Positions 1 to 64,000 of a stretch of DNA of 64,000 bases are shown one piece after another; positions within the stretch are counted from its first letter, which is position 1; the number at the start of each line of letters is the position of its first letter. The DNA comes from Opitutus sp. GAS368 (GTDB taxonomy: Bacteria; Verrucomicrobiota; Verrucomicrobiia; Opitutales; Opitutaceae), in assembly GCF_900104925.1 (NCBI RefSeq), contig NZ_LT629735.1:3703001-3767000 (forward strand), written 5' to 3'. The notes beneath the pieces are model-generated. The model had not been told where the DNA came from and ran no database searches. It worked only from the letters and a program-made list of their open reading frames with translations. Made by a program: the position numbers and the translations under genes.

Positions 1-1589
<1,589 letters not shown>

Positions 1590-1670
1590 GTGTGAGATTG
1601 CAACAGACCCCAAGCCAAAGGATTACGGCACAAAGTCAACGGGATAGCTCCCGGGCCGGGCCGGAGCCGG

Positions 1671-2393
1671 TCAGGGGGCCCGCACGAAATCTGTGTAGGT
1701 GAACTCAAGGTTTTCCTCCGTGCCGATAAAGAAAATCCGGCCGAGGAAATGAGAGGACTGGGCCAGTGGCAGGCTGGGCCGGTCGGGTCCGGGCGCGGTG
1801 AAGCTCATCTGCACCAGTAATTCGCGCATCTGCACCCCAAGGATGGGCGAGTAGGGGGCGGTCAGTTCGAGGGCGGATTTCTCGACGTGCGGCTGGCGCT
1901 TGCTGATGATCAGGCGCAGGCCGAGATGCCCGAGCATCTTGTCGGCACCGGTGGCTGCCGCGCGAAAGCTGCACCGGAATTCACCCCGGTCGGCGTCCTC
2001 GCGCACGAGCTCCACGCTCCCGGGCTCGATATCGGACTTCTGGAAGGCGCCTTGCGGCGTGGAGGCGTTGCCGCCGGTGGCCGCCTGTGCGTATTGGGCG
2101 GCTTCCTTCGCGGTGGGAGTGCGGCCGTTCAATTCCAGCAGGGTCCACCGCTCGGCGGGCGGCTTGGCCGGGTCGAAGCGCGCCGTGGTCCGCAGCTCGG
2201 CGTTGCGCGCCGTGGTCAGGGTGTAGGCCCAGCCCGCGGGCACCTCGGTGCTGAATTTTCCCAACGCCTCGCGCACGTAGTCCGGCATCGCCGCCGGGCA
2301 AATGGCCGCGGCCAGGACGGCGGCCAGCCCCAGCCAGCCGGCCCTGGGGCGCAGGAGGCGGCACACGGGAGATGAACCGGTCGAACTTGCCAT
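1671..2393 (-). CDS. Secreted protein of unknown function
   Basis: A 240-residue protein with a basic N-terminus and a hydrophobic stretch (WLGLAAVLAAAICPAA, about residues 20-35), consistent with a Sec signal peptide. The mature part has alternating beta-like segments, no transmembrane helix and no catalytic motif I recognise. It lies 81 bp upstream of the kinase at 1-1589 on the same strand, so the two may be cotranscribed. That would make it a candidate periplasmic partner of the sensor, but this rests on position only. I do not recognise the family. Confidence 0.7.
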   Translation of the reverse strand: MASSTGSSPVCRLLRPRAGWLGLAAVLAAAICPAAMPDYVREALGKFSTEVPAGWAYTLTTARNAELRTTARFDPAKPPAERWTLLELNGRTPTAKEAAQYAQAATGGNASTPQGAFQKSDIEPGSVELVREDADRGEFRCSFRAAATGADKMLGHLGLRLIISKRQPHVEKSALELTAPYSPILGVQMRELLVQMSFTAPGPDRPSLPLAQSSHFLGRIFFIGTEENLEFTYTDFVRAP

Positions 2394-2638
2394 GAAACGT
2401 CAGTGTGCCGGCGCGATCCTTGTAGATCAACCAGGATCACGGCACTGAACCGGCCGCGCGGCGAACACCCGGCCGAGCGTGTTGCCGAAGTGCCGCGGCA
2501 TGCATCGTGCCGCGGTGGTTGTGCGAGGCCGGCGTGAGTGGCAGCTCGAGCAGGTGGGTCGCGCCGGCCGGCGGCGGTGGAAGGCAACGGCGTTCTAATA
2601 AACGCGTGCGGCGGTCGTCGTAAGGGTTGGAGGCACCC

Positions 2639-3313
2639 ATGAACATCCACAAATACCTGCTCCCTGTTTCGCTCGCCGCGACAATCCACGTCGCGTTGCT
2701 CTGGTTCCTGCCGACGGAAGATTATATCCGGGTCATGGCCGTTCCGCTCACGCCGCCGGGACCGGTCGATCCCCCGGCCCAGGACCAGCCGGTGCCGCCG
2801 GACGAGGAGAAAAGCCCGGCAATCGAGCCGGTGAAGTCGCTGCTGGGCGCCCTGGCGCCGATTTCGCTCGATGAGCCGCCCGTCCGGCCGATCGCTCCGA
2901 CGTTCAGTATTCCGGTGGAGACCGTGCGCAGCGACGTGGTGGTCGGCCTGAACACCATTCCTTCCGTGATCGGCGATCCCAACGGCGATCCGCTGGGCAA
3001 ATTCCGCGCGGAGCCATCGATCTTCGACCTCACGTCGCTCGATCATGCGCCCCGCGCCAAGGTGCAGTTGCCGCCGGAATACCCGGCGACGATGCGGCAC
3101 GACGGCAGGAGTGGCTCCGTGCTGGTGGAGTTCGACGTCAACGCCGAGGGCCGCGTGGTGCGCGCCGAGGCGATCCGCTACTCCGACCGCGAATTTGTCG
3201 AGCCGGCGGTGCGGGCGGTCCGGCAGTGGCAGTTCGAGCCCGGCCGGCGCCACAACCAGGCCGTGCCGTTCCGGATGGCCGTGCCGATCGAGTTCGGCCT
3301 GGAGAGCAGCTGA
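2639..3313 (+). CDS. TonB-like energy transducer, C-terminal domain protein
   Basis: A 224-residue protein with the layout of TonB: a short cytoplasmic start and an N-terminal membrane anchor (YLLPVSLAATIHVALLWFLP), a proline-rich linker (TPPGPVDPPAQDQPVPPDEE), and a C-terminal TonB_C domain (about 145-222) with the marks YPATMR, GSVLVEFDVNAEGRV and AVRQWQFEPG. TonB proteins couple the inner-membrane proton gradient to outer-membrane receptors. No exbB/exbD or TonB-dependent receptor is adjacent, so it may serve a distant receptor or be a paralogue of the TonB family. The ATG at 2639 is preferred over an in-frame TTG at 2627 because GGAGG sits 5-6 nt upstream of it. Confidence 0.85.
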   Translation: MNIHKYLLPVSLAATIHVALLWFLPTEDYIRVMAVPLTPPGPVDPPAQDQPVPPDEEKSPAIEPVKSLLGALAPISLDEPPVRPIAPTFSIPVETVRSDVVVGLNTIPSVIGDPNGDPLGKFRAEPSIFDLTSLDHAPRAKVQLPPEYPATMRHDGRSGSVLVEFDVNAEGRVVRAEAIRYSDREFVEPAVRAVRQWQFEPGRRHNQAVPFRMAVPIEFGLESS

Positions 3314-3317
3314 GGGG

Positions 3318-3701
3318 TCAGCTGGCGCGCGCGTGGAGCAGGTGGTTCACGCGCGCGACCAGCTCCTGCGGACTGAAGGGCTTGGTGATGTAGTCCAGGG
3401 CGCCGAGTTCGAGGCCGAGGTTGCGCGAATCGGTCGAGGCCCACGCCGACACGATGATGATCGGGATGGTGGCGGTCGCCGGGTCGCGGCGCAGGATCTC
3501 GCAGACCCCGAAGCCGTCGAGGTCCGGCAGCATGAGATCGAGCAGGATAATGTCCGGCCGGTTGGCGCGGATGGCATGGATGGCCTCCCAGCCGTTGGCG
3601 GCGGTCGTGACCTCATGCCCGGCCCGCACCAAGTGGTAGTGCATGAGGTCCGTCAATTCGGGTTCGTCGTCGACGGCGAGAATTTTGGCAACGGCTGACA
3701 T
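3318..3701 (-). CDS. Single-domain response regulator (CheY-like receiver)
   Basis: A 127-residue protein that is only a receiver domain: the acidic pair in ILAVDDEPEL, the phospho-acceptor Asp in IILLDLMLPDLDG, the Thr/Ser-type switch in IIIVSAWAS, and the conserved Lys in DYITKPFSPQEL. There is no output domain, so it must act by protein contact or as a phosphorelay intermediate. It ends 4 bp from the convergent TonB-like gene. Kinases are plentiful in the window but none is adjacent; the nearest is 1-1589 on the same strand. The ATG at 3701 puts the first beta strand at the normal distance from the N-terminus. Confidence 0.93.
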   Translation of the reverse strand: MSAVAKILAVDDEPELTDLMHYHLVRAGHEVTTAANGWEAIHAIRANRPDIILLDLMLPDLDGFGVCEILRRDPATATIPIIIVSAWASTDSRNLGLELGALDYITKPFSPQELVARVNHLLHARAS

Positions 3702-3772
3702 CGCCGAACCTTGCCAGCCCCGGGTGACAGTCCGGTGAGGCCCAGGTGACGATTGGGCAACGACCGGTCCTT

Positions 3773-4237
3773 TCACCAGCGGTGGTAGGCGGGGTGGCCG
3801 GGCGACACCGCCACGAAGGTGCCGCGGCAGGTGGCCCGCGGCTTGCCGGCGGCAGTGAGCGTGCCCTCGATCGTGGCGCGGTCGGCCGACGATGCGACGA
3901 CCCGGGCGACCAGTTCGACCGGGCCATCGGTCGGAGTGGGGCGGAGCAGCTTGATGGCGTAGTCGGCCGTGACGGTGCACGGGGGCTTCGGCAACCCGCC
4001 CTGTTGCATGAGATGCCAGGCGGCGGTCCAGTTGCCGTGGCAGTCGAGCAGAGAGCCGATGATGCCGCCGTTGAGCATGCCCGGAAAAGCCTCGTGATGC
4101 GGCTCGGGCTGCCAGCTCGCGACGACCTCGGCGCCGCGCACAAAACTGCGGATGCGCAGCCCTTTTGCATTGGCCGGGCCGCAGCCGAAACAGCTGCTGG
4201 CGGGGGAAAATTGCTCCTGGAGGCTCGGTTCGTTCAT
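3773..4237 (-). CDS. PaaI-like hotdog-fold thioesterase
   Basis: A 154-residue protein with the single-hotdog layout of the PaaI/YbgC acyl-CoA thioesterase superfamily: a substrate loop and central helix (FPGMLNGGIIGSLLDCHGNW) and a beta sheet ending in CRGTFVAVSPGHP. An N-terminal CFGCGPAN motif is a feature of a subset of this superfamily. The expected reaction is hydrolysis of a small or aromatic acyl-CoA; the substrate cannot be told. Nothing nearby is an acyl-CoA pathway gene except menB 39 kb away. It is transcribed divergently from the parA-like gene. Confidence 0.85.
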   Translation of the reverse strand: MNEPSLQEQFSPASSCFGCGPANAKGLRIRSFVRGAEVVASWQPEPHHEAFPGMLNGGIIGSLLDCHGNWTAAWHLMQQGGLPKPPCTVTADYAIKLLRPTPTDGPVELVARVVASSADRATIEGTLTAAGKPRATCRGTFVAVSPGHPAYHRW

Positions 4238-4350
4238 GACGCGATTGAGGCGAAAAACAGGTTCCGCAGGAAACTAAATGTTCGTAAGATTTTTAACTCG
4301 CGCCCGTTGCGTCATGTGCCATGGTAGCCCCGGATCATACCACCACACTA

Positions 4351-5244
4351 ATGGCACGCAAGATAGCCTTCCTCAACTACAAGGGCGGTGTCGGCAAGAC
4401 CTCGCTGATCGTAAATACCGCTGCCAGTCTGGCGAAACGCGGCATGCGTGTTTTGCTGATGGATTTCGACACGCAATCCAACGCGAGCATCTGGCTCATG
4501 AAGCTCGAACGCTGGAACAAGATCAACGCCACGGGCACGGGCTCGGTGTATTCAATCTTCGATCCCGGCACGGCGCGGCTGAAGGACTGCGTGATCAAGG
4601 ACGTGGTCGAGGGCAAGGACGGCGAGAAACTGCTGCCCGGCCTCGATCTGGTGCCGACCACCTTCAACCTCGTGGATCTCGAGGGCGAGTATAAGCCCGA
4701 CCCGAAGCGTCCTTCCTACGTCATCTTCCAGGAGCAGCTCGCCGAGATCGAGAGCCAGTACGACTTCATCGTGTTCGACTGCCCGCCGAACGTCCTGCGC
4801 GCCTCGCAGAACGGCGTCTATTGCGCCGGCGAGATCTACGTGCCCTCCAACCCCGACGCGCTGAGCCTCATCGGTTTCACGCTGCTGGTGGAGAAGATGC
4901 TGCGCTTCCAGCAGACCTCGGCGAGCTTCCGCACCACGGCCATGGGCCCGGCCGCGCAGATCTACGGCATCGTCTTCAACTCAATCAAGACGAACACCGA
5001 CATCGAGGTGCCGAAGATGCGCATGCAGCTTCGCCTGAATCAATTCAAGACCCAGAAGCGCGGCTGCGCCGCGGCCGCGAAGATCTGCACCACGCAGATC
5101 CGCGACGCCATGATCGTGCGTCGCGCCGTCACGCTCGGCCTGCCGGTCTTCCTCGTCGGCACGGAGGGCAACGAGGAGGACAGCGTCGCCAACGACTACA
5201 TGAAACTCGCCACCGAGATCATTGAGAACGCCCCGCCCGTCTGA
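4351..5244 (+). CDS. ParA/MinD-family ATPase (orphan, no adjacent ParB)
   Basis: A 297-residue deviant-Walker-A P-loop ATPase. The sequence starts MARKIAFLNYKGGVGKTS, with the signature KGGVGKT lysine, continues with Walker A' (LLMDFDTQSNAS) and Walker B (YDFIVFDCPPN), and has a contact region typical of ParA (PSNPDALSLIGFTLL). Family members dimerise on ATP and position plasmids, chromosomes, chemoreceptors or other cargo. No parB homologue and no parS-like array follow. Instead three unfamiliar genes do, 25, 18 and 54 bp apart, so this looks like a dedicated cargo-positioning ATPase and not the chromosomal Soj. An in-frame ATG at 4321 is the alternative start; neither has a clear Shine-Dalgarno, and 4351 matches the normal ParA N-terminus. 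Confidence 0.93.
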   Translation: MARKIAFLNYKGGVGKTSLIVNTAASLAKRGMRVLLMDFDTQSNASIWLMKLERWNKINATGTGSVYSIFDPGTARLKDCVIKDVVEGKDGEKLLPGLDLVPTTFNLVDLEGEYKPDPKRPSYVIFQEQLAEIESQYDFIVFDCPPNVLRASQNGVYCAGEIYVPSNPDALSLIGFTLLVEKMLRFQQTSASFRTTAMGPAAQIYGIVFNSIKTNTDIEVPKMRMQLRLNQFKTQKRGCAAAAKICTTQIRDAMIVRRAVTLGLPVFLVGTEGNEEDSVANDYMKLATEIIENAPPV

Positions 5245-5269
5245 TTTCACCGCAACCTACACTGTCACC

Positions 5270-6238
5270 ATGGCCAAGTTCAACAGCACCGAATGGGATG
5301 AGATCCGCAAAAAGTTCCGCCACTCCATCATGGCGGACACCTCCCTGGTCAGCCTAGCCCAGAACCTCGACACCAAGGAGTGGCCGCACAAGGCCGAGGA
5401 CGAGAAGCCGTCCAAATACATCGAGTTCGGTTATGACGAGCTGCTGATGCTGCCCGAGATCGCGGGCAATGCCGACAAGGCGGATCATCTGATCGGCATT
5501 CTCAAGGAGACGCTGGCCTTCGACGATCCCTTCGGTGACATGGTGACCGAGGTGGAGAAGACGGCGGCGAAGGACAACCCCATCCTCAAGACACTGGCCC
5601 GGCTCAGCATCCCCGCGACCTATCCGCTCAGCCTGGCGAATTTCAGCGAGGGCACACGCGTGGTTTGCGCCTCCGAGGGGGTCAAGACCATCGGTGAGTT
5701 CGCCAATCTCGGCCAGCAGATGTCCACCCGGGTGGTGCTCGGCGGCGATTTCCGCAACGCGCTCAACGCCCTGACCCATGGCGACGAGGAGGGCATCGGC
5801 CAGTTCCTGCCTTTCCGCAAGGGCTCCACCGGCCTGCACCTCGCCGAGGCCATCGGCCTCGTTTCCGCCGGCCTGTCCCGGCCGGAGCAGCTGGGGCTCG
5901 CCAGGGCCTATGGCGCCAAGCTCAATCCCACGGACACCGCCGCCGCCAAGGCGCTGACCAAGGAGCAGGTGGAAAAGATCGAGTCCGGCCTGCGGATCAA
6001 CTTCACGGCGACCTTGGACTGGTTCAAGGACCAGCGGCCCGCGCTCGAGAAGCATCTGGCGGACGGCGGCACCTATGAACGCTATTTTGTCGTGATCAAC
6101 GATCCTGCCCGTGAAGCCATCGCGGTGAAGCTGACCGCGGCCGCCGTGAAGGTTTCGGCCAAGCCCGCGGCCGCCGCGTCCTCCCCGGCGGAAGCCAAGA
6201 AGGGCGGGCTCTTTGGGCGACTGTTCGGCAAGGGTTGA
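5270..6238 (+). CDS. Unknown helical protein, probable partner of the ParA-like ATPase
   Basis: A 322-residue soluble protein starting 25 bp after the ParA-like gene. It is rich in predicted helix and has no recognised domain, signal peptide or transmembrane segment. The N-terminus is charged (MAKFNSTEWDEIRKKF). The C-terminal 35 residues form an Ala/Pro/Lys linker ending in a short Gly-Phe-basic tail (KKGGLFGRLFGKG). Such a tail could form an amphipathic membrane or partner anchor, which is an inference. The central part mentions no metal or nucleotide site that I can see. Conserved spacing with the ATPase upstream and the coiled-coil gene downstream suggests one complex. I do not recognise the family. 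Confidence 0.8.
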   Translation: MAKFNSTEWDEIRKKFRHSIMADTSLVSLAQNLDTKEWPHKAEDEKPSKYIEFGYDELLMLPEIAGNADKADHLIGILKETLAFDDPFGDMVTEVEKTAAKDNPILKTLARLSIPATYPLSLANFSEGTRVVCASEGVKTIGEFANLGQQMSTRVVLGGDFRNALNALTHGDEEGIGQFLPFRKGSTGLHLAEAIGLVSAGLSRPEQLGLARAYGAKLNPTDTAAAKALTKEQVEKIESGLRINFTATLDWFKDQRPALEKHLADGGTYERYFVVINDPAREAIAVKLTAAAVKVSAKPAAAASSPAEAKKGGLFGRLFGKG

Positions 6239-6256
6239 TCCGGCTACATTTTTTTC

Positions 6257-7036
6257 TTGGATCCGCAGACGCCAACTCCTCCCGGGGCGCCTTTTCCGGC
6301 ACCGGCGCCTTCGTCGCCTTCCCCGGTGCCGGGCCCGGCACCGGCCCCCACCTTTCCCCCGCCGCCGAAGTCCGCGACGCCGGGCCCCGCGTTCCCCCCG
6401 CCGGGTGACATCAAGTTTCCCGCCAGGCCCGGCGGCATCAAGCCGCTGGTCCTGCCGCGCCGGCCGAGCCCCCTGCAACGGGCCCAGGAGGCCACCCAGG
6501 CCACCGCGGAGGCGCGCAGGTCGATCAACACGATCATGTCGCAATCGCGTCCGCCTTGGGGTGGCACGCCGACTTTGAGCGGCACACAGGTTGAGTCGCT
6601 GGAAAAGGCCCTGCGCGCCCTGGAATCCAAGGCCGCCGAGCGCGAGATGGCCCTCGCCGAGGCCGAGAACAAGCTGGCCGAGCGCGATCGCGCACTCGCT
6701 GAGACCGAGGCGCTGTTACAAGCCCGCGAGAAAGTCATCGACGCCATGCGCAAGGAGAAGCCGGCCCAGGGCGGGGGCGGCACGGGCAACGCCGAGGAAC
6801 TCGCGGCGCTGACCAAGCTCAAGGAGGAACTCGACCGCCAGGAGGCGTCCATCAAGGAGCAGCGCGCCGCCCAGCAGGAGCGGGAGGAATTCCTCAACCA
6901 GAGCGAGACCTCCCTCTTCGAGAAGATGCAGGCCCAGCAGGAAAAGGAAACCGAGCTCGAGCAGCAGGCCGAGGACCTCAAGAAGGGCATGATCAAGGCA
7001 GGTTTGATCAAGGCGGAGGCCAAGGAAAAGGCCTGA
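6257..7036 (+). CDS. Proline-rich, coiled-coil protein of unknown function
   Basis: A 259-residue protein with two parts. Residues 1-75 are dominated by Pro, Ala and Gly (for example TPTPPGAPFPAPAPSSPSP) and are surely disordered. Residues about 110-259 are a long heptad-type coiled coil rich in Glu, Ala, Lys and Gln (ALRALESKAAEREMALAEAE), broken once by a PAQGGGGTGN hinge. The start is uncertain: the frame opens directly after the previous stop, and the first plausible initiators are a TTG at 6257 and an ATT at 6248, with no clear Shine-Dalgarno. The 18-bp gap suggests translational coupling. Disordered plus coiled-coil architecture is common in scaffold or polar-organising partners of ParA-like ATPases, but this is only analogy. 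Confidence 0.75.
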   Translation: MDPQTPTPPGAPFPAPAPSSPSPVPGPAPAPTFPPPPKSATPGPAFPPPGDIKFPARPGGIKPLVLPRRPSPLQRAQEATQATAEARRSINTIMSQSRPPWGGTPTLSGTQVESLEKALRALESKAAEREMALAEAENKLAERDRALAETEALLQAREKVIDAMRKEKPAQGGGGTGNAEELAALTKLKEELDRQEASIKEQRAAQQEREEFLNQSETSLFEKMQAQQEKETELEQQAEDLKKGMIKAGLIKAEAKEKA

Positions 7037-7090
7037 CGGTCCGATGGAACCTCGATCAATTTGGCCTTTCCAAGGGCCCAGCCCGACCCT

Positions 7091-8419
7091 ATGCCCTTAC
7101 GCTTCATGACTCTTCGTCCGCTCAAATCACTCGCAGCGCTCCTCTTCCTAGCTCTCCCGGTTTTGCTCCCGGCCCAGACCGCCAGCAGCAGCAGCGAGGA
7201 GGTGCGGCTCGAAAAGCTCATGGCGGACTCCGCCCAATGGTACGTGCCCCGCACGACCGTTTCCGTCGGTTTCCGGGTTCTCAGCTCCGGCGGCAAGGTG
7301 CAGTTTGGCAACCTGGGCTCCGTGGCCTACACACCCTTCGCCACCGGCGCCGACCGGCTCTATGACAACGGCGCCGTGCGCGCCGACGCGCCGCGCCCCG
7401 CCGAGAAGGACGCCAACGGCAATGTCACCACCACGCCGGGCGGACGTTATCCGGGCTTCACCACGGTCACGGTCAATGTGAAGGATGCCAACGGCAACAA
7501 CGTCCTGGATGCCAGTGGCAACCCCGTCACCCAGCAGGTTACCCAGCAAAGCGGCGACTTTCTCGCTTACACCCCGGGACAGACCCGCAGCTGGAACTAC
7601 GACGCGGCCTCACAATTGACCAGCGACGGCCACGTGGCGATGAGCACCTACAGCACCACGAGCGAAGGTGCCGGTTTCCTGAAGAAGTCCGGCGCCTCGG
7701 CGGGCGTCGAGTTCCAATACGTCTACACTTTTTCGAAGCCCGCCAATCGCCTGCAATGGGGCCTGATGGCCGGCATCGCCCTGAACGGCATCAGCAGCAA
7801 GACCGCCGGCTCGGTCACGTCGACCCTGCACACCAAGACCGACTACTATTCGCTGAACGGCCAGACCGCTCCGACGGCGCCATACACGGCCCCCTCGTTT
7901 GTAGATTACACCGGGGCCGACGGCACGGTTTATACCAGCGGCCAGGAGACGACCGTGCCGCTCGCCGCGTTGCCCGATCAACAGACTGAAACCGCCACGC
8001 CGGGCGGCGCCACGGTCAACGGCAAGTGGCAGATCAAGGGCGCCTACTACATGCTCCGCCTCGGGCCCAGCCTGCGCACCCAGCTCACGCCCCGGCTGGG
8101 GCTAAGTGCCAGTCTGGGACTGGCCGGAGCCTATGCCGGCACCACCTACAGCGTGACCGAGACGTTTCAGGTGCCCGACGTGCCGACCGTGACCGTCGGC
8201 AGCGTGGTGGGCACCGAGCAGACCACCGAGAGCAAGTTCCTTGGCGGCTATTACGCCGATCTCAACCTGGATTGGATGGCCAATGAGCATACCGGGCTGT
8301 TCGGCGGATTCACCGCGCAGAGGTTCGGTGGTTATGACCAGGCGGTCGGCAGCCGCACGGCGCGCATCGACCTAGGCAGTTCGGTCGGCCTCCGCGGCGG
8401 CATCAGCATCAGGTTTTGA
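7091..8419 (+). CDS. Exported protein, probable outer-membrane beta-barrel
   Basis: A 442-residue protein with a clear signal peptide (about 1-29: SLAALLFLALPVLLPAQ, cleavage after AQ or AQTA). The remainder is rich in Gly, Thr, Ser, Tyr and alternating hydrophobic residues. It ends in repeated barrel-like strands (LGGYYADLNLDWMANEHTGLFGGF) and a terminal aromatic residue in GLRGGISIRF, the classic BAM signature. Starts at TTG 7061, ATG 7091 or ATG 7106 are all possible; the last two both leave a good signal peptide. It is the last gene of the ParA-like run, 54 bp after the coiled-coil gene, and its 3' end overlaps convergent ispH by 11 bp. Function unknown. Confidence 0.8.
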   Translation: MPLRFMTLRPLKSLAALLFLALPVLLPAQTASSSSEEVRLEKLMADSAQWYVPRTTVSVGFRVLSSGGKVQFGNLGSVAYTPFATGADRLYDNGAVRADAPRPAEKDANGNVTTTPGGRYPGFTTVTVNVKDANGNNVLDASGNPVTQQVTQQSGDFLAYTPGQTRSWNYDAASQLTSDGHVAMSTYSTTSEGAGFLKKSGASAGVEFQYVYTFSKPANRLQWGLMAGIALNGISSKTAGSVTSTLHTKTDYYSLNGQTAPTAPYTAPSFVDYTGADGTVYTSGQETTVPLAALPDQQTETATPGGATVNGKWQIKGAYYMLRLGPSLRTQLTPRLGLSASLGLAGAYAGTTYSVTETFQVPDVPTVTVGSVVGTEQTTESKFLGGYYADLNLDWMANEHTGLFGGFTAQRFGGYDQAVGSRTARIDLGSSVGLRGGISIRF

Positions 8420-10157
8420 GCGCCGGCAGCGCGGCCAGCACGGCCTCGATGCCGTGCAGCTGCGAGGGCGGGAAGAAGGAATTGATGCGGGTCACGACCT
8501 GCTGGATCAGTCCGTCGGGGCAGGAGGCGCCGCCCGTGATCAGCACCCGCTTGGGCGTGTCGTCCCGCGGCCAGAGCGGATGGATTTCAGTGTGCCCGCC
8601 CTTGCCATGGCCGGCGGCGGGGAAGACATAGTGCTCGATCTGGTCCCGTGAGCGGATGTTGGCCTCGGACTGGATGAAGAAGGCGCGCTGAGCCAGCTTC
8701 TGCTCGCACAGGCGGTAGAGCTGGTAGGTGTTCGAGCTGTTCTTGCCCCCGAGGATGAAGGCGGCGTCGAGCGGCTCGGCGAGCGCGCGCTGCAGCGCGT
8801 CCTGGTTGACCTGAGTCGCATAGCACAGCGTGTCCTTCTTGCCGGCCCCGCCGACATGCGCCGGCCCCTCGGCTTCGCCGTATTTCGCCACAAAGACCGA
8901 CTTGAAATAGTCGATGATCGCGGAGGTCTCGTTCATCAGCAGCGTGGTCTGGTTCACCACGGCGATGCGGTCGAGGTGCCGGGCCGGATCCAGCCCCGGG
9001 GTGTGTAGGCCGGCAAACCGGGCGAGCAGCGCCTGGCGTTTCTCCCCGGTGGGGACGGCGATGTAGTCGCCGAGCAGCCGGGCCTCGTCGAGGTCGCGGA
9101 TGATGATCGAGGGGGCATGGCGCCGCGTGTTGGAGAAGGTGGCCTTGGTCTCCTCATGTTCGCTCTTGCCGTGGATGACGACGGTGTAGCCTTCGCGCCC
9201 GAAGGTCCGCGCGGCTTTCCAGACTTTTTCCACGAGCATGCAGGTGGCGTCGAACTGGGCGACACGGATGCCTTTCCGGACCAGCCGTTTCTTGTCCTCG
9301 TCGGTCGCGCCAAAAGCGGGGATGATGACGATGTCCTCGCCCGTCAGCGTGTCCCACAGCAACGGGGCGCCGCCGCCGGGCGCGGCGACCTGGCCGCGGG
9401 TATCGAAAGGCTGGCTCTTGTCGGTCTGGAGGAAACGGAGCCCGCGGCGCAGGAGGTCCTCGTTGACGAACGGATTGTGAATCAGCTCGCTCAGCATGAA
9501 GACGCGCTTGCCGGGGTTCTCGGCCAGCGTCTCGTAGGCACGCTCGATGGCGTTCTTCACGCCGAGGCAGAAGCCGAAGTGGCTGGGAATGACATAGCGC
9601 ACGGCGCCGAAATCGAGGCGCGCCGGACCGGTGGCGGAGCGTTCGTTCGTGCGGGCGAGGGCCTTGATGGCCTCGCACAGCCGGCTCTGGTAGAGGGCGC
9701 GGGCGGCGTCGTCCTGCTGGTAGATGTCGCGGTTGCGGTCCCGCTCGACGCGGAACTTGTAGATGTAGTCGTTCTCGCCGAGGTGCAGGTAAGGTATTTC
9801 GATGAGGTGCGGTTCCAGCTGGTCGAGCACCGCGGCGAGGGCCGGGGTCAGCGTGGCCTGCAGCGCCTGCAGTTCATCCAGGGTGCGGAAGACCACTTCG
9901 CCGTCGGCCGGCGGCCCCTGCACCTGGGTGAAAAAGACCCGGCAGGCCGGCCCGCCGGTCGTGCTGGTGAAATGCTCGGCGGGCGGCGTGGCGACCGGGA
10001 AACAGGCCCGGAGGCGGGCAAGAGCCACGGCTTCATCGGCGCCGACGAAGGCGTGGTCGAGCCGGGTTCCGGCGGCGCGCACGGCGAGCTGGTTGCTGAC
10101 GTTGAAGGCGAGCAACACGCACTTGGCGGGCGGAGCGGAGAGCAGGGGGGCGGTCAT
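8409..10157 (-). CDS. ispH: 4-hydroxy-3-methylbut-2-enyl diphosphate reductase with N-terminal extension
   Basis: The last enzyme of the MEP pathway, reducing HMBPP to IPP and DMAPP with a 4Fe-4S cluster. The three cluster cysteines are visible: C197 in SHFGFCLGV, one in QFDATCMLVEK and one in KDTLCYATQ. Other IspH marks are AFGATDEDKK, GKSEHEETKA, VVNQTTLLMNET, GGKNSSNT and TGGASCPDG. The protein is 582 residues against about 316 in E. coli. The catalytic core starts near residue 186 and is itself of the longer type seen in plants and cyanobacteria. Residues 1-185 are an extra region without a recognised domain. The ATG at 10157 is the first in-frame Met near credible sequence. Divergent from the kinase at 10301. 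Confidence 0.93.
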   Translation of the reverse strand: MTAPLLSAPPAKCVLLAFNVSNQLAVRAAGTRLDHAFVGADEAVALARLRACFPVATPPAEHFTSTTGGPACRVFFTQVQGPPADGEVVFRTLDELQALQATLTPALAAVLDQLEPHLIEIPYLHLGENDYIYKFRVERDRNRDIYQQDDAARALYQSRLCEAIKALARTNERSATGPARLDFGAVRYVIPSHFGFCLGVKNAIERAYETLAENPGKRVFMLSELIHNPFVNEDLLRRGLRFLQTDKSQPFDTRGQVAAPGGGAPLLWDTLTGEDIVIIPAFGATDEDKKRLVRKGIRVAQFDATCMLVEKVWKAARTFGREGYTVVIHGKSEHEETKATFSNTRRHAPSIIIRDLDEARLLGDYIAVPTGEKRQALLARFAGLHTPGLDPARHLDRIAVVNQTTLLMNETSAIIDYFKSVFVAKYGEAEGPAHVGGAGKKDTLCYATQVNQDALQRALAEPLDAAFILGGKNSSNTYQLYRLCEQKLAQRAFFIQSEANIRSRDQIEHYVFPAAGHGKGGHTEIHPLWPRDDTPKRVLITGGASCPDGLIQQVVTRINSFFPPSQLHGIEAVLAALPALKT

Positions 10158-10300
10158 CCTGGGACGGTTCCACCATCGCCAGCGCGGCCCCGGCGTCAAG
10201 TCGGCGGGCGCGTGAGGCGCTCTGCACTTGCGCCTCGGGCGCCCATTGCCTAGCTGTCCGTGGGCCTTTCCGCCCCGTATCCGCCCGTCCGCCACTCCGC

Positions 10301-12859
10301 ATGCACTCCCTTCCGGCTTCCAACCTGCCGCCGCCCAGGCGGCCCGCCTCCCTCTGGTCGATGTCCTTCAAGGTGGCGGGCATCTACGCCGTGCTCGGCT
10401 CGGCCTGGCTTGTTTTCTCCAACCTGGCGGTGGCCGGGCGGGGCGGGATGGCGCCGGAAACCGATTGGCCGCAGACCGCCCAAGGCCTGGGTTTCGTCTG
10501 GGTGACCGCCGCCCTGCTGGTGCTGCTGGTGCGGCATTATCTGCGCTCCTTGCAGCAGGCCGAAAGCCTGCGCTGGGCGGGTGAGCCGCAGTTCCGTTCG
10601 CTCGTGGAGCAGTCGCTGGTGGGCGTCTATCTCATCCAGGACAACCGGTTCGTCTATGTGAATCCCCGCCTCGCGGAAATTTTCGGCTATCCGGCCGACG
10701 ACATCATCAGCAAGCTGACGGTGCCGGACCTGGTCGCGGCCTCGGACCGCGCCCTCGTGGCGGAGAATCTCACCCGGCGACTGACCGGGGAGGTTGCCGG
10801 GCTGAACTATTCCTTCCGGGGGCTGCACGCCTTCGGCTGGCCGTTGCAGCTCGAGGTCTTTGGCAGCCGCATCGACTATCTGGGCCGGCCGGCGATCATC
10901 GGCACCTTGCTGGATGTGACCGACCGGCAGGAAGCCGAGGCGGCGTTGCGCGAAAGTGAGGCACGCTACCGTCTGCTGATTCAGACTGCGCCCGAGGCCA
11001 TCGTGGTGCTGGACGTGGAGCAGGGGCGCTTTGTCGACTACAACCACCAGGCCGAGCTGTTCTTCGACATGCCGCCCGACCAGTTGAATCGTTATGGCTC
11101 GGCGGACCTGAGCCCCAAATTCCAACCCGACGGCCGCCGGTCGGATGAAGTCTCCAAGGCCTATCTGGAGCGGGCGGTGGCCGGAGAAACGCCCGCCTTT
11201 GAATGGATCCACCGCAGCCTCACCGGCCGGGAGATTCCCTGCGAGATCCGGCTGGTGCGCCTGCCGGCGCACGGCCGCACGCTGGTGCGCGGCAGCCTCA
11301 CCGACATCACCGAGCGGCGGCGCACGGCCGAGGCCTTGGCCCGCAGCCAGGAGAATTACCGCCAGCTGTTCGAACAGGCCAACGACGCCATTTTACTCTG
11401 CTCGGCCGACGGCCGGCTGGTGGACGTCAACCGGCACACGGTCAGCATCAGCGGGTTCAGCCGCGAGGAGCTGCTGGCCATGAGCGCGGTTGATATCATC
11501 GCGCCGGAGGATCACGACTACCTGCGCCACTGCCTCGACGAACTGGCGCGGCAGGGCATGCGGTTCAGCACCTACCGTTTCCGCCGCAAGGACGGCTCCA
11601 TCTTTTTCGGCGAGACCAGCACCAAGCTCCTGGCGGACGGCCGCCTGCTCGCGATGGTCCGCGATATCACCGAGCGGCGCCAGGTCGAGGAGCAGAAGCG
11701 CAAGCTCGAGGAAGAGTTGCGGCAGGCGCAGAAATTGCAGGCGATCGGCACGCTGGCCGGCGGCATTGCGCACGACTTCAACAACATTCTCGCCGCCATT
11801 CTCGGCAACGCCCAGCTGTTGAAGATCCAGCTCGCCCCCGAGCACGAGGGTCAGCGCCGGGTTTCGCAGATCCTGGTCGCCAGCAACCGGGCCAAGGATC
11901 TCGTGCAGCAGATCCTGATGTTCAGCCGCCAGCGCGAGCAGGAGCGCCGCGTGCTGGATCTGGCCGCCATCGTCTCCGAGGCGACCCGGCTGATCGAGGT
12001 CACGCTGCCGCCCGCCGTCCGGCTGGAACTCGCCATCCCGCGCGACCTGCCGGTGGTCCTGGCCGACCCGACGCAGATCCACCAGGTGGTCGTCAATCTC
12101 TGCACCAACGCCCAGCACGCCATGCGCGAGCACGGCGGCCTGCTGGAGGTGGCCCTGGCGGTGGTGGCGCTGCCGGAGGAGGGGAGCGAGTCCAAGCCCA
12201 GCTTGCCGGCCGGGCGCTATGTCTGTCTGCGCGTGGCCGACAACGGTCACGGCATGGATGGCGCCACGCTCCAGCGGATCTACGAGCCCTTTTTCACGAC
12301 CAAGGCCGTGGGCGACGGCACGGGCCTGGGCCTGGCCGTCGTGCATGGCATCGTCGAGTCGCACCGCGGCGCCATCGCGGTGAACAGTCATCCCGGCCAG
12401 GGCACCACGTTCCGGCTTTTTTTCCCGGTCCACGACGACCAGCCGGCCCAGCCGGTCAAACCCGCGATAGCGACGGCTTCCGGCCGGAATCAGCACATCG
12501 TTTTTGTGGACGACGAGATGCCGATCGCGGAGGTGGCCAAGGTCATGTTGCCGCGGCTGGGCTACCGGGTGTCGGTTTTCAACAACCCGCGCGATGCCCT
12601 GGATTACGTGCGCGAAAATGCGGCGGATATCGACCTGCTCATGACCGACTTCAGCATGCCCGACATGAACGGCATCGACCTGATCCGCGCGGCGGCGCAG
12701 ATCAGGCCGGGCCTGCCCGCGGTGCTGCTCACCGGCTATGGCCGCCCGATCGATTCGCGGGCCGCGGTCGGGCTCAACATCCGCGAGACCATCAACAAGC
12801 CCTTCACGATGGGAAACCTGGCCGGCGCCATCCAGGGCGCGCTGGGGCCGAAAAAGTGA
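10301..12859 (+). CDS. Multi-PAS hybrid histidine kinase with C-terminal receiver
   Basis: An 852-residue membrane protein. Two hydrophobic segments (about 24-44 and 62-80) flank a short loop and are followed by three PAS domains (about 95-465), each closing with a DITERR-type motif. HisKA follows with H491 in GTLAGGIAHDFNNILAAILG, then HATPase_c (NLCTNAQHAM, DNGHGM, GTGLGLAVVHGIVESH), then a receiver with D783 in LLMTDFSMPDMNG. This is the soluble-signal, complex-sensor type; phosphate may pass from the histidine to its own receiver. The start at ATG 10301 lies 143 bp from divergent ispH. The gene ends 14 bp from a small convergent gene. Signal unknown. Confidence 0.94.
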   Translation: MHSLPASNLPPPRRPASLWSMSFKVAGIYAVLGSAWLVFSNLAVAGRGGMAPETDWPQTAQGLGFVWVTAALLVLLVRHYLRSLQQAESLRWAGEPQFRSLVEQSLVGVYLIQDNRFVYVNPRLAEIFGYPADDIISKLTVPDLVAASDRALVAENLTRRLTGEVAGLNYSFRGLHAFGWPLQLEVFGSRIDYLGRPAIIGTLLDVTDRQEAEAALRESEARYRLLIQTAPEAIVVLDVEQGRFVDYNHQAELFFDMPPDQLNRYGSADLSPKFQPDGRRSDEVSKAYLERAVAGETPAFEWIHRSLTGREIPCEIRLVRLPAHGRTLVRGSLTDITERRRTAEALARSQENYRQLFEQANDAILLCSADGRLVDVNRHTVSISGFSREELLAMSAVDIIAPEDHDYLRHCLDELARQGMRFSTYRFRRKDGSIFFGETSTKLLADGRLLAMVRDITERRQVEEQKRKLEEELRQAQKLQAIGTLAGGIAHDFNNILAAILGNAQLLKIQLAPEHEGQRRVSQILVASNRAKDLVQQILMFSRQREQERRVLDLAAIVSEATRLIEVTLPPAVRLELAIPRDLPVVLADPTQIHQVVVNLCTNAQHAMREHGGLLEVALAVVALPEEGSESKPSLPAGRYVCLRVADNGHGMDGATLQRIYEPFFTTKAVGDGTGLGLAVVHGIVESHRGAIAVNSHPGQGTTFRLFFPVHDDQPAQPVKPAIATASGRNQHIVFVDDEMPIAEVAKVMLPRLGYRVSVFNNPRDALDYVRENAADIDLLMTDFSMPDMNGIDLIRAAAQIRPGLPAVLLTGYGRPIDSRAAVGLNIRETINKPFTMGNLAGAIQGALGPKK

Positions 12860-12873
12860 CGGGCCGCCGCGGC

Positions 12874-13089
12874 TCAGTCGCCGCCGGCATCACGCTCGAA
12901 AAATCCCTCCCGCTCGAGGATGCGCATGGCCTGCTCCGTGGCGGCCTTGCGGTCTGCGGGGACCAGGCCGGCATGGTTCATGGTCAGGAACTCGGCGATC
13001 CCCGCCTTGGCCTCGTCACGCTTGGTGACTCCGGCGAGAAAATCGTCGGCTTGGTCACAGATTGAGGCGACTATGCCTTGCAAATCCAT
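12874..13089 (-). CDS. Small soluble protein of unknown function
   Basis: A 71-residue acidic, helix-rich protein beginning MDLQGIVASICDQADDFLAG. No cofactor motif and no signal peptide. A perfect TATAAT lies at 13096-13101 on the minus strand with only six bases between it and the ATG, so the transcript could be leaderless or nearly so. A GGGGG run also sits just upstream. It is convergent with the kinase gene (14 bp apart) and lies downstream of alaS on the same strand, separated by a composite repeat. I do not recognise the family, but the codon pattern and the promoter support a real gene. Confidence 0.6.
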   Translation of the reverse strand: MDLQGIVASICDQADDFLAGVTKRDEAKAGIAEFLTMNHAGLVPADRKAATEQAMRILEREGFFERDAGGD

Positions 13090-13095
13090 GCCCCC

Positions 13096-13101
13096 ATTAT
13101 A
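13096..13101 (-). promoter_or_regulatory. TATAAT -10 element just upstream of the small gene at 12874-13089
   Basis: A perfect -10 hexamer on the minus strand with six bases between it and the ATG at 13089. The -35 position is poor. It suggests a near-leaderless transcript. Confidence 0.4.
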
Positions 13102-13135
13102 CCGGCACGGACCGTCCAGGTTCCAGCCGGGAATA

Positions 13136-13225
13136 GGGTAGGGCAAGTCGTCCCGACGAGCCGCGGCTCAGCTGGAGCTGAGCCCTCCACCGATCCAAGC
13201 GGGATCAGCGATCCCGAGCTACAGT
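13136..13225. repeat. Composite intergenic inverted repeat (GTAGGGC family joined to another)
   Basis: The left half, GTAGGGCAAGTCGTCCCGAC through CCGCGGCTCA, matches half of the hairpin at 56546-56599 almost exactly when that is read on the opposite strand. The right half is different: a CAGCTGGAGCTGAG palindrome and GGGATCAGCGATCCC. So this is a chimera of two or three repeat kinds, sitting between alaS and a small gene. Confidence 0.75.
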
Positions 13226-15903
13226 TTCAGCGCGTCGGCGAGCTTCGTGGCGTCGCCGCCGCCACCCTGGGCATAGTCGGGCTTGCCGCCGCCCTTACCG
13301 CCGAGCTTGCCGGCGAGGCCGCCGATAAGTTTGCCGGCCGACTGCCCGGCCGTGATGGCCTCGGGCGAGCAATAGGCGACCAGGCTGACCTTGCCGTCCA
13401 TGAGCGCGCCGAGTTGCACCACGGCACCGGCGCCCACCTTGTGCAGCACCTGGCTGCCGAGCGAGCGGAGGGCTTCGGTGTTTTCGGCGGTGACGATGGC
13501 GGAGACCCACTTGAGGCCGTCCTTGGTCACAGCGGTGGTCGCGAGCTCCCCGGCGAGGCCGGCGGAAGCCTTGGCCTCGAAAGCCTTCAGCTTCTTCTCG
13601 AGTTCCTTCTGGTGATTGAGAACCGATTCCAGCTTGGCCGCGACGTCGTGCGGGCCGGAGCTGAGCCGCGCGTTGACGGCCTTGAGGGCCGCCTCCTCGT
13701 GGGCGATGAAGTCGAGCGCGGCCTGGCCGGCGACGGCCTCGATGCGGCGGGTGCCGGCGGCAATGGCCATCTCGGCGACGATCTTGATGACCCCGATCTC
13801 GCCGGTGGTGGTCACGTGCGTGCCACCGCAAAGTTCCTTGGAGAAGCCGCCGATGTCGACGAGGCGGACGCGCTTGCCGTATTTGTCGCCGAAGAAGGCG
13901 AGGACGTCGGCCGGCTTCTTGTCGTAGTCGATCTCCGCCGAGACGACGGGGGAGTTGTCGATGACCTTCTCGTTGATGAGCTGTTCGCACTCCTTGAGCT
14001 GGGCCTGGGTGAGCTGCTCGAAGTGGGTGAAATCGAAGCGCATCCGGTCGGGCGTCTTGTGCGTGCCAAACTGGCGGACGTGCGTGCCGAGCATCTTGCG
14101 CAGGGCCCAATGGATCAGGTGGGCGGCGGAGTGGTGGCGGTTGATGGCACGACGGCGGTTGAAATCGACGTGCAATGTGGCTGATGTCCCAACGGCCGGC
14201 ACGGAGGCCGGCCCTCCAATTTTGTGCAGATGACGGCCGGACTTGTCCTTGATCGTGTCGAGGATGTCGATCTTCACGCCATTGATCAGCGCATGGCCGG
14301 TATCGCCGACCTGGCCGCCCATCTCGCCGTAGAAAGGCGTCTGGTCGAAGACGAGATAGGTGTCCTTCTCGGTCTTCACCACGTCCACGAGCCTGGCGTG
14401 CGTCGCGTGGGTGGCATCGATCTCGTAGCCGACGAACTTGGTCGCATCGACCACGGCATCGCCCTCGGTGGAAGCGACGATGACATCGGTCTTCCGCGCT
14501 GCACGGCCGCGATTGCGCTGTTCTTCCATCAGTTCCTCGAAACCATCGAGGTCAGTCGACAGGCCGCGTTCCGCGGCGAGCAACTGGGTCATGTCGAGCG
14601 GGAAGCCGTAGGTGTCGTAGAGTTCAAAGGCCGCTTCGCCGGAGATTTCGCCGTCAGTGGCGGCCTTGTTGAAGATCTGGAGGCCTTTATCGAGGGTGCG
14701 GCCGAAGGATTCCTCCTCCGCGCGGATGGCCTTCTCGATCATGACGCGCTGGGTCTTGAGTTCGTGGAAAACGCCGCCGAGGGACACGACGACGGGCGCG
14801 ACGAGCTGCTCGAGGAAGCCGATTTTAAGGCCGAGGTTTTTTCGACCATACATGATGCCGCGGCGAAGGATGCGGCGGATGACGTAGTTTCGATCGGCGT
14901 TGCCGGGCAGAATGCCGTCGGCAATGGCGCAGCTTACGCAGCGGGCATGGTCGGCGAGAACGCGGAATGCGACGTCGACCTGTTGCTGTTCGCTCAGACT
15001 GGTGCGCTCAGTAGGGACGCTGCCTGTGTAGCGTTTCGGGCTGCCGGCCTGCGCGGTGAGCTGCTCGATTTCGTCGAAGGTCGGCTTGAAGACGTCGGCG
15101 TTGTAGTTCGACGGTTCGGCGGAGAAGTCCTTGAAGCCCTTCGTCGTGGCGTGGATGCCGGCGACGCGCTCGAAGCCCATGCCGGTATCGACGTGCTTGG
15201 CCGCGAGGGGCGCGAAAGTGCCGTCGGCGTTCGCGTTGAACTGGATGAAGACGTGGTTCCAGATCTCGATGCAGCGCGGCGACGAGCTGTTCACGAGCGC
15301 GCGGCCGGCCTTCTCGTCGTCGGAGGGCAGGAGGTTGAAATGGATCTCGGAGCACGGGCCGCAGGGGCCGGTGTCGCCCATCATCCAGAAATTGTCCTTC
15401 TTGTTGCCGTTGACGATGTGCACGGCGGGGTCGAGGCCGGCCGCCTTGAAGATGTCCGCCCAGATGTCGTAGGCCTCCTGGTCGAAGTCGGACGGGTCGC
15501 CCTTCTGCTTGTCGGGCGAGTAGACGGTGGCGAAAAGACGCTTCGGCGGGATGCCCCAGGCCTTGGTCAGCAGCTCCCAGCCCCAGGTGAGCGAGTCCTG
15601 CTTGAAGTAATCGCCGAAGGACCAGTTGCCGAGCATCTCGAACATCGTGTGGTGGTAGGTATCGAAGCCGACGTCCTCGAGGTCGTTGTGCTTGCCGCCG
15701 GCGCGGATGCATTTCTGGGTGTCGGCCACGCGTTTCCACGGGGCGGTCTGGTCACCGAGGAAGTAGGGCACGAACTGGTTCATGCCGGCGTTCGTGAACA
15801 GCAGGTTGGGGGCCGTCGGCATGAGCGAGGACGACGGCACGATGGCGTGCTGCTTCGACTTGAAGAAATCGAGGAACGACGAACGGATCTGGGCGGAGGT
15901 CAT
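13219..15903 (-). CDS. alaS: Alanyl-tRNA synthetase
   Basis: An 894-residue class II synthetase that charges tRNA-Ala. The catalytic core starts TSAQIRSSFLDFFKSKQHAI, with PSSSLMP, LLFTNAGMNQF and GDTGPCGPCSEI. The editing domain has the zinc-binding pair HHSAAHLIHW and ELCGGTHVTTTGEIG. A C-terminal DHHA1 domain follows, with a coiled coil and a Gly-rich end (GGKGGGKPDYAQGGG). Length is normal (E. coli 876). An odd feature is that a GC palindrome (14194-14213) is read in frame as GGPASVPAVG between the core and the editing domain. The start at 15903 matches the family; the frame is open upstream but reads through repeat sequence. Confidence 0.97.
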   Translation of the reverse strand: MTSAQIRSSFLDFFKSKQHAIVPSSSLMPTAPNLLFTNAGMNQFVPYFLGDQTAPWKRVADTQKCIRAGGKHNDLEDVGFDTYHHTMFEMLGNWSFGDYFKQDSLTWGWELLTKAWGIPPKRLFATVYSPDKQKGDPSDFDQEAYDIWADIFKAAGLDPAVHIVNGNKKDNFWMMGDTGPCGPCSEIHFNLLPSDDEKAGRALVNSSSPRCIEIWNHVFIQFNANADGTFAPLAAKHVDTGMGFERVAGIHATTKGFKDFSAEPSNYNADVFKPTFDEIEQLTAQAGSPKRYTGSVPTERTSLSEQQQVDVAFRVLADHARCVSCAIADGILPGNADRNYVIRRILRRGIMYGRKNLGLKIGFLEQLVAPVVVSLGGVFHELKTQRVMIEKAIRAEEESFGRTLDKGLQIFNKAATDGEISGEAAFELYDTYGFPLDMTQLLAAERGLSTDLDGFEELMEEQRNRGRAARKTDVIVASTEGDAVVDATKFVGYEIDATHATHARLVDVVKTEKDTYLVFDQTPFYGEMGGQVGDTGHALINGVKIDILDTIKDKSGRHLHKIGGPASVPAVGTSATLHVDFNRRRAINRHHSAAHLIHWALRKMLGTHVRQFGTHKTPDRMRFDFTHFEQLTQAQLKECEQLINEKVIDNSPVVSAEIDYDKKPADVLAFFGDKYGKRVRLVDIGGFSKELCGGTHVTTTGEIGVIKIVAEMAIAAGTRRIEAVAGQAALDFIAHEEAALKAVNARLSSGPHDVAAKLESVLNHQKELEKKLKAFEAKASAGLAGELATTAVTKDGLKWVSAIVTAENTEALRSLGSQVLHKVGAGAVVQLGALMDGKVSLVAYCSPEAITAGQSAGKLIGGLAGKLGGKGGGKPDYAQGGGGDATKLADALKL
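14194..14213. repeat. GC palindrome inside alaS
   Basis: The sequence CGGCCGGCACGGAGGCCGGC has arms GGCCGGC and GCCGGCC around a five-base loop when one further base is included. It is flanked by AACG and CCTCCAATT and is read in frame as Gly-Pro-Ala-Ser-Val-Pro-Ala-Val-Gly in AlaRS. Its style is that of an intergenic repeat and not of coding sequence. Confidence 0.6.
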
Positions 15904-16342
15904 GAAGCGGAGGACTGAGGACACCCTCCTTCGCCAAGGCTTCTGCCTTCGCTGAAGCCATGGCGGACAAGTCGGAGGGCAGGGAGAACTGAAGACAGAG
16001 GACGGGGTGCGGGAAGGCAAGTTGGAAGGATGGGATTCCCGGCCGGGGTGGTGAGCCACCAGGCAGCCCGGGATGCGGGCCGGTAGTGGGTCAGTTTGAT
16101 GTGGGTCGGGCTTTATGCCGACATTCCACGCGACCTGTCGGGGATAAACCCCGCCTACAACACCGAAGAAACCAAACTGACCCACTACCGGCGGGCGTGG
16201 ATGCTTGCGTTGGCCGGGGCTGCCCGCTATCCGTCATCCTGCGCGACGCAGACATGGCCAGCTCCTGCGTTTTGCCCGTGAAAAATTTCCTCCAGTCACC
16301 GCGGCGGTTCCCCGCCAATGCCCATCTCGCTGGAGGAGGGAC
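15904..16342. other. 439-bp intergenic region with a nested inverted repeat
   Basis: The gap between divergent alaS and the solute-binding-domain kinase. It holds the nested repeat at 16079-16190 and, at its right end, the strong ribosome binding site of the kinase. The part next to alaS (15904-16078) shows several short GC-rich self-complementary stretches (CCCGGCCGGGG near 16037) but no gene. Confidence 0.7.
16079..16190. repeat. Nested inverted repeat, 19-bp perfect outer arms
   Basis: Outer arms CCGGTAGTGGGTCAGTTTG (16079-16097) and its exact complement at 16172-16190. Inside lies an element GTCGGGCTTTATGCCGACA, then TGTCGGGGATAAACCCCGCC, then TACAA, which recurs at 54083-54142 without those outer arms. 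No gene lies inside. Confidence 0.9.
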
Positions 16343-18757
16343 ATGAAAGCGCGACGACGGCCGGTGATGCTGCTCCTTGGCCTGAGCGCGCTGGTTTTGG
16401 CCGTGTCAGCCGCAAGCGAGACCGGGCACCCGTTGCTGTTCGTGAGCGACGCCAGCTATCCGCCCATCACCTATCTGGACAGAGGGACGCCCAGGGGAGT
16501 GGCCGTGGACATCGTGCAGGCGCTCGGCCGGCGGATGCACCGCCCGATCGAGATCCGGATGATGCCATGGCAGGAAGCGCAGGACATGGTCCTGCGCGGC
16601 GAGGCGGACGCGTTGTTCCCGATGAGCATCACGGAAGCCCGCCGGCAGACCTATGACTTCAGCGAACCGCTGCTGGACCTGCAGTTCGCCATTTTCACCC
16701 GGGCTTCACGGGCCGGCATCGCCGGCATGGCGGATCTGCCTGGCCTGCGGGTGGGTGTCACCAGCGGCGGCTTGCCCCGGCAACTCCTGCAGCCGGACCC
16801 GCGCATCCGGCTGGTCATCGTCGAGGAGTATTCCGCGGGATTCCAAATGCTCAAGGACGGCAGGCTCGATGCGGTCGTCGCCGACCGCTGGGTCGGCACC
16901 TACGAACTGGCGGAACGCGGCATCGATGGCGTCAAGATCAGCCCCGAGCCGGTGGCGAACCTGCAGGGGGCCGTGGCGGTGAAGCGCGGCCGGGCCGCAG
17001 AACTGGCGGCCATCAATGCCGCGCTCCGGCAAATACGGGCCGACGGCACGCTCGCCCGCATCATCCAGGACTGGCAGCCGAAGGAGGTCCTCTTCCTGAC
17101 CCGCGAGCAAGTGAACCGCTGGGGCGCCGTCGCGGCTTTCGGCCTTCTGCTCCTGCTGCTGGGTGTGGTGGTGACCCGGGTGATCGATTTGAGGCGGAAG
17201 GTGGCGGCCCATCGCGCGGCCGAGAACCGCATCAACACCCTCAACCAGCGTCTGTCCCTTGCGACCCGGGCGGCGGGCATCGGCATCTGGGATTGGGAGG
17301 TGCCGACCAACGTTCTCATCTGGGACGATGAGATGCATCGCCTTTTTGGCTCGAAGCGGGAGAATTTCAACGGGGCCTACGAGGCGTGGGTGCGCGCCCT
17401 GCACCCCGCCGACCAGGAGCGGGCGCAGGCGGAGGTCCAGGATGCCTTGCGCAGCCGGAAACCATTCCACACCGAATTCCGGATCATCCGGGCCGACGGA
17501 GCCGTGCGCACGATCAAGGCGCTGGCCGAGGTGTTTGTAGGCCCCGACGGGCGGCCGCAGCGCATGGTCGGGGTGAATTACGACATCACGGAACAGAAGG
17601 AACTGGAGGAAAAATTTCTGCGGGCGCAGCGCCTGGACGCCATCGGCACCCTGGCCGGCGGCATCGCCCACGATCTGAACAACGTGCTGGCGCCGATCCT
17701 CACCGCGGTGCAACTGCTGCAGATGGACCTTTCACCCGAGCGGCGCGCGCGGCTGCTCGAGACACTCGAGAGCAGCGCGCAGCGGGGCGCCGGCATGATC
17801 CGGCAGGTGCTGATGTTCGTCCGCGGGGTCGACGGCGACCGGGTCCGGCTCAATCCGCCGGAGCTCGTGCGGGAGATCGAGCACATGATCCGGGACACTT
17901 TTCCCCGCGCCATCGTGATCGAGAGCGCCGTGGCGGCCGACTGCAGTCCCGTTCTGGGCGACGCCACGCAACTGCAGCAGGTCTTGCTCAACCTCTGCGT
18001 CAATGCGCGCGATGCGATGCCCGGAGGCGGCCGGCTCACCCTCATCGCGGCCAATGTCCCGGTGGACGCGTCCCAGGCCGGCCGATATCCCGGGGCCCGG
18101 CCCGGCCCGCACGTGCTCCTCCAGGTCACCGACACGGGCGGGGGTATACCACCGGCCATCAGCGCCAGGATTTTCGATCCCTTCTTTACGACGAAGGGCC
18201 AGGGCCAGGGCACCGGCCTCGGCTTGTCCACCGTGCAGGCCATCGTGAAAAGCCACGGCGGATTTGTGCAGGTTGACAGCGAACCCGGGCGCGGTTCGAC
18301 CTTCAAGATCCTCCTGCCCGCCGCCGGCGGCGAGACCGCTGAATCCGCGCCGCCCGCCAGCGAACCGCCGTCCGGCGCGCTGCCGCGCGGCAACGGTGAG
18401 CTGGTGCTGATCGTGGACGATGAGGAGACGATCCGCCAGGTGACCAAGAACACCCTGGAGGCCTTTGGCTACCGCGTGCTCCTGGCCCAGAATGGCGCCG
18501 AGGCGGTTGCGCTGTTCACGGAGCACGGCGACGTCGCGGTCGTGCTCATCGACATGATGATGCCCGTGATGGACGGTTCGACGGCGATCCTTGCGATGCA
18601 TCGCATCCGTCCGGACGCGCCGGTGATCGCCACCAGCGGGCTGACTTCGATGCGCGATCTCGCCGCGAGCATTCCCGGCAAGGTGAAGCATCACCTGCAA
18701 AAGCCCTATACCGCGGAGAAGCTGCTGCAAACGATCCACCAGGCGCTTCAAAGCTGA
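16343..18757 (+). CDS. Hybrid histidine kinase with periplasmic solute-binding sensor domain
   Basis: An 804-residue protein. A signal sequence (about 1-24) precedes a family 3 solute-binding domain (about 28-245; LFVSDASYPPITYLDRG, GVAVDIVQALG, SGGLPRQLL). These clamshells bind amino acids or similar small solutes. One TM helix (about 260-282) leads to a PAS domain, HisKA with H443 in GTLAGGIAHDLNNVLAPILT, HATPase_c (NLCVNARDAMPGGG, GTGLGLSTVQAIVKSHGG) and a receiver with D737 in VVLIDMMMPVMDG. The design resembles the BvgS/EvgS group but has one solute-binding domain. The ATG at 16343 follows GGAGGAGGGAC, a strong Shine-Dalgarno. No transporter is adjacent. Confidence 0.95.
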   Translation: MKARRRPVMLLLGLSALVLAVSAASETGHPLLFVSDASYPPITYLDRGTPRGVAVDIVQALGRRMHRPIEIRMMPWQEAQDMVLRGEADALFPMSITEARRQTYDFSEPLLDLQFAIFTRASRAGIAGMADLPGLRVGVTSGGLPRQLLQPDPRIRLVIVEEYSAGFQMLKDGRLDAVVADRWVGTYELAERGIDGVKISPEPVANLQGAVAVKRGRAAELAAINAALRQIRADGTLARIIQDWQPKEVLFLTREQVNRWGAVAAFGLLLLLLGVVVTRVIDLRRKVAAHRAAENRINTLNQRLSLATRAAGIGIWDWEVPTNVLIWDDEMHRLFGSKRENFNGAYEAWVRALHPADQERAQAEVQDALRSRKPFHTEFRIIRADGAVRTIKALAEVFVGPDGRPQRMVGVNYDITEQKELEEKFLRAQRLDAIGTLAGGIAHDLNNVLAPILTAVQLLQMDLSPERRARLLETLESSAQRGAGMIRQVLMFVRGVDGDRVRLNPPELVREIEHMIRDTFPRAIVIESAVAADCSPVLGDATQLQQVLLNLCVNARDAMPGGGRLTLIAANVPVDASQAGRYPGARPGPHVLLQVTDTGGGIPPAISARIFDPFFTTKGQGQGTGLGLSTVQAIVKSHGGFVQVDSEPGRGSTFKILLPAAGGETAESAPPASEPPSGALPRGNGELVLIVDDEETIRQVTKNTLEAFGYRVLLAQNGAEAVALFTEHGDVAVVLIDMMMPVMDGSTAILAMHRIRPDAPVIATSGLTSMRDLAASIPGKVKHHLQKPYTAEKLLQTIHQALQS

Positions 18758-18890
18758 GCCAGATTCTGGCAGTTGAAGTTCACGCCATTCGCCAGCGGCC
18801 CAGGGCCAGGTGGAGTGCGCTGGCCCCCGGCACGCTTCAGGGTGTTCGCTCCCCAACACGCTGGTTTGAGAGCGGCCGCCCGAAAGCGCG

Positions 18891-18909
18891 TTGAGGTCAA
18901 CGCGCTCGA
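18891..18909. promoter_or_regulatory. Palindrome GCGCGTTGAGGTCAACGCG, possible operator
   Basis: Arms CGCGTTGA and TCAACGCG around GG, lying in the gap before the XRE-receiver gene. XRE proteins often bind short palindromes near their own genes, so self-regulation is possible. There is no second copy to strengthen the case. Confidence 0.4.
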
Positions 18910-19201
18910 CCTTTAAGTGCGTTCACTTTCGAGTGAAAGGCGGTTTGACTGCAAGAGTCCGGCTGAGCGATTGAAAGGTTGGGGTGTCTAAGGCCGGAAG
19001 AACCTAGGTCACCACCTACTTGCCAACCGATGACAGAGGAATTATTCTGCGGCTACGTATACGATATAAGAATCGGGCAGCAAGACCCTGAATGCCCCCC
19101 TGATTCATTGCGGCTGCCAACGTGTGTGAGGCGATGCCGCACAGAAGCGGGAACAGGGTGCCGGTCCCAATTTGTCACTCATAGTCTATTGAAGCCATTG
19201 T

Positions 19202-19207
19202 TATAAT
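19202..19207 (+). promoter_or_regulatory. TATAAT -10 element just upstream of the XRE-receiver start
   Basis: A perfect -10 hexamer ending 10 bases before the GTG start at 19218. No good -35 lies 16-18 bp upstream (TCATAG there; TTGTCA at 19172 is too far). If used, the transcript would start within a few bases of the start codon. Confidence 0.45.
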
Positions 19208-19217
19208 ACCTGCGCAA

Positions 19218-19946
19218 GTGGCGAAAAAACAGAAAGTTAAAAAAGCTGAATCAGCCTTACAGACCAGGCTGGGGGCTACGGTCAGGAGCTATCGACAGCG
19301 TTTGGGCATCACCCAGGAGGAACTGGCTTGGCGCGCGGGAATGCACCGGACATACTTGGCCGATATTGAACGGGGGGCTCGCAATATCACCCTGCGCAGC
19401 GTCGCTAATCTGGCCCAGGCGCTGCAGGTTTCGGTGGAGGGATTGCTTCTCCACACGAACGGGGCCGAAGGATCGCCCGGACAGCGTGACGCGGACGGCT
19501 CGCTGGGCGAGATCCTGCTGGTAGAGGACAACCCGGATGACGTCGAACTGACCCGGCGTGCCTTCGCGCACGCCAAGATCACCAATCCCGTCAGGGTGAT
19601 GCGGGACGGCGAGGAAGCGCTGCAATACCTGTTCGGCAGCGGGCGCTACACGAACCGGGCCATCGTAATGCCGCAACTGGTGCTGTTGGACTTGGGACTT
19701 CCGAAAATTCCCGGGACCGAAGTGTTGCGGCAGATGAAAACGAGCAGGGCATTCCGCGATATCCCCGTGGTCATCCTGACCGATTCGCGCAAGGATGAGA
19801 ACATCATGGAGTGTAGCCGGTTGGGGGCCGCCCATTACATCATCAAGCCCGTCGAGTTTGAAAGCTTTGCCCGTGTTACCTCCCAAATGGATTTCCACTG
19901 GATCTTGCGGCGGCCCGAGGCCTCCGTGCCGTCCAATCCGGGCTAA
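19218..19946 (+). CDS. XRE-type DNA-binding domain fused to a CheY-like receiver
   Basis: A 242-residue protein. Residues about 13-68 are a helix-turn-helix of the Cro/CI (XRE) family (LGATVRSYRQRLGITQEELA, AGMHRTYLADIERGARNITL). Residues about 93-225 are a receiver of the Rcp1 type (ILLVEDNPDDVELTRRAF, D158 in LLDLGLPKIPG, IIKPVEF). The usual order in transcription-factor response regulators is receiver first and a different HTH class, so this order and pairing are unusual. It heads a signalling cluster and probably receives phosphate from the downstream kinases. The start is GTG at 19218; a TATAAT at 19202-19207 leaves only ten bases before it. Confidence 0.9.
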   Translation: MAKKQKVKKAESALQTRLGATVRSYRQRLGITQEELAWRAGMHRTYLADIERGARNITLRSVANLAQALQVSVEGLLLHTNGAEGSPGQRDADGSLGEILLVEDNPDDVELTRRAFAHAKITNPVRVMRDGEEALQYLFGSGRYTNRAIVMPQLVLLDLGLPKIPGTEVLRQMKTSRAFRDIPVVILTDSRKDENIMECSRLGAAHYIIKPVEFESFARVTSQMDFHWILRRPEASVPSNPG

Positions 19947-19955
19947 CCCCATCCC

Positions 19956-19973
19956 GCACCCGCTCGCGGGTGC
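19956..19973. other. Hairpin GCACCCGCTCGCGGGTGC
   Basis: A 7-bp stem with a CTCG loop, ten bases after the XRE-receiver stop codon. It could stop transcription or protect the mRNA end, but no T-run follows, so it is not a standard intrinsic terminator. Confidence 0.45.
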
Positions 19974-20189
19974 AACCAACCAAATTGCAAAGCAGTGTTT
20001 GCCTATGGGCGGCACCGGGCCATCATCGGCATCGGGCCAATCCTCGTTGCCACGTCAACTTGGTATGAGTGCCATTTCCATTTCCGATAGCCCGAAGGAG
20101 GTGACGGTCTGTCGTCCGCCTCTGTGGGGTGCTGGTGAAATCCGGCCGCGGCTGCTTCAGCCCGGCGGCTTTGCGGAGACCATCGCCTG

Positions 20190-22862
20190 ATGTCCGAGGA
20201 CACAAAGCTGCGGGAGACGCTGAAGGAGGTCGGTGACCTGAAGGCGGCGCTGGACGAGCACGCGATCGTGGCGATCACCAACCCGCAGGGGAGAATCACC
20301 TACGTCAACGACAAGTTCTGCGCGATCTCGAAGTATGCGCGCGAGGAACTGCTCGGGCAGGACCACCGGATCATCAACTCCGGCCATCACCCGAAGGAGT
20401 TCATCCGCGACCTCTGGACCACCATCGGCCACGGGCGCGTCTGGCACGGCGAGATCAAGAACCGGGCGAAAGACGGCACCTTCTACTGGGTGGACACGAC
20501 CATCGTGCCGTTCCTCGGTGCCGACGGCAAACCGCGGCAATATGTGGCCATTCGCGCCGACATCACCGCGCGCAGACTGGCGGAGGAAAACCTGCGGGCT
20601 TCGACCAAGGAGGTGCTCGACCTGAAAGCGGCGCTGGACGAGCACGCCATCGTCGCGATCACCGACCCGACGGGAAAAATCATTTATGTGAACGACAAGT
20701 TCTGTGCGATCTCGAAGTATGCGCGCGAGGAGCTGCTCGGGCAGGACCACCGCATCATCAACTCGGGGCACCATCCGAAGGAGTTCATCCGTAACCTGTG
20801 GACGACGATCGCCCACGGACGCGTGTGGCGCGGCGAGATCAAGAACCGGGCGAAAGACGGCACGTTCTACTGGGTGGACACGACCATCGTCCCGTTCCTC
20901 GGTGAGAACGGGAAACCCCGCCAGTATGTCGCCATCCGCGCGGACATCACTGAACGCAAACGGGTGGAGGAAGCCGCGCGGCAACTGGCGGCGATCGTCG
21001 AGTTTTCGGACGATGCGATCATGGGCAAAGACCTGCGCGGCATCATCACGAGCTGGAATGCCGGAGCGGAAAAGCTCTTCGGCTATGCGGCGGGCGAGAT
21101 GCTGGGCCAGCCGATCGCGCGCCTGATTCCGCCGAACGACCTCCAACCGGAGGAGGAAATTTTACGGCAGATCAAGCGCGGCGAAAGCGTCAGAAATTAC
21201 GACGCGGTCCGCATCGCGAAAGACGGCCGGGCGCTGGATGTCGCGATCACGGTTTCACCCATCAAGGATGCGACGGGCAACGTCATCGGCGCCTCCAAGG
21301 TGGCGCGCGACATCACCGAGCGCAAACGGGCCGAGGGAAGACTCCGGACCTCGACCAAGGAAGTGATCGATCTGAAGGCGGCGCTGGACGAGCACGCGAT
21401 CGTGGCGATCACCAACCCGCAGGGGAGAATCACCTACGTCAACGACAAGTTCTGCGCGATCTCGAAGTATGCGCGGGAGGAACTGCTCGGCCAGGACCAC
21501 CGGATCATCAACTCCGGCCATCACCCGAAGGAGTTCATCCGCGACCTGTGGACCACCATCGGCCACGGGCGCGTCTGGCACGGCGAGATCAAGAACCGGG
21601 CGAAAGACGGCACCTTCTACTGGGTGGACACGACCATCGTGCCGTTCCTCGACGCCGACGGCAAACCGCGGCAATACATCGCCATTCGCGCCGACATCAC
21701 CGCGCGCAAACTGACGGAGGAAAACCTGAAGGCTTCGACCAAGGAGGTGCTCGACCTGAAGGCGGCGCTGGACGAGCACGCCATTGTCGCGATCACGGAC
21801 GCCCGCGGGAAGATCACGTTCGTCAACGACAAGTTTTGCGCGATCTCGCAGTATGCGCGGGAGGAGCTGCTCGGGCAGGATCACCGCATCATCAACTCCA
21901 CTTTTCATCCGAAGGAGTTCATCCGCGGCCTCTGGACCACGATCGGCCATGGCAAGGTCTGGCATGGCGAGATCAAGAACCGGGCGAAGGACGGGACGTT
22001 CTACTGGGTGGACACCACCATCGTGCCGTTCCTGGGGGGCGACGGCAAACCCCGCCAATACATCGCCATCCGCGCGGACATCACCGAGCGGAAGAAGGCC
22101 GAGGATGCGGTGCGGCAGATGAACACGGAACTGGAACAGCGGGTGGCGGAGCGCACGGCCCAGCTGGAGAGCGCCAACCGGGAGCTGGAGGCGTTTTCCT
22201 ACTCGGTTTCGCACGACTTGCGGGCGCCCTTGCGCGCGGTGGACGGATTCTCCCAGGCCGTCATCGAGGACTTTGGGGCGCTATTGCCGGAGGAGGGCCG
22301 GCGCCAGTTGCAGACCATCCGTCATTCGGCGCAGCGCATGGGTGCGCTGATCGATGATCTGCTGGCATTCTCGCGGCTGAGCCGGCAGGCGCTGGCCAAG
22401 CGGACGGTGGACACCGGCAGCCTGGTGCGCGGTGCGCTGCAGGAGCTGGGGGCCCCGTGGCCGGGCCGGCGCGTCGAGATCCGCACCGCCGACCTGCCGT
22501 CGAGCGAGGGCGATGCCGCCCTGCTCAAGCAGGTCTGGCTGAACCTGCTGGCCAACGCGCTGAAATACACCCGCAAGCGCGATCCCGCCGTCGTCGAGAT
22601 CGGCTGCGTCGAGCGGCCGGAAGGTCCGGCGTTCTACGTCCAGGACAACGGCACGGGCTTCGACATGCAGTATGCGGGGAAGCTCTTCGGTGTCTTCCAA
22701 CGTTTGCACCGCATGGAGGACTACGAAGGCACCGGGGTCGGACTCGCCACCGTGCAGCGCATCATCCACCGCCATGGCGGCCAGGTGTGGGCGGAGGCGG
22801 TCGAGGATCGCGGCGCCACCTTTTTTTTCAGCCTCGGAGGAGGAAATTCCAACCATGAATGA
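20190..22862 (+). CDS. Soluble histidine kinase with five tandem PAS domains, phytochrome-type kinase core
   Basis: An 890-residue cytosolic kinase with no membrane segment. Four PAS modules are near copies of one another: they share [32 protein letters not shown] and [21 protein letters not shown] fifth, different PAS ([20 protein letters not shown]) sits in the middle. The kinase core has H675 in [20 protein letters not shown], the type found in phytochrome kinases, and HATPase_c motifs ([36 protein letters not shown]). It overlaps the Rcp-type regulator gene by 8 nt, so that regulator is the likely phospho-acceptor, as in phytochrome-Rcp pairs. The PAS ligand is unknown. Confidence 0.95.
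20238..22139 (+). repeat. Near-identical PAS-module array inside the kinase gene
   Basis: Equivalent CTGAAGGCGGCGCTGGACGA-type start points occur at 20238, 20622, 21372 and 21756. The spacing is 384 nt within each pair and 1134 nt between pairs (378 codons, in frame). The first and third copies differ at only about ten positions in 384 by eye. A different PAS module separates the pairs. Confidence 0.95.
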
Positions 22863-23307
22863 CACCCACGCCGTAGAACTCCTGCTGGTCGAGGACAACC
22901 CCCAGGATCTCGAGCTGGCGTTGCGGGCCCTCCGCAAAGCCAATCTCGCCAACCGCATCCAGGTCGCCCGCGACGGGGCCGAAGCCCTGGACTTCATCTT
23001 CGGCACGGGGCCCTTTGCCGGCCGGAACATCACCGACGGCCCCAAGATGATCCTGCTCGATCTGAAACTGCCGAAGGTCGACGGGCTGGCGGTGCTGCGC
23101 CGCGTCAAGGGCGATCCGCGCACCAAGGTCATCCCCATCGTCGTACTCACGTCGTCGAAGGAACAGCGCGACGTGGTCGAGAGTTACCAACTGGGGGTGA
23201 ACAGCTACATCGTGAAGCCGGTGAACTTCGAGCGTTTCGCCGAGGCCGTGCGCGACCTCGGCCTCTACTGGTTGCTCCTCAACCAGCCGCCGAAGGTCGA
23301 GGAATGA
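22855..23307 (+). CDS. Rcp1-type single-domain response regulator
   Basis: A 150-residue receiver with the extended form typical of phytochrome-coupled regulators: [18 protein letters not shown], a GTGPFAGRN loop, the phospho-Asp in [25 protein letters not shown] and [12 protein letters not shown]. No output domain. The ATG lies 8 nt inside the upstream kinase gene after GGAGGAGGAAA, indicating translational coupling, and the next kinase starts one nucleotide after its stop. It therefore probably moves phosphate between the PAS-array kinase upstream and the hybrid kinase downstream. Confidence 0.96.
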
Positions 23308-23308
23308 C

Positions 23309-26300
23309 ATGGGAACGCCGCTGAAACTGCTGATGGCCGAGGACAACCCCGCCGACGCCGAGCTGGTGCTGATCACGCTGCGCCAGGCCGGCTACAAGTC
23401 CGACTGGCGGCGGGTCGAGACCGAGGCGGATTTCCTTGGCGCGCTGCAGGACGATCCGGACCTGGTAATCTCGGATTACAGCATGCCGCGGTTCTCCGCG
23501 CTGCGCGCGCTCGAGTTGATCAAGGCGCGTCGTCCCGAAACTCCCTTCATCATCGTGTCCGGCACCATCGGAGAGGAAACGGCCGTGGAGGCGATGCGAC
23601 TGGGCGCGACCGATTACCTGCTCAAGGACCGGTTGGGCCGGCTCGGCCCGGCGGTGGCGCAGGCCATCGACCAGGCCCGGCTACGGCGGGAGCGCCGGCA
23701 AAACGAAGAGGCGCTCCGGAACAGTGAGGAGCGGCTGCGGATCGTGACCGCCAATGCCCGGGTCGGGCTGGTGATGGTCAACCGCGAACGACGCTATACC
23801 TTTGCCAACGCCGCTTACGCCGAGATTCTCGCCCTGCCTTCGCCGGACATCGTCGGGCAGCGCGTGGCGGATGTGCTCGCCCCGCTTTATGAGCAGCAGA
23901 TCCGGCCCCGCCTTGACCGGGCCTTTGCGGGGGAACGCGTCGCCTACGAGCTGAGCCGGCCGACCCCGGATGGCCTCCACCACTATGCGGTCAGGTATGA
24001 GCCGACCAAGGGGGGCGGGGAGGTGTCGCTGGTGGTCGTGGTCATCACCGACATCACGGAGCGGAAGCGGGCGGAGGAATCAGTGCAGGCGAGCGAAGCG
24101 CGCTATCGCACCTTGTTCGAGTATGCGCCCGACGGCATCGTCATCGCCGATGCCGAGAGCCGTTACCTCGATGCCAATGCGAGCGCCTGCCGCATGTTCG
24201 GTTACAGTCGCAAAGAATTCATCGGGCTGCACGCCTCCGACATCGTGGTGGCGGCGGAAGTCCCCCATATCGCGCCGGCGTTGGCAGGGATCAAGGCCAC
24301 CTCAGACTACCATCGCGAGTGGCAGTTCCGGCGCAAGGATGGGTCGACCTTCTCCGCGGAAGTCATGGCCACCAAGATGCCCGATGGCAACCTGCTGGGG
24401 ATGATCCGGGACATCACCGCGCGCCAGCTGGCGGAGGCCGCGCTCCAGCAACGCGAGGCCGATTTCCGGGTGCTGTTCGCCAGCAACCCGATGGCGATGT
24501 GGGTCTACGAACTGGACACCCTCCGCTTCCTGGCGGTGAATGACGCGGCCGTGCTGCACTACGGCTACACCCGCGAGGAATTCCTCGCCATGACGATCAA
24601 GGACATCCGGCCCGCCGGGGACATGCCCACGTTATTGCGCTCGATGGAGCGGCGGCCGCAGGGGGTTGATGTGTCCGGCGTCTGGCGGCACCGGCAGAAG
24701 ACCGGGAAAATCATTTTGGTCCATATCACCTCCCATCCGATCAGCTTTCAGGACCGGCCGGCCGAGCTGGTGCTGGCGCAGGATGTGACTGCACAGCACG
24801 AGAGCGAGCGGGCGCTCAAGGCGAGCGAGGAGCACTTCCGCAGGCTGATCGAGAACGCCTCGGACATGATCACCGTGATCGACGAGGCCGGGGTCGTTCG
24901 GTTCCAGGGGCCTTCCACCCAGCGCCTGCTCGGTTACGTCGCGGACGAAATGGTGGACCGGCCGGCGGGCGAATTCATCCATCCCGACGATCACGACAAG
25001 GTCGGCGAGTCCGTCCGGCGCGCGCTGGCGGGGGAGCGAAAACCCATCCCGGTGGAGTTTCGCATCCGGCACCATGATGGCAGCTGGCGTATCTTCCAGT
25101 CCTTCGGCCAGCGTATGGCCGAGGTCGCCGGCAACGCACAGATCGTGGTGAATTCCCGCGACATCACCGAGCAGAAGAAACTGGAGGAGCAGTTCCTGCA
25201 CGCCCAGCGCATGGAGGCCATCGGCACTCTGGCCAGCGGCGTCGCCCATGACCTGAACAACATCCTGGCCCCGATGTTGATGGTGGCCGGCATTCTCAAG
25301 TTGCGCCGCAATGCCTCCCCCAAGGACATCGAACTCCTCTCGATCATCGAGAGCAGTGCATTGCGCGGGGCCGGCATCATCCGGCAGCTGCTGTCTTTCA
25401 GCGGGAGCTTTTCCGGCGAACGGGTCACCCTGCAGCCCAAGCACCTGATCCACGAGATGACCAAGATCATGAGGGAAACCTTTCCCCGCAACATCGCCAT
25501 CGTCGAGTCCGTGCCGTCCGGCCTGTGGACGGTCGAGGCCGACGCGACGCAATTGCACCAGGTCATCCTGAATCTGTGCGTGAATGCTCGTGACGCCATG
25601 CCGGCGGGCGGAACGCTGACAGTGGAAGCGGGCAACGTCACGGTGGGAGAGGGGGCCGGGACGGCCGCGATCGATCCGGCGGCCAAGCCGGGTCCCTACG
25701 TGCTGTTGCAGGTCAAGGACACCGGGACCGGCATCCCGCCGGAGATCATCAACCGGATATTCGATCCCTTTTTCACGACCAAGGGCGCCGCCAAGGGCAC
25801 CGGCCTGGGCTTGTCAACCGTGATCGGAATCATCAAGGGACATGGCGGTTATGTCAGGGTTTACAGCGAGCCAGGTCATGGCTCTGCCTTTCATGTCTAC
25901 CTGCCTGCCACGGAGGGGACGGGCAGCTCCCGGCGCAGCGACACCGTCCCGCCGCTGGCCCGCGGGCACAAGGAGCAGATCCTGGTGGTGGATGACGAGG
26001 AATTCATCCGCGAAGCGACGCGCAGCTTTCTCGACAAGCAGGGCTACCAGGTGCTGCTAGCGGCGACGGGGGAAGAAGCGGTCAAGGTGTTCCTCGAGCA
26101 CCAGGGCACGGTGCGCCTGGTCCTGACCGATATCATGATGCCGGGCATGGACGGGCTGGCCCTGATCCGGGCGCTCCGGGTTCTTGCGCCCACCATCCCC
26201 ATCATTGCCACCAGCGGATTGGATCAGAACCAGAACGCCGCCGAATTCTCCGCGCTCGGGGTCAGGAAAATGCTCGCCAAGCCAGTTACCCCGACCCAGT

Positions 26301-26359
26301 TGCTGCAGGCTGTCGCCAGCAGCCTAGCCCCGCCAGTCCCGCCACAGGCTAGCCCGTAA
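23309..26359 (+). CDS. Receiver-PAS-kinase-receiver hybrid histidine kinase
   Basis: A 1016-residue soluble protein. An N-terminal receiver (D56 in DLVISDYSMPRFSAL) is followed by four PAS domains (about 140-620, separated by DITERK-type ends), HisKA with H647 in IGTLASGVAHDLNNILAPML, HATPase_c (NLCVNARDAMPAGG, GTGLGLSTVIGIIKGHGG) and a C-terminal receiver (D941 in LVLTDIMMPGMDG). Receivers at both ends make it a natural phosphorelay integrator: the first can accept input from the kinase two genes upstream, the last can pass it on. No HPt domain is visible in the cluster. One base separates it from the Rcp-type gene, so they are one operon. Confidence 0.95.
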   Translation: MGTPLKLLMAEDNPADAELVLITLRQAGYKSDWRRVETEADFLGALQDDPDLVISDYSMPRFSALRALELIKARRPETPFIIVSGTIGEETAVEAMRLGATDYLLKDRLGRLGPAVAQAIDQARLRRERRQNEEALRNSEERLRIVTANARVGLVMVNRERRYTFANAAYAEILALPSPDIVGQRVADVLAPLYEQQIRPRLDRAFAGERVAYELSRPTPDGLHHYAVRYEPTKGGGEVSLVVVVITDITERKRAEESVQASEARYRTLFEYAPDGIVIADAESRYLDANASACRMFGYSRKEFIGLHASDIVVAAEVPHIAPALAGIKATSDYHREWQFRRKDGSTFSAEVMATKMPDGNLLGMIRDITARQLAEAALQQREADFRVLFASNPMAMWVYELDTLRFLAVNDAAVLHYGYTREEFLAMTIKDIRPAGDMPTLLRSMERRPQGVDVSGVWRHRQKTGKIILVHITSHPISFQDRPAELVLAQDVTAQHESERALKASEEHFRRLIENASDMITVIDEAGVVRFQGPSTQRLLGYVADEMVDRPAGEFIHPDDHDKVGESVRRALAGERKPIPVEFRIRHHDGSWRIFQSFGQRMAEVAGNAQIVVNSRDITEQKKLEEQFLHAQRMEAIGTLASGVAHDLNNILAPMLMVAGILKLRRNASPKDIELLSIIESSALRGAGIIRQLLSFSGSFSGERVTLQPKHLIHEMTKIMRETFPRNIAIVESVPSGLWTVEADATQLHQVILNLCVNARDAMPAGGTLTVEAGNVTVGEGAGTAAIDPAAKPGPYVLLQVKDTGTGIPPEIINRIFDPFFTTKGAAKGTGLGLSTVIGIIKGHGGYVRVYSEPGHGSAFHVYLPATEGTGSSRRSDTVPPLARGHKEQILVVDDEEFIREATRSFLDKQGYQVLLAATGEEAVKVFLEHQGTVRLVLTDIMMPGMDGLALIRALRVLAPTIPIIATSGLDQNQNAAEFSALGVRKMLAKPVTPTQLLQAVASSLAPPVPPQASP

Positions 26360-26406
26360 ACCAGTTTGCATTTGCGGCCGGGGCCGGCTGCGCGCATCTA
26401 GGCGCA

Positions 26407-27054
26407 GTGAAAATCCATGTTCTCCCGTCCGGCCCGATCCAGACCATCGGTTACCTGCTGACCGAGCCCAAGCTGGGCGAGGCGGTGTTGGTGGACGCAC
26501 CCGGCGGCATTCTGGACAAGGTCCGGCCCTTGCTGGCCAAGGACGGCTGCACCCTCAAGGAACTCTGGCTGACCCATGGCCATTGGGACCATACCCAGGA
26601 TGCGGCCAAGGTCGTGCGGGAGACCGGTGCCCTGGTCCGGGGCCATGCCGACGACCAGGTGCTGTTCGAGACCCCGGCGATCATGGAGGAACGGATGGGG
26701 CGCAAGCTCGGCCTGGAGCCGGTGAAGATCGACTCGTGGGCGGAGCAGGGTGACCGTCTGGCGGCCCTGGGCCGCGAGTTTGCCGTGCGCCACGTGCCCG
26801 GACACTGCCCCGGCAACATTCTCTTTTATCAGGCCGGGACGCAGGCGGCATTCGTCGGCGATGCACTGTTCAAGGACGGGGTGGGGCGATGGGACCTGCC
26901 GGGCGGCAACTTCGAGCTCCTCGAAAAGTCCATCCGCGAGCAGATCTACACGCTGCCCGATGCCACCGTCGTCTTCCCCGGCCACGGCCCGCGCACGACG
27001 GTCGGCGCGGAGAAGGCCGGCAACCCGTATGTCGCCGCGGTGGCGCGCACCTGA
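26407..27054 (+). CDS. Metallo-beta-lactamase-fold hydrolase (glyoxalase II-like)
   Basis: A 215-residue protein with the metal-binding signature THGHWDHT near residue 58, a second histidine in VPGHCPGNILF, the bridging Asp in FVGDALF and the last His in VFPGHGPRTT. This fits the small glyoxalase II-like branch that hydrolyses thioesters such as hydroxyacyl-glutathione or analogous thiols. The length is shorter than true GloB (about 250) and lacks its C-terminal helical part, so the substrate is uncertain. It starts at GTG 26407. It precedes ribD with a perfect hairpin repeat between them. Confidence 0.9.
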   Translation: MKIHVLPSGPIQTIGYLLTEPKLGEAVLVDAPGGILDKVRPLLAKDGCTLKELWLTHGHWDHTQDAAKVVRETGALVRGHADDQVLFETPAIMEERMGRKLGLEPVKIDSWAEQGDRLAALGREFAVRHVPGHCPGNILFYQAGTQAAFVGDALFKDGVGRWDLPGGNFELLEKSIREQIYTLPDATVVFPGHGPRTTVGAEKAGNPYVAAVART

Positions 27055-27081
27055 TGGATCCGAAGCCCATGAGCGCGCCTG

Positions 27082-27136
27082 TAGCGGCGGTCTATGACCG
27101 CCGATGCGGCAAGACGGCGGTCATAGACCGCCGCTA
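27082..27136. repeat. 22-bp perfect inverted repeat in the ribD leader
   Basis: Arms start TAGCGGCGGTCTATGACC and are exactly complementary at 27082-27103 and 27115-27136. Each arm is itself a near palindrome (CGGCGGTC-TAT-GACCGCCG), so two small hairpins or one long one can form. The ribD ribosome binding site AGGAAA follows directly. A relative occurs at 59970-60020. Confidence 0.9.
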
Positions 27137-27142
27137 TAGGAA

Positions 27143-28306
27143 ATGAACCCGCACGAACCTTTCATGCGGCGCGCACTCGAGGTGGCGAAGCACGGTTGGG
27201 GTGACACGCACCCGAACCCGCTGGTTGGCGCGTTGATTGTTGAGAACGGCGAGGTGGTGGCCGAGGGCCACCACGCCCGGGCCGGCGAGGCGCACGCCGA
27301 GATCAACGCCCTGCAGGCCCTCGGCCGCAGGCCGGCGTCGGGCGCCACGCTCTATGTGACCCTCGAGCCCTGTTCCACGCACGGCCGCACGCCGCCGTGT
27401 TGCACCGCCATCGTGGAGGCCGGGCTCCGCCGCGTGGTCATCGGTGCGACCGACCCGAATCCGGCGCACGCCGGCAAGGGGTTTGATATCCTGCGCGCCG
27501 CCGGCATCGAGGTCGTCACCGGGGTGCTGGCCGACGACTGCGCCGACCTGAACCTGATTTTCAACCATTGGATCACCACGGGTCGGTCGTTGTTCGCCGC
27601 GAAGTCCGGCGTGACGCTCGATGGCAAGGTGGCGACGCGCACCGGCGACTCCAAGTGGATCACCGGCGCACAAGCGCGGGCCGACGGTCACCGCTGGCGC
27701 CGGCTTTTCCCGGCCATCGCGGTTGGCGCCGGCACGGTGCGGGCGGACAACCCGCGGCTGACAGCGCGTGTGGACGGCAAGGAGTGGTGCCCGTGGCGCT
27801 TCGTCTTCGACGGACTGCTGCGCACGGTGACGGACAAGGCGATGCCCAACGTCTACACCGACGAATTCCGCGAGCGCACCATCGTGGTGACGACGCCCCA
27901 CGGGGGCATGGGCTACGTGCGCAAGCTGGGCAGCATGGGCGTCAAGACCTGGGTGCTGCCGGCGCAGTCGCCGAAGGTGAACTTCGCGGATTTCCGCCAG
28001 CGCTGCACCGGGGAGGGGATCTCCGCGGTGTTCTTCGAGGGCGGAGCCCAGCTGCTGAGCGAGCTGCTCCAGGCCCGCGAACTGGACTACCTGTTCACCT
28101 ACCATGCGCCGGTGCTGTTCGCCGACGACAAGGGCAAGAGCATCCTGCGCGGGTTGCGCACCGAGACCCTGGAGAACGCGATCCGGCTCGCGCACGTGCG
28201 CCACGAGGTCCATGGCGACGACACCCTGATGCGCGGCTTCGTGCAATACCCGGAGAAGATGTTCGTCGACGAGGCCACCTTCTCCCGGAAGCTTTACGGC
28301 GAGTGA
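27143..28306 (+). CDS. ribD: Bifunctional riboflavin biosynthesis deaminase/reductase
   Basis: A 387-residue enzyme for the second and third steps of riboflavin synthesis. The N-terminal deaminase has the zinc ligands in HAEINAL (H51, E53) and the cysteines C77 and C86 of EPCSTHGRTPPC, plus NPLVGALIV. The C-terminal reductase has KSGVTLDGKVATRTGDSKWI, GAGTVRADNPRLT and FFEGGAQLL. Length is normal (E. coli 367). The ATG is preceded by AGGAAA directly after a 55-bp hairpin repeat. No FMN riboswitch is seen upstream. It overlaps rdgB by 4 nt (GTGA), so the two are coupled. Confidence 0.96.
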   Translation: MNPHEPFMRRALEVAKHGWGDTHPNPLVGALIVENGEVVAEGHHARAGEAHAEINALQALGRRPASGATLYVTLEPCSTHGRTPPCCTAIVEAGLRRVVIGATDPNPAHAGKGFDILRAAGIEVVTGVLADDCADLNLIFNHWITTGRSLFAAKSGVTLDGKVATRTGDSKWITGAQARADGHRWRRLFPAIAVGAGTVRADNPRLTARVDGKEWCPWRFVFDGLLRTVTDKAMPNVYTDEFRERTIVVTTPHGGMGYVRKLGSMGVKTWVLPAQSPKVNFADFRQRCTGEGISAVFFEGGAQLLSELLQARELDYLFTYHAPVLFADDKGKSILRGLRTETLENAIRLAHVRHEVHGDDTLMRGFVQYPEKMFVDEATFSRKLYGE

Positions 28307-28920
28307 ACCTCATCCACCTGGCTACGGGCAACGCGCACAAGGCGCGCGAGATGCAGGCGCTGGCGGACGCCTCCGGCCTGCCGGTAAAGATTGTGGCGGC
28401 CGCGACCATGCCCGCCGTGGTGGAGGACACGGGCACCTTCGCCGGCAATGCCCGCAAGAAGGCCGCCGCCTTGAAGGCCGCGCTGCCGCCCGGCGCCTGG
28501 GTGCTGGCCGACGACAGCGGGCTTGGGGTGGAGGCGCTGGATGGTGCGCCGGGCGTGGAGTCGGCCTACTACGCCGGCCCGGCCGGGGACAGTGCGGCCA
28601 ACCTGGCCAAGCTGGTGGAGGTGATGCGACCGGTGCCGGACGACAAACGCGCGGCCCGTTTCGTGTGTGTCCTCGTGCTGCTCACTCCGGCGGGTGGGGA
28701 GCAGCGGTTTGAAGGACGCTGTGACGGCACGCTGCGCCGGGAGCCGGCGGGCGGCGGCGGTTTCGGCTACGACCCGATCTTTGTTCCCGACGGATTCAAC
28801 CGCACCTTTGCCGAGTTCGCCGAGGCCGAGAAAAACAAAATCAGCCACCGGGCGCGGGCCTTTGCGGCCCTGGCCCGATGGCTGAAGGAGAATTCCCCGG
28901 TTCAGGGCAGCGGCGTATAG
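28303..28920 (+). CDS. rdgB: Non-canonical purine NTP pyrophosphatase (RdgB/HAM1)
   Basis: A 205-residue house-cleaning enzyme that hydrolyses dITP, ITP and XTP. Signature residues are LATGNAHKAREM at the N-terminus, VVEDTGTFAGNARKKA, LADDSGLGVEALDGAPGVES, GGGGFGYDPIFVPDG and KNKISHRARA. It starts with GTG at 28303 overlapping the ribD stop. Its last 19 bases overlap the 3' end of the convergent giant pilin-like gene, so the C-terminus (LKENSPVQGSGV) is shared sequence on opposite strands. Confidence 0.95.
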   Translation: MNLIHLATGNAHKAREMQALADASGLPVKIVAAATMPAVVEDTGTFAGNARKKAAALKAALPPGAWVLADDSGLGVEALDGAPGVESAYYAGPAGDSAANLAKLVEVMRPVPDDKRAARFVCVLVLLTPAGGEQRFEGRCDGTLRREPAGGGGFGYDPIFVPDGFNRTFAEFAEAEKNKISHRARAFAALARWLKENSPVQGSGV

Positions 28921-31826
28921 CCCCAGGAAGTGAGCTTGGTGTTGTAGACGGTCTTCGTGATGTCGTTGGCCATGGAGCGGCGGAAGGCGATCGTCTTGGG
29001 CGTGAGGGGGGGCATCACGCCGGTGTTGAAGAGCAGGTTGAAGCCCCAGACACGGTTCGGCGGATCATAGGTGCGAAGGTTCCAGGGATCGTTGCCCACA
29101 CGGCATTCGAACAGGGCCACCATCGAACCGCGGATGCGGCATTCCACCCCGCTCCAGGTTTCCAGGAATCGGGGAAAATTGTGGAGACCGCCACTGGTCT
29201 GGTTTACTCCGTTCTTGCCCGTGGGAACCAACCCGCAGAGAATGGCGACCGAATACTCGGAAAAACTGGGCACCAGCTTCTGCTGGCTGGTCGTCGCCAA
29301 GGTTCCGTTGCTGGCATCATAAGGAACGGTGTAAAGGGCGGTGGATGTATTGATCCCGTCGGTTCTGTTGGTGCTGCTCGGCGCCGTGGTGGCCCAGTTG
29401 GTGTTCCAATTGGAGGCGCTCTTCCGATTTCCGCTGAGCGCATCATTCCATCCGTTGGCCTGGACGGTTGCACTGGTAAAGACGGGTTGGGACAGCAAAA
29501 CTACGGCGTCGGCCGCGATGGAGGCAGGCACTTCGCCGGGCTCGTAGTTATGGCCGGTGGAATCGCCCGGGACGGCGGGGACGGTGACAGCCACCGTCGC
29601 CGGGGTGGAGGGGAGGCCGTCGGCGTTGAACGTGCCCAAGACGTAGACGACATCGTTGGTCGCGAGGGTGAAGCCCGGCGTGAGGGTGGTGGACGCCACA
29701 TGGCCGCGACCGTTGACGAGGCGAACACCCGAGTTGTGCAGCTCATGCGTCCGGGCTTTGCGGATGGCCACCGTGGATCCCGTGGTGTCAAACTGCTGCG
29801 CCGCGATGGACTCCACATATACCGCGCCGTTCCAAATGGCCGTGGTGCATCCGTTGGTGATGGCCGAGGCCGTGGTGATGATGCGCGTGGTGTCGTTCAG
29901 AGTCACGTTGATGCCCGCGGGCGTGGCCGCATAGATGTGGGTCGGGGTGGTGACAACATTGGCCGTCGTGGGGAGGCCGGTTGCAAAGAAATCGCTGGCC
30001 GTGGTGGTGAAGGCGGTGCCGGTGGTGACGGACATGGTCTGGACGGCCTTTTTCAGCTCCATCATGTCGAGGTCGATCATGTAGAGGTTTTTCGGCACAT
30101 ACTGGTTGGTCGTGCTCCGGGCCGTCGAGTGGATGAAGGTGGTGTCGGCATTCGTGGCGGGGGAGGTGAGGTCGCCGCCTTCCACGCGGCGCATGTCGGT
30201 CATGCGGCGTTGATTGGCCGCGCTGTTGGCCGACTCCACGCCGGTGGTGTAGTTGATGTTCAGCATCTGGACGATCGGCATGGCCAGCGAATGGGCCGAG
30301 TGGGTCGGATTCGTCGTGGCATCGACCGTGGTGTTGGAGTCGCCGTAGGTCTTCTGGCCGGGGAGGATGACCTCCGTGATGACCGGGGCGGAGGGGGTGG
30401 TCGTGTCGTTGATGAACGCCCGGTAGCTGCGGGCACCGACGTTGATGGTCGTGCCGTCGGGCATGTGGCCCACCGCGGTGGCCTGGGTGGTGTTGGCCAC
30501 GATGTAGAGGGCGGCGTTGCGGGAATACTTGATGTCCTCGACGGCCTTGATGTAGCTTGGCGCCGTGGTGAGGCGGGGGGGCTCAATGAGCCCGTGTGCG
30601 CTGTTGTTGATGTCGTTTCCGCCGGAGATATAAGTGTAGGCGGCATCCGTGGTACCGGTGGCGGGGTCGGGGTAGACCGAGCCGTAGGTGTAGCTGTAAT
30701 CGGGGATGCCCTGCAGGTTGACGGCGGTGAGTCCATTCACCTCGGTCAGGAGGTTGCCCTTGATGTTTTGCTTGATCCAGTTGGCGAAATTGGCCTTCGA
30801 GGCGATCGTCGCCGTCGGGGTGATGCCGCCGTCGCCGATGTGCTGCTGCCAAGTCTCGCCGGCCGGGGCCAGATTCCAGGTCGACTCGACCCAGGTGTTG
30901 GCCGGCAGGTTGGGCGAAAAGCCCGTCGTCGCGGCGGCCAGTTGCATCGGCACCAGTGTTGTGGTGCCGGCTTGCAGGATCTGAACTATCCCGGTGGTTG
31001 CGTTCGTCTGCAAAGCGCCCGAATCATTGATCGATTGGAAAAAGGGCATGAGGTTTGTGTTTTGGAAGTTGGTCCAAAACCCTTTCACGGCCGTAACGGG
31101 CCCGGCAAATGTGATGGCCGTGGGAGAGGCGCTGGCGCTGCGGGCGAAAAGCCTTTGGTTGGTATGCGTGGACCCGGTGAGGATGAAGTTCGGGCCAGGC
31201 TGAACTTCCAGGTCCATGTTGTAGTAGACGGCATTGGCGAAGAGGGGACACGCCCGGATGGAGAACGTCTGCTGCATGTATTTCGTGACGTTGCCGCTGC
31301 CGAAGGAGTCGACGGCTGTGGCCCGGGACAGGATGTCGAGGTCGTAGCGGAAGACGCGCTTGCCCTTGAGGGGATCGTTGTCGTTGTCCGGGTTGGTCGG
31401 ATCGACATAATACAGGCCGCCGGCCGAGGTATCGAGAATCTTACCGATATGCATCAGGGGCACCTCCGTCGAACTCCCGGTGGAGTTGACGATGTGCCCG
31501 CCGCCCCAGAAGCTGTCGGGGGGCATGGTGACCGCCCCGGCATAGGCGCCGCCCGGGACGAAGAGCGCTTGATCGCTGGCCGACCAGACGCTGTCCGTGA
31601 ACTGCCGGTTGGACTCGAGGATTTTCTTCACCTGGGCGATGCCGTATTCCGAGATGCCCTCGCCCGCGCCACGGGCCTCCATCAGCAGCTTGGCGCGGTT
31701 GTTGAGCCGGCGCTCGTAGGTGGAGTATTTCAGCACGCTGGCGATGAGCAGCAGCAGGATGGTACAGAACATCATCACCGTGATGAACGCGCTGCCGCGC
31801 CGGGCGGAGGAGAAGTTTGTTTTCAT
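28902..31826 (-). CDS. Giant pilin-cassette protein with PilX-like N-terminus
   Basis: A 974-residue protein. The start resembles PilX-type minor pilins: basic residues and Gly (SARRGSAFITVMM), then one hydrophobic helix (about 15-35), then YSTYERRLNNRAK. There is no Glu at position 5 of the putative mature protein, which is also true of PilX-like proteins. The rest is a long Thr/Ser/Asn/Ala-rich beta-like region with adhesin character (ATTNPTHSAHSLAMPIVQM), ending in RGSMVALFECRVG and a conserved-looking PPNRVWGFNL. It is the third gene of a leftward pilin-like set, 12 bp after the PilW-like gene. It may be the tip or surface component. Large proteins of this design are known from Verrucomicrobiota cassettes, but I could not compare directly. 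Confidence 0.8.
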   Translation of the reverse strand: MKTNFSSARRGSAFITVMMFCTILLLLIASVLKYSTYERRLNNRAKLLMEARGAGEGISEYGIAQVKKILESNRQFTDSVWSASDQALFVPGGAYAGAVTMPPDSFWGGGHIVNSTGSSTEVPLMHIGKILDTSAGGLYYVDPTNPDNDNDPLKGKRVFRYDLDILSRATAVDSFGSGNVTKYMQQTFSIRACPLFANAVYYNMDLEVQPGPNFILTGSTHTNQRLFARSASASPTAITFAGPVTAVKGFWTNFQNTNLMPFFQSINDSGALQTNATTGIVQILQAGTTTLVPMQLAAATTGFSPNLPANTWVESTWNLAPAGETWQQHIGDGGITPTATIASKANFANWIKQNIKGNLLTEVNGLTAVNLQGIPDYSYTYGSVYPDPATGTTDAAYTYISGGNDINNSAHGLIEPPRLTTAPSYIKAVEDIKYSRNAALYIVANTTQATAVGHMPDGTTINVGARSYRAFINDTTTPSAPVITEVILPGQKTYGDSNTTVDATTNPTHSAHSLAMPIVQMLNINYTTGVESANSAANQRRMTDMRRVEGGDLTSPATNADTTFIHSTARSTTNQYVPKNLYMIDLDMMELKKAVQTMSVTTGTAFTTTASDFFATGLPTTANVVTTPTHIYAATPAGINVTLNDTTRIITTASAITNGCTTAIWNGAVYVESIAAQQFDTTGSTVAIRKARTHELHNSGVRLVNGRGHVASTTLTPGFTLATNDVVYVLGTFNADGLPSTPATVAVTVPAVPGDSTGHNYEPGEVPASIAADAVVLLSQPVFTSATVQANGWNDALSGNRKSASNWNTNWATTAPSSTNRTDGINTSTALYTVPYDASNGTLATTSQQKLVPSFSEYSVAILCGLVPTGKNGVNQTSGGLHNFPRFLETWSGVECRIRGSMVALFECRVGNDPWNLRTYDPPNRVWGFNLLFNTGVMPPLTPKTIAFRRSMANDITKTVYNTKLTSWGYTPLP

Positions 31827-31838
31827 GGGAGGAAAGGA

Positions 31839-32651
31839 TCAGCCACGGGGCGTGACCGTGAAGTTGTAGGTGCTCTTGACGATGCGCTGGGCGGTGTAGT
31901 TTTCGTAGATGCGCCCGCGCACCAGGATGCTCGTGTCGTTGAAGTTGTAGAACATCTTGTTGCCGCGGTTGACCGACGCGGTCGGGACCAGGTCGCTGGC
32001 CTGGCCGTCCACATAGGGGAAAATGCTGGTCCCGTTGGTGGCGGCGGTAAGCTCGGGCAGCAGCTTCATGATGCCGGCGGATTGCACGGCCGCCGGGATG
32101 GCGACGACCAGCCGCTTGAGCGCGACCGTCCGGTTGGAGACGGTCGTGCTGTTGGTGCCGGTGGTGCCGCCGGCGGGCGTGGAGTTTACGCGGTAATAGA
32201 CGATCAGCTGCCAGATTTTCGTGTTATCGCCGTTGACGTAGTAAACCAACACGAGCACGTCCCCGGGCATGCCGCTGTCCAGCTTGGCGGTGCCGGGGGT
32301 CGCGGTGGACACCGGATTGGCCGGGAGGGTGACGGCGAGATCGGCGGTGTAACCTTGGTAACCCGGATTGGTCGGATCGGTGGATGAGCCGGCGGCGGTG
32401 TAGCCGGTGCGGCTCAGGTTGCTGATCTGGTCGTAAATCTGGAAGTTGTTGGCGTAAGTGGCGTCATCAATCATCTGGATCGTGAATTTCCGGATATCCC
32501 GGTTGATGAGCAGCTTTCCCGTCTCGTATTGGTAGGCCTTCAGGGTCTGGATGACGAAGCTCAGTCCGACCGTCACCACGATCAGGCTGATCGAGGCGGC
32601 CACCAGGATCTCGACCAAGGTCATGCCCTTTTGTTTGGCGATGGTTTTCAT
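31839..32651 (-). CDS. Prepilin-type protein, PilW-like
   Basis: A 270-residue protein with a class III prepilin leader: MKTIAKQKG, then MTLVEILVAASISLIVVTVG. Gly at -1, Glu at +5 of the mature protein and a following hydrophobic helix are the PilD peptidase and assembly signals. The globular part is rich in Thr, Asn and Gly. It sits between the PilV-like gene (11 bp upstream) and the giant PilX-like gene (12 bp downstream), so all three form one operon. PilW-like proteins initiate type IV pili or type II pseudopili. No pilus motor or secretin gene is present in the window. Confidence 0.9.
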   Translation of the reverse strand: MKTIAKQKGMTLVEILVAASISLIVVTVGLSFVIQTLKAYQYETGKLLINRDIRKFTIQMIDDATYANNFQIYDQISNLSRTGYTAAGSSTDPTNPGYQGYTADLAVTLPANPVSTATPGTAKLDSGMPGDVLVLVYYVNGDNTKIWQLIVYYRVNSTPAGGTTGTNSTTVSNRTVALKRLVVAIPAAVQSAGIMKLLPELTAATNGTSIFPYVDGQASDLVPTASVNRGNKMFYNFNDTSILVRGRIYENYTAQRIVKSTYNFTVTPRG

Positions 32652-32662
32652 GAGTGAGAAAA

Positions 32663-33388
32663 TCAGCCGTCGGTCGGGACGATGGAGCGGATCTGGCGCG
32701 TCATCTCGACAAAACTGCGGGTGCGCCCGCCGTCTTTGACCGTGTATTGGTAGACGATCACGATCGACTTGCAGTTGGCCACGTTGGTGCCGGTCAGGTT
32801 GTTGATCCAAACCCACATATTCAGCATGCAATTGTCGGTGTTCGAATTGATGTTATCGATGTCGACCGACTCGGTATGCATCGCCGCGTTGGTGGGCAGG
32901 GTGCTGACGTCGGGCAGGCTCGTGGGCGCGGCACCTGCAGCCAGGCAGAAAGTCACGGCGGCCTGGTTGGAATCCTTGAGATCCAAGGTGGGGTTGTTGT
33001 CATCGGTGCCCGGCGTGCCCACGTAGGCCTGCCAGTCGGCCAGGGTCCCGGCGCCCGGTGTGACGGAAGGGGAGGAAGGGAGGTCGTTCAGCGTGGTCGC
33101 ATATTTCAGACTCTTGATCTGCTCCATGTAGCCCTGCACCAAGCTGGCGCAGGTCCCCTGTCGGATGCTACCCTCGGTCAGGCGGCGGCTCTGCAGCATG
33201 CCTTGCAGTACACCCAGCAGCACCATTGAGAGAATGCCGGAGGCGAACATCACCTCCACGAGCGACATCGCGTGATTGCACTGGCGGCGTCCGCCGGCTG
33301 GCCTGAGGTCCCGGGTTTCGGCTCCGGGCGAAGGGCGGGCAGGGGATGGCAGTCCGGGCCCGCGTAGAGTGAATGGATTGAGCAGCAT
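32663..33388 (-). CDS. Prepilin-type protein, PilV-like, with long leader
   Basis: A 241-residue protein. From the ATG at 33388 there is a 40-residue basic leader (rich in Arg, Pro, Gly), then NHAMSLVEVMFASGILSMVL. Glu at +5 after Met fits prepilin processing, but the residue at -1 is Ala and not Gly, and the leader is unusually long. An internal ATG just at MSLVEV would give a leaderless form and is less likely. The globular part has Cys pairs (CASLVQ, FCLAAG, NNC-type DNCMLNM) that could form disulphides. First gene of the pilin-like operon, 105 bp downstream of the NarL-type regulator gene. Confidence 0.85.
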   Translation of the reverse strand: MLLNPFTLRGPGLPSPARPSPGAETRDLRPAGGRRQCNHAMSLVEVMFASGILSMVLLGVLQGMLQSRRLTEGSIRQGTCASLVQGYMEQIKSLKYATTLNDLPSSPSVTPGAGTLADWQAYVGTPGTDDNNPTLDLKDSNQAAVTFCLAAGAAPTSLPDVSTLPTNAAMHTESVDIDNINSNTDNCMLNMWVWINNLTGTNVANCKSIVIVYQYTVKDGGRTRSFVEMTRQIRSIVPTDG

Positions 33389-33462
33389 GGCGGCACCAGT
33401 ATGCCAGCTATTGTCCCTAGGTGTAACAGCCCTAAGACTTGCGCAAAAGCCTCTATCTACAC

Positions 33463-33480
33463 TAGAGGCGGTTGCCTCTA
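33463..33480. promoter_or_regulatory. Palindrome TAGAGGC-GGTT-GCCTCTA, possible regulator site
   Basis: Seven-base arms four bases apart, between the NarL-type regulator gene and the first pilin-like gene, about 80 bp upstream of the pilin start. A further GCCTCTA half-site lies at 33449-33455. NarL-type proteins bind heptamers in pairs, so this is a candidate binding site. Confidence 0.45.
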
Positions 33481-33493
33481 TTTCGGCAAAACC

Positions 33494-34165
33494 TCAAGGA
33501 TTGCCCGACTTGCCCGCCTCGACGAAGAGCGCAGCGGCCTGCGAGCGTCGGGCGATATTCATCTTGGTGAAGACCGTCGCGAGGTAGTTCTTGATCGTCT
33601 TCTCGGTCAGACCCAGGCGGTCGCCGATTTCCTTGTTCGTCAGCCCTTCCGCCAGAAAGGCCACGACGCGGCGCTCCTGGGGGGAAAGCTGGCTGAGTCT
33701 TCCGGCGGCGGTCATTTCCCCGCGGTGCTTCACGAGATTGAGCATCTGTCCAGCCATCGAGGGGTCGATCACGGGCTGTCCGCTGGCGACCAGGCGCAGC
33801 GCCCGGGCCAGGGCCCCCCCGTCATTGTCCTTGAGCAGATAGCCCCGGGCCCCCGCGCTCAGCGCCTCCTGCACGTTCCGTTCATTGCTGCTGGACGTGA
33901 GGACCAGGACCTTGGGCTGGGGGCGCATCTTCAGCAATTCCCGGCAGGCGATCAGCCCGGACTTGTCGGGCAGGTGCAGGTCGAGCAGCACGACATCGGG
34001 TTTGAGCTTGGCGGCGGCGGCCAGGCCTTCGGTGGCCGAGCCGGCTTCCCCGGCGATGACGATGTCGGCGCAATCCTCCAGCGCACTCCGCAGGCCGAGC
34101 CGGATAATGGGGCTGTCATCAATCAACAGCACCTTGATGGGCTTGGGTTCGGCCTGGGCGTTCAT
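33494..34165 (-). CDS. NarL/FixJ-family response regulator
   Basis: A 223-residue DNA-binding regulator: receiver (VLLIDDSPIIRLGLRSAL, phospho-Asp in VVLLDLHLPDKSG, VLTSSSNERN, GYLLKD) and C-terminal LuxR-type HTH (LSPQERRVVAFLAEGLTNKE, TEKTIKNYLATVFTKMN). It overlaps the kinase gene by 4 nt (ATGA), the standard coupling. Downstream on the same strand lies the pilin-like operon, and a 7-4-7 palindrome (33463-33480) sits between, so this pair may control surface pilin expression. The target is inferred from position. Confidence 0.94.
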   Translation of the reverse strand: MNAQAEPKPIKVLLIDDSPIIRLGLRSALEDCADIVIAGEAGSATEGLAAAAKLKPDVVLLDLHLPDKSGLIACRELLKMRPQPKVLVLTSSSNERNVQEALSAGARGYLLKDNDGGALARALRLVASGQPVIDPSMAGQMLNLVKHRGEMTAAGRLSQLSPQERRVVAFLAEGLTNKEIGDRLGLTEKTIKNYLATVFTKMNIARRSQAAALFVEAGKSGNP

Positions 34166-35415
34166 GCGGGCGACGCAACGGGCAGGGTCAGCAAAACGCG
34201 AGTCCCTTTTCCCGCGGCGGATTCGATGCGCAGGTTGCCGCCGAGGGCGGCGGCGCGTGCCTGCATGTTGCCGAGGCCATGCCCGGCCTGGCCTGACGCC
34301 GCTGGCGTGAAACCCTGGCCATCATCCTGCACGGCCAGCGCCACCGCCTGGTCGCTCCGTCCGGCCAGCAGGGTGATGTGGCGGGCCCGGCCGTGTCGCA
34401 GGCTGTTGCTCATGGCTTCGCGCAGGATGTTCATGATTTCGGCGATGTGCATCGGGGCGATCTGGGCGACGGCTTCGTTGTCGAGCCGGTGTTCGATCCG
34501 GACGTCCTGCCCGGCGGCAAACGATCCGATCAGGTCGTTCAACGCGCCGGCAAAAGACTGGCCCGAAACCCGCGCCGGTTCCAGATCCTCCAGGTAGGCC
34601 CGCACCTCGCGGTTGAGCCGGCGCAGCTCCACCATGCATTGGTCGAAGCGTTGCTGCAGCTCGGGGACGAGGGTGGATTTCTTCTGCACGCTCTCCAAGG
34701 TGAGGCAGACGGCATAAAGGGTCTGGCAAATGTTGTCATGCAGCTCGCGGCCCAGCCGGACGCGCTCCGCCACCGAGTGGCCGAGCAGCGTGCGGTTGAC
34801 CTGCAGGTCTTCCTCGGCGCGCAGCCGGGCCCCGTGTTCCTGTTCGAGGGCGGCGCCGCGTTCGTTGGAGATTTTGGCAAAATGCTCGAATCCGACCGCC
34901 TGGGCGCGGTCGGCGGCCCAAGGGGAGCGCGTGCCTGTGTCGCCGGGGAGACCCCGGCGGGTCGACAGGATGACGATCAGGAGCGGCACGAGGGCCAGCA
35001 GCAAGGAGAGCATCACCATCGTGGCCAGCACCCGTTGCTGGAGCACCTGCACCTTGAGCAAGGCGGGCGGGGCGAAGGCCACCCGGACCTGCCAGCCCGG
35101 CGCGCCCGCCAGCTCTTGCGTGAAGGACAGCGTCGAACCAGCGGGCAGTGCAGCGGGCGGCGTATCGGTCCGGAACAGCTCCACGGTGCCGCCGAGCATG
35201 GCGCCCAGTTCGCGTTGAAAGGCGGCGTCCCATTTGTTTGGCAACCGGCCGCTCACGGCCACGGCCCGGGCGAGCCGGTCGCGCGTCTCCTCCACGGCCA
35301 CGCCTTGCAGCTGCCGGGTCTCCCGGCGCAGCCACCACTGCAGGGTCACCGTCGCGCCGAGGAAGAGCAAAAGCAGGAGCAGGGCCAGGCCCAGCGAGCG
35401 GGTGTTGAGGTTCAT
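34162..35415 (-). CDS. NarX-type sensor histidine kinase (HisKA_3)
   Basis: A 417-residue membrane kinase. TM1 is at about residues 8-28, a periplasmic sensor region runs to about 125, and TM2 follows (VLATMVMLSLLLALVPLLIV). A signalling helix leads to HisKA_3 with the His in RLGRELHDNICQTLYAV, and a short HATPase_c with NSLRHGRARHI, DDGQGF and GHGLGNMQARAAALGG. Family members phosphorylate NarL-type regulators, here the overlapping gene. The signal is unknown. It is divergent from metG, 95 bp apart. Confidence 0.94.
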   Translation of the reverse strand: MNLNTRSLGLALLLLLLFLGATVTLQWWLRRETRQLQGVAVEETRDRLARAVAVSGRLPNKWDAAFQRELGAMLGGTVELFRTDTPPAALPAGSTLSFTQELAGAPGWQVRVAFAPPALLKVQVLQQRVLATMVMLSLLLALVPLLIVILSTRRGLPGDTGTRSPWAADRAQAVGFEHFAKISNERGAALEQEHGARLRAEEDLQVNRTLLGHSVAERVRLGRELHDNICQTLYAVCLTLESVQKKSTLVPELQQRFDQCMVELRRLNREVRAYLEDLEPARVSGQSFAGALNDLIGSFAAGQDVRIEHRLDNEAVAQIAPMHIAEIMNILREAMSNSLRHGRARHITLLAGRSDQAVALAVQDDGQGFTPAASGQAGHGLGNMQARAAALGGNLRIESAAGKGTRVLLTLPVASPA

Positions 35416-35510
35416 GGCGGTGACTTTCAGGGTGCAGATTAGACCGGCGGAGGCGAGCGCGTCAAAACCTTCGACAAACGCCGCCCGGTAGGTAGGTTTT
35501 TGACCCTTTT

Positions 35511-37046
35511 ATGCAGTCTTTCTACATCACGACCGCCATCGACTATGTGAACGGGTCGCCGCACCTGGGCCATGCCTACGAAAAGGTGCTGACGGACGTC
35601 ATCGCGCGCTTCCGGCGGCAGATGGGAGACAAGGTGCATTTCCTCACCGGCGTCGACGAGCACGGGCAGAAGGTGCAGGCGAGCGCAAAGAAGCGCGGCA
35701 TCGCACCCCAACAGTTCGTCGACGAGGTCAGCGCGGAGTTCCGCGCGCTGCTGCCGAAGCTCAACATCTCGAACGACGATTTCATCCGCACCACCGAGCC
35801 GCGCCACCAGCAGGTTGTGCGCGCCGTCCTCCAACAGCTCTTCGACAAAGGCGAGATCTATAAGGCGGAATACCAGGGCTTCTACTCGACGCGTCAGGAG
35901 CAGTTCCTGCAGAACAAGGACCGCAATGAAGACGGCACCTGGCCGGAGATTTTCGGCGAAGTAACCGAGATCGTGGAGGCGAACTACTTCTTCAAGCTCG
36001 CGCAGTATCAGGAGTGGTTGGTGAAGTTTCTCACCGACAATCCCAACTTCATCTTCCCGGCGTATCGCCAGAAGCAGGTCGTCGAGTTCCTCAAGGAGCC
36101 GCTCAACGACCTCTGCATCTCGCGGCCGAAGGAGCGCCTGGAGTGGGGCATTCCGCTGCCGTTCGACGAGGGCTACGTCACCTACGTGTGGTTCGACGCG
36201 CTCCTCAACTACTACTCCGCGGTCGTGGACCGGCCGGAGATCTGGCGCGAGGCGCACCACGTTATCGGCAAGGACATCCTCGTGCCGCCGCACGCGGTCT
36301 ACTGGCCGATCATGCTGCACGCGGCGGGCATCCCGCAGCCGAAGGGCATCATCGCCCACGGTTGGTGGCTGCAGCGCGGCGCCAAGATGTCGAAGAGCAC
36401 CGGCAACGCCCTCAACCCGCTCGACCTCGTCACCGAGTTCGGCGTGGACGCGTTCCGCTACTTCCTCATCCGCGAGATGAACGTCGGCCAGGACAGCGAC
36501 TTCACTCTTGAGCAGTTCATGGTCCGCTACAACAGCGAGCTCGCGAACAACCTTGGCAACCTGGTCAACCGCACGCTCAACATGACGACGCGCTTCGCCG
36601 GCGGCGTCCTGCCCGCGGCCGAGGTCGCGGAGGACCTGGAGAAACACCTGCACGATCTTTGGGCCAAGACCCGCGACGAGTTCATCCCGCTTTGCGAAGG
36701 CTACCAGTTTCACACCGCGCTGGAGCGGGCCATGGTCTTCCTCACCGAGACCAACGCCTACATTGAGAAGCGCGCCCCGTGGAAGCTCGGCAAGTCCGCC
36801 GAGCCAAAGGACCAGGCGCTGCTCCGCACCTCCCTCGCCACGATGGCCGAGGCGCTGCGGCTGGCCGTGGCGATCATCCAGCACATCACGCCCGCTACCA
36901 CCGAGAAGATCAATGCGGTGCTCGGCTACCAGCCCGGGGCCGCGTGGCGCGACGAGCTGAACTGGGGCACGAAGCTCAGCGGCGCCAAGGTCGCGCCGGC
37001 CCTCGTGCTGTTTCCCCGTCCGCAGCCTCCGGCGAAGCCGGCGTAA
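35511..37046 (+). CDS. metG: Methionyl-tRNA synthetase (short form)
   Basis: A 511-residue class I synthetase that charges tRNA-Met. The HIGH motif is H18-LGH-21 in GSPHLGHAYE and the KMSKS motif is K292-MSKS in GAKMSKSTGN. Other family marks are GVDEHGQKV, WFDALLNYYSA, HVIGKDI and HGWW. Zinc-knuckle cysteines are absent in the connective domain (FYSTRQEQFLQ), placing it in the group with a degenerate knuckle. There is no C-terminal EMAP/Trbp111 dimerisation domain, so it ends soon after the anticodon-binding helices. The end (QPPAKPA) lies next to a repeat. Confidence 0.97.
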   Translation: MQSFYITTAIDYVNGSPHLGHAYEKVLTDVIARFRRQMGDKVHFLTGVDEHGQKVQASAKKRGIAPQQFVDEVSAEFRALLPKLNISNDDFIRTTEPRHQQVVRAVLQQLFDKGEIYKAEYQGFYSTRQEQFLQNKDRNEDGTWPEIFGEVTEIVEANYFFKLAQYQEWLVKFLTDNPNFIFPAYRQKQVVEFLKEPLNDLCISRPKERLEWGIPLPFDEGYVTYVWFDALLNYYSAVVDRPEIWREAHHVIGKDILVPPHAVYWPIMLHAAGIPQPKGIIAHGWWLQRGAKMSKSTGNALNPLDLVTEFGVDAFRYFLIREMNVGQDSDFTLEQFMVRYNSELANNLGNLVNRTLNMTTRFAGGVLPAAEVAEDLEKHLHDLWAKTRDEFIPLCEGYQFHTALERAMVFLTETNAYIEKRAPWKLGKSAEPKDQALLRTSLATMAEALRLAVAIIQHITPATTEKINAVLGYQPGAAWRDELNWGTKLSGAKVAPALVLFPRPQPPAKPA

Positions 37047-37047
37047 T

Positions 37048-37123
37048 CATTCTCTTTCTCGTAATCTTGATCGTTCGCTTTTCCGAGAGAACGAGAAGGA
37101 TCAGGAGAGCGAGAACGATTGAG
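37048..37123. repeat. AG-rich imperfect inverted repeat filling the metG-menF gap
   Basis: Arms of the form TCATTCTCTTTCTCGTAATC and GAACGAGAAGGATCAGGAGA are imperfect complements. The repeat ends at the menF start codon, so its right arm supplies whatever purine-rich leader menF uses. Confidence 0.7.
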
Positions 37124-38548
37124 ATGAAAACCCTCCCGCTCAACCCGACCGAAAACCAGTCGCCCGAATCTTTGCGGGCGTTCCTGACGCAGTGTGGCGC
37201 GCTCGCCCGGGAGGCCGGCCGGCCGCAACTCGTCAGCATCAGCCTCGCCGTCGACCACCTCGACCCGCTGGCGGTGCTGGAATCCATCTTCGAGCCGTCG
37301 GAGCTGCACTTCTACGCCGAGCGTCCCGCGCAGGGTTTTGCGGTGGCCGGGGCGGAGGCGGTGCTGGAGTTCACGGCGACGGGACCGGACCGCTTCACGA
37401 CTGCGCGCGACCACATCGCCCGGGTGCTGGCTGACACTATCGCCGTCGGCCCCCTCGACGAGCCGTTCGCCGGCCCGCATTTCTTCTTTGCCAACAGCTT
37501 CGCCCACGAGTCGCCGGCGGGCGCCTCCTTTCCGGCCCTGCGGCTGTTCGTGCCCCGCTGGCAGGTGGCTCGCATGGGCGACAGCACCGTGGCTGTCGCC
37601 AACCTGCTCATCACGGCCGACGCCCCGGTCGACCTGATCGCGGCGAAGGTCTGGAAGGCGCATGCCAAGTTCCGGGCCTTCGATTACCGTGGTGCCCAAC
37701 GCAATGACCGGCCGTCCGCGCCCAAGCATGCCGAGGAGATCGGCGGGGAGGGCAGCTATCAGCAAGGGGTGGCGCAGGCCCTGCAGGAGATCGCGCGCGG
37801 AGCCTACCAGAAGGTCGTGTTGGCCCGGGCCCGGCGGCTCACGACCACCGAGGAATTTCATCCGCTGGGTGTGCTCAACCACCTGCGGCAGCACTATCCC
37901 GCCTGCTACGCCTTCTCGATCGCGAACGGCCGCGGCCAGAGCTTCATCGGCGCCAGTCCCGAGCGGCTGGTGCGCGTGGCCGGAGGGCGGATGCACACCG
38001 AGGCGCTCGCGGGCTCGGCCCCGCGCGGCGACTCGGCCAGCGAGGACGCCGCCTTTGCCCGGGCGCTGCTGCTGAGTGAAAAGGACCAGCGGGAGCACCG
38101 GCTGGTCCTCGAGTCGATCGCGCGGCGCGTGGCCGACTTGGACCTGAAGCTGGAGCATGCCGGCCAGCCGCGCGTGCTCGGTCTCGCCAACGTGCAGCAC
38201 CTGCACCTGCCGATCAGCGCCACGCTGCCGGCGGGTGTGCACATCCTCGATCTGGTGGCCCGGTTGCATCCGACCCCGGCCGTGGGCGGCACGCCGCGGG
38301 AACCGGCGGTTGCGGCCATTGCACGGCTCGAGCCGTTTGCGCGCGGGCTTTACGCCGGACCGCAGGGTTGGGTGGACCACCGCGGCGGCGGCGAGTTCTT
38401 TGTCGGCATCAGGTCGGCGCTGGTGGACGGCCGGTCGGCGACGGTCTACGCCGGGGCCGGCATTGTGGCCGGATCGTCCCCGGAGAAGGAATTTGCCGAA
38501 ACCGAGTTGAAGTTCAAAGCTCTCATCGAAGCCCTGACCAACAGCTGA
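37124..38548 (+). CDS. menF: Isochorismate synthase (menaquinone pathway)
   Basis: A 474-residue chorismate-binding enzyme that converts chorismate to isochorismate, the committed step to menaquinone. The C-terminal domain has AYQKVVLARARRL, SFIGASPERLV, TEALAGSAPRG, REHRLVLESIA, HLHLPIS and HPTPAVGGTPRE, with GWVDHRGGGEFFVGIRSAL near the end. Length and motif order fit MenF/EntC; the neighbouring menD decides for menaquinone. The ATG at 37124 lies directly after a short inverted repeat that forms the whole gap to metG. It probably shares a transcript with menD. Confidence 0.93.
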   Translation: MKTLPLNPTENQSPESLRAFLTQCGALAREAGRPQLVSISLAVDHLDPLAVLESIFEPSELHFYAERPAQGFAVAGAEAVLEFTATGPDRFTTARDHIARVLADTIAVGPLDEPFAGPHFFFANSFAHESPAGASFPALRLFVPRWQVARMGDSTVAVANLLITADAPVDLIAAKVWKAHAKFRAFDYRGAQRNDRPSAPKHAEEIGGEGSYQQGVAQALQEIARGAYQKVVLARARRLTTTEEFHPLGVLNHLRQHYPACYAFSIANGRGQSFIGASPERLVRVAGGRMHTEALAGSAPRGDSASEDAAFARALLLSEKDQREHRLVLESIARRVADLDLKLEHAGQPRVLGLANVQHLHLPISATLPAGVHILDLVARLHPTPAVGGTPREPAVAAIARLEPFARGLYAGPQGWVDHRGGGEFFVGIRSALVDGRSATVYAGAGIVAGSSPEKEFAETELKFKALIEALTNS

Positions 38549-38553
38549 CCGAT

Positions 38554-38663
38554 TCAAAAACCACGAATGAACATGAATGGACGCGAAGTGGAGAATGAGA
38601 AGAGGGTGCTCGGATGGGATTCCTTCCAGAAATTAGTGTTCATTAGTGTCCATTAGTGGTTTC
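38554..38663. repeat. ACCACGAATG-type inverted repeat between menF and menD
   Basis: The left arm AAACCACGAATGAACATGAA and the right arm, read on the other strand AAACCACTAATGGACACTAA, are imperfect complements. The repeat ends just before the menD start and contributes a GTG that should not be taken as the start. Confidence 0.7.
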
Positions 38664-38675
38664 CCTGTCTTGGTC

Positions 38676-40394
38676 ATGCACGCTCTCGATTACCGCAACC
38701 CGAACAGCCTCTGGGGCAGCGTGCTGGTCGAGACGCTGCACCGGCTGGGCTTGCGCGAGGTGGTGATCTCGCCCGGCTCGCGCTCGACGCCGCTGACCAT
38801 GGCGTTTGCCCGGCATCCGGGCATCGAGGCGATCCCGGTGCTCGATGAGCGTTCCGCGGCGTTCTTCGCGCTGGGACTCGCCCGGCAGCATCAGCGTCCG
38901 GTGGCGCTGCTGTGCACCAGCGGCACGGCGGGGGCCAATTATTTTCCGGCGGTCATCGAGGCGCAGGAGAGCGGCGTGCCGCTGCTCGTCCTCACCGCCG
39001 ACCGTCCGCCCGAGATGCGCGAGTGCCGCTCGGGTCAGACGATCGACCAGCAGAAGCTCTACGGCAGCCACGTGAACTTCTACCACGAATTCGCCGTGCC
39101 GCAGGCGTCCCTACCCATGCTGCGCTATCTGCGGCAGACCACGGCGCACGCCTGGGAGCGGACCCAGTGGCCGTCTTCCGGTCCGGTGCACTTGAATGCC
39201 CCGTTTCGCGACCCGTTGCCGCCGATCGAGGACGGCCAGACCGGCGGACTGCGCGACGAACTCGATGAGCAGAAATTCTTCGTCGCACTCAAGCCCCGGC
39301 GGAAGCAGGAATCGCGCCTGACTGAGTCGATCCGTTTGGGCGGCCGCGGTGTCATCGTCGCCGGGCAAGTGCGCACGGGCAATCCGGCCGCGTATGCCCG
39401 CACGGTCGGGAAACTGGCGCGCAAGCTCGGCTGGCCAGTGCTGGCCGACGCCCTGTCGCCGCTCCGGCACCACGCGCGCCTCGTGCCGGGTTTGGTGACG
39501 ACCTACGATTGCATCGCGCGCTCGGAAGCGCTGGCGGGGCAACTGCGCCCGGACCGTGTGCTTTGCCTGCACGACTGGCCGACCAGCAAGGCGCTGCGGC
39601 AATGGCTGCAGGCGGGCGACGCGGAAGTCACCCTTGTGCGGAGGGACGGCCAGAATCCCGATGCGCTCCACAGCCGCACAACGCTGGTCCGGGCCTCGGT
39701 CGAGTCACTGGCGGCCGCCATCCGGCCCGGGCGCAAGCCGCGCGGCTGGCTGGACGCCTGGCTGAAAACCGACCGGCGTCTGGCCCGCGGTTTGGCCCGC
39801 GAGCTGGCCGCGACGGAGGGACTCTTCGAAGGGCGGGCGAGTGGGTTGCTCCCCGGCCTGCTGCCCAAGGGCACGCCGCTGTTCGTGGCGAACAGCATGC
39901 CGGTGCGCGATCTCGAGTATTTCTGCCCGGCCAACAACCGCGGTTTGACCGTGCATTGCAACCGCGGGGCCAACGGCATCGACGGCACGCTCTCCACCGC
40001 GCTCGGGCTCGCGCACGGCAACAGGCCGGCGGTGCTGCTGACCGGCGACCTGGCGCTGCTGCATGACACGAACGGGTTTCTCACCGGGCCCAAGTTCAAG
40101 GGCAGCCTGACGGTCGTGCTCATCAACAACGACGGGGGCGGAATTTTCGGGCACCTGCCCGTCGCCCAGTTCAACCCGCCGTTCGAGGAGTTCTTCGCCA
40201 CGCCCCAGCAGGCTGATTTCCGGAAGCTTTGCGCGGCCTATGGCTGCAGCCACAGCGCCGTGCGGGACTGGAAGCATTTCGCGCAACTGCTGGCGAGGCG
40301 GCCGGCCCGCGGGGTGCGCGTGCTCGAGGTCCGGACTGATCGGAAGCGTGATGCGGCCACGCGGCGGCGGATCTTCGCGCAGCTGGCCGGCTAG
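38676..40394 (+). CDS. menD: SEPHCHC synthase (MenD)
   Basis: A 572-residue thiamine diphosphate enzyme that joins isochorismate and 2-oxoglutarate. Marks are VISPGSRSTPLTMAFARHP, the catalytic Glu region VLDERSAAFFALGLA, LLCTSGTAGANYFPAVIEA, RPPEMRECRSGQTIDQ, CNRGANGIDGTLSTALGLA and the metal site LTGDLALLHDTNG with INNDGGGIF. Length is normal. The ATG at 38676 is chosen over an in-frame GTG at 38646 that lies inside repeat sequence. It overlaps the 3' end of the convergent kinase gene by 4 nt. Confidence 0.96.
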   Translation: MHALDYRNPNSLWGSVLVETLHRLGLREVVISPGSRSTPLTMAFARHPGIEAIPVLDERSAAFFALGLARQHQRPVALLCTSGTAGANYFPAVIEAQESGVPLLVLTADRPPEMRECRSGQTIDQQKLYGSHVNFYHEFAVPQASLPMLRYLRQTTAHAWERTQWPSSGPVHLNAPFRDPLPPIEDGQTGGLRDELDEQKFFVALKPRRKQESRLTESIRLGGRGVIVAGQVRTGNPAAYARTVGKLARKLGWPVLADALSPLRHHARLVPGLVTTYDCIARSEALAGQLRPDRVLCLHDWPTSKALRQWLQAGDAEVTLVRRDGQNPDALHSRTTLVRASVESLAAAIRPGRKPRGWLDAWLKTDRRLARGLARELAATEGLFEGRASGLLPGLLPKGTPLFVANSMPVRDLEYFCPANNRGLTVHCNRGANGIDGTLSTALGLAHGNRPAVLLTGDLALLHDTNGFLTGPKFKGSLTVVLINNDGGGIFGHLPVAQFNPPFEEFFATPQQADFRKLCAAYGCSHSAVRDWKHFAQLLARRPARGVRVLEVRTDRKRDAATRRRIFAQLAG

Positions 40395-41479
40395 GGCAGG
40401 GGCAGGTGGATGTTGAAGGTCGTGCCGGCCCTTGTGCTGGTGAAATCGATCGCGCCGTGGTGGGCCTCGATGACCGCCTTGGCGATCGCGAGGCCAAGGC
40501 CGGTCCCGCCGGTCTTGCCATGACTGACAAAGGGCTCGAAAAGGGTGGAGCGGATCTCCCGCGGCACGCCCGGCCCGTTGTCGGTGACGGTGATGTGGCA
40601 CTGGTGCCTGAGTCTGCGCGCGGCCACGGTGATGCGGCCGCCCGGGCGCGGGCCAATCGCCTCGCGGGCATTGTTGACGAGGTTCTGGAGGACGCGCAGG
40701 ACCCGGTCGGCGTCGAGCGGCAGCTCGAGCGCGGTGGGCTTGACCTGGAGCTTCAACCCGGCCCGGCCGAGCGGGGCGACATTGATTTCCTGCAGGTGGG
40801 AGAAAACGTCCGCGAGTCGCGTGACGCGGAGGCGCAGGCGGGTCTCGCCGCGGGCGAAGTCGAGCACCTCCTCGACCATGCCGCCCAGGCGGGCGACCTG
40901 GCGGAGGATCATGGCGCAGAGTTCCTGGGTCTCCGGCTTGCGATCGCGCTTGGCCAGCAGCTCGGTGGCGAGCTTGATGGTGGAGAACGGCCCGCGGAAA
41001 TCATGGACCATGCTGTTGGCCATCTCGCCAATCAGGGTGATCTTTTCCTTGCGCACCACCTCGGTGACATAGCGTTCGTTGGTCGCGCGCAGGTTTTCAC
41101 TGACATGGCTGAAGAGGCGCAGGACGGTGTGCCAGGAAGTTTGGGAAAGCAGGCGCAGGAATGGCTTCTGCGCGATCCGTCCGAGCTGGACGGGGCCATC
41201 GGCGACGGCGGCGGTGCTGCGGGCGGAGCCATCCAGGACGCCGAGCTCGCCGAAGTAGTCATCCGGGCCCTTGTAAGCGATGACCTGGCTGGCGCCGCCG
41301 GGAGCGAGCTTGGTCAGCGCGACGCGGCCGCTGAGCACGAGATAAATACAGTTGGAGGGACTGTCCTCCTGGAAGATGACGGCCTGGTGCGGAAAACGGA
41401 CGTGGCGCACTTCCTTGGCGAGCAGGGCTCCCTGCGCGGCCGGGAAATGGCTGATGAAGCGATGCGAGCGGACATCCAT
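40391..41479 (-). CDS. Soluble histidine kinase with N-terminal cyclic-nucleotide-binding domain
   Basis: A 362-residue protein. Residues about 10-125 form a cNMP-binding/CAP-like beta-roll (VIFQEDSPSNCIYLVLSGRV, YFGELGVLDGSARS). HisKA follows with the His in MANSMVHDFRGPFSTIKLA, then HATPase_c (NNAREAIG, DNGPGV, GTGLGLAIAKAVIEAHHG). The conserved phosphate-binding FGELxxLxGxxRS-type cassette is present, so nucleotide binding is plausible. It lies 46 bp downstream of kup on the same strand, which suggests control of potassium uptake or a response to it; this is inferred from position. No response regulator is adjacent. Confidence 0.92.
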   Translation of the reverse strand: MDVRSHRFISHFPAAQGALLAKEVRHVRFPHQAVIFQEDSPSNCIYLVLSGRVALTKLAPGGASQVIAYKGPDDYFGELGVLDGSARSTAAVADGPVQLGRIAQKPFLRLLSQTSWHTVLRLFSHVSENLRATNERYVTEVVRKEKITLIGEMANSMVHDFRGPFSTIKLATELLAKRDRKPETQELCAMILRQVARLGGMVEEVLDFARGETRLRLRVTRLADVFSHLQEINVAPLGRAGLKLQVKPTALELPLDADRVLRVLQNLVNNAREAIGPRPGGRITVAARRLRHQCHITVTDNGPGVPREIRSTLFEPFVSHGKTGGTGLGLAIAKAVIEAHHGAIDFTSTRAGTTFNIHLPLP

Positions 41480-41525
41480 GGCAATGGGACACAGCAAGGC
41501 AGGCCGCGGCGCGATGGGCAAGCTG

Positions 41526-43421
41526 CTAGAGCTGGATGGGCAGGCCGACCTCGATGATCTGCATTGGCGGCAGGCGGTAGTAGTCGCGCACGGGGCGGGC
41601 GTTGCGGCTGAGCAGCGCATAGAGGCGTTTCTGCCACTGCCACATCTTCGTATCGCCGTCGGTGATGATCATCTCGCGGTTGAAATAGTAGGTGGCCTCG
41701 TTGAGCTTCACTGGCACGCCGGCCGCGCGCACCTGTTCCATGAGGTGTTCGACGTCCGGCGATTCCATGTAGCCGTAGCGGGCGATGGCGCGCCAGACCC
41801 CGTTGCCGGAGCCGATCTCACGCACCTCCAGCCGCTCGTCCGCGGGCACAGCCGGCACCTCGTCGGTCACGACGCTGAGCAGGACGACGGTCTCGTGCAG
41901 CACCTTGTTGGCCTTGACGTGGTGGAGCAACACCAGAGGCGTGCCGGTCGGGTTGCCCGCCATGAACACCGCGGTGCCGCGCACGCGGGCGATGCGGTCC
42001 GAACTGGCCACGCTGGAGAGCTCGTCCTCCGTGATCTCGTTGGCGTAAATGCGACGGAAGATCTCGTCCTTGCCTCTCTTCCACGTGTGCATGATCGCGA
42101 TGATGCCGAGGGCGACGAAGATGGGGAACCAGCCGCCGTCGGTGAACTTGTGGATGTTCGAGGCGAAGAGGGGCACGTCCACGAGCAGGAACGACCCGCA
42201 GAGCAGCGCGGCGGTCCACGCCGGCCAGCGCCAGTGCTTGCGCAGCACCGTGTAGAACGCGAGGGTCGTGACCACCATGGTGCCGGTGACGGCGATACCG
42301 TAGGCGGCGGCGAGCCGGTCGCTGGAGCCGAAGGTCAGCACGACATAGATCGAACCGAAGGCCAGCAGGCCGTTGACCAGGGGCAGGTAAATCTGGCCGG
42401 ACTGGTCGGGGTTGGTGTAGGTGATCTTCAGGCGCGGGAAATAGCCGAGTTGGATCGCCTGGCGGGTGAGCGAATAGGTGCCGGTGATCATCGCCTGGCT
42501 GGCGATGATGGCGGCCACGATCGAGAGCAGGGTCAACGCCAGCCGGGGCGCCCCTTCGGGCACGAGCGCAAAGAAAGTGTGCGAGGTGGTGTCACCCGGA
42601 TGGGCGAGCACCCGGGCGCCCTGGCCAAAGTAGTTCAGGATGAGCGCGGGCCACGCACAGAAATACCAGGCCCGGGCAATGTGCTTCCGGCCGAAGTGGC
42701 CCATGTCGGCGTAGAGCGCCTCGGCGCCGGTGATGGCGAGCACGACCGAGCCGAGCAGTGCCGTTGCCTGGCCCGGGTGATCGGCCAGCAAGCGCAGACC
42801 GAACAGAGGATTGAGGGCTTCGACGACTTGAGGCGCATCCTTGATGTGCCATGCACCCAATCCGCCGATGACGAGAAACCAGACGAGCATCGTGGGCCCG
42901 AAGATGCCGCCGATGGCCTTGGTGCCCTTGAACTGGAACGCGAAAAGCCCGGCCAAGACCACCGCCGAGATGAAAGGCACCTTGTGGGCGAAGCTGGGGT
43001 CGAAGGTGTTCAGGCCTTCCACGGCGCCCAGCACCGAGATGGCCGGTGTGATGATGCCGTCACCATAGAGCAGGGCGGCGCCAAACAGGATGAGCAGCGT
43101 CATCGTGCCGATGCCTTGGGCGGTCCGGGTCCGGTCGCCGTGGCTCAAGGCCAGCAGGGCAAAGATTCCGCCTTCGCCGCGATTGTCGGCCCGGGTGACA
43201 AAGACCAGGTATTTCCCCACCACGACCAGGAGCATGGCCCAGAAAACCAAGGACAACGCGCCCAGCACGCCGGCCGAACGCTCGACCGAGGGCAAATAAT
43301 TCAGGCATTCGCGCAATGCGTAAAGGGGGCTGGTGCCGATGTCGCCGAAAACGACGCCGAGGGCGCCGAGCGTCAGGCCGGCGGTCGCGGTGGCTTTTCC
43401 TGCTGTGCCCGTGACTTGCAT
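41526..43421 (-). CDS. kup: Kup-family potassium uptake protein
   Basis: A 631-residue polytopic membrane protein. It opens with the family signature [20 protein letters not shown], has about 12 transmembrane segments over residues 15-455, and carries [47 protein letters not shown], and a C-terminal soluble domain. Kup proteins are low-rate proton-coupled potassium importers. The ATG at 43421 is 142 bp from divergent menB. The cNMP-domain kinase follows on the same strand. Confidence 0.97.
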
Positions 43422-43563
43422 AAAGTGGGAGAATGTTGGGCCGGGGGGCCGGCTGAGCCAGCAGTTTCAGGCGGGGCAGGCATATTGCTTGACCTCTTTT
43501 GGTAAAAAGGACGCGGCCCGCAAAAACGGTTGCCGCCCAAGGCTTTTGGCGCAGCCTGTCGGC

Positions 43564-44397
43564 ATGTCCATCGCGTGGAAAACCGCCAAGAAATACGACG
43601 ATATTCTTTACCACAAGGCAGCCGGCATGGCCCGGATCACGATCAACCGGCCCGACAAACGCAACGCCTTCCGCCCGCAAACCGTGGCCGAGATGCACGA
43701 GGCGCTGCTCGACGCTCGCGAGGACCAGACGATCGGCGTGGTTTTCCTGACCGGCGCCGGTCCGGCCAAGGACGGCAAGTATGCGTTTTGCGCCGGCGGC
43801 GACCAATCCGTGCGCGGCCACGGCGGTTACATCGACGGCAAAGGCGTGCCACGCCTCAATGTGCTCGAGGTGCAGAAGCTCATCCGCTCGATGCCCAAGG
43901 TCGTGATTGCGCTTGTCGCCGGCTACGCGATCGGCGGCGGCCACGTGTTGCATGTCATGTGCGACCTCACCATCGCGGCCGAGAACGCCATTTTCGGCCA
44001 GGTCGGTCCCAAGATGGGCAGCTTCGACGGCGGCTTTGGTTCCAGTTACCTGGCGCGCATGGTCGGCCAGAAGAAAGCCCGGGAAATCTGGTTCCTCTGC
44101 CGCCAATACAACGCGACCGAGGCGCTCGAGATGGGTCTCGTGAACAAGGTTGTGCCAGTGCAGGACCTCGAGGCCGAGGGTGTGGCGTGGGCGCAGGAAA
44201 TCCTGCAGCGCAGCCCGCTGGCCATCCGGTGTCTCAAGGCCGCGTTCAACGCCGAACTCGACGGCCAGAGCGGCATCCAGGAACTCGCGGGCAACGCCAC
44301 CATGCTTTACTACATGACCGAGGAGGCGAAGGAGTTCATGACGGCCCAGCAGGAAAAACGGAAGCCGAAGGCCGGGCAATTCCCGTGGCTACCGTAA
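43564..44397 (+). CDS. menB: 1,4-dihydroxy-2-naphthoyl-CoA synthase
   Basis: A 277-residue crotonase-fold enzyme that closes the naphthoquinone ring in menaquinone synthesis. Marks are [37 protein letters not shown] (the oxyanion loop), [39 protein letters not shown] and the C-terminal [15 protein letters not shown]. The FCAGGDQ and GSFDGGFG motifs separate MenB from general enoyl-CoA hydratases. It starts at ATG 43564, divergent from kup and on the same strand as menF and menD 3-6 kb upstream. Confidence 0.95.
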
Positions 44398-44411
44398 GTG
44401 CGGCTGGCTGA

Positions 44412-44888
44412 TCAGCCGCTGCCCTTCGTAGCAGCATCCGTCGACCACACGACCAGCCAACCGCTGTCCTTGTCGACGTAGGCGATGGTGGAAGCGGTGG
44501 CGCCGGAGGCGTCGGCATGTTCAGCGACTTGGGCGGGCCCGGACTGCGGCGCAGCCGGCCGATTCACAAAGAAGGCAATGGCCAGGGCGGCCGCGGCGGC
44601 GAACGGTGCGCTGAACCAGATGATCGGGGCCAACGGCCGTTTCCGGGTGGGTTTGGCGGCTGCACCGGACAGCTGGGCCCGCAGGGTACGCCATTCTGTG
44701 TCGACATCGGGCACGGCGACATTGGCGGCGTCAGTTTTCAGAAAAGCCGCGGCTTCCCCAAGGTTGGCGCGCAATTGCTGGCAAGCAGGACAGGCGGCGA
44801 CATGCACCGAGAGGGTGGCGTGCTGCGCCGGGGGCAGCACGCCGTCCCGTTCGGCGAGAATCAGGGATTCGATGTCGCGGCAGTTCAT
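44412..44888 (-). CDS. Putative zinc-finger anti-sigma factor
   Basis: A 158-residue protein. The N-terminal part matches the ZAS/zf-HC2 anti-sigma module: C3, then H29-x3-C33-x2-C36 in VHVAACPACQQL. A single hydrophobic segment (WFSAPFAAAAALAIAFF, about 91-107) would anchor it in the inner membrane, and the last 45 residues would be periplasmic. It is the last gene of a leftward run that includes the ECF sigma gene about 1 kb upstream, so it probably restrains that sigma factor. Between them lie two genes for exported proteins. Confidence 0.85.
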   Translation of the reverse strand: MNCRDIESLILAERDGVLPPAQHATLSVHVAACPACQQLRANLGEAAAFLKTDAANVAVPDVDTEWRTLRAQLSGAAAKPTRKRPLAPIIWFSAPFAAAAALAIAFFVNRPAAPQSGPAQVAEHADASGATASTIAYVDKDSGWLVVWSTDAATKGSG

Positions 44889-44908
44889 GACACAGGTCCC
44901 GGCAAAGT

Positions 44909-45370
44909 TCAGCGGCCCCGGCCGTAGCCCATGCGCCGGTCGTCGCGGTCATAACGGTCGCGGCGGTCATCACGATCATAGCGGTCGTGGCGTTCGTAGC
45001 GGACATCGCGTTCGTAGGCGACCCAGACTCGGTCGGTGCGGTAGGCGTAGTGGCCGTCAACATAGCGGCGGAACTCGCAGCCAGAGTAGCTGCGTTCGAT
45101 GATCCAGCAGCCGGGTACCCAGACTTTCACGCTGACTTCCTTCCAATAGCCATCGGCGCAACGATCGTCGCGGTCGTTGACGATCACGGTCGTGGAGCGG
45201 GCCGGATAGCCGTCGTAGTGGTTGTTTTCGTTGAGGGCGGCGCCGATGATGAGTCCACCGATGAGCCCGCCGAAAACGGCGAGACCCTTGTCACTGGCTT
45301 GGGCCGGCTTGGGCGCGAGGGAGAGAGCGGTAACGGCGATGAGAGCGAGAGCGGTGATTTTGGTTTTCAT
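44909..45370 (-). CDS. Small exported protein with Arg/Asp-rich tail
   Basis: A 153-residue protein with a signal peptide (MKTKITALALIAVTALSLAP, cleavage near AQA-SD), a glycine-rich hydrophobic stretch (VFGGLIGGLIIGAAL, glycine-zipper-like), a cysteine-containing central domain and a strongly charged tail made of repeats of YDRDDRR and RYERHD. GGAGG is placed 5-6 nt before the ATG. It is 20 bp upstream of the anti-sigma gene. The glycine zipper and the position near an ECF system suggest an envelope-stress effector, but I do not recognise the family. Confidence 0.8.
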   Translation of the reverse strand: MKTKITALALIAVTALSLAPKPAQASDKGLAVFGGLIGGLIIGAALNENNHYDGYPARSTTVIVNDRDDRCADGYWKEVSVKVWVPGCWIIERSYSGCEFRRYVDGHYAYRTDRVWVAYERDVRYERHDRYDRDDRRDRYDRDDRRMGYGRGR

Positions 45371-45465
45371 AAGTCCTCCAAGGTTGGGTTCATTCCTTGG
45401 GACGAAACTCACCGGGCGTTTATTCAATCGTTGTGAGAGAAATCGTAAGTTATTGGTCGTCAGCT

Positions 45466-45894
45466 TTATTTGCCGACTAATATCACGGCGTAAACTTCTC
45501 CCTTTTTGCCGGTGGAGGAGCCGCCGAGCACGGTGATGCCGCCGCGCTGCAGCACATACTCGTGCCGGACTGAACCCCAACGCACCTTGAGCAACACGGT
45601 TTTCCCATCAGAACTCGCAGTCGCGAGTTCCACCTGCTGGCCTTCGCCCAAAGACAGGGCGCCCTTTGCCGGCACAGCCAAGGAGACGGAATCCTCGCCG
45701 AGAAACCGGAAACTTTCAAAACGCAGGATGCGCCGGAGGTTTGGCTCATAGGCGGCGAGGCGGCGATCGGATTCGCCGCTTTCATTGGACGCGGAAATGA
45801 GGATGCCGCGCACGGCGACCGATTCGGCCGAGCGAGCGACGGAGAACAGTCCGGCAAGACTGGCGAGCATGAGAATGAGGCGGATGGTCTTCAT
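45466..45894 (-). CDS. Small exported protein of unknown function
   Basis: A 142-residue protein with an N-terminal signal sequence (LILMLASLAGLFSVARS, cleavage near residue 22). The mature part alternates short beta-like segments (VAVRGILISAS, KGALSLGEGQQVEL) and ends in a hydrophobic strand (VYAVILVGK). Its ATG overlaps the ECF sigma gene by 4 nt, so it is translated together with the sigma factor. It could be the periplasmic sensor or the main target of the sigma regulon. No known domain seen. Confidence 0.8.
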   Translation of the reverse strand: MKTIRLILMLASLAGLFSVARSAESVAVRGILISASNESGESDRRLAAYEPNLRRILRFESFRFLGEDSVSLAVPAKGALSLGEGQQVELATASSDGKTVLLKVRWGSVRHEYVLQRGGITVLGGSSTGKKGEVYAVILVGK

Positions 45895-46478
45895 GGTTTG
45901 GCTCCTGGTTTTTGCGCCAGCAAGCGGCGCGCGTGATAAAGTCGGGACATGACCGTGCCGGTCGGGATGGAGGTGGCTTGGGCGATCTCCTCGTAAGAAA
46001 GGCCCTCGACCTCGCGCAAGGCAAGCACGGCGCGCAGCTTCGGCGGCAGGGCCTCGATGGCGGCTTGGAGCACGGCCTGGCGCTCGCGGCTTTCCGCCTG
46101 TTTGCCGGCGTCATCGGTTGTCGCGGGCTCGGGGGCGGCCTCCGCAGTTTCGTCGCCGAGATCGAACGGCAGGAAACGGTCAAACCAGCGGCGCCGCTTG
46201 CGCAGATGGTCGAGTGCCCGCCGGGTGGCGATGGGATGCAGCCAGGTGCTGAAGCGGGCTTCGCCGCGGAATTTCGGCAGTTCGCGCCAGACGGTAAGCC
46301 AGATTTCCTGACAGACGTCCCGCGCGTCCGCATCGTGGCGGACGATGGCGTAGACGAGGCGAAAGGTCCGTTCATAGTGGCTGCGCATGATGACGCCGAA
46401 GGCCGGCTCGTCGCCCGTTTGCGCGCGCCGCAGCAACTCGGGATCGGGATCGGGCTGGGGCGGCTGCGTGTTGGGCAC
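45891..46478 (-). CDS. ECF-family RNA polymerase sigma factor
   Basis: A 195-residue sigma-70 family protein of the extracytoplasmic function group. Region 2 is RTFRLVYAIVRHDADARDVC and QEIWLTVWRELPKF, with FSTWLHPIATRRALDHLRKR. Region 4 is LPPKLRAVLALREVEGLSYE, then EIAQATSIPTGTVMSRLYHA. Regions 1.1 and 3 are absent. The start is GTG at 46478, 24 bp after the aminopeptidase stop. A zinc-finger anti-sigma gene lies at the end of the same leftward run. No extended C-terminal domain is present. Confidence 0.95.
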   Translation of the reverse strand: MPNTQPPQPDPDPELLRRAQTGDEPAFGVIMRSHYERTFRLVYAIVRHDADARDVCQEIWLTVWRELPKFRGEARFSTWLHPIATRRALDHLRKRRRWFDRFLPFDLGDETAEAAPEPATTDDAGKQAESRERQAVLQAAIEALPPKLRAVLALREVEGLSYEEIAQATSIPTGTVMSRLYHARRLLAQKPGAKP

Positions 46479-46502
46479 GGGGGCGGACAGACAGGTGAAT
46501 GG

Positions 46503-47678
46503 TCAGGACGGTTCCGTCCCGGGCAGGATGAGGCTGGCGTCGAACGGCAGGTCCACATGGATGAGGCTGCGGTTGAGCACGGTGGGATCGGGCCGGCGCA
46601 GGCAGAATCCATAACCGTCGCCGAGCGCGACGTGGCTCTGGGCGTTTTCGTCCAACAGCGGGTGGTAGAAAAGCCGGCCCGCCCGGGCGAGCGAGGTATC
46701 CTCGGCGACAATGGCGACTTCGCCCAGCCGGCGGGCGCCTTCGTCAGTATCAAGCAGCTGCTTCAACAGGTCCGCCCCGGTGCGGGCCTGCGCGGCCGTG
46801 ACCCGGCCGCGTTTGAACTCAAGTTCGATGCCGCTGATCACGGCTCCACCGTAACTGATCGGGCGCGAAATGCGCACCGTGCCTTCGGCGGAGTCCCGGT
46901 GCGGGGCCGTGAAGACCTCTTCGGTGGGCAGGTTCGCGACGAATGATGTGCCGGATTGGGTGGTGAGCTGGGCGGTTCGCCAGATGTGTCCGGGGGGCAG
47001 CGTGACCGTGAGGTCGGTGCCTTCGCCCTTGTAGCGCAATGACGTCAATTGCCGTGCGTTCAGCGCGTCGCGGCGCTGGCGGAGCAGGCGCAAATGAACC
47101 TGCCAGGCGGCGAACGGAGCCGGTTCGTTCACCCGGGTTGCGGTGAAGACCTCCTGCCAGAGCGCCGCGAGCCGCTGCTCCGACGGCAAGTCCGCATAAA
47201 CCGCCTGGGCCCAGGCCGGGCTTGGGGCAGGGGCGACAGTCCAGTTGGTCGCACCCTGCACCAGCTGCTGGGCGACCGGCCCGAAGTGTTCCCAGCCGAT
47301 GCGGCGCAACTCGGCGACGCGCCCGGCCGGCAGGCCGTCGAGCAGCCGCGGTTGGCTGCTTTGGAGGAAGAGCAGGGCGTCGCCCCGCCGCACACCGTCC
47401 GCCAGGCGCCGCGCATTGTTGCCGGCCAGCTGCGCGAAGCCGCGCCAGTCGGCCTTCTCGGCAAATTCGCGCAGCCGCGGGCCATCGCCCCAGATCACCT
47501 CGGCATCGGCGGCGGCCGTCTTGATCACGGTTTCGACAATCACCTCCGTGCTGCGCGCCACGCCCTGCAGTTCGTAGGGCTCGGCAATGAGCAGGCGCTG
47601 GCCGCGCTGGAGGTTTAGGCCCACCCGCACAATGACCTCGGCGAAGGCATGCAGGCGCGGCTCAAAATCAGGCAGCAT
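46503..47678 (-). CDS. M29-family aminopeptidase
   Basis: A 391-residue metallo-aminopeptidase of the AmpS/AmpT (thermophilic aminopeptidase) family. The metal ligands are typically Glu, Glu, His, Tyr, His, Asp; visible candidates are GIELEFKRGRV, FYHPLLDENAQSHVALGDGY and LIHVDLPFD. The motif NLPTEEVFTAPHRDSAEGTV is the family signature. It is cytosolic by lack of a signal. It lies between a P-loop kinase (42 bp upstream) and the ECF sigma gene (24 bp downstream). A second M29 gene lies at 56642-57757. Confidence 0.92.
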   Translation of the reverse strand: MLPDFEPRLHAFAEVIVRVGLNLQRGQRLLIAEPYELQGVARSTEVIVETVIKTAAADAEVIWGDGPRLREFAEKADWRGFAQLAGNNARRLADGVRRGDALLFLQSSQPRLLDGLPAGRVAELRRIGWEHFGPVAQQLVQGATNWTVAPAPSPAWAQAVYADLPSEQRLAALWQEVFTATRVNEPAPFAAWQVHLRLLRQRRDALNARQLTSLRYKGEGTDLTVTLPPGHIWRTAQLTTQSGTSFVANLPTEEVFTAPHRDSAEGTVRISRPISYGGAVISGIELEFKRGRVTAAQARTGADLLKQLLDTDEGARRLGEVAIVAEDTSLARAGRLFYHPLLDENAQSHVALGDGYGFCLRRPDPTVLNRSLIHVDLPFDASLILPGTEPS

Positions 47679-47720
47679 GCCGAGACTGAGACAGAAATCG
47701 CGAAATCACGGAAGGGCGAA

Positions 47721-48266
47721 TCACGGCCCGGTGAGTTGGAAATGTGCGGCGATCTGCCGGGCGGCTGCACCGGGAGGGGCGGTTCCGGTGTCGATGAGCA
47801 GGTCGGTGCGCGGGATGAGCGGCGAGGCAAAGGTGCCGCGGTCGCGCAGCCGCCGGTAGAGGGCGACGTCGGTGAGCTTCTTGAACCGCCGGCGTTGCTT
47901 CGAGCCGATCCGCTCCTCAATGGCGGTTTCACTCGCCGTCAGGCCGATGGACAGCAGCTGCACCCCGCGGCACGGCAGTTCGGTGAACAGCCAGTCGATG
48001 AACGCCTGCGGGACGGTGTTCTCGGGATTGAAGGTGAAGATGAGGCGCGCCCGGTCCGGCCGGGGGAACTGCGCGAAGAAGTCCCGCCAGAGCCGGTCGC
48101 GCCGCGCCACGAATTCCGGTGTGCCGAACGGGTGCTGCCGGAGCACCTCGTCCACCACCAGGTGGTTGTGGTAGAGCTCGAAGCCGGTGAGCGCAGCGAG
48201 CTCCCCGGCCACCGTATATTTGCCGGCGGCCACCGGGCCGTGCAGGAAGACGAGGTGCAGGCTCAT
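47721..48266 (-). CDS. Small P-loop kinase-like protein
   Basis: A 181-residue protein with Walker A (FLHGPVAAGKYTVAGEL), a shikimate/gluconate-kinase-like layout, a substrate region (ELYHNHLVVDEVL), a lid with many arginines (RIGSKQRRRFKKL) and no transmembrane part. It probably phosphorylates a small molecule, but the substrate cannot be told. Its ATG overlaps the papain-like protease gene by 4 nt, so it is translationally coupled to a secreted protease, an unexpected pairing. The first Met with credible sequence is at 48266. Confidence 0.85.
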   Translation of the reverse strand: MSLHLVFLHGPVAAGKYTVAGELAALTGFELYHNHLVVDEVLRQHPFGTPEFVARRDRLWRDFFAQFPRPDRARLIFTFNPENTVPQAFIDWLFTELPCRGVQLLSIGLTASETAIEERIGSKQRRRFKKLTDVALYRRLRDRGTFASPLIPRTDLLIDTGTAPPGAAARQIAAHFQLTGP

Positions 48267-49384
48267 CCGGATTGCACTTCCAGCAGGATGGCGTCGTTCA
48301 GGTAATTTCGCAGATAGCCGTAGGTCACCGTGCCGTAACCGCCCTGGCCCCACTGCGGCCCCCAGGAATTCTTGAAGAGAAACACCGCGTCCTCGATCCG
48401 TCCCGTCGGGCATTTGTAGCCGACGATGGTGACGGCATGGCCGCCGCCCGACTGGGGCTTCTGGCCGCTCAGGTAACCGGTGCGGATGGACCGGTAATTG
48501 GGCCAGGCCATGCCGACCGGGATCGGCACGCCGGCGTTCAAGGCCTGGACGAGGTTGTTGATGAGTGTCGCGGAATCGCGGCCTGGCAGGCGGTGCACGA
48601 AGACGCGCTGGTGACGTTTCGCTTCCTCGATCACGGCGGGCGGCGGGTTCTCGATGGCGTTGATCTTCGAGCCGAACTTGTTCGGCATGGTGGTTTGCAG
48701 GGGTATGCCGTAGGCGCGCAGCGCCTCGACGACTTCGCTCAGGGCGAAACCTTCATCGGCGTCCTCGGCCGCCTCGCCTCCGGTCGTGCCGCTGGGCGGC
48801 GGGATGTGCTGCACGGTCTGCCGCGCGGCCCAGATAAGGTATTCCTCCGAGAACCGGTCCACGCGGCCGGTAAGCTCGGCGTTTTGGAACTCCAGCGCGC
48901 TGACCACGGCGAAAATCGCGCAGCTCGGGCGATGACCCTGGTCTTTCACCCCCAGGTCGAGCTGCAGGAATTTTGGCCGCAAATCGACCTCGGTCTGCGG
49001 TTCCGTCGGATGCCCGAATTGCTGCAGGAGCCATTCGAAACGGGAAGAAGACTTTTTCGCCGTGGCATGGGCCACGACCGCCGGCTTGGAGGGTGCCGCG
49101 GTCTCCTCCGGCGCCGCGGCGGAGGGATTGTAGTGAAACCGCGCCTGCCACTCGGGCGCGAGATCGCGCAGCCCGATGGACACCATGCCGCCGGTGTGGG
49201 TGATGACGAGCGTGCGGGCGTTGACTGAACGGATGACGACCTGATGGTAGGTCGTGTTGCCGACTGGCAGGTCGCCGAGCCGCGTGCCTGGGGCGAGGAT
49301 CTCGTCGGCCGCAAGACTGTCCAAGATGGTCAGCAGGAAGGCACCGGCCAGATACAGCGGGACAAATCGGTTTAAGCAGGGCAT
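48263..49384 (-). CDS. Secreted papain-like (C1) cysteine peptidase
   Basis: A 373-residue protein. A signal peptide (FVPLYLAGAFLLTILDSLAA) is followed by a region of about 110 residues with an SLA1-like short repeat (VGNTTYHQVVIRSVNARTLV), then the C1 domain. The full catalytic set is present: oxyanion Gln Q149 in KDQGHRPSC, nucleophile C155, H316 in GGHAVTIVGY and N339 in FKNSWGPQWGQGGYG. Family members are usually eukaryotic or lysosomal, with scattered bacterial examples. The ATG at 49384 is preferred over a TTG at 49408 because it leaves a normal signal peptide. First of a leftward run that includes an aminopeptidase. Confidence 0.93.
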   Translation of the reverse strand: MPCLNRFVPLYLAGAFLLTILDSLAADEILAPGTRLGDLPVGNTTYHQVVIRSVNARTLVITHTGGMVSIGLRDLAPEWQARFHYNPSAAAPEETAAPSKPAVVAHATAKKSSSRFEWLLQQFGHPTEPQTEVDLRPKFLQLDLGVKDQGHRPSCAIFAVVSALEFQNAELTGRVDRFSEEYLIWAARQTVQHIPPPSGTTGGEAAEDADEGFALSEVVEALRAYGIPLQTTMPNKFGSKINAIENPPPAVIEEAKRHQRVFVHRLPGRDSATLINNLVQALNAGVPIPVGMAWPNYRSIRTGYLSGQKPQSGGGHAVTIVGYKCPTGRIEDAVFLFKNSWGPQWGQGGYGTVTYGYLRNYLNDAILLEVQSG

Positions 49385-49480
49385 GCGGGACAGATTCACG
49401 TTGGGCAACCGGCCCGGGCGCGCAAGAGTGGGACGACCGTGCGGGAAATATGCGGCCCGGAACGGAAGAGCAGAACCACG

Positions 49481-49999
49481 CTAGCGCAGGAGGTGGAACG
49501 AATCGAGGAAGTGGAGGGCTTCCGGGCTGCTCTCGGTGCCCGACGAGGATAGATACATGATCTGGTAAAGCCGGTGGTCGACCAGGTAGCAGCGCACCCG
49601 GGCGCTGAGTTTGTCCTTCGAGTTGTCCAGGATGTATTCCCAGCCCGATACATCGCCCAGCTTGTGTTCCACCTTGGAGCGGATGACGCCGTTCATGCTG
49701 CTCACCACGTTCTGGATGATGCCCTCATAACTTTTCGCCAGATCCAGCTTCTGGGCGGGGTCGTAATCGTTGTAACTCAGGATGCAGGCCTGGGCGCCAT
49801 CCGCCGACTCATGCGTCAGCATGTGCAGGACGGTTTTCCCGAGCTTGGACTCGGTGGTCGAGTCGGAGCGTTTGACCGGGGACGGAAGGTCCACGGTAAA
49901 CCGCCCGGGGTTGTCGACAATAATCTCGGCGCGGATGGGTCCGGCCCACAGCAGCCCGAGCGTGCAAATCAATCCGACCCAATGCCGGTTGCGTTTCAT
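49481..49999 (-). CDS. Secreted protein of unknown function
   Basis: A 172-residue protein with a signal peptide (VGLICTLGLLWAGPIRA, cleavage near residue 24) and a small mixed domain: RFTVDLPSPVKRSDSTT, ILSYNDYDPAQKLDL, WEYILDNSKDKLSARVRCYL, HRLYQIMYLSS. The layout resembles small periplasmic domains that end in an amphipathic helix (EALHFLDSFHLL). It lies 96 bp upstream of the protease gene on the same strand and 63 bp downstream of fba. No catalytic motif seen. Confidence 0.75.
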   Translation of the reverse strand: MKRNRHWVGLICTLGLLWAGPIRAEIIVDNPGRFTVDLPSPVKRSDSTTESKLGKTVLHMLTHESADGAQACILSYNDYDPAQKLDLAKSYEGIIQNVVSSMNGVIRSKVEHKLGDVSGWEYILDNSKDKLSARVRCYLVDHRLYQIMYLSSSGTESSPEALHFLDSFHLLR

Positions 50000-50062
50000 G
50001 GGCGGAAAGCAATCACACGGGGGGATGCTTGCCAAGCCCGGAGACCGGGCGGAGCCGGCGGC

Positions 50063-51013
50063 CTACTTGCCCAGGCTCTGGCGCAGGGCATCCAGCTGGT
50101 TGGCGGAACCGAGCAGGACGTTGCGGCTGGCGATGAACTTCGCGTATTCCTCGATGAAGATCTTGCCCGGCGGGCGGAAGTCGAATTCCTTGGGATTGTC
50201 GCGGAAGAACTCGCGGTGGACGCGGGTCCAGACGAGGCGGCCGTCGGTGTCGATGTTGATTTTGGTGACGCCGAGCTTGGCGGCGGGAAGGTATTCGTTC
50301 ACGTCGACGCCCATCGAGCCGGCGATCTGACCGCCGGCGGCGTTGATGCGGGCGACCTCGTCCTGCGGGACGGAGGACGAGCCGTGCATGACCAGCGGGA
50401 AGCCGGGCAGGAGGGCCTTGATCTTGGTGAGCACGTCGAAGTGGAGCGACTGCTTGCCCTTGAACTTGAAGGCGCCGTGCGAGGTGCCGATGGCGCAGGC
50501 GAGAGAGTCGCAACCGGTCTGGGTGACGAAGTCCTTGGCCTCGTCCGGATTGGTGAGCATCGCATGCCCTTCATCGACCTTGATGTCCTCCTCGACGCCG
50601 CCGAGCATGCCGAGCTCGGCTTCGACGGAGATGCCCTTGGCGTGCGCCTTGTCGACGACCCGCTTGGTGATCTCGACGTTCCTGGCGAACGGGTCGTGGG
50701 AGGCATCGATCATCACGGAGCTGAAGAAGCCGGAATTGATGCAATCGTAGCAGGTCTCCTCATCGCCGTGGTCGAGGTGCACCGCAAAGATGGCCTCGGG
50801 GAAGATCTCGCTGGCCGCGCGGATGATGGCCTCGAGCATGCGTTTGTCGGTGTATTTGCGCGCGCCCTTGGAAATCTGGATGATGAAGGGAGCCTTCGAC
50901 GCGATGGCGCCCTTGAACAAGCCCATGGCCTGCTCGGCATTGTTGATGTTGTAGGCCCCGACGGCGTATTTCCCGTAGGCGTGTTTGAAGAGCTGCGCAG
51001 TGGTGACGATCAT
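50063..51013 (-). CDS. fba: Class II fructose-bisphosphate aldolase
   Basis: A 316-residue zinc aldolase of glycolysis and gluconeogenesis. Marks are AYGKYAVGAYNINNAEQAMG, the zinc ligands in AVHLDHGDEETC, VMIDASHDPFARNVE, SVEAELGMLGGVEED, GTSHGAFKFKG, LVMHGSSSVP and INIDTDGRLVWT. Length is close to the 305-360 norm. It is alone on its transcript apart from the small secreted gene 63 bp downstream. A hairpin repeat fills the gap to topB. Confidence 0.95.
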   Translation of the reverse strand: MIVTTAQLFKHAYGKYAVGAYNINNAEQAMGLFKGAIASKAPFIIQISKGARKYTDKRMLEAIIRAASEIFPEAIFAVHLDHGDEETCYDCINSGFFSSVMIDASHDPFARNVEITKRVVDKAHAKGISVEAELGMLGGVEEDIKVDEGHAMLTNPDEAKDFVTQTGCDSLACAIGTSHGAFKFKGKQSLHFDVLTKIKALLPGFPLVMHGSSSVPQDEVARINAAGGQIAGSMGVDVNEYLPAAKLGVTKINIDTDGRLVWTRVHREFFRDNPKEFDFRPPGKIFIEEYAKFIASRNVLLGSANQLDALRQSLGK

Positions 51014-51106
51014 GGGAGATGGAGGGAGGGAACACTTAGCGCCGGCAGGAAAGCTGCCACAAGCCTATTGTTGGGCAGGGGTGTCATAGGGGGCATCTTC
51101 TGGAGG

Positions 51107-51174
51107 GGCGGGACTATCAGTCCCGCGGGATATCAGTTTCGCTGCTCCAGATTCGCGGGACTGATAGTCCCGCC
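51107..51174. repeat. 21-bp perfect inverted repeat between topB and fba
   Basis: Arms GGCGGGACTATCAGTCCCGC plus one base at 51107-51127 and the exact complement at 51154-51174. Each arm contains the smaller palindrome GGGACT-ATC-AGTCCC. It may serve as a bidirectional mRNA end for topB. Confidence 0.9.
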
Positions 51175-51183
51175 TCCAGGGAA

Positions 51184-54006
51184 TCACCGCGGCGGGAATT
51201 CGAACTCCGCCTTGTCCTGCTTCTGCGAGAGCACGAGGTAGGCGCTGAACTTGTTGCCGCGCTTGGAGACAAAATTTTCGATGAGGTCGGAGCGGCCGTC
51301 TTCCAGCAGCTTGCGCACCTGCTCGACCGGGATGTCGATTTCGCACAGCTTCTTGGAGAGCTTGAAGACCTGGCGGTTGTCCTGGTCGGGCTTGCGGACA
51401 TAGTAGGCGTCGCCGAGCTCCACCAGCTGGCCCGCGGGCGATTTGCTTTCGCCGAGCACGGTGGCCTTGGAGAGGTCGGCCTTGGCCCGCGCCTTGCGGA
51501 CGACCGGGTTGCCGTCCTTGTCGAGCTTCGGCGCGCGCGGCGGAAACTCCCAGGAGAACTTGCCGCCGTCGCGCTTGAGGAAGGCGCTGAAGGGCCGGCC
51601 TTTCTTCGAGATGAAATTCTCGATCAGGTCCGTCTTGCCCTCGCCGACGAGCTTGATGGCCTGCTCGGGCGGGATCTGCTTCTGGCACATGATGCGGCCG
51701 ACGCGGAAGGTCTGCTCCCAGGTGCCGTCGGGCTTTTTCTCGCGGACGATGAAGCTGCTGCCGCTCTCGCAGATCTCGGCGCCGGTCTTCGGGTCGGTCC
51801 AGAAGGGCGTGAGCGTGGCGATGTCCACCTTGTCCCCGAAGTCGAAGGCGGTCTTCCATTTCCTGGTGGTGACGTCCTTCTTGGTTGCCTTGTCCTTCTT
51901 CGTCTCCTCGACCACCTCCAGCTTGAGCACGGCGGAGAAGCGGTTGCGGGTCTTGTTGGAAATGAAGCCGTCGAGCGGACCGACCGCGCGCTGCTCGACC
52001 AGGGTCCGGACCTCGGATTCCTCCAGCCGGCGGCCGCCGACGATCTTGTAGACCATCAGCGCGCCGTCCTGCGACTTGTAGCCGCGGAGGGTTTCCTTCA
52101 GCGGCTTGTTGTCGGTCGGCGAAATGATGTCGGTTACGCGGGCGACGGAGTCGTCCTCCTCGAAGCCTTTCACGCGCTCCACGATGCCCTTCGTCTCCTT
52201 GACGATCTCGGCCATGAACTTCTCGCGGGAATACTTGTTGTGCTCCATCTCGCGGAGGTGGAACTCCCACTCGCCGGTCATGGCGGGGCTGGTGAGGTTG
52301 TCGACCTTGACGGCGCCGAGGAACTGGAAGAGCTGCTCGGCCTTGGTCGAGGGGACGAGTTCGCGCTGGTTGCGGTCGAGATACTTCTGGTTCACCAGGC
52401 CCTCGATGGTGTCGGCGCGCGTGGCCGGCGTGCCCAGGCCGCGTTCCTTCATCGCCTCGGCGAGTTCCTCGTCGTCCACCAGCTTGCCGGCGCCTTCCAT
52501 GGCGGAGAGCAGCGTGGCTTCCGTGTAGCGCGGTGGCGGACGGGTGCTTTCCTCGTGCAAGGTGGCGTCGAGGGTCCTGGCCTTGGCCTTGTCCTGGGGG
52601 GAAAGCGCGGGCAGGGCCTTCGAATCGGGCGAGTCCTCGTCGACGGTGTTCTTGCCGTAAACCGCGAGCCAGCCGGGCGCCGTGAGCACCTTGCCTTCGG
52701 TCTTGAAGGCGTGGCCGGCGACCGTGCTGATGCGGGTCGTGATGTCGAACTCCGCCACCGGGTGGAACGTGGCGACGAAGCGCCGGGCGATCATGTCGAA
52801 CAGCTTGGCCTCGGCCTCGTCGAGGTGCTTGGCCTCGTGCTGGGTCGGGATGATGGCGAAGTGGTCGGAGACCTGCGCGTTGTTGAAGATGCGCTTGTTC
52901 GGCTGGACCCAGCCCGACTCGAGCACGCGCTCGGCGTGCGGCTTGAGGTCGCCGTGCAGGTTGCCGAGCGTCTGGCGGACGAGCGGGATGTAATCCTCCG
53001 GCAGCGCGCGCGAGTCGGTGCGGGGGTAGGTGATCATCTTGTGCCGCTCGTAAAGGGCCTGGGCGATCTGGAGCGTGCGCTTGGCCGGGAAACCGAAGCG
53101 GCCGTTGGCCTCGCGCTGCAGGGTGGTCAGGTCATAGAGGCGCGGCGGGGCGGAGGTGCTGCCTTTCTTTTCCTCGGTGACGCTGGCGACCGGCTGGCCC
53201 GAGCAGGCGGCGACGATGGCCTCGGCGGTCTGCTTGACCCAGAGGCGGTCAATGCGGTCGTGCTCGTCGTCGTTCTTCTTGAAATCCGGCCGCTGGTAGC
53301 TGCCCTCGTAGCTGCCCTTGGTGATGCCGAAGTTGGCGGTGATGCGCCAGTAGCCGCGCGGCTTGAAATTGCGGATCTCGAGCTCGCGGTTGTAGACGAT
53401 GGCGAGGGTGGGGGTCTGGACGCGGCCGACGGAGGCGACGTTGCCGGCGCGGGAGCCGAACATGCGCTTGGTCAGGGCGCGGGTGCCGTTGATGCCGATG
53501 AGCCAGTCGCTCTCGCTGCGGCAGCGGGCGGCGTCGGCCAGACCCTGCATTTGCGCGGCGCTGCGGAGATGCTTGAAGGCCTCGTTGATGCCCTCGTTGG
53601 TCATCGAGGACATCCAGAGCCGCTGGAAGGGCTTTTTGCACTTCGTCAGCTGGTATATATAGGTGAAGATCAGCTCGCCCTCGCGGCCGGCGTCGCAAGC
53701 ATTGATGACGGTCGTCACGTCCTTGCGGGCCAGCAGCTTCTTGAGCTGGCCGAAGCGCTCCTTGCCCTCGGGCAGGGGCTGCAGCTCGAATTCCTCCGGG
53801 ATGATGGGCAGGGTCTCGAGGCGCCAGAAACCGTATTTCTTCTTGTCGATGTCCTCCGGCATCTGGAGCCCGACCAGATGGCCGACCGCCGACGAAATCA
53901 CGTATTCGTCGTTCTCGTAATGATCGCCCTTCTTCGGGATTTTGCCGAGCGCGCGCGCCAGATCGGCGGCGACGGAGGGCTTCTCGGCAATGATGAGACA
54001 CTTCAT
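51184..54006 (-). CDS. topB: DNA topoisomerase III-type enzyme with extended C-terminus
   Basis: A 940-residue type IA topoisomerase that relaxes or decatenates DNA through a 5'-phosphotyrosine. It has the TOPRIM start MKCLIIAEKPSVAADLARAL, NACDAGREGELIFTYIYQL, SVGRVQTPTLAIVYNRELEI and the active-site Tyr in MITYPRTDSRALP. Length far exceeds E. coli TopB (653). Residues about 650-940 carry repeated modules: SDLIENFVSKRGNKFSAYL, TDLIENFISKKGRPFSAFL and GPLDGFISNKTRNRFSAVL, each followed by FEFPPR-like ends in two cases. These resemble the topoisomerase C-terminal repeat. No zinc cysteines are obvious in them. Confidence 0.95.
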   Translation of the reverse strand: MKCLIIAEKPSVAADLARALGKIPKKGDHYENDEYVISSAVGHLVGLQMPEDIDKKKYGFWRLETLPIIPEEFELQPLPEGKERFGQLKKLLARKDVTTVINACDAGREGELIFTYIYQLTKCKKPFQRLWMSSMTNEGINEAFKHLRSAAQMQGLADAARCRSESDWLIGINGTRALTKRMFGSRAGNVASVGRVQTPTLAIVYNRELEIRNFKPRGYWRITANFGITKGSYEGSYQRPDFKKNDDEHDRIDRLWVKQTAEAIVAACSGQPVASVTEEKKGSTSAPPRLYDLTTLQREANGRFGFPAKRTLQIAQALYERHKMITYPRTDSRALPEDYIPLVRQTLGNLHGDLKPHAERVLESGWVQPNKRIFNNAQVSDHFAIIPTQHEAKHLDEAEAKLFDMIARRFVATFHPVAEFDITTRISTVAGHAFKTEGKVLTAPGWLAVYGKNTVDEDSPDSKALPALSPQDKAKARTLDATLHEESTRPPPRYTEATLLSAMEGAGKLVDDEELAEAMKERGLGTPATRADTIEGLVNQKYLDRNQRELVPSTKAEQLFQFLGAVKVDNLTSPAMTGEWEFHLREMEHNKYSREKFMAEIVKETKGIVERVKGFEEDDSVARVTDIISPTDNKPLKETLRGYKSQDGALMVYKIVGGRRLEESEVRTLVEQRAVGPLDGFISNKTRNRFSAVLKLEVVEETKKDKATKKDVTTRKWKTAFDFGDKVDIATLTPFWTDPKTGAEICESGSSFIVREKKPDGTWEQTFRVGRIMCQKQIPPEQAIKLVGEGKTDLIENFISKKGRPFSAFLKRDGGKFSWEFPPRAPKLDKDGNPVVRKARAKADLSKATVLGESKSPAGQLVELGDAYYVRKPDQDNRQVFKLSKKLCEIDIPVEQVRKLLEDGRSDLIENFVSKRGNKFSAYLVLSQKQDKAEFEFPPR

Positions 54007-54082
54007 GCGGGGGACGAGCCGTTAGCCGGCCCCCGGAGAATTTCAAGCAATACTTTTAAAGTGAATGCGGTTCGGCTTGGTG

Positions 54083-54142
54083 CAGGCCGGGCTTTAGGCC
54101 CGACAAAAACGATGAGTGTCGGGGATAAACCCCGGCCTACAA
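54083..54142. repeat. Second copy of the GGGCTTTAGGCCC element
   Basis: Reads GCCGGGCTTTAGGCCCGACA, then TGTCGGGGATAAACCCCGGC, then CTACAA. It matches the inner part of 16079-16190 in order and sequence with few changes but lacks that copy's outer arms. It lies between topB and the aminotransferase. Confidence 0.9.
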
Positions 54143-54160
54143 AACTAAGAATTGCGCCCC

Positions 54161-55243
54161 TTACTTCACGCCCAATTCCGCCAGCGACGCATCGAGCGCC
54201 TTGAGCAGCGCGGCGATGGTCTCGTCAGTCTCGTCGCCCATGTTCGAGATGCGGAAGGTCTTGCCCTTGAGTTTGCCGTAGCCGCCGTCGATCACGAGGT
54301 GATGCTTCGACTTCAGGAGTTTGTTCAATGCGGCGAGATCGACATTGAGCGTGTTGGCGAAGCAGTTGAGCGTGACCGAGCCGTAGCCTTCCTTCGGGAA
54401 CAGCTTGAAGCCCTTGGCGAACGCCCAGTCGCGGACTTTCTGGTTCAGGCGGACGTGGCGGGCGTAGCGGTTCTCCAGGCCCTCGGCGGCGAAGTCCTCG
54501 AGCTTGGACTTGAGCGCGTAGATGAGCGGGATGACCGGCGTGCTCGGGGTCATGCCGCCTTCGTGGTTCTTCTGGAACTCGAGGAAGTCGAAATAATAGC
54601 CGCGGCCGGTGATGGTGGCGGCCTTGGCGAGGGCGCGCTTGGAGACCGAGAAGATCGACAGGCCCGGCGGCATGGCGAAAGCCTTCTGCGAACCGGTGAT
54701 CATGACGTCGATGCCGAGCTCATCCTTCTTGATCGGCAGAGCGCTGCAGGAGCTGATGGTGTCGACGATGCTGGTGACGTCCGGGAAGTCGCGCAGTACC
54801 GCCATGAGCGCGGGCAGGTCGCTCATGCAGCCGCAGGAGGTCTCGTTGTGGATGAGCGTGACGGCGTCGTATTCGCCGGTGGCGAGCGCGGCGCGCAAGG
54901 CGGCCGGGTCGACGGGCTGGCCCCACTCGGCCTTGAGCGCGCCGGCGGCCAGGCCGCAGCGCTGGGCGACGTCGAGCCACTTGTCGGAGAAGGCGCCGTT
55001 CATGCAGCAGAGCACCTTTTTCTTCACGACATTCCGCAGCGAACCCTCCATCACGCCCCAGGCGCTGCTGGTGCTGAGGTAGACCGGGTCCTTGGTGGAG
55101 AAAACCGCCTGCAGCTGCGGCGTGAGCGACTGGTAGAGCGCGACGAAATCCGTGCTGCGGTGGCCGATCATGGGCTGCGCCATCGCGCGCAAGGTTTTCT
55201 CCGAGACGGCGATCGGGCCGGGAATGAAAAGTTTGTAGCTCAT
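54161..55243 (-). CDS. Class V aminotransferase (alanine-glyoxylate/serine-pyruvate type)
   Basis: A 360-residue PLP enzyme. Marks are KLFIPGPIAVSEKTLRAMAQ, MIGHRSTDF, LSTSSAWGVMEG, LIHNETSCGCMSDL, IVDTISSCSALPI and the PLP Lys K187 in MITGSQKAFAMPPGLS. Class V members of this subgroup act on alanine, serine or glyoxylate; some act on phosphonates. The substrate cannot be decided. The ATG at 55243 is chosen because the family starts with a short YKLFIPGP strand. It is divergent from lpxK. Confidence 0.92.
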   Translation of the reverse strand: MSYKLFIPGPIAVSEKTLRAMAQPMIGHRSTDFVALYQSLTPQLQAVFSTKDPVYLSTSSAWGVMEGSLRNVVKKKVLCCMNGAFSDKWLDVAQRCGLAAGALKAEWGQPVDPAALRAALATGEYDAVTLIHNETSCGCMSDLPALMAVLRDFPDVTSIVDTISSCSALPIKKDELGIDVMITGSQKAFAMPPGLSIFSVSKRALAKAATITGRGYYFDFLEFQKNHEGGMTPSTPVIPLIYALKSKLEDFAAEGLENRYARHVRLNQKVRDWAFAKGFKLFPKEGYGSVTLNCFANTLNVDLAALNKLLKSKHHLVIDGGYGKLKGKTFRISNMGDETDETIAALLKALDASLAELGVK

Positions 55244-55336
55244 GTCGGGTGATGAAGCCGGTGTTGCATGTGGCAAAACCAATGGCTAGCACTGACTCAC
55301 AACCGCCACCTTCGTCGCGTCAAAGCCAATTTGCTC

Positions 55337-56545
55337 ATGCCCAACCGCTGGTTCCGTCATAAAGCCGATGAATTCGAGCAGTTCGCGATCGATGTCATCA
55401 TGGGGCGGCGCGAGGGGACGCTGGCGGCGCTGTTCGGAGCGTTCCTCCAGCTGTGCTCGTATCTCTTCAGCGGCATTGTGCAGCTCCGGCTCTGGCTCTA
55501 CCGCAACCGCATCCTGCGCGACCAGCCGCTCGGCTGCCTCGTGGTAGTGGTCGGCAACCTGACCGTCGGCGGCACGGGCAAGACGCCCGTCGTGGAAATG
55601 TTCGCCAAGGCCCTGCGCGACCGCGGCCGCAAGGTCGCCATCCTTTCCCGCGGCTACAAGAGCAAGGCCCCGCCGCTGTGGCAGAAGTGGTGGTTCTGGC
55701 TCAACCACACCGCGGAGCCGCCGCCGCGCATCGTCAGCGACGGCGCGAAGGTGCTGCTCGATTCCGAGGTGGCCGGCGACGAGCCGTTCATGCTGGCGCG
55801 CAACCTGCCCGGGGTGGTCGTGCTCGTGGACAAGAACCGCGTGAAGGCCGGCGCCTTCGCCATCAAGGAATTCGGCTGCGACACGCTCGTGCTCGACGAC
55901 GGCTTCCAATACCTGCCGCTGAAGGGCCGGCTCAACCTGCTGCTGGTCGACAAGACGAACCCGTTTGGCAACGGCTTCCTGTTGCCGCGCGGCATCCTGC
56001 GCGAGCCGGTGAAGCACCTGCAGCGCGCTTCCTACGTGTTCCTCACGAAGTCGAAGGGCGTGCGCGACGAGGAGCTGGAGGCGATGATCGCGAAGTTCAA
56101 TCCGACGGCGGAAATCATCGAGTGCGCCCACAAGCCGCAATACCTCCAGCGCATCGATACGGGCGAACGGCTGCCGCTCACGGCGCTGGCCGGCCGCCGG
56201 GTCGGCGCGCTCAGCGGCATCGCGGCACCGGAGAGCTTCGAGGCGTTCCTGCGGGAAACGGGTGCCAAGCTCGTCTACACGCGCCGGTTCCTCGACCACT
56301 ACCGCTTCACCCACGAGGATCTGGGCGACGTCTTCAGCGAGGCGGAGGAGGCCGGCGTCGAGATCATGGTCACGACCGAGAAGGACGCCGTGCGCATCGA
56401 GGCGGGGGAGAAGTTCCCCATGCCCTGCTACTACCTCCGGCTCGAGATCGAGATTTTGCGCGGGGCGGCGGACTTCCAGGAGGCGGTCGGCAAGATCTGC
56501 TTCCCGCGGGGCGAGCCCGCCATCGCCTCGAATCCGCCGGTGTGA
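55337..56545 (+). CDS. lpxK: Tetraacyldisaccharide 4'-kinase
   Basis: A 402-residue inner-membrane kinase that adds the 4'-phosphate of lipid A. The P-loop is at about residues 74-84 in [18 protein letters not shown]. Others are [61 protein letters not shown] and [11 protein letters not shown] hydrophobic stretch before the P-loop ([20 protein letters not shown]) is the membrane contact. An in-frame ATG at 55268 would add 23 residues and leave only 24 bp to the divergent aminotransferase; 55337 gives the more usual N-terminus. Confirms a lipid A-bearing outer membrane. Confidence 0.94.
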
Positions 56546-56599
56546 GGTAGGGCGAATCCTCCGGATGAGCCGCGGCTCGTCGGGACGACTCGCCCTACC
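56546..56599. repeat. GGTAGGGCGA inverted repeat after lpxK
   Basis: Ends GGTAGGGCGA and TCGCCCTACC are exact complements; inner palindromes are ATGAGCCGCGGCTCGT and CGTCGGGACGACT. It begins at the last base of the lpxK stop. Half of it is also found at 13136. Confidence 0.9.
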
Positions 56600-56641
56600 T
56601 TTATGATTGCCCGGAATTCACCCTCTCGCGAGCGTCTGAAC

Positions 56642-57757
56642 ATGAGTGATCCCCGTTTTACCCGGCTGGCCGAGGTGCTGACCGGTTTCTCCACCGACCT
56701 GAAGAAGGGCGAGCGCGTGCTCATCGACGCTTTCGACGTGCCCGACACCTTCACCATCGCCCTCGTGCGGGCCGCCCAGGAGCGCGGGGCGCTGCCCTAC
56801 GTGAATGTGCAGCGGGCCCGGATCACGCGCGAATTGCTCAAGGGCGCGACCATTGAGCAATACGGCACGACCGCCGAGGTCGAGCTGCAGCGCATGAAGC
56901 ACATGCAGGCCTACATCGCCGTGCGCGGCTCGGACAACATCTTCGAGACCTCCGACGTGCCGGCCGACCGGGTGCAGGCGATGTCCAAGGTGATGAAGCC
57001 GGTGCTCGACCACCGCGTGAACAAGACGAAGTGGGTCGTGCTCCGCTGGCCGTCGTCCGCCATGGCCCAGCAGGCCGGCATGAGCACGCAGGCTTTCGAG
57101 GATTTCTATTTCCGCGTCTGCACCTTCGACTACCGGCGCTACGGCCCGGGCATGAAGGCGCTGGCCGGCCTGATGAACCAGACCGACCGCGTGCACCTGC
57201 AGGGTCCGGGCACCGACCTCCGGTTCTCGATCAAGGGCATTGGCGCCGTGCCGTGCGGCGGCCTGCGCAACATTCCCGACGGTGAGGTGTTCTCCTGCCC
57301 GGTGAAGGACAGCGTCGAGGGCGTGATCCAATACAACGCACCCACGGTCTACCTGGGCACCTCGTTCGACAACATCCGGCTCGTCTTCAAGAAGGGCCGG
57401 ATCGTCGAGGCCACGAGCAACAACACGAAGCGCCTGAACGAAATTCTCGATACCGACGCCGGCTCGCGCTACATCGGCGAGTTCGCCATCGGCTTCAACC
57501 CGCACATCCTCGAACCGATGCGCGACATCCTCTTCGACGAGAAGATCGCGGGCTCCTTCCATTTCACCCCCGGCCAGGCCTACGAGGAGGGAGGCAACGG
57601 CAACAAATCGACCGTGCACTGGGATATGGTCAACATCCAGCGCCCCGAATATGGCGGCGGCGAAATCTGGTTCGACGGCAAGCTTATCCGCAAGGACGGC
57701 CTTTTCACGCTGCCGGCGCTGAAGAAGCTCAATCCGGACCAATTGCTCAAGGTTTGA
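56642..57757 (+). CDS. M29-family aminopeptidase
   Basis: A 371-residue cytosolic metallo-aminopeptidase of the AmpS/PepS group, distinct from the gene at 46503-47678. Marks are [71 protein letters not shown] and a terminal HWDMVNIQR with an acidic pocket. The ATG at 56642 starts [17 protein letters not shown]; an ATG at 56603 would add residues next to repeat sequence. It follows lpxK by about 96 bp, the gap being mostly a palindromic repeat. Confidence 0.92.
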
Positions 57758-57763
57758 GCGCCA

Positions 57764-57955
57764 TGGATTGTCCGGATGATCACGGATCATGCAGTCACCC
57801 GCAGAAGTCTTGTCATTCTGAGCGAAGCGAAGAATCCAGTCGTTCTTTCGATCAGTAGGCATCGTCCAACTGGATTCTTCGCTCCGTTCAGAATGACAGG
57901 GATCGGGAGTCTTGGCATTTATCCGTATTCATCCGTTTAATCCGTGCCTAAAAAC
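57764..57955. repeat. Nested repeat: CACGGAT arms around a TCATTCTGA hairpin
   Basis: Outer parts are GGATTGTCCGGATGATCACG-GAT (left) and ATCCGTATTCATCCG-type sequence (right). Inside, arms of about 30 bp at 57811-57840 and 57869-57898 (TGTCATTCTGAGCGAAGCGA and its complement) match at 28 of 30 positions. The same nesting recurs at 63280-63461. Confidence 0.9.
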
Positions 57956-58942
57956 ATGCCTCCCGATTCCACCCTCCTCGCGTTCGTCCAGTCCCTCCCG
58001 AAGACGGAGACCCACCTCCATCTCGAGGGGGCGCTGCCCTTCGAATTGCTGCAGCGCGTCCGTCCGGAGTTCACGTCGCCCCCGGCCTCCTGGGCGCACA
58101 ATTTCAAGTTCCGCGATTTCGGCCATTTCGAGCAGGAGCTGCTCGATATGGCGTTCTCGTGGTTCACCTCACCGGAGCATTACCACGAGGCGGCGAAGAT
58201 CATCTTCGCGCAGCACCTCGCGCAGAACGTCCGATACGTCGAGACCAGCTTTGCCTCCGGCGTGATCGAGTTCGGCGGCCTGAACGGCCGCGAGGTGCTG
58301 GCGGCCATCCGGGCCGCCGTGCCGGCCGGCCTGGAGGTGCGCGTTTTTCTCGGCATCCACCACAACGGCGCCGGACCGAAGATGAAGCCGGTGCTGGACG
58401 AGGCGCTTACCTGGAAGGATCTGGCCGGGGTGGACCTGCACGGTTTCGAAGATGCGCCGGTCGAGGCGTGGACCGCGCCCTATTGGGCCGCGGCCCGTCA
58501 GGCCGGCAAATACACCAAGGCGCACGCCGGCGAATTCATGGGCGCGGATTTTATCCGCCGGATACTGGGCGAACTGCAGCCCCAGCGCATCGAGCATGGC
58601 ACGCGATCGGTCGAGGACGCCGCCGTCGTGGCCGAGATCAAGCGGCGCGGCATCGCGCTCGATATGTGCCCGATCAGCAATCACAAGCTCATGCCCGGGA
58701 TCAGCCTGGGCAACCATCCCATCCGCCGCCTGTTTGATGCCGGGGTGAAGGTCACCGTCAGCACCGACGATCCCATTTCTTTTGGCAACACGGTCACGGA
58801 CGAATACATCGCACTGGCCGAGCGCAGCGGCTTCAGCCGCCAGGAGCTGGTCCAGTTGGCCCGCAACGGTTTCGAGGTGGCGTTGTTGAGCGATGCGCAG
58901 AAGAAGTTGTGGCTTGGCGAGCTCGACGCGGCCTCGAGGTAG
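57956..58942 (+). CDS. add: Adenosine deaminase-family amidohydrolase
   Basis: A 328-residue zinc hydrolase that converts adenosine to inosine. The zinc His pair is H20 and H22 in ETHLHLEGAL, then HAGEFMG, RIEHGTRSVED, MCPISNHKLMPGIS and the catalytic STDDPISFGN. This fits adenosine deaminase, although adenine deaminases of the same family are hard to exclude. The ATG at 57956 is preferred to a GTG at 57944 that is part of repeat sequence. The stop codon TAG lies in the next repeat (GTAGGGCGG). Confidence 0.88.
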   Translation: MPPDSTLLAFVQSLPKTETHLHLEGALPFELLQRVRPEFTSPPASWAHNFKFRDFGHFEQELLDMAFSWFTSPEHYHEAAKIIFAQHLAQNVRYVETSFASGVIEFGGLNGREVLAAIRAAVPAGLEVRVFLGIHHNGAGPKMKPVLDEALTWKDLAGVDLHGFEDAPVEAWTAPYWAAARQAGKYTKAHAGEFMGADFIRRILGELQPQRIEHGTRSVEDAAVVAEIKRRGIALDMCPISNHKLMPGISLGNHPIRRLFDAGVKVTVSTDDPISFGNTVTDEYIALAERSGFSRQELVQLARNGFEVALLSDAQKKLWLGELDAASR

Positions 58943-58993
58943 GGCGGTGACTCCGCTCACCGCCATGGCGCGGAACGGAGTCCGCGCCCTACC
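58939..58993. repeat. GGTAGGGC double-hairpin repeat at the add stop codon
   Basis: Ends GGTAGGGC and GCCCTACC are complementary, with two inner hairpins GGCGGTGA-CTCCGC-TCACCGCC and GGCGCGGA-ACGGAG-TCCGCGCC. The add stop codon TAG is the TAG of the left end. Confidence 0.9.
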
Positions 58994-59001
58994 TGTATTA
59001 T

Positions 59002-59069
59002 TGTAGGAGCCTGCTTGCAGGCGATGGATTGCCGTGCAACATCCGGTCCCTTGCAAGCAAGCTCCTACA
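59002..59069. repeat. TGTAGGAGC inverted repeat overlapping the start of rluD
   Basis: Ends TGTAGGAGC and GCTCCTACA are complementary, with CTTGCAGGC and CCCTTGCAAGCAAG inside. Both candidate rluD start codons lie within it, so the first residues of RluD are translated repeat. Confidence 0.9.
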
Positions 59070-59974
59070 CAATTCCCGCAGGCAGCCGCCGCGAGCGCGC
59101 CGACAAGGTGCTGGCCCAGGCCTTTCCCGAGCACAGCCGCGCGGCCATCCAGCGCGCCATGGAAGCCGGGTTGGTCAAGGCGGATGGCAAGGTCATAGAC
59201 CAGAGCCAGGAAGTGCTGCCCGGCCAGACGCTCGAGTTTTCGTTGCCAGAGACCGTCGCCGCAGAGCTGCGGGCGGTGGACATCCCGCTCAACGTGATTT
59301 TCGAGGACAAGCACCTCATCGTGCTCAACAAGGCCGCGGGCATGGTGGTGCATCCGGGCACCGGCACGGGCGAGGACACGATGGTGCACGCGCTGCTCGC
59401 CCATTGCGCCGGCGAGCTCAGCGGCATCGGCGGCGTGGAGCGGCCGGGCATCGTGCACCGGCTCGACAAGGATACGTCCGGCCTGCTTGTCGTCGCCAAG
59501 AACGACACGGCGCACCGCGCGCTGGCCGACCAGTTCGCCTCGCGCGCCCTCACGAAGGAATACGTGGCGCTCGTGTCCGGCGTGCCCAAGACCGACAGCG
59601 GCAGCATTGACCGGAGCATCGCCCGTCATCCCGTGCACCGGCACCGCATGACGACGGGCGAGGGCGGCCGGCCGTCGCGCACCGACTGGACCGTGGAGAA
59701 GAAATTCGGCAGCCAGGCGGCGCTGCTGCGCTGCCGCATCCACACGGGCCGGACGCATCAGATCCGCGTGCACCTCAAGTCGCTCGGCCACCCGATTCTC
59801 GGCGACGCCACCTACGGCTGGAAACAGAACCCCCAATTGCCCACGCCGCCACGCGTCATGCTCCATGCCGAGCACCTGGTCTTCACTCATCCCGTGAGCG
59901 GCAAGACCATGGATCTGAACGCGCCGCTGCCGTCCGATTTCAAGAAGATGCTGACGGCGTTGCGGAAGCTGTAG
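59024..59974 (+). CDS. rluD: RluD-type 23S rRNA pseudouridine synthase
   Basis: A 316-residue RluA-family enzyme. An S4-like RNA-binding domain (RADKVLAQAFPEHSRAAIQR) precedes the catalytic domain with the Asp in GIVHRLDKDTSGLLVVAKN, VVHPGTGTGEDTMVHALLAH, RIHTGRTHQIRVHLKSLGHP and GDATYGW. Target uridines cannot be read from sequence alone; the RluD subgroup usually modifies helix 69. Start is uncertain because the 5' end lies in a hairpin repeat (59002-59069): candidates are ATG 59024 and TTG 59051, both read through repeat sequence. The stop TAG is in the next repeat. Confidence 0.9.
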   Translation: MDCRATSGPLQASSYTIPAGSRRERADKVLAQAFPEHSRAAIQRAMEAGLVKADGKVIDQSQEVLPGQTLEFSLPETVAAELRAVDIPLNVIFEDKHLIVLNKAAGMVVHPGTGTGEDTMVHALLAHCAGELSGIGGVERPGIVHRLDKDTSGLLVVAKNDTAHRALADQFASRALTKEYVALVSGVPKTDSGSIDRSIARHPVHRHRMTTGEGGRPSRTDWTVEKKFGSQAALLRCRIHTGRTHQIRVHLKSLGHPILGDATYGWKQNPQLPTPPRVMLHAEHLVFTHPVSGKTMDLNAPLPSDFKKMLTALRKL

Positions 59975-60020
59975 CGGCGGTCTGTGACCGCCGGACGGCG
60001 CTCATAGAGCGCCTCTACAA
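59970..60020. repeat. GTAGCGGCGGTC repeat at the rluD stop codon
   Basis: Reads GTAGCGGCGGTCTGTGACCG, then CGGACGGCGC, then TCATAGAGCGCCTCTACAA. It is a diverged relative of 27082-27136. The rluD stop TAG is part of it. Confidence 0.85.
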
Positions 60021-60029
60021 TTTGATCCT

Positions 60030-62324
60030 TCAGTTCTTCGGCGGCACCGGCTTCAGGATGGCGCTGAGCCGGTCGAGGCGGTCGCTATAGACATCCAGCG
60101 CGTGGCCGGTGATGGCGGAATATTTCTCCGCCTCCGCCCAGCGCCGGCCTTCGATGGCCTCGCGCACGCCGGGCAGGGTCTTCACCCCGTAACCGGTGAG
60201 CAGGCCCGGCGCATAGATCATGTGGCGGAACCAGTCGCGGCCGGGCAGCCCGGTGTTGTCCGTGAGCGCCTGTTCCATGCCCTGCAGGAGCGTCTCGACC
60301 TCGGCGCGCTGGGCTGCGGTGAGCTTGAGTCCCTCGGCGAGGGCCTGGCTGCCGGCCCGGTCGCAGGTCGCGGCGCTCTGCTTGAGGCGGAGCACGGCGT
60401 TGTCGAGCGCGGCCAGGTTGAGGAAAGGCACGACGCCTTCCTTGGCCGGTTGCACGTAGGTTTCGGTCGGGTCGGAGGCGAGGATGTAGGCGTTGGCGTC
60501 GATCAGCCTGTTCTTCTCCTCGGTGCTGCTGCGCAGGTTGTCGGCGAGCGTGTGGATCTCCTCCAGGTAACGACCGACGGTGTCGCTGAAATCCGTCTCG
60601 TGCACCGGCAGCACATCGGCGTCGGCCATGCGCAGCATCACGCGGCCGACCGTTTGCGCCAGGGCGATGCCGTAGTGGTAACCCGGGTCCCCGAAGCGGT
60701 CGTAGTGGTCGAAGGAGTCGTAGATGGAGTGGTAAACCCCGGCCTGCTGGTCCTCGCCGCCGAACTCGATGCTCAGCGTGCCGATGCCGAGATGCTGGAG
60801 GAAGGGCGTGAAGTCCGAGCCGGAGCCCAGCGCGCCAATCGGCACTTCCTGGCCGGCGGCGAGCTGCTTGGCGATGGCGCGCTCCGGCGCCGAGGCGCCG
60901 TCCTTGCTGCCGTCAACGAGCAGGCTGGCGCGCAGGCGGGCCAGCACACTGACGTTCATCTCGGGATCGCGCACGCTGCCGGCGACCTGGTTGACGAAGC
61001 TCTGCAGCGCGTGGCTGCCCGCCACCTGCAGGAAGCCGCGGCTGTTCGTGTCGGAGTTGAGATAGAGGACGGCCTTTTTCTGCAGCTCGTCGGCGTGCGT
61101 CTCCGCCCATTCGGTGGAGCCGAGCAGGCCCGGCTCCTCGCCATCCCAGCTGCAGTAGACGAGCGTGCGCTTCGGCTTCCAGCCGGACTGCACGAGCGCG
61201 CCGATGGACCTGGCCTCGGCCATCATCGCGACGTGGCCCGACAGCGGATCCCACGCGCCAAACACCCAGCCGTCGCGGTGGTTGCCGCGGATGACCCACT
61301 GGTCGGGCAGTTCGCGGCCCTTGATGGTCGCGATGACGTCATAGACGGGCTTGAGACTCCAGTCGGAGGTGATGGCGAGGTGAACCTTCGCCGGGCCGGG
61401 TCCGATGTGATACGTGATCGGCAGCGCCCCGCGCCAAGCGGGCGGCACGACCGAACCGGCGAGGGCGGCGAGCATGGGCTGCGCGTCGGCATAGGAAATC
61501 GGCATGACCGGAATCTTGAGCACGGTCTTGGCCTCGGAGAGGGGCAGGCGCTTCGCATCCTTCGTCGCACCGATGCCGGGCGTCAGCGGATCACCGGGAT
61601 AAACCGGCATGTCGGCGACGGAACCACGCTGCACGCCGTCGGCCGGGCGGTAGCCGCCCTTCGGATAAACATCGCCGGCCCCATAGCCGTCATCGGCCGG
61701 ATCGGAGTAAATCAGGCAGCCGACCGCGCCGTGCTCATAGGCGAGCTTGGGCTTGAGCCCGCGCCAGCCGCCGCCGTAACGGACGATGACGATGCGGCCC
61801 TTCACGCTGACGCCGTGCGTCTCGAGTTCCTTGTAGTCGTCGGGCATGCCGCGGTTGACGTAGACCAGTTCCGCGGTGACATCGCCGTCGGCGCCATAGG
61901 CGTGGTAGGGCGGCAGGGCATCCTTGGTCTTGCCGGAGGTCCGGTCACCGGCGATCTCCGGCTCGTGGATCCTGGCGGTGAACGTGGTCGGTGCGACGAG
62001 CTCCAGCTTCTGGGTGAGCGGCGTCGGATAGAGCACGTAGAAGGTCTCGATGTGGGCGTCCCAGCCCCATTCCTGGAACTTCGCGAGGGTGAACTCGGCG
62101 TTGAGTTTGTCGTGCGGGGAGCCGACGTGATTGGGCTCCGCCGCCATCGTCTCGAGCCAGCCGCGGAGATCGGCGGGATTGAGCTGGGCGTCGAATTTCG
62201 TCTCAAGGCCCGCTTGGGCGGCAGCATGCTCGGGCAGGAAGCCGAGCAGGCCGGGCGCCGGTTCGGCCGCCAGGAGGGGAGCCGCGACGCAGGAGAGCAG
62301 AACCAACAGGCGGGGGGATGTCAT
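60030..62324 (-). CDS. Secreted M28 peptidase (glutamate carboxypeptidase II-like)
   Basis: A 764-residue exported peptidase. A signal peptide (LLVLLSCVAAPLLA) precedes a PA domain insert (VKGRIVIVRYGGGWRGLKPK, GAVGCLIYSDPADDGY) and the M28 zinc domain: GNHRDGWVFGAWDPLSGHVA (His and bridging Asp), SWDGEEPGLLGSTEW (the two Glu), YLNSDTNS (Asp) and YHSIYDSFDHY (last His). A C-terminal helical dimerisation part follows. The full set and order match human GCPII/PSMA-type enzymes, which remove C-terminal glutamate; bacterial members cleave similar acidic peptides. Convergent with rluD, 55 bp apart. Confidence 0.94.
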   Translation of the reverse strand: MTSPRLLVLLSCVAAPLLAAEPAPGLLGFLPEHAAAQAGLETKFDAQLNPADLRGWLETMAAEPNHVGSPHDKLNAEFTLAKFQEWGWDAHIETFYVLYPTPLTQKLELVAPTTFTARIHEPEIAGDRTSGKTKDALPPYHAYGADGDVTAELVYVNRGMPDDYKELETHGVSVKGRIVIVRYGGGWRGLKPKLAYEHGAVGCLIYSDPADDGYGAGDVYPKGGYRPADGVQRGSVADMPVYPGDPLTPGIGATKDAKRLPLSEAKTVLKIPVMPISYADAQPMLAALAGSVVPPAWRGALPITYHIGPGPAKVHLAITSDWSLKPVYDVIATIKGRELPDQWVIRGNHRDGWVFGAWDPLSGHVAMMAEARSIGALVQSGWKPKRTLVYCSWDGEEPGLLGSTEWAETHADELQKKAVLYLNSDTNSRGFLQVAGSHALQSFVNQVAGSVRDPEMNVSVLARLRASLLVDGSKDGASAPERAIAKQLAAGQEVPIGALGSGSDFTPFLQHLGIGTLSIEFGGEDQQAGVYHSIYDSFDHYDRFGDPGYHYGIALAQTVGRVMLRMADADVLPVHETDFSDTVGRYLEEIHTLADNLRSSTEEKNRLIDANAYILASDPTETYVQPAKEGVVPFLNLAALDNAVLRLKQSAATCDRAGSQALAEGLKLTAAQRAEVETLLQGMEQALTDNTGLPGRDWFRHMIYAPGLLTGYGVKTLPGVREAIEGRRWAEAEKYSAITGHALDVYSDRLDRLSAILKPVPPKN

Positions 62325-62336
62325 GGGTGGATGCGG

Positions 62337-63284
62337 TTAGCCAAGGGAAGCCAGGGCCTCGGCGGCGAGTCCCCAGCGGAGATTGTGGAGCGAATGGTGG
62401 AAGCGCGCAATATGCGCGTAGTCGGCCACCGTGACAATGGTGATCAACGCCGCGGGGAAGACGTCGGCGCGCGCGGCGGGCAGGCCCGGGATGGCCTTGC
62501 GTTCCTCAAGGGTCATCGGTGCCACCTCGTCGAGCAGCTGGCTCAGCGTGTCGGTGCCGATGATGGCCGGCGTATTCTCGAGCGCCAGGCCGTGCCGGGC
62601 GCCCTTGATGGCGCGCACGGTGGTCATGCTGCCGCCGGCGAAGACCGCGGCCGGGGCGATGACGGGAAAGCGAAAGCCGCTGCGCTTGAGTTCGTCCCAC
62701 ACATGCCGGGCCAGGGCCTGGCCTTCGTGCGGCGGCAACGGACCGGCCGGGTCTTGGATGAAACGCTCGGTCAACCGCACACACCCGAGCTGGAGGCTCA
62801 TGGCCTGTTGGATCTGGCGGTCGTGAAAGAAGAGGCACTCGAGGCTGCCGCCGCCGAGATCGAAAACATAGAAATCCTTCAGATCGGCGAGCGCGGGGTC
62901 GCAGGTCAGGCCGCGACCGATGAGATTGGCCTCCTCGTCGCCGGATAGGATCCGGATATCGTAGCCGGTGGCGGCCTTGACCCGGCGGCGGAAGTCGGCG
63001 CCGTTGCCGGCGTCACGCACCGCGCTGGTGGCGACGAGGATGGTCTTGGCGGGAGCAAAGGGCGCCGCATCGGCCAGCAATTCCTGGACGGCGGCGAGGC
63101 CGCGGGCCATCCCTTCCTCCGTGAGCTGCGGCTTGGCCTTGCCGATGCCGGCGCTGATGCGGGCGTCGATGGTCCTGGATGTGAGCTCGGTGACGGCGCC
63201 CGACTTGTCGCGGGCCGCGACCAGCACCTTGATCGAGTTGCTGCCGATGTCGATGACCGCGACGGTGGGAGTGTTATTGACCAC
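62337..63284 (-). CDS. Ppx/GppA-family exopolyphosphatase
   Basis: A 315-residue member of the actin-like ASKHA family, hydrolysing polyphosphate or pppGpp. Marks are VAVIDIGSNSIKVLVAA, VATSAVRDAGNGADF, ILSGDEEANLIG, VFDLGGGSLECLFF and AVFAGGSMTTVRAI. It is the short form that lacks the C-terminal HD domain. It starts with GTG at 63284, a codon that also belongs to a repeat (CCGTGGTCAA on the minus strand); an upstream ATG at 63320 reads through that repeat. It is 12 bp upstream of the M28 peptidase on the same strand. Confidence 0.92.
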   Translation of the reverse strand: MVNNTPTVAVIDIGSNSIKVLVAARDKSGAVTELTSRTIDARISAGIGKAKPQLTEEGMARGLAAVQELLADAAPFAPAKTILVATSAVRDAGNGADFRRRVKAATGYDIRILSGDEEANLIGRGLTCDPALADLKDFYVFDLGGGSLECLFFHDRQIQQAMSLQLGCVRLTERFIQDPAGPLPPHEGQALARHVWDELKRSGFRFPVIAPAAVFAGGSMTTVRAIKGARHGLALENTPAIIGTDTLSQLLDEVAPMTLEERKAIPGLPAARADVFPAALITIVTVADYAHIARFHHSLHNLRWGLAAEALASLG

Positions 63285-63461
63285 GGATTTCACGGATGGA
63301 CACGGATAAATGCCCCACACGGTTTGGTTGTCATTCTGAACGGAGTGAAGAATCCAGAATGATTTCCGCGGGCCAACATGATGCTGGATCCTTCGCTACG
63401 CTCAGGATGACAGACAGCGTTGATTTCATCCGTGATCATCCGTGCAATCCGTGGTCAAAAA
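63280..63461. repeat. Nested repeat: CACGGAT arms around a TCATTCTGA hairpin, second copy
   Basis: Outer arms GACCACGGATTTCACGGATG at left and CATCCGTGCAATCCGTGGTC at right. Inside, TGTCATTCTGAACGGAGTGA (from 63329) faces CTTCGCTACGCTCAGGATGA-CA (to 63412). It has the same order and both kinds as 57764-57955. The left arm overlaps the start codon of the Ppx/GppA gene. Confidence 0.9.
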
Positions 63462-63470
63462 AGGCCTCGT

Positions 63471-64000
63471 TCAAGGCACAAAGTCTCTCGGGGCGATGAG
63501 CACGACGAACTCGCCCTTGAGGCTCATCTTCAGCAACCGGGCCAAGACGTCGCCGGCGAGGCCCACGAGGAACGTCTCGTGCAGCTTGGTGACTTCCTTG
63601 GCGATGCAGATCACGCGGTCGGCGCCGAGCACCTCGACGATCTCGGCGGCGAACTTGTCGATGCGGTGGCAGCTTTCGTAGAGAGCGAGGGTGTAGTCGA
63701 AGTCGCGGTGCTTCTGGAGAAAGGCGATGCGCGCGGCGGACTTGGGCGGCAGGAAACCGGCGAAGAGAAAGCCGTTGGTCGGCAGGCCGCTGGCGCTGAG
63801 CACCGCCACGAGCGCGCTGGGCCCGGGCACGGGCACGACGGGCAGGCCGCGGCGGCGGCAGGCGCGGACGACGCGGAAACCGGGATCACTCAGGCCGGGC
63901 GTGCCGGCGTCGCTCACGACGGCGACCGATTTCCCGAGCGAGATCTGTTCGGCCAGGCGTTCGGCGGCCTCGGTCTCGTTGTGCTCGTGGTAGGGCGTGA
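63471..64000 (-). CDS. rsmI: 16S rRNA 2'-O-ribose C1402 methyltransferase, 5' end outside window
   Basis: The visible 176 or so residues are the C-terminal two thirds of an SAM-dependent tetrapyrrole-methylase-fold enzyme. Marks are VVSDAGTPGLSDPGFRVVRA, VPGPSALVAVLSASGLPTNG, FAGFLPPK, LYESCHRIDKF and IAKEVTKLHETF with KGEFVVLIA. RsmI modifies C1402 in the decoding centre together with RsmH. The gene enters from the right edge without a start. A nested repeat separates it from the Ppx/GppA gene. Confidence 0.94.
   Translation of the reverse strand, partial: TPYHEHNETEAAERLAEQISLGKSVAVVSDAGTPGLSDPGFRVVRACRRRGLPVVPVPGPSALVAVLSASGLPTNGFLFAGFLPPKSAARIAFLQKHRDFDYTLALYESCHRIDKFAAEIVEVLGADRVICIAKEVTKLHETFLVGLAGDVLARLLKMSLKGEFVVLIAPRDFVP

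Follow-up and report, generated by a model that had tools for sequence, protein, structure and literature searches.

Previously, operators of the C.PvuII type, the sites bound by restriction-modification controller (C) proteins, have been described as GACT-tat-AGTC, in operons that are commonly leaderless according to the cited part of the report (PMC4824078). The distal-site oligonucleotide of C.Esp1396I starts with ATGTGACTTATAGTC in the cited section of its report (PMC3758141). Among signalling proteins, phytochrome-partner regulators dimerise mostly via the alpha4-beta5-alpha5 face, with AtRR1 using a C-terminal arm, as stated in the portion of the source cited here (PMC8292422). In Caulobacter, the relevant part of one report describes XRE factors activated by the regulator SpdR in a two-component pathway (PMC6530869).

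The present study concerns one gene in a 64,000-nucleotide stretch of Opitutus sp. GAS368 DNA (the window; Table 1), whose product carries an XRE helix-turn-helix (HTH) ahead of a receiver. From its sequence and that of its relatives, this XRE-receiver protein is best read as a two-component regulator whose DNA-binding head is of the controller-protein type and which would act mainly on its own promoter.

Results

A sequence-only reading of the window had placed an XRE HTH in front of an Rcp-type receiver, and this architecture holds. One continuous ORF carries both Pfam domains above their gathering scores (HTH_3, 7.6e-14, residues 22-75; Response_reg, 1.2e-16, residues 99-216), with HTH_31 also matched. 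Since the fusion is seen again in relatives, it is neither a chance reading nor a local frameshift. Pfam and fold identify a receiver, and the alignment shows in it the expected acidic pair (E103 and D104) together with D158, T188 and K210; we take the roles of these residues, with D158 as the phospho-acceptor, from receiver biochemistry. The nearest solved relatives of the receiver in a sequence search were bacteriophytochrome-partner regulators (PDB 5brj, 2.8e-31; 5ic5, 9.2e-30; RcpA, 4.7e-20), and a fold search again placed phytochrome-partner regulators at the top. The description "phytochrome-partner type" suits the receiver but not the neighbouring kinases, in which Pfam at E<=0.001 found only PAS, HisKA, HATPase and receiver domains, odd sub-threshold matches aside, and no GAF-PHY photosensor or other phytochrome domain.

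The head of the protein had been called phage-repressor-like. Its fold is indeed of the Cro/CI type, but among solved structures its sequence has its nearer matches in restriction-modification controller proteins (C.BclI, 2.9e-12, with 24 of 60 aligned residues identical; C.Esp1396I, 4.3e-10) rather than in the phage 434 repressor (8.6e-4); C.AhdI is also among the closest solved sequences. An AlphaFold2 model built from 12 sequences (mean pLDDT 78, pTM 0.55) gave two domains with a low-confidence linker between them, in an arrangement that the model does not fix, with the five helices of a Cro/CI HTH at residues 9-29, 33-40, 44-51, 59-68 and 73-78 and the receiver at 98-223. Both domains are present in all 12 aligned full-length family members. 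R44, Y46, E51, R52, G53, R55 and N56 of the HTH and L100, E103, D104, T188 and K210 of the receiver are invariant among them, and D158 is kept in 11 of the 12.

Table 1. Coordinates of the features discussed, in window positions
Feature	Position	Strand	Remarks
Palindrome GCGCGTTGANNTCAACGCGC	18885..18906	.	Dispersed repeat
Candidate operator TGTCACTCATAGTCTATTG, C-box-like	19173..19191	+	Conserved before family genes
Extended -10 element TGTTATAAT	19199..19207	+	7 nt after operator
XRE-receiver protein, 242 aa	19218..19946	+	Single uninterrupted ORF, GTG start
Cro/CI-type HTH, controller-protein-like	19281..19442	+	Residues 22-75, Pfam HTH_3
Linker	19443..19511	+	Residues 76-98; 82-94 modelled below pLDDT 50
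Rcp-type receiver	19512..19865	+	Residues 99-216: E103, D104, D158, T188, K210
Multi-PAS HisKA histidine kinase, candidate partner	20190..22862	+	Pfam
Stand-alone Rcp-type receiver protein	about 22855..23307	+	Overlaps kinase gene end; start chosen from translation
Hybrid kinase REC-PAS-HisKA-HATPase-REC	23309..26359	+	Pfam

How widely this domain order occurs was a question raised with the sequence-only reading. In the window's own genome, 33 places resemble the protein, and both domains are spanned only at the gene itself. In the same family, at least 26 of 252 genomes carry the HTH-first fusion (rows with E<=1e-48, at most 11 candidates scored per genome): 21 have a match to the receiver end and 5 (G036, G151, G166, G215, G226) have short-receiver copies only. 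Besides these, G110 holds a broken copy with a 157-aa frame, whose shortness is not due to a contig end. Distant members exist as well. A phylum sample of 288 genomes gave two non-family carriers (G427 and G440), a motif-only scan of 286 class genomes (see below) added G556 and G571, and the best 80 of 308 relatives in a contig scan included five fusion loci (L024 to L028) from Opitutaceae, Lacunisphaera, Chthoniobacteraceae and one record titled Proteobacteria bacterium. The contig and genome scans apparently overlap, as L024, L025 and L027 seem to be the same contigs as G273, G007 and G151.

In a receiver tree built on few columns and supported by SH-aLRT only, the 27 XRE-receiver rows call for two changes of label, both forced by starred branches. 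The intruder is a receiver of G224 (L244, minus strand, C64:114-560), which belongs to the XRE-receiver clade and lies in a 296-aa frame with another N-terminus and no HTH. A single origin of the fusion with one later replacement of the head is therefore plausible. A phage origin was rejected, as none of the 50 loci from a viral scan matched past query residue 125, and the ORF at a plasmid match (H3, listed at 80% cover) is an OmpR-type regulator. The papers listed by literature searches showed no XRE-receiver fusion; an earlier mention, domain databases included, is possible.

The gene does stand, as had been proposed, at the head of a kinase cluster, being followed by a PAS kinase, an Rcp regulator and a hybrid kinase; this order recurs in relatives, L028 included. 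The PAS repeats of the first kinase look near-identical to one another in translation. Between alaS and the XRE-receiver gene lies a further hybrid with SBP_bac_3, PAS, kinase and receiver parts (16205-18757). By Pfam, the neighbours at 13219-26359 are alanyl-tRNA synthetase, kinases and receivers, with no restriction-modification locus. In relatives, the scan of the flanks covered similarity to kinases, receivers, XRE proteins and alaS; within the fetched flanks, alaS is divergent and upstream in 10 of 34 loci, and in several relatives it directly adjoins the XRE-receiver gene.

A kinase-like ORF begins within 3.5 kb downstream in 21 of 33 assessable family genes. Kinases of relatives were recognised by phmmer similarity to the window kinases, with Pfam used for the G556 kinase. 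A row was assessable if it had a kinase within 3.5 kb or more than 3 kb of downstream DNA, tandem copies counting separately; 7 of the 40 rows, with less than 3 kb and no kinase seen, were omitted, and kinase-bearing rows were kept however short. Among the assessable genes, 19 have an intact receiver and a kinase, 2 an intact receiver without a kinase, 2 a defective receiver with a kinase, and 10 a defective receiver without one. The intact genes without a kinase are that of G015, whose contig stops inside a PAS ORF, and G225b, with changed HTH residues, while both defective genes with a kinase come from one G045 locus. In G225 (L231), decay runs the other way: the receiver residues are intact, the HTH residues are changed, and 9.5 kb of downstream DNA holds no kinase. 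Receiver decay with kinase loss was rejected as proof of partnership: the tree gives 3 independent pairs and p 1, and with so few pairs we keep the association as a hint only.

A common upstream block, first visible in 17 members, contains the motif TGTCACTYATAGTCTRTTG, which occurs with at most 3 mismatches within 130 nt 5' of 31 of the 40 family genes (best 19-mer taken, fragments G110 and G215b included). Such matches number 32 in 777,520 strand-bases of family loci, both strands counted, one of them away from family genes. The site precedes 18 of the 19 genes with an intact receiver and a downstream kinase. More than 3 mismatches separate it from the best site of G112 (4, with the -10 in place), G176 copy 2 (8), G225b (4), G225c (11), G215b (8) and G166 (4), and of the upstream copies of the tandem pairs in G151 (9), G215 (4) and G226 (6).

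As the motif was derived from these same loci, independent tests matter. The plain 19-mer with at most 3 mismatches gave 55 matches in 95 genomes versus 52 for a reversed control, so it is not specific alone at that threshold; all eight matches with 0 or 1 mismatch sit at XRE-receiver genes. When operator and extended -10 were combined at fixed spacing (1 mismatch), 22 matches were found in 252 genomes versus 1 for the control, and 21 of these are at XRE-receiver genes. The motif-only 17-mer (1 mismatch) gave 13 matches in the class genomes versus 8 for the control: 3 at XRE-receiver genes, 2 of which had not entered the motif definition, one 5' of the G556 kinase, and 9 others. The remaining combined-pattern match, at G015:C177 (L267), has the operator-like CTTTGATAGTCTATTG and an extended -10 at equal spacing before a 230-aa ORF without a Pfam match, which is a possible further target. 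The own genome holds a single site with at most 3 mismatches. One site per genome would give such a switch little reach, and its true output may have been missed.

The site resembles a C-box. Its position 4 is C in 28 and T in 3 of the 31 cases, where C-boxes have G; with Y as T, TGTCACTYATAGTC differs from the published start of the C.Esp1396I oligonucleotide, as given in the cited section, at position 4 alone. Paired C-boxes were looked for, and one related site only lies before the XRE-receiver gene. In G026 (L119:1548-1856), a stand-alone XRE protein adjoining an alaS-like gene is preceded by a 2-mismatch operator, which TGCTAGGAT follows at a distance of 7 nt. TGTGACT[C/T]ATAGTC C-boxes also lie before other ORFs in L127, L131 and L132 (G014, G012 and G011), and the fragments beside them look like controller-protein starts.

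The palindrome first noted as the target (18891-18909) fared worse. It spans 18885-18906 and is a dispersed repeat: the own genome has it 9 times exactly and at 58 sites when up to 3 mismatches are allowed, where the control gives 7. The conserved candidate operator is the one in Table 1. Sites with GACTNATAGTC were not taken as targets. Of 36 such places in the own genome, 35 begin with G, 34 of these reading GACTGATAGTC (control 4), and those inspected are REP-like inverted pairs about 47 bp apart. One such inverted pair on GACTGATAGTC, a REP-like element found in many places in the genome, lies at 51112-51169 of the window.

Of the 31 promoters that bear the motif, 23 have the extended -10 exactly 7 nt past the operator. 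It is absent there in the truncated G045 copy, the upstream G036 copy, G111, G223, G427, G440, L026 and L028, and likewise in G556 and G571. In promoters with both elements, the centre of the operator lies 21 bp 5' of where the -10 hexamer begins, at about -33. The operator covers about -41 to -23, and the first in-frame ATG, GTG or TTG follows the hexamer by 2-11 nt (10 nt in the window gene; 2-3 nt in G143 and G225a, where a later start is equally likely). Transcription begins about 7 nt after a -10 hexamer. A start codon so close behind the -10 would leave almost no leader; the XRE-receiver mRNA is probably leaderless or nearly so.

Since a Cro/CI HTH and a receiver with an intact phospho-site are conserved together beside kinases, control by phosphorylation is the natural inference. 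The controller-like head would bind the operator as a dimer, and the protein would regulate mainly its own near-leaderless transcript, probably along with the downstream kinase genes. The PAS kinase, or the hybrid kinase, would phosphorylate D158; the phosphorylated receiver would dimerise and raise operator occupancy, which would most likely repress the promoter, because the operator sits over the -35 region. We hold this full scheme of a phosphorylation-controlled self-regulator to be probable, with moderate confidence, and the sign of regulation is its least certain step.

The bound protein might instead activate, replacing a missing -35 in a positive feedback like that of distal-site C proteins. 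A sigma-70 scan found no -35 paired with the extended -10 of the gene, its only 9-of-12 pair lying at 19020-19048, and promoter and terminator scans returned nothing for this promoter; C proteins do activate from a distal site, in the part of the report cited (PMC6237814). The site is centred at about -33, however, which places it over the -35 region; a proximal site in this place represses, according to the cited section of the published work (PMC3758141). Moreover, an extended -10 can function without a -35, and an activating protein is on balance unlikely, though we take it seriously.

Truncated copies bear on the role of phosphate. In the nine copies of G036, G151, G215, G166 and G226 and in one G045 copy, the receiver ends just past strand 4. 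All ten lack K210 and the alpha4-beta5-alpha5 face; D104 is lost in 10 of 10 and D158 in 7 of 10. With the dimerisation face missing, these copies are not expected to respond to phosphorylation by that route. Together with G225c, they fall on one side of a starred branch, which suggests about one truncation event. Tandem XRE pairs in G036, G151, G215 and G226 (L239, L234, L235 and L237) have a perfect operator before the downstream copy and a degenerate one before the upstream copy. At the G045 locus (L240), a full-length XRE-receiver whose phospho-acceptor Asp is changed to Glu stands beside the truncated copy and a hybrid kinase.

That these truncated paralogues keep the HTH (alignment of five), with perfect operators retained in four tandem pairs, and that G026 has a stand-alone HTH protein behind its site, would suit a protein whose binding is phosphate-independent or phosphate-inhibited, either released from the operator by phosphorylation or using its receiver as a mere phosphate sink. 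We consider this quite unlikely, as 19 of the 21 kinase-linked genes have an intact phospho-site, both exceptions being at one locus. It is improbable that the upstream conservation reflects promoter ancestry or another factor, even though the motif overlaps the core promoter of related loci, some with alaS divergently upstream, because distant members keep it with the -10 spacing lost, the 7-nt spacer sequence is not conserved, and both the kind of site and the HTH agree with C proteins.

Under the phosphorylation-controlled scheme, a kinase may be a second target even where it is unlinked. In G556, the XRE-receiver gene and hybrid kinase are on contig 52, and the PAS kinase and Rcp regulator on contig 56. 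At E<=1e-80, nothing else in that genome matches the PAS kinase of the window (64-69% identity). A 2-mismatch operator (C56:9513-9531) lies 5' of the G556 kinase, about 1.07 kb before the part resembling the window kinase and some 0.2 kb ahead of the chosen start, inside the same open frame, with no -10 at +7. Being a single case, from a scan with a control of 8, it is suggestive only.

Discussion

A possible history, offered tentatively, is that a restriction-modification controller protein was captured with its operator by a two-component system. The fusion would have arisen about once, mainly in the Verrucomicrobia lineage, and placed a C-protein feedback loop under the gating of a kinase, with the partner kinase itself under its control even at an unlinked locus; one clade would then have lost the receiver output face and returned to a phosphate-independent tandem pair. 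An XRE-receiver regulator of this kind would join restriction controllers and two-component signalling in one protein. Its site is a defined 19 bp and few targets are predicted, which opens to direct testing the idea that phosphorylation governs a feedback loop of the Cro/CI type. Placing the HTH first is also a conserved design of the lineage rather than a chance feature of a single genome.

In the Caulobacter SpdR pathway, XRE factors also belong to a two-component route, and the cited part of that report mentions no receiver fusion (PMC6530869). Rcp1, AtBRR and RtBRR resemble the XRE-receiver protein in receiver sequence and fold and in having a histidine kinase alongside, but their solved forms are receivers without a DNA-binding head, and the kinases here are PAS kinases without a phytochrome domain. 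Regulators of the OmpR, NarL and NtrC types likewise combine a receiver and a DNA-binding domain, in the opposite order and with an HTH of another family. The C.PvuII and C.Esp1396I controllers share with the XRE-receiver protein the HTH sequence, a C-box-like operator before their own gene and, probably, a leaderless mRNA. In contrast to them, the XRE-receiver protein has a fused receiver and a single operator at about -33 with position 4 changed, and its neighbours in the window are kinases and alanyl-tRNA synthetase rather than restriction and methylase genes.
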